Assembly (NCBI GenBank): GCA_030747075.1
Contig: JASLLL010000048.1
Coordinates: 1-12,014, forward strand
Length of the DNA: 12,014 bases
Direction: 5' to 3'
Origin: Gemmatimonadota bacterium
GTDB lineage: Bacteria; ARS69
Made by a program: the position numbers and the translations under genes. A model generated the notes under the pieces. The model saw nothing but the letters and a program-made list of their open reading frames with translations, was not told the origin of the DNA and made no database searches. Below, one piece after another: positions 1-12,014 of this stretch. Numbering within the stretch: the first letter of the stretch is position 1; every line of letters starts with the position of its first letter.

Positions 1-9
1 CGAACCCCC

Positions 10-91
10 AAAAAAAAGGAGCCCCGTCGGAACATCAGCCAAACCGTCCCCCTCGGTTGACCAATCAGAACCGGTTGACAGGGCTCCACAC
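10..91 (-). ncRNA. Candidate sigma54-dependent small RNA or attenuated leader
   Basis: With the sigma54 C at -12 placed at 103, transcription should start at about 91 (a G). The transcript then enters a 7-bp GC-rich stem after four bases: GGAGCCC (87 to 81) pairs with GGGCTCC (24 to 18). After a 1x1 mismatch the stem continues for three pairs (77-79 with 26-28). The 3' arm is followed directly by eight T (17 to 10), as at intrinsic terminators. Inside is a 5-bp hairpin, AACCG (58-54) with CGGTT (46-42), and loop AGGGGGA, a purine-rich loop that could base-pair with a target. Predicted length is about 82 nt. The outer stem closes a loop of roughly 50 nt, which is long for a simple terminator. 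The alternative is the leader of a protein gene starting at 35 or beyond the left edge. No homology to a named RNA is claimed. Confidence 0.45.
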
Positions 92-101
92 GCATCATCC
101 A

Positions 102-118
102 AGCAGAATGCGTGCCAG
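102..118 (-). promoter_or_regulatory. Sigma54 (-24/-12) promoter reading leftward
   Basis: On the minus strand the sequence reads CTGGCACG (118 to 111), CATT, CTGCT (106 to 102). The sigma54 consensus is YTGGCACG-N4-TTGCW. The -24 block matches fully, the GG and GC pairs have the correct spacing, and only the first T of the -12 block is C. The predicted start is at about 91. The promoter points away from the regulator gene. That regulator has an intact GAFTGA loop for contacting sigma54, so it is the obvious candidate activator. The plus strand also has a small inverted repeat, gtgcc/ggcac (112-125), overlapping the -24 element. Confidence 0.65.
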
Positions 119-131
119 TCGGCACCCCGAC

Positions 132-148
132 CCGTGAATAAGTCATAA
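132..148. promoter_or_regulatory. Degenerate third copy of the dyad operator
   Basis: This plus-strand stretch reads CCGTGA, five bases, TCATAA. It keeps one full half-site and the first three bases of the second half-site of the dyads at 227-262, with the same 17-bp layout. It lies just upstream of the sigma54 -24 element (centre about 49 bp before the predicted start), closer than usual for a sigma54 enhancer. It may be a low-affinity or chance site. Confidence 0.3.
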
Positions 149-226
149 CCGACGCAACAACAACGGATTGCACCGACACACACCGCGCCCGGGACGAGCT
201 ACATCCGATCCGACCGGCCCAGGGAT

Positions 227-262
227 GCGTGACTTTTTCACGGACCCGTGACTTTCTCACGG
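227..262. promoter_or_regulatory. Tandem 17-bp dyads, probable enhancer sites
   Basis: Two inverted repeats of the form (C/G)CGTGA-N5-TCACGG occupy 227-243 and 246-262, with centres 19 bp apart. The second is perfect over six base pairs on each side and extends to eight (244-251 with 257-264). The first has one mismatch at the outermost pair. A 6+5+6 dyad is the layout of classical NtrC binding sites, although the bases differ. The centres lie about 144 and 163 bp upstream of the start predicted for the sigma54 promoter. The dyads also follow the regulator's stop codon and could form RNA hairpins with loops GAAAG and AAAAG. Neither is followed by a T run on the minus strand, so an operator reading is preferred to a terminator. 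Confidence 0.5.
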
Positions 263-269
263 GTTTCGA

Positions 270-1655
270 TCACCCCAGCCCGTGCTTCCGGCAGAGATAG
301 CGAATCTGGTTGTCGTCCAGGCCCAGGGCGCGACCAGCGGAGGATTTGTTCCCCGCCGAAGCCGCGAGCGCATCCACGAGGATTGCCCGCTCAAAGGCGG
401 TGATGCGCTCCTTGAGCGGCAGCCCCTCGCTGGAATCCGCAACGATCCCCTCCCGGGCCGCGTCATTCTCCTCCGGGGGGATCATGAGATCGCCCGGATC
501 AAGGTCCTCCCCGTCCAGAAGCACCAGCGAGCTCTCCAGGACATGCTGGAGCTGGCGAATGTTCCCCGGCCACGAGAACTCCAGAAGGCGCTTCAGCGCG
601 GCGACCGAAAGCCGGGGCGGGCGACGCCCCATCTCCTCGGAGAGCGTGTCGAGGAAGTGCTCGGCAAGGGAGGCGATATCCCCCCGACGATCCCGAAGCG
701 GCGGCAGATCCACGGTGGCCACCTGCAGGCGGAACAGGAGGTCCTGGCGGAAGCTCCCCTCAAGGACCAGGTCCTCCAGACTCCGGTTGGTCGCTGCAAT
801 CAGCCGCACATCCGCGCAGATCTCCTCCGAGGAGCCCACCGGGCTGTAGGTTCGGTTGTCGAGAAACAGCAGCAGCTTCGCCTGAGCCGCGGCGTTCAGA
901 TTGCCGATCTCGTCGAGAAACAGCGTGCCCCCGTCCGCCTTGCGGATACGCCCCTCCCGGCGGACATCGGCCCCGGTGAACGCGCCACGAACATGCCCGA
1001 ACATCTCGCTCTCCATCAGCGACTCCGGAATCGCCGCGCCGTCGACCACCACAAAGGGACCGTCGGCGCGGCTCCCTTCCTCGTGAAGAACCCGCGCGAT
1101 GGACGACTTCCCCACGCCGCTCTCTCCCAGAAGGAGGACGGTCGTGGGAACTCCGGCGAGTTTCTGCAGCCGGGCGAACATCTTCTGTGCAGCGGGACTC
1201 TGCCCGATGAGGCTTCCAAAGGAATGGCGACGGCGAACCGTTCTGCGGAGGTCGCGAAGTTCACTCTCCAGCCGCGCCCGTTCCAGCGCACGCACCACGA
1301 CAATGCGCAGCACATCCGGATCCAGCGGTTTCAGGAGGAAATCGGTGGCCCCCTGCCGGACCATTTCCAGCGCGACATTCCGGTCCCGATCCCCCGTGGC
1401 GATCACCACCGGAACCCACGGGCGCCGCGCACGCACCTCTTTCAGCGTCCGCACACCGCCGTCCGCGGTGTCGGGGTCGGGCGGAAGGTGCAGATCGAGA
1501 ATCACAAGATCCACCGCCTCCCGCTCCACGACATCCAGCGCGCCAGCGCCGTCCTCCGCCTCCAGCACGCGATAATCCGCCTTCAGCAGGTGGTAGAGCA
1601 GCCGCCGCTCGGTGGCTTCATCATCCACCAGAAGAATGGTCGCGGGCTCTGCCAT
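270..1655 (-). CDS. Sigma54-dependent response regulator, PrsR/NtrC-like
   Basis: This 461-residue protein is a DNA-binding activator of sigma54 RNA polymerase controlled by phosphorylation. The receiver domain (about 6-125) has acidic residues D11/D12, phosphoacceptor D54, T87 and K109. The AAA+ domain (about 148-380) has Walker A GESGVGKS (177-184), the sigma54-contact loop GAFTGA (224-229) and Walker B GTLFLDE (243-249). A Fis-type helix-turn-helix fills the last 45 residues. After D54 the receiver carries the longer loop [11 protein letters not shown] instead of a short MPGMDG-type loop. From memory this is typical of PrsR, the regulator of PEP-CTERM/exosortase exopolysaccharide systems. 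The ATG has an AAGGGG ribosome site 8 bases upstream and starts 4 bases after the preceding stop. The likely partner is the NtrY-like kinase of the same operon. The likely target is the sigma54 promoter just beyond its own stop. All key residues are present. The family is near certain; the PrsR affiliation is an inference. Confidence 0.95.
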
Positions 1656-1659
1656 GCCG

Positions 1660-1908
1660 TCAGCCCCTTTCCGCGCCCGGGTCGGACGCGCCCTCGCCCG
1701 GCGTCTTCAGGCGCACCGCCATCTCCTCCACCTGGCGAACCAGATCCGCCAGCATGGAGAGGGCTTCGGCCCGAAACTCCGGATCGTCGGGACTCTCGCG
1801 CAGGTTGTACAGGAGGAGATTCAGTTGCGAAGCGAGATTGTTCAGGTCGTGGACCGTCCGCCCCCGCTCCGAAGCGGTCGGTTCCTCCGGCCCGGGATGC
1901 GCCGTCAC
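1660..1908 (-). CDS. DHp-only histidine phosphotransfer-like small protein
   Basis: This 82-residue soluble protein starts at GTG; its start overlaps the kinase stop in a GTGA, with AGGGG 7 bases upstream. After a short polar leader it reads RTVHDLNNLASQLNLLLYNL, then a turn and a second amphipathic helix (about 46-70). This is the two-helix DHp hairpin of histidine kinases, with candidate phosphoacceptor H20. D21 and N24 fit the E/DxxN motif used in phosphatase reactions. From memory the helix resembles the HDLKNL segment of PrsK, the kinase partner of PrsR. There is no ATP-binding (CA) domain: N, G1, F and G2 boxes are all absent. Neighbours on both sides are coupled to it, a full kinase upstream and a response regulator downstream. 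It could be phosphorylated in trans by the kinase, pass phosphate to the regulator, remove it, or compete with the kinase DHp. It may also be a remnant of a lost PrsK-type kinase. Confidence 0.8.
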   Translation of the reverse strand: MTAHPGPEEPTASERGRTVHDLNNLASQLNLLLYNLRESPDDPEFRAEALSMLADLVRQVEEMAVRLKTPGEGASDPGAERG

Positions 1909-4900
1909 GACTCTTCCCCTTCCGCCGGATCATCCCCGCGCGCCAGCGGGAAGTGCAGCTCCACGAGCGTTCCCCTTCCGAGTTCCGAGGTGATCTCGAT
2001 CGAGCCGTCGTAGTCTTCCATGATCGCGCGGCAGATCGGCAGACCAAGCCCCGCGCCGCCCGTCTTCGTGGAGAAGCTCGGCTCGAAGATGCGCTCCAGA
2101 TTCGGCGCGGGAATCCCCTGCCCGGTGTCGCCGATTCGGGCGACGGCCCAGTCTCCCTCGACCTTTCCTGCAATCTCCAGCCGCCCCCCGTCGGGCATGG
2201 CCTGCACAGCGTTCTCCAGCAGGTTGATGAAGAGGCGCATCACCTCGTCGCGGTCGATGCGCACCGGCATCTCGTCTTTCTGCAGATCCATGCGAAGCTC
2301 GATGCCCCGTCCCGCCTCGCCGCAAAGACGCCCCGCGTCTCCCAGCAGGCTGCCCAGGTCCTCTCGCAGGATTCGGCGTCCCGGCATTCGGGCGTAGTCC
2401 GAGAACTCCACCGCGATCCTCCGCAGCGCCTCGCACCGGTCGATGATGGTCTCTGCGGACTCCTCCAGTATCCGATCGAACTTCGGGTGCCGGTCCCGCC
2501 AGGCCTCGCGCAACTGCTGCGCCGAGAGCTTCATGGGCGTCAGCGGGTTCTTGATCTCGTGGGCCACCTGCCGGGCCATTTCCGCCCAGGCCGTGATCTT
2601 CTTCGACCGGATCAGTTCCGTCAGATCCTCAAAGACCACCACCGCGCCCTGCGGGACACCGCTTCGATCGGAGAGCGGCGTTCCCAGCAGTCGGATCGTC
2701 CGGTCTTCCCCGCCCGCCACGCCGGGCAGGTCGATTTCGCGGACGATCTCCCCGGCATTCTGTCCGAAGAGAGGGACCGCCTCGGCCAGCACCACTCCCG
2801 ACTTTCCCGCATCTCCCGGCCGCAAGCCGATCAGATCGCCCGGATCCACGCCCAGAATCCGAGCGGCAGCTTCGTTGACGGTCGCCACCCGGCCCGAGCG
2901 GTCGAAGCTCACCACTCCGGACCCCACATGCCGAATGATCGCCTCGATGTACTCCCGGCGTTCTCGATCGCGCGCTTCGGAAGTGGCCAGCCTGCGGCTC
3001 ATTGCGTTGAACGAATCGATCAGCCGACCGATCTCTCCGCCCGCTCTCGTCGCGATTCGATGCCCCAGTTCCCCGCCACCGACGCGTTCCGCGCCCGCCG
3101 TCAGCGCGGCTATCGGACGGGTCAGCCGACCGGCCAGCAGCACGGCCGCGAGGATCGCCGCAGCGAGCACAAAGAGGCAGAGAAAGTAGATGCCGGAAAG
3201 CACTCGCGTGGCCCCCGGATCCAGCCCGGCCCCCGGAAAAGGACTGAGCGCGACGATCATCCCTGCCGGCTGGTTGGTCTCATCCGGGAGCGGGCCGCAG
3301 CTCTCCAGAAAGGCCCCCGCACCCACACGCCTCTCGACCAGTGTCGTTCGCGCGCCTTCCAGTTCGATCGCGACGAAAGCGGGGGCGTCCACCAGATCGC
3401 TCAGGATCTCGGACTGGTAAAGCCCCGGCCGGGATGTCGCCGCCAGACGACCTCCGGCAAAGAAACTGAGCGGCGAACCGACCCGTCGCTCCAACTCCGA
3501 AACCAGCGTGTCATCCACACGCCGAAACGCCAGCACGGCCCCGGTTCGTGGCACGCCCGCGGGGTCCGAAGGTGCCAGCGGGATCGAGGCGCACGCAAAG
3601 AGCTGTGTGCCCTCCCGGCGAAAATAGCCCGGGTAGGTCGCGCCCGGCGCGCCGCCCACCGGCAGCAGGGGAACCCCGGCTTCTCCGCCGGGACTCAGAG
3701 CCACCACGCGTCCGTCGGCATCCACGACCACCAGCGCGTCCGCGGACGCCGGAGAGGGAATCTCCACCGGCTCCGGCCCGCCCCCCGGTTCCTCCACCAG
3801 CCGCCGCACCTCCTCGGAGCGCGCGGCATTCCGGGCGGCATCCGAGAGACGCCGAGAGAGAATCTCCCGTGCGACGCGCAAGTTGCCTTCCAGCACGGAG
3901 CGAAACTCCTTGCGCCGCTCCTGCACGAACAGCTCCCGCCCCGCGAATCCCAGGAGCACGGTCGGCAGGAGGGACACCAGGAGGAACCCGGCGATCACCC
4001 GCTCGCGGAAGCCCGGCCGGGGAATGTCCATCCACGGAATCCGGTTCGGGGCGACCCACGATCCGAGCATCGCCACGAGAACCAGCACCGCCGCCAGCAC
4101 GAGGGTCGCCAGAACGACCCGCGCGAGAAGATAGGCTCCCGACACCACCCCCGCGCGACGCAACCCGTACGCCAGATACCCCACGGTACGATGGCCATCG
4201 TGCTCCCGAACGCAGTAGACATCGTACAGCGCTCCCCCGATCCGGCGCTCCACCCAGCGCCCGCCTGCACCGGGGTCGTTCAGCGCTTCGGCAATCACCG
4301 ACGGCACACGATTCCCAAGCCCGCCCTCCGGGTCGGTGGACGCCACGAGAACATCGCCCCGGTAGCGATCGATTCGATCGGGCACCTGACGGGCGAAGCG
4401 CAGGAAATCCTCTCCGGCCGGAATGCTCCCGAAGACGCGTGCCAGCCGACGCCCGGACTCCTCTTCCGGCCGGAGATCGTCGTGGAACGCCAGCTGCACT
4501 TCGACCGAACCGCGAACCGCCTCCCCGTCCAGCACGGGGATCTCTCCGAAATAGAGGTCCACGCGGGCACCCTCGACTTCCGTTCGACGGAATCGACGCC
4601 TCTCCTCCCCCCCGGTCATTCCCGAGCCGGTCCCTGCCGCCAGCTCTTCGGGAAAGTCGAGGCGGAACGCGCTGAACGCACTCCCCGATGCATCCCGAAT
4701 CCGAACGGAGCAGCCCGCGCCCGCCCTCGGAAGAGGACTCCCGGCCCAGAGCATGAAGGCCAGGTTGCCCTCTTCAAACCGGGACTCCCCGTCCAGCGCG
4801 TCACGCAGAAGCCCGGACGACGCAAACTGCTCCAGCGCGCCCTCCAGCAGGAAGTGCCTCGTGGGGGACGGGCTCTCGGTGCCCTCCAGCGCGCGAAGTT

Positions 4901-6602
4901 CCACGAGTTCCCGTCGGCGATGCTCCACGCCTTCGCGAAGTGGAAGGAAGTTCGCCAATGCGGCCAGCACCGAAACCGCCAGGACCGATCCCGTGCCGGG
5001 CCGTTTCCAGCGCCTCCCAACCAGATGAAAGGCCGCCAGCACGACCAGCGCCGGAACGGGGCGCGCGAAGTCTCCCGCGGCAACCCGATCCGGAACGCCC
5101 ATCTTCACCGCCGACGCCAGGAGCGCGGGAACCGCCAGCGCGATGACCCGGATTCGCGGAGGAATGGAGGACAGCAGCCCGGAGGCCGCAGTCAGCAGGA
5201 TATCGCCCGCCATGAGGAACGCCGCGCCGCCGAGGAGCAGCCCCAGCTCCAGCGCAGCGACCGGAGGGGCGGCGAAAGGATCCAGTCCCTCGAAGAGGGA
5301 GGCGTTCGCGTTCCGGGTGATGTCCAGCACGCGAGTCCAGTGAAACCCGACCAGCGACCCCACGAATCCCGCCGCCGCAAGGCCCGGCAGACCGAGGAGG
5401 AAGGGGTGCGCGCGGGACGCGGAGGCGAGGCGGTCCTCCCGGGCAAGGAGGCGGCCCCGCACTTCACGCACGCTCAGGAACACGGCGGCCGCCGTGAGCA
5501 CGAGATCCCCCGGAGAGCGAAGGAGCCCCCAGTAGCGGATGGACGCAAACCACCCGGGGTCGAATATGCCCGTCGGGTCCGCACGAGATGCGGAGGCGGT
5601 CCAGGTGAGGAGCGCCACCCGTGTGCCGGCCAGCAACGCCAACCGGGCGGCCATTCCCGGAAGCCCGGAGAACACGGATGTGGGCCTGCCGGGCGTGAAG
5701 CAGATCCAAAGGCGCATCGCCGCAAGGAGAAGCAGCGCGCCGAAGACCCAGGTCCGAAGAGAGCGTGCCCCGCCGAAGGTGTCCGCCGCCAGCGCCGCCT
5801 TGCGGAGTCCCGCCAGCGTGACGCGCCCGACCGGAGCCCCTCCTTCGCGCACAATGTCCACCACCGCCGACGCCGACTCCTCCCCCACATTCGCCCGGAG
5901 CTTGCCAGGCTGAATGTCGCGAATCCGCGCGGCTCCGTCCGCCTCCACAGAGAGCGACACTTCCGCGTGCGTCCCCCCCGGCCCCTCCAGATCACGAAGC
6001 GCGTCTTCGGTCCGCAGGTAACGATTGCTCAGCGGGAACAGCACGCGGAGCGGCTTCTGAAAGACGACATAGCCACGCGGGCCGTCCTCTCCCGGAATGG
6101 GGCGGATCGCCTCCAGCAGCGTGTAAATGTGTCCCGGGCGAATGCGCACCACGGCGCGGGAAGAGGGCGGGCGGGCGGGAAGCGTGGTCGTCGCCGTGGG
6201 AGCCCAGCCCGACCAGGCGCGGGGGTGGCCGGTCGCATCGTAGACGGTCACGCCTTCGCGACCGCGACGCACCGGTAGCTGGCGCTCCAGATCGAGGAAC
6301 ACCGGCCTCCGGGCGGTTCTCTCCAGCTCCTCCCGCGCCGAGAGCAGCGCGTGCGTGTCCGGATCTTCGCCGACATCCCGGATTCGCAGGAGGGCCGCCT
6401 CGCCCGCTTCGCGCAAAAGCCCCACGATCCGATCCGCGGACACGGTGAGTTCCGCTTCGGCCCGCTCCTCCCAGGAAGCGCGGAATGCCGCCTCCCGCGT
6501 GAAGAGACTCGCCTGCAGGATGACCGCCAGCAGGCCCACGGCCACCAGCGGCAGATCCAGCGGGAACGGGTGGCGGCGGGAACGGGGTTCAGGCGGCGTC
6601 AT
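1905..6602 (-). CDS. Giant NtrY-like membrane sensor histidine kinase
   Basis: This 1565-residue protein is about twice the usual NtrY length. Predicted order: membrane segment 16-36; an extracytoplasmic region to about 282; roughly eight membrane segments between 283 and 555; a second extracytoplasmic region to about 820; membrane segments near 821-845 and 863-885; a third sensor region to about 1133; membrane segment 1134-1158; HAMP (about 1158-1210); PAS (about 1217-1325); DHp with RQVAHEIKNPLTPMKL and phosphoacceptor H1348; and an ATPase domain with N box NLLENAVQAMPDGG, G1 DTGQGIP, F box FEPSFSTK and G2 GGAGLGLP. From about 850 onward it follows NtrY architecture; the first 840 residues are an added membrane module of unknown ligand. 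All catalytic boxes are intact, so it should autophosphorylate and signal to the sigma54 regulator two genes on. No clear Shine-Dalgarno precedes the ATG, which starts 16 bases after the previous stop, so translation may depend on the upstream gene. The reading frame is unbroken. Confidence 0.93.
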   Translation of the reverse strand: MTPPEPRSRRHPFPLDLPLVAVGLLAVILQASLFTREAAFRASWEERAEAELTVSADRIVGLLREAGEAALLRIRDVGEDPDTHALLSAREELERTARRPVFLDLERQLPVRRGREGVTVYDATGHPRAWSGWAPTATTTLPARPPSSRAVVRIRPGHIYTLLEAIRPIPGEDGPRGYVVFQKPLRVLFPLSNRYLRTEDALRDLEGPGGTHAEVSLSVEADGAARIRDIQPGKLRANVGEESASAVVDIVREGGAPVGRVTLAGLRKAALAADTFGGARSLRTWVFGALLLLAAMRLWICFTPGRPTSVFSGLPGMAARLALLAGTRVALLTWTASASRADPTGIFDPGWFASIRYWGLLRSPGDLVLTAAAVFLSVREVRGRLLAREDRLASASRAHPFLLGLPGLAAAGFVGSLVGFHWTRVLDITRNANASLFEGLDPFAAPPVAALELGLLLGGAAFLMAGDILLTAASGLLSSIPPRIRVIALAVPALLASAVKMGVPDRVAAGDFARPVPALVVLAAFHLVGRRWKRPGTGSVLAVSVLAALANFLPLREGVEHRRRELVELRALEGTESPSPTRHFLLEGALEQFASSGLLRDALDGESRFEEGNLAFMLWAGSPLPRAGAGCSVRIRDASGSAFSAFRLDFPEELAAGTGSGMTGGEERRRFRRTEVEGARVDLYFGEIPVLDGEAVRGSVEVQLAFHDDLRPEEESGRRLARVFGSIPAGEDFLRFARQVPDRIDRYRGDVLVASTDPEGGLGNRVPSVIAEALNDPGAGGRWVERRIGGALYDVYCVREHDGHRTVGYLAYGLRRAGVVSGAYLLARVVLATLVLAAVLVLVAMLGSWVAPNRIPWMDIPRPGFRERVIAGFLLVSLLPTVLLGFAGRELFVQERRKEFRSVLEGNLRVAREILSRRLSDAARNAARSEEVRRLVEEPGGGPEPVEIPSPASADALVVVDADGRVVALSPGGEAGVPLLPVGGAPGATYPGYFRREGTQLFACASIPLAPSDPAGVPRTGAVLAFRRVDDTLVSELERRVGSPLSFFAGGRLAATSRPGLYQSEILSDLVDAPAFVAIELEGARTTLVERRVGAGAFLESCGPLPDETNQPAGMIVALSPFPGAGLDPGATRVLSGIYFLCLFVLAAAILAAVLLAGRLTRPIAALTAGAERVGGGELGHRIATRAGGEIGRLIDSFNAMSRRLATSEARDRERREYIEAIIRHVGSGVVSFDRSGRVATVNEAAARILGVDPGDLIGLRPGDAGKSGVVLAEAVPLFGQNAGEIVREIDLPGVAGGEDRTIRLLGTPLSDRSGVPQGAVVVFEDLTELIRSKKITAWAEMARQVAHEIKNPLTPMKLSAQQLREAWRDRHPKFDRILEESAETIIDRCEALRRIAVEFSDYARMPGRRILREDLGSLLGDAGRLCGEAGRGIELRMDLQKDEMPVRIDRDEVMRLFINLLENAVQAMPDGGRLEIAGKVEGDWAVARIGDTGQGIPAPNLERIFEPSFSTKTGGAGLGLPICRAIMEDYDGSIEITSELGRGTLVELHFPLARGDDPAEGEES

Positions 6603-6618
6603 CGGCGGGGGGTACCGG

Positions 6619-7137
6619 TCAAGGTTCCACGGACCGGATCTCCCCCACGACCCAGGAACCGCCCCCGGGCCGGAGGGAAATGTACACGCGGTCTTCGCGC
6701 ACCAGGCCGCTGTCCGTCACGATCTCCCGAGCGGCCACGGCGTAAGGAGACCGGCCGTCATCGCCCAGGTTCCAGTACCGCCGGAACTCGAACCGCTCGA
6801 CCCGGGAGAATCGGAACGCGTCATGCAGCAGGAAGTATGCCTGATCGCGATTGAAGGAACCGCCTCGCCCTCCTCCATGGATGAAGGAGATCGTGACACG
6901 GTCTCTCTCGTCCAGAAGCTCAACCAGAGCATCCGCGTCCGCACGCTCCCAGGCCTCTTCCACGGAAGCGAACACGCTCAGCGGCCCGGTCTTCGAAAGG
7001 GTGGCCGTGCCCAGGTCTTCCCGGTCGATGCCCGCATCCAGCACGGACTCTCCATCCTGGAAAGAGCCGGGCGCCGCGACACCCGGCAGCAGACACAGAA
7101 CGGTCGCCAGCAGCGGGATCTTTGTGCGCAGGTTCAT
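6619..7137 (-). CDS. Exported NTF2-like (DUF4783-like) protein
   Basis: This 172-residue protein begins with a signal peptide (MNLRTKIPLLATVLCLLPG, cleavage probably just after GVAAPG) and has no lipobox. The remainder, about residues 49-172, alternates helix and strand in the pattern of small NTF2-like folds: a helix with EEAWERADADALVELL, a strand with RVTISF, a helix QAYFLLHDAF, then strands including FEFRRYW, AAREIV and EDRVYISLR. This recalls the DUF4783 proteins of Bacteroidota, but the assignment is by eye. The ATG at 7137 was chosen over in-frame starts up to 7227 because GGGAGGG lies just upstream and the signal peptide begins there. The longer form would overlap secF. It sits between secF and the sensor kinase, 16 bases before the kinase, and may be a periplasmic partner of it. 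Function unknown. Confidence 0.75.
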   Translation of the reverse strand: MNLRTKIPLLATVLCLLPGVAAPGSFQDGESVLDAGIDREDLGTATLSKTGPLSVFASVEEAWERADADALVELLDERDRVTISFIHGGGRGGSFNRDQAYFLLHDAFRFSRVERFEFRRYWNLGDDGRSPYAVAAREIVTDSGLVREDRVYISLRPGGGSWVVGEIRSVEP

Positions 7138-7138
7138 G

Positions 7139-7180
7139 GACCCTCCCGGCCGGATCATAGATCCTGACCGCCGGAGGGTC
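7139..7180 (-). promoter_or_regulatory. Hairpin sequestering the ribosome site of the NTF2-like gene
   Basis: In the 57-bp gap after secF, 7173-7180 and 7139-7146 form an 8-bp perfect stem. Inside it, 7160-7164 and 7152-7156 form a second 5-bp stem around a three-base loop. The 3' arm on the transcript contains the ribosome site GGGAGGG of the NTF2-like gene and ends one base before its ATG. There is no T run, so it is not a typical intrinsic terminator. It could lower translation of the downstream gene relative to secDF, or protect the end of the secDF message. Confidence 0.5.
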
Positions 7181-7193
7181 AACGCGGGGTCCG

Positions 7194-8084
7194 TCAGGAA
7201 GGTCGGCGCGGTCGGCGCTTCTCCCACTCCACCAGAACGGGGGTAGCCACGAAAATGGAGGAGTAGGTTCCGACCACCACCCCCACCGTCAGCGCAAAGG
7301 CGAAGTCGCGGAGAACTTCTCCGCCGAAGAGGAACAGCACCAGCGTCACGACGAGGGTCGTTCCTGAAGTGATCACCGTCCGCGAGAGCGACTGGTTCAC
7401 GCTTCGGTTCAGAATGCCGGAGTAGTCCTTGCGCGAAGGGACACGCAGGTTTTCACGGATGCGGTCAAAGACCACAATGGTGTCGTTCAGCGAGTACCCG
7501 ACAATCGTCAGGAAGGCCGCCACCACCGCAAGGGAGACTTCACGATCCATGAGACTGAAGACGCCCAGCGTGATCAGGATGTCGTGGACCAGCGCCAGAA
7601 TGGCCGCAAGAGCAAACCGCAACTCGAACCGCCACGAGACATAGACCAGAATCCCCAGGAGCGCCCAGAGGACAGCCATGAGCGCCGCGTCCCGTAGTTC
7701 GCCCCCGATCTTCGGGCCGACGGTCTCTTCCCGCCGCGATTCCAGGTCCGGCCATCGGTCTCGAAGCCCGTCTTTGATTCGGGAGTTCATCTCCGTATCC
7801 CCCGTCAGGGGAACGCGAATCAAAGCTTCGTTGTCCGCGCCGAATCGCTGGATCTCCGCACGCGGAAAACCGGCGTCGGAGAGCACCGAGCGGATGTCCT
7901 CCACCGCAACGGCATCCTGAAACTGAACCTGAATGAGGGAGCCGCCCGTGAAGTCGATGGAATACCGGGGGCCCTGATGAACCACGAGGGAGCCGATCCC
8001 GAGAGCGATGGCCGCCAGGGAGACCAGCGCTGCAGCGGAGCGACGGCCGACGAAATTGAAGTCGGCATCCGTAAGAAAACGCAT
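7194..8084 (-). CDS. secF: Protein translocase subunit SecF
   Basis: This 296-residue inner-membrane protein works with SecD to drive late steps of Sec protein export using the proton gradient. The first membrane helix (about 16-34) is followed by the periplasmic domain with YSIDFTGGSLIQVQF. Five more helices follow, with the family motif GYSLNDTIVVFDRIREN around D201, the conserved acidic residue of RND-type transporters. The length is normal. The ATG has AGGA 5 bases upstream and begins 25 bases after the secD stop, so the pair is co-transcribed. The downstream gene is separated by an RNA hairpin. Confidence 0.97.
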   Translation of the reverse strand: MRFLTDADFNFVGRRSAAALVSLAAIALGIGSLVVHQGPRYSIDFTGGSLIQVQFQDAVAVEDIRSVLSDAGFPRAEIQRFGADNEALIRVPLTGDTEMNSRIKDGLRDRWPDLESRREETVGPKIGGELRDAALMAVLWALLGILVYVSWRFELRFALAAILALVHDILITLGVFSLMDREVSLAVVAAFLTIVGYSLNDTIVVFDRIRENLRVPSRKDYSGILNRSVNQSLSRTVITSGTTLVVTLVLFLFGGEVLRDFAFALTVGVVVGTYSSIFVATPVLVEWEKRRPRRPS

Positions 8085-8109
8085 CGGTTCCTACCCCCGG
8101 AAAGCCCGG

Positions 8110-9777
8110 CTAGATGGAGAGCTTTCGGACGCGTCCGCTGGATGTCATCAGATCCAGAATGGCCCGCGTGACGAAGAGCGCCGTGAACATACTGACGATG
8201 ATCCCGATAGAGAGCGTGACCGCGAAACCCTTGATCGGACCCGTGCCGAAGCGGAGAAGCACCAGTGCGGTGATCAGCGTGGTCACATTCGCGTCCAGAA
8301 TGGTGCGGAAAGCCCGGTCGTACCCGCGACCGATGGCGTTGCGAACCGACTGGCCGACGGCCAGTTCCTCGCGGATACGCTCAAAGATGAGCACATTCGC
8401 GTCTACGGCTATACCCACCGTAAGCACAAACCCGGCAATCCCCGGCAGGGTGAGTACGGCCTTCAGGTAGATCAGGATGGCCAGAAGGAACACGAGGTTC
8501 AGAACCAGCGCAACCACCGCGACAAGCCCCGCCCCCCGGTAGTAAAGCACCATGAACGCCAGCACGATCACAAGTCCGTAGAGCAGCGCCTTGCGTCCCA
8601 TATCGATGGAGTCCTGTCCCAGCGACGGCCCCACCGCACGCTGCTCCATCACACGAATGGGAACGGGCAACGCGCCCGCACGGAGTACGATTGCCAGATC
8701 CGCCGCCTCTTCCGGCGTGAAGCTGCCCGTGATGCTGGCCGTACCGCCACGGATCTTGTCCTGAATCTCCGGAGCGGACTTCACCTTGTTGTCGAGCACG
8801 ATGGCCATCAGCCGCCCGACATTCTCACCGGTGGTTCGGGAGAAGAGACGCTTCCCCATCCGGTTCAGATCAAAGTTCACCAGGAATCCGCCCGGAACGC
8901 TGGAATTCTGGTCGGGCTGCGCTCGGGCGTCCTTCAGAACTTCACCCGTCAACTCCGGGCGCGAATCCAGCATATAGAACCGCCGAAACTCGGTGCCCGT
9001 GCCGTCAAGGTAGGGTTCCGCGTTCCAGAGGAACTCCACATCGGACGGGATATGGCCCCGCTCAGCCAACCCCTCCAGATACTCCGTGACGCGGGACACC
9101 TCCGACTCCGTCACGGAAGCCACTTCGTTGACGGCAACCTTGCCGGAAATCGAAGAATAGAGCACCCGGGAGGACAGCGGACTTCCACTCTCCGCGAGGG
9201 GATCCGCGGAAAGAAGCGCCCCGATCCGGGAGAGCCCGCCCGCGTCGGGGGCGGCTCCCTCACCCTCGGCGCCGGAGGTGTCTGCGGGGGACGGGGCCAA
9301 CCGCGCCAGTTCCCTGTCCAGATCCTCCAGAACGCGACGAGTCTCCGCGCCGGAGCGAACCATGCGGAACTCCAGCACAGCGGCCTTCCGAATGATCGAC
9401 TCCGCCCGTTCAAAGTCGTCCACGCCCGCCAGTTCAACGATGATCCGCTTCTCCCCGGCCTTCTGCACGACCGGTTCGCTCACGCCGAACTCGTCAATCC
9501 GGTTCCGAATGACCTCCAGGGCGCGATCCATGAGATCTGAAGCCGATCCCTCTTCCACCTTGGAATCGTCGATTTCCAGAACGAGATGCATCCCGCCCTG
9601 GAGGTCGAGACCCAGCCGAAGGGATTCGTTCTTCATGCCCTGGAGCTCTTCTTCCGTCATGGAGGCCCGATCCTCGGCAGAGAGGCTCTGGTACTGCCAT
9701 GTCGGCCACAGGAAGAACACCGCAAGGGCGACCACCCCGAGAATCAATATGACTTTCCAGCGCATGGAGATGTTCAT
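8110..9777 (-). CDS. secD: Protein translocase subunit SecD
   Basis: This 555-residue RND-family membrane protein is the larger partner of SecF in the SecDF accessory complex of the Sec translocon. Helix 1 (about 8-26) precedes the family motif LRLGLDLQGGMHLVLEID. The large periplasmic region holds the P1 base and head domains and includes a flexible Ala/Pro/Gly-rich linker at about 160-185. The C-terminal five helices contain VGIAVDANVLIFERIREEL, with D459 the conserved proton-relay acidic residue. The ATG at 9777 is used; a second Met at codon 5 is possible, but neither has a strong ribosome site. A GGCGGGG stretch lies just upstream of the first. A good sigma70-type promoter lies about 50 bases before the start. 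No yajC gene precedes it, unlike in many bacteria. Confidence 0.97.
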   Translation of the reverse strand: MNISMRWKVILILGVVALAVFFLWPTWQYQSLSAEDRASMTEEELQGMKNESLRLGLDLQGGMHLVLEIDDSKVEEGSASDLMDRALEVIRNRIDEFGVSEPVVQKAGEKRIIVELAGVDDFERAESIIRKAAVLEFRMVRSGAETRRVLEDLDRELARLAPSPADTSGAEGEGAAPDAGGLSRIGALLSADPLAESGSPLSSRVLYSSISGKVAVNEVASVTESEVSRVTEYLEGLAERGHIPSDVEFLWNAEPYLDGTGTEFRRFYMLDSRPELTGEVLKDARAQPDQNSSVPGGFLVNFDLNRMGKRLFSRTTGENVGRLMAIVLDNKVKSAPEIQDKIRGGTASITGSFTPEEAADLAIVLRAGALPVPIRVMEQRAVGPSLGQDSIDMGRKALLYGLVIVLAFMVLYYRGAGLVAVVALVLNLVFLLAILIYLKAVLTLPGIAGFVLTVGIAVDANVLIFERIREELAVGQSVRNAIGRGYDRAFRTILDANVTTLITALVLLRFGTGPIKGFAVTLSIGIIVSMFTALFVTRAILDLMTSSGRVRKLSI

Positions 9778-9834
9778 TCCGCCCCGCCTTCAGAGGTGTC
9801 CCCGGAGAATCCCGAAGATGGCACAAGGGCGGTG

Positions 9835-9863
9835 AGACTAGAGGTGAGGCAACGCGGTGTCAA
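9835..9863 (-). promoter_or_regulatory. Sigma70-type promoter for secDF
   Basis: On the minus strand a perfect TTGACA (9863 to 9858) is followed, after exactly 17 bases, by TAGTCT (9840 to 9835), which keeps the important first, second and last bases of TATAAT. Transcription would begin near 9828, giving a leader of about 50 nt before secD. The motif lies immediately after the pdxJ stop in the longest clean gap between genes of this strand, so secD probably has its own promoter besides read-through from pdxJ. Confidence 0.5.
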
Positions 9864-9867
9864 GGGG

Positions 9868-10605
9868 TCAGGCGATCGCGGGCGCGGGACGGTTTGCCCG
9901 GATCAGGGCCACCATCTCGGCGACCGCGGTGTGCAACCCCACCAGGACAGCCCGGGACACGATGGAGTGCCCGATGTTCAGCTCCGTCAGCTCCGGAATC
10001 CGCGCAATGTCCTGGGTGTTCCGGTAGTCCAGACCGTGCCCGGCCAGCGGTTCCAGCCCCACGCGACGGGCGTAGACGGCGGCGTCCGCCACACGCATCC
10101 GCTCCTGAGCGCGGGTCTCCTCATCCGTGGCGTCCGCGTAGGTGCCGGTATGAAGCTCTACTGCCGCGGCCCCCGTTCGAAGGGCGGCCTTCACCTGCTC
10201 CAGATCCGGATCGACAAAGAGGCTCGTTCGAATGCCCCCCGCCGCCAGTTCCGCCACGACCCCGGCAATGGCCTTTGTCGAGGAGACCACATCCAGCCCG
10301 CCCTCGGTCGTGAGTTCCTGCCGCCGCTCGGGAACCAGCGTGGCTGTCTCCGGGCGAACGGCGAGCGCAATGGCGACCATTTCGTCGGTCGCGGCCATCT
10401 CCAGATTCAGGCGTGTCTGCACGACCTCCCGAAGAAGCCGCACATCCCGATCCTGGATGTGGCGCCGGTCTTCCCGAAGATGGATCGTGATCTGGTCCGC
10501 GCCAGCCTCTTCGCACAGAAGCGCCGCCGTCACGGGGTCCGGCTGCCGTCCCTTGCGTGCTTCGCGGAGAGTCGCCACATGATCCACATTGACGCCGAGT
10601 CGCAC
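9868..10605 (-). CDS. pdxJ: Pyridoxine 5'-phosphate synthase
   Basis: This 245-residue cytosolic enzyme condenses 1-deoxy-D-xylulose 5-phosphate with 3-amino-2-oxopropyl phosphate to form pyridoxine 5'-phosphate, the last ring-forming step of DXP-dependent vitamin B6 synthesis. It aligns by eye along its whole length with E. coli Pdx[15 protein letters not shown] at the start, [41 protein letters not shown] and ELNIGHSIV. Candidate active-site residues are H42, E69 and H190, equivalent to E. coli H45, E72 and H193. The start is GTG, 7 bases after a GGGAGG ribosome site and 17 bases after the deacetylase stop, so the two genes are co-transcribed. Length is normal. Confidence 0.98.
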
Positions 10606-10622
10606 GGGGAAGCCTCCCTGCT

Positions 10623-11840
10623 CTACCGGGTTCGCGGAGGAGATTGTCTCTTCCGCCCACGCGAAGGATCTTGCCCCAACTCGGACAGGAGTACCAGTTC
10701 AACCCGCTCCTCGCGCCACTTCGGAATGGCCTCGCGCACCGCGTTGACGGTTTCGCGACGCACATGGCCGATCCCGACCGCCCGCCCCGTTCGCTGCGCG
10801 ATGGCGGCCAGGCGCCCCGTGAGAACTCGGGGACCGGGTTCGCCCTCGTCGGTTCCGTCCAGAAACAGATTGTTGTTGATCACAGACAACCCGGTTCGTC
10901 GACCGGAAGCCACCGCCACCGAGTACGGGGTCGTTCGGGAGTCGAGAAAGAAGAGCCCCCGGTCCTTGCGCCGAATCTCCCCGAAGAGCACATCCATCAG
11001 TTCTGGATCCGCCGTCGCCCGGGAACCCATGTGGTTGGAGACCCCCCGATAGCCGGAGAACGAGCCGAGCTGAACACGAAGTCTGCGGAGGTTCTCCTCG
11101 GCGCCGAGACCGGCGAGGATCGCCTCCTCTCCGGGATTGTGACGCACTGCATCGACCGGTTCCATCGGAAGATGCAGCAGGACTTCATGCCCGCGTTCCC
11201 GCGCCATCTCGGCGAACTCATCCGAGTGCGGGAGTCCCGGCAGGATCGCGAAAGTCAGTGGAATGCCCAGATCAAGAAGCTCCGCGGGAAGGCCGGTGGT
11301 GGTGTATCCCAGGTCGTCGAAGACAATCGCCATCCGCGGGTTGTCATCGGCGGGATCCGGGTCTGCGCGGGGAGTCTCCGCCGAAAGCGTCACCGCGTGC
11401 GTCACCTCCTCTCCCACCGACAGGAGAATGCGGAGGTCTTCCGGGGAACCCGGCGAGCCCGTCTCCCGGGCATCATGGATCTGCGCGCCGACACCCTCCA
11501 CTGCTTGCGTGATGTCCGCGTTCATACGCGCCAGCGTCGTGGACCCGGGAAGCCCCACGCGAATCTCCGCAGTGCCGTCCCCGCCCTCCGCGGCACCCGG
11601 GCGGGCATGGTACTCGGTTCGGTCGACGCCGGTGTCCAGGAACACATTCTCCAGCGCGCCGGCGACCGCCTGCGCACGGGTCGGATCCTCGCCACGCCGG
11701 GCCTGGAATCGCTCGCTTGCCAGCTTCCCCGCTCGAACGCCCGCCCCCCCGATGGCCGCCAGACAGAAGACGGCCAGCAGCGTCCGCACGCCGGGCGTCA
11801 GTCGGGAGATTCGGGAGTTGCCGCGCGCTCGCTTCGCCAT
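10623..11840 (-). CDS. Divergent polysaccharide deacetylase family protein (YibQ/COG2861-like)
   Basis: This 405-residue protein has a basic start and one hydrophobic segment (about 17-37), a signal anchor or uncleaved signal peptide, placing the catalytic part outside the inner membrane. A linker and a small folded region (about 45-165) precede the NodB-like barrel (about 168-385). Family motifs are [10 protein letters not shown] with D175/D176, [31 protein letters not shown] with H270, [12 protein letters not shown] and [10 protein letters not shown]. Such proteins are thought to act on envelope polysaccharide; the substrate is not known, and in many bacteria the gene lies near murein hydrolase genes. 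The last 20 residues are polar and basic. The ATG at 11840 has a short GGAG very close upstream. It is the first complete gene of the run leading into pdxJ. Confidence 0.9.
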
Positions 11841-11873
11841 GGCTCCGGTCCAGGGAAAGAGGAAGTACGCAGG

Positions 11874-12014
11874 CTAGCCGGAGGAACGACAGGGCGCCAC
11901 CACGAAGCGGCATCCCGCAGGAGAATACCACTCCGCCCACAGCCCGGGTTTCTCGCCGCGCTCGTCGCGAAGGCCCATCAGGCAATATCCCGCACGAAGC
12001 GACATCCCGCACGA
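11874..12014 (-). CDS. Possible 3' end of an upstream gene (partial)
   Basis: One minus-strand frame is open from the window edge to a TAG at 11876-11874, giving 46 codons that include RDERGEKPGLWAEWYSPAG. Third positions are mostly G or C and the stop lies 33 bases before the deacetylase ATG, as expected for an operon neighbour. Against this, near-identical repeats in the segment are 92 bp apart, so they are read in different frames. I recognise no family. Confidence 0.25.
   Translation of the reverse strand, partial: SCGMSLRAGYCLMGLRDERGEKPGLWAEWYSPAGCRFVVAPCRSSG
11901..12014. repeat. Short direct repeats at the right edge
   Basis: The 19-base segment cacgaagcggcatcccgca at 11901-11919 recurs with one change at 11993-12011. 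The last 28 bases also contain atcccgcacga twice, at 11987-11997 and 12004-12014, with a 17-base period. The array may continue beyond the window. The repeats lack the internal symmetry of an operator and are too few here to be called a CRISPR array. Confidence 0.45.

Follow-up and report, generated by a model that had tools for sequence, protein, structure and literature searches.

A candidate sigma54-driven small RNA gene beside its probable NtrC-family activator in a Gemmatimonadota bacterium

What does a sigma54 promoter transcribe when it lies behind the gene of its probable activator, close to the edge of a contig? The locus described here, from a Gemmatimonadota bacterium, raises this question, since the promoter is followed by a hairpin and a run of eight U, and an earlier note had proposed that it drives a small RNA. 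Our preferred reading is that the product of the promoter is a free small RNA of ~82 nt, to which we give a probability of about 0.6.

Genomic setting

The window, i.e., the whole stretch of DNA that was analysed, is an entire contig of 12,014 bases, and base 1 therefore marks where the assembly broke off rather than the boundary of a gene. The host genome has 2.67 Mb and 65% G+C, and is rated 100% complete. The elements discussed below are all on the minus strand, in the order regulator gene (end at 270), palindromes, promoter, predicted start (91), and U8 tract (17-10), and the contig stops 9 nt past the latter. Extending the contig leftward, as the earlier note had suggested, did not succeed: among all contig tips (those of contigs 59-61 consist of N), none overlaps the left tip of the window by at least 10 bases.

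The two-component system

Three genes of the window encode the signalling proteins:

270..1655, minus strand: NtrC-family response regulator of 461 aa, likely activator (receiver, sigma54 AAA+ domain, Fis-type HTH)
1660..1908, minus strand: protein of 82 aa with a phosphoacceptor-type HDLNN helix, PrsK-like, without ATPase domain
1905..6602, minus strand: membrane sensor histidine kinase of 1565 aa, likely partner kinase (HAMP, PAS, HisKA, HATPase)

The gene next to the promoter had been read as a sigma54 activator, and we indeed found the receiver, the AAA+ domain with its GAFTGA motif, and the Fis-type HTH. The best-scoring NCBIfam model for this regulator is that of PrsR (TIGR02915), at 379 bits, which is below the cut-off of 502.6 and falls short of a PrsR assignment. 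The LuxO model (NF041946) requires 800 bits and gives 307, far from a LuxO identity.

The kinase has a very long N-terminal part. Its orthologues in four sister genera are 51-57% identical, none of them has the regulator behind it, and in two of these loci the kinase gene visibly stands behind secF and a DUF4783-like gene. The gene of the 82-aa protein lies ahead of the regulator and shares its first bases with the last ones of the kinase gene. Its product matches positions 483-534 of the PrsK model (TIGR02916) with an E-value of 1.4e-7, below the cut-off, and is possibly a phosphotransfer or phosphatase part of the system. In the sister genera, no such peptide was found ahead of those regulators that were sampled.

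Promoter and probable activator-binding sites

Between the regulator gene and the contig edge, we identified one promoter and up to three candidate sites for its likely activator:

102..118, minus strand: sigma54 -24/-12 promoter CTGGCACGCATTCTGCT (from sequence, and from an orthologous promoter in the genome G202 with matching spacing to the palindromes)
247..261, minus strand: probable activator-binding palindrome CGTGAGAAAGTCACG, first enhancer site (perfect copy of the motif in G202)
228..242, minus strand: probable activator-binding palindrome CGTGAAAAAGTCACG, second enhancer site (from sequence and the comparison with G202)
133..147, minus strand: possible degenerate third site TATGACTTATTCACG adjoining the promoter (weak, from position; absent in G202)

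The promoter already recognised at 102-118, CTGGCACGCATTCTGCT, has its GG and GC dinucleotides 10 nt apart and is one base off the consensus TTGC. The genome also encodes rpoN (447 bits; cut-off, 277), so that the two elements expected of a sigma54-dependent small RNA gene, a -24/-12 promoter and the sigma factor itself, are both there. No sigma70-like promoter was found in positions 1-400 of the window. However, the motif TGGCAYRNNNNYTGCW has 8 matches genome-wide against 6 for the reversed control, i.e., it is not enriched, and is therefore little proof by itself. The weight of the promoter argument lies in its place behind the regulator gene and in the flanking palindromes, not in the motif.

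These palindromes had been missed in the earlier note. The perfect form CGTGA-N5-TCACG has three copies in the 2.67-Mb genome, of which two are found here (261-247 and 242-228), 19 bp apart; near the third, on contig 45, no sigma54-like promoter is visible. Among ~800 genomes searched, a single one, G202, has a close orthologue of the regulator (62% identity), and it belongs to another phylum. The C-terminal HTH is nearly the same in the two proteins over the 16-residue stretch compared. Behind the orthologous gene, G202 has the palindrome twice, once perfect and once degraded, and then a sigma54 promoter, at distances of 143 and 123 nt, versus 144 and 125 nt here, while the remaining spacer sequence between sites and promoter differs. 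The promoter of the window hence has predicted enhancer sites upstream, at a distance conserved in the orthologue. The palindromes are likelier to be DNA-binding sites than RNA structure, since the second copy in G202 forms no hairpin.

Taken at the level of sequence, it is well supported that the adjacent regulator would drive the promoter at 102-118, and the tie between the two that had been drawn from their adjacency is now anchored in paired sites. The comparison with G202 supports the view that activator, sites, and promoter belong together as a predicted unit. The regulators found in the sister genera are 35-44% identical to this one, have different HTHs, and lack such palindromes. The regulator and its sites look like a horizontally acquired cassette.

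Hairpin and probable terminator

The stretch downstream of the predicted start contains the elements of a short transcription unit:

10..91, minus strand: candidate small RNA of 82 nt, with predicted start at 91 and end in U8 (from the fold; no homologue found)
77..87, minus strand: 5' arm of the closing stem, GGAGCCCTGTC (sequence and fold)
18..28, minus strand: 3' arm of the closing stem, GACGGGGCTCC (sequence and fold)
10..17, minus strand: U8 tract of the intrinsic terminator (count of T runs)

The closing stem (GGAGCCCUGUC/GACGGGGCUCC) has 11 continuous pairs, including one G-U, and is longer than first described, with a 3' arm at 18-28 that lies flush against U8. Its first base lies 4 nt downstream of the predicted start at 91, and together with the U tract at 17-10 this gives an 82-nt span on which sequence and fold agree, as the earlier note had it. 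The minimum free energy of the 82-nt stretch is -34.6 kcal/mol (z of -2.86 relative to shuffles, 3 of 200 of which fold as well), and the predicted structure is one long hairpin with internal loops and a G-rich apical loop (AGGGGGA).

Background counts of T runs and stems were made over 1.12 Mb of the genome, taken in stretches of which a few overlap slightly. An 11-pair stem at exactly such a span occurs at 3e-5 of the positions. Both strands together hold two runs of at least 8 T, and the one outside the window stands behind a perfect terminator hairpin. Five runs reach at least 7 T; that of the window and three others follow hairpins. The rarity of T8, together with a stem flush against it, makes the terminator reading strong; the end of the transcript at U8, like any target, is inferred.

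One may ask whether a terminator-like hairpin and a promoter-like motif have merely come to stand side by side without forming one unit, or whether the tip of the contig is an assembly error. The counts of the promoter motif would allow the former, and the latter finds some ground in the fact that several contig tips of this assembly are homopolymer-rich. However, the distance between enhancers and promoter that is conserved in G202 and the statistics of stem and U8 speak against chance, and we regard this explanation as very improbable.

Possible protein genes behind the promoter

The orthologous locus of G202 gives a mixed answer to the earlier reading: activator, sites, and promoter are kept, but the output of the promoter there is a protein operon. 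More precisely, 32 nt past the promoter lies a gene for a stand-alone receiver of 128 aa, 47% identical to the receiver domain of the window's own regulator, followed by a giant secreted protein with an open frame of ~2650 aa (locus L268, contig C158 of G202, minus strand). As a separate observation, the window's genome has the C-terminal ~90 residues of this giant protein again in many of its contigs, in the manner of a sorting domain. In the sister genera and in the window's genome, several regulator genes have a sigma54-like promoter within the next 135-250 nt and then a gene whose start resembles a signal peptide. Readings in which the promoter serves a protein gene, either directly or through a leader, therefore fit the habit of the phylum.

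The first of these readings is an attenuated leader, in which most transcripts stop at U8 and some read through into a protein operon past the contig end. The cassette of G202 and the protein genes of the sister genera are in line with it, as is the end of the contig immediately after U8. However, no alternative fold of the anti-terminator kind was seen, none of the other sigma54-type sites listed is followed by a T-rich hairpin, and at the readable contig ends (the tips of contigs 59-61 being N) nothing came closer to the G202 receiver than family-level similarity. We thus hold a leader to be unlikely, though it has to be kept in mind when the locus is interpreted.

The second would have the promoter drive a secreted-protein gene, whose start would be placed as follows:

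1..35, minus strand: putative beginning of a protein gene, MFRRGSFFLGV..., truncated at the contig edge (sequence, codon score)

Under this reading the hairpin and T8, which would encode Phe-Phe-Leu, are incidental. The peptide resembles the start of a signal peptide, and its frame is open to the contig edge. Its ATG at 35 would leave a 56-nt leader, within the range of those of the neighbours, and an AGGGGG stretch is similar to a ribosome-binding site. Among real 10-codon windows its codon score ranks at the 31st percentile, an ordinary value that does not discriminate. Yet the spacing of the ribosome site is long (~12 nt), the site would lie inside the hairpin loop, T8 is extremely rare here, and an 11-pair stem flush against T8 is improbable by chance. 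The earlier statement that no convincing protein gene fits is only partly right: stem and T8 speak for it, but it has to be softened for a frame with a signal-peptide-like start and an ordinary codon score; we judge such a gene quite improbable. Returning to the small RNA, the promoter, the hairpin, and U8 on which its proposal was built all stand, and strand, ends, and logic had been read plausibly there, but the free RNA itself is likely rather than established, in view of the missing RNA homologue, the protein operon in G202, and the contig edge.

Searches for homologues and targets

A covariance search, as the earlier note had in mind, recovered no RNA homologue: a single-sequence covariance model found none in a 5-genome set of the phylum (including the four sister genera) and in selected loci. 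BLASTN with positions 1-130 of the window against 60 genomes returned its own match, the rest being chance-level pieces of ~15-35 nt, and plasmids and phages gave no meaningful match. With Rfam, at E-values up to 10, nothing above threshold was obtained for the candidate. A hit to the C/D-box snoRNA sR23 (window 33-100, minus strand; 21.9 bits versus 45) was judged to be due to chance and rejected, as the model is without pairs, large insertions are needed, and the match begins upstream of the predicted start. The RNA is an orphan with respect to the collections searched, with no homologue and hence no covariation for its predicted stem.

Where the RNA was paired with the window's genes around their starts, the duplex energies were no better than those of shuffles (z from -1.4 to +1.0). 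No match to Hfq was found in this genome rated as complete, so that the RNA would act by Hfq-independent pairing or through a protein that it binds.

Comparison with known systems

The plan of a sigma54 activator beside the gene of its own sRNA is already known from Myxococcus, Pseudomonas, E. coli, and Vibrio, and the present case would be a further instance of it, without recognised sequence relation. In Myxococcus, the gene pxr has a sigma54 promoter of its own and follows nla19/pxrR, which encodes a sigma54 response regulator; Pxr is not made without pxrR, and the kinase pxrK contributes to its synthesis (PMC5568312, PMC10217877). The system of Myxococcus xanthus, Pxr with PxrK/PxrR (Nla19/SpdR), shares with the locus studied here a kinase, a sigma54 regulator, and a short intergenic region with a sigma54 promoter, followed by an sRNA (~108 nt for Pxr, a candidate here). 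However, Pxr folds into three stem-loops and a short form arises from it by processing, whereas the candidate is one long hairpin. The candidate has no Rfam match above threshold, and the likeness is one of layout.

In Pseudomonas, crcZ is located behind cbrAB, and its RNA is longer than the 82-nt candidate. CrcZ titrates Hfq through A-rich motifs, whereas Hfq was not found in the window's genome. The RpoN promoter of crcZ is activated by the NtrC-type regulator CbrB (PMC4063720). In Enterobacterales, QseF drives glmY, a gene adjoining qseEGF (PMC7073468, PMC8745638). Here as there, a sigma54-dependent sRNA gene, here a candidate, adjoins its own two-component system (QseE/QseF, or GlrK/GlrR, for GlmY), but glmY precedes the genes of the system and acts with RapZ and GlmZ, whereas the candidate is downstream and has no Rfam match.

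The Qrr RNAs of Vibrio reportedly act with Hfq (Lenz et al. 2004, cited in PMC10162802). The candidate is not a Qrr RNA, since it has no Rfam Qrr match, Hfq was not found, and the regulator is far below the LuxO cut-off; the earlier remark that its sequence is unrelated to Qrr agrees with this. The likeness to luxO-qrr1 pointed out at the time is valid in that LuxO, of NtrC type, drives the sigma54 sRNA qrr1 (PMC10162802), but pxrK-pxrR-pxr and cbrAB-crcZ are closer parallels.

Proposed mechanism and its implications

We propose that the 1565-aa kinase probably phosphorylates the 461-aa regulator, which would then bind the paired CGTGA-N5-TCACG sites just past its own gene and activate sigma54 RNA polymerase at 118-102, ~125-144 nt downstream of these sites. 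Transcription would start near 91 and stop in U8 at 17-10, and the free ~82-nt RNA, a single long hairpin closed by the terminator stem, would accumulate. Its apical AGGGGGA loop and internal loops are possible contact sites, and the RNA would most likely be an Hfq-independent regulator, acting by base pairing or protein binding.

If the RNA is real, an uncultured lineage without an Hfq match would add a further occurrence of the plan, at a great distance from Vibrio, Myxococcus, Pseudomonas, and the enterics, which would suggest that it arises readily. One activator-promoter unit would then have an RNA as output in one lineage and a protein in the other. A bolder and rather doubtful proposal is that activator, paired sites, and promoter form a mobile cassette common to the two phyla, whose output was exchanged: a giant secreted protein with a receiver on one side, an orphan Hfq-independent sRNA on the other. 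Were this the case, promoter capture in an uncultured lineage would have given a two-component system its RNA output.

Other regulators and promoters in the phylum

The layout of a regulator gene next to its target is repeated in the phylum for NtrC-type regulators (loci L053, L041, L050, L037, and L047). In the window's genome, two near-identical sigma54-type promoters, TGGCACGGATTCTGC, were found around position 1501 of loci L107 and L108 (contigs 29 and 41). They share upstream GGAACC/GGTTCC palindromes and resemble the regulon of another activator; L107 also contains a run of more than 15 G.
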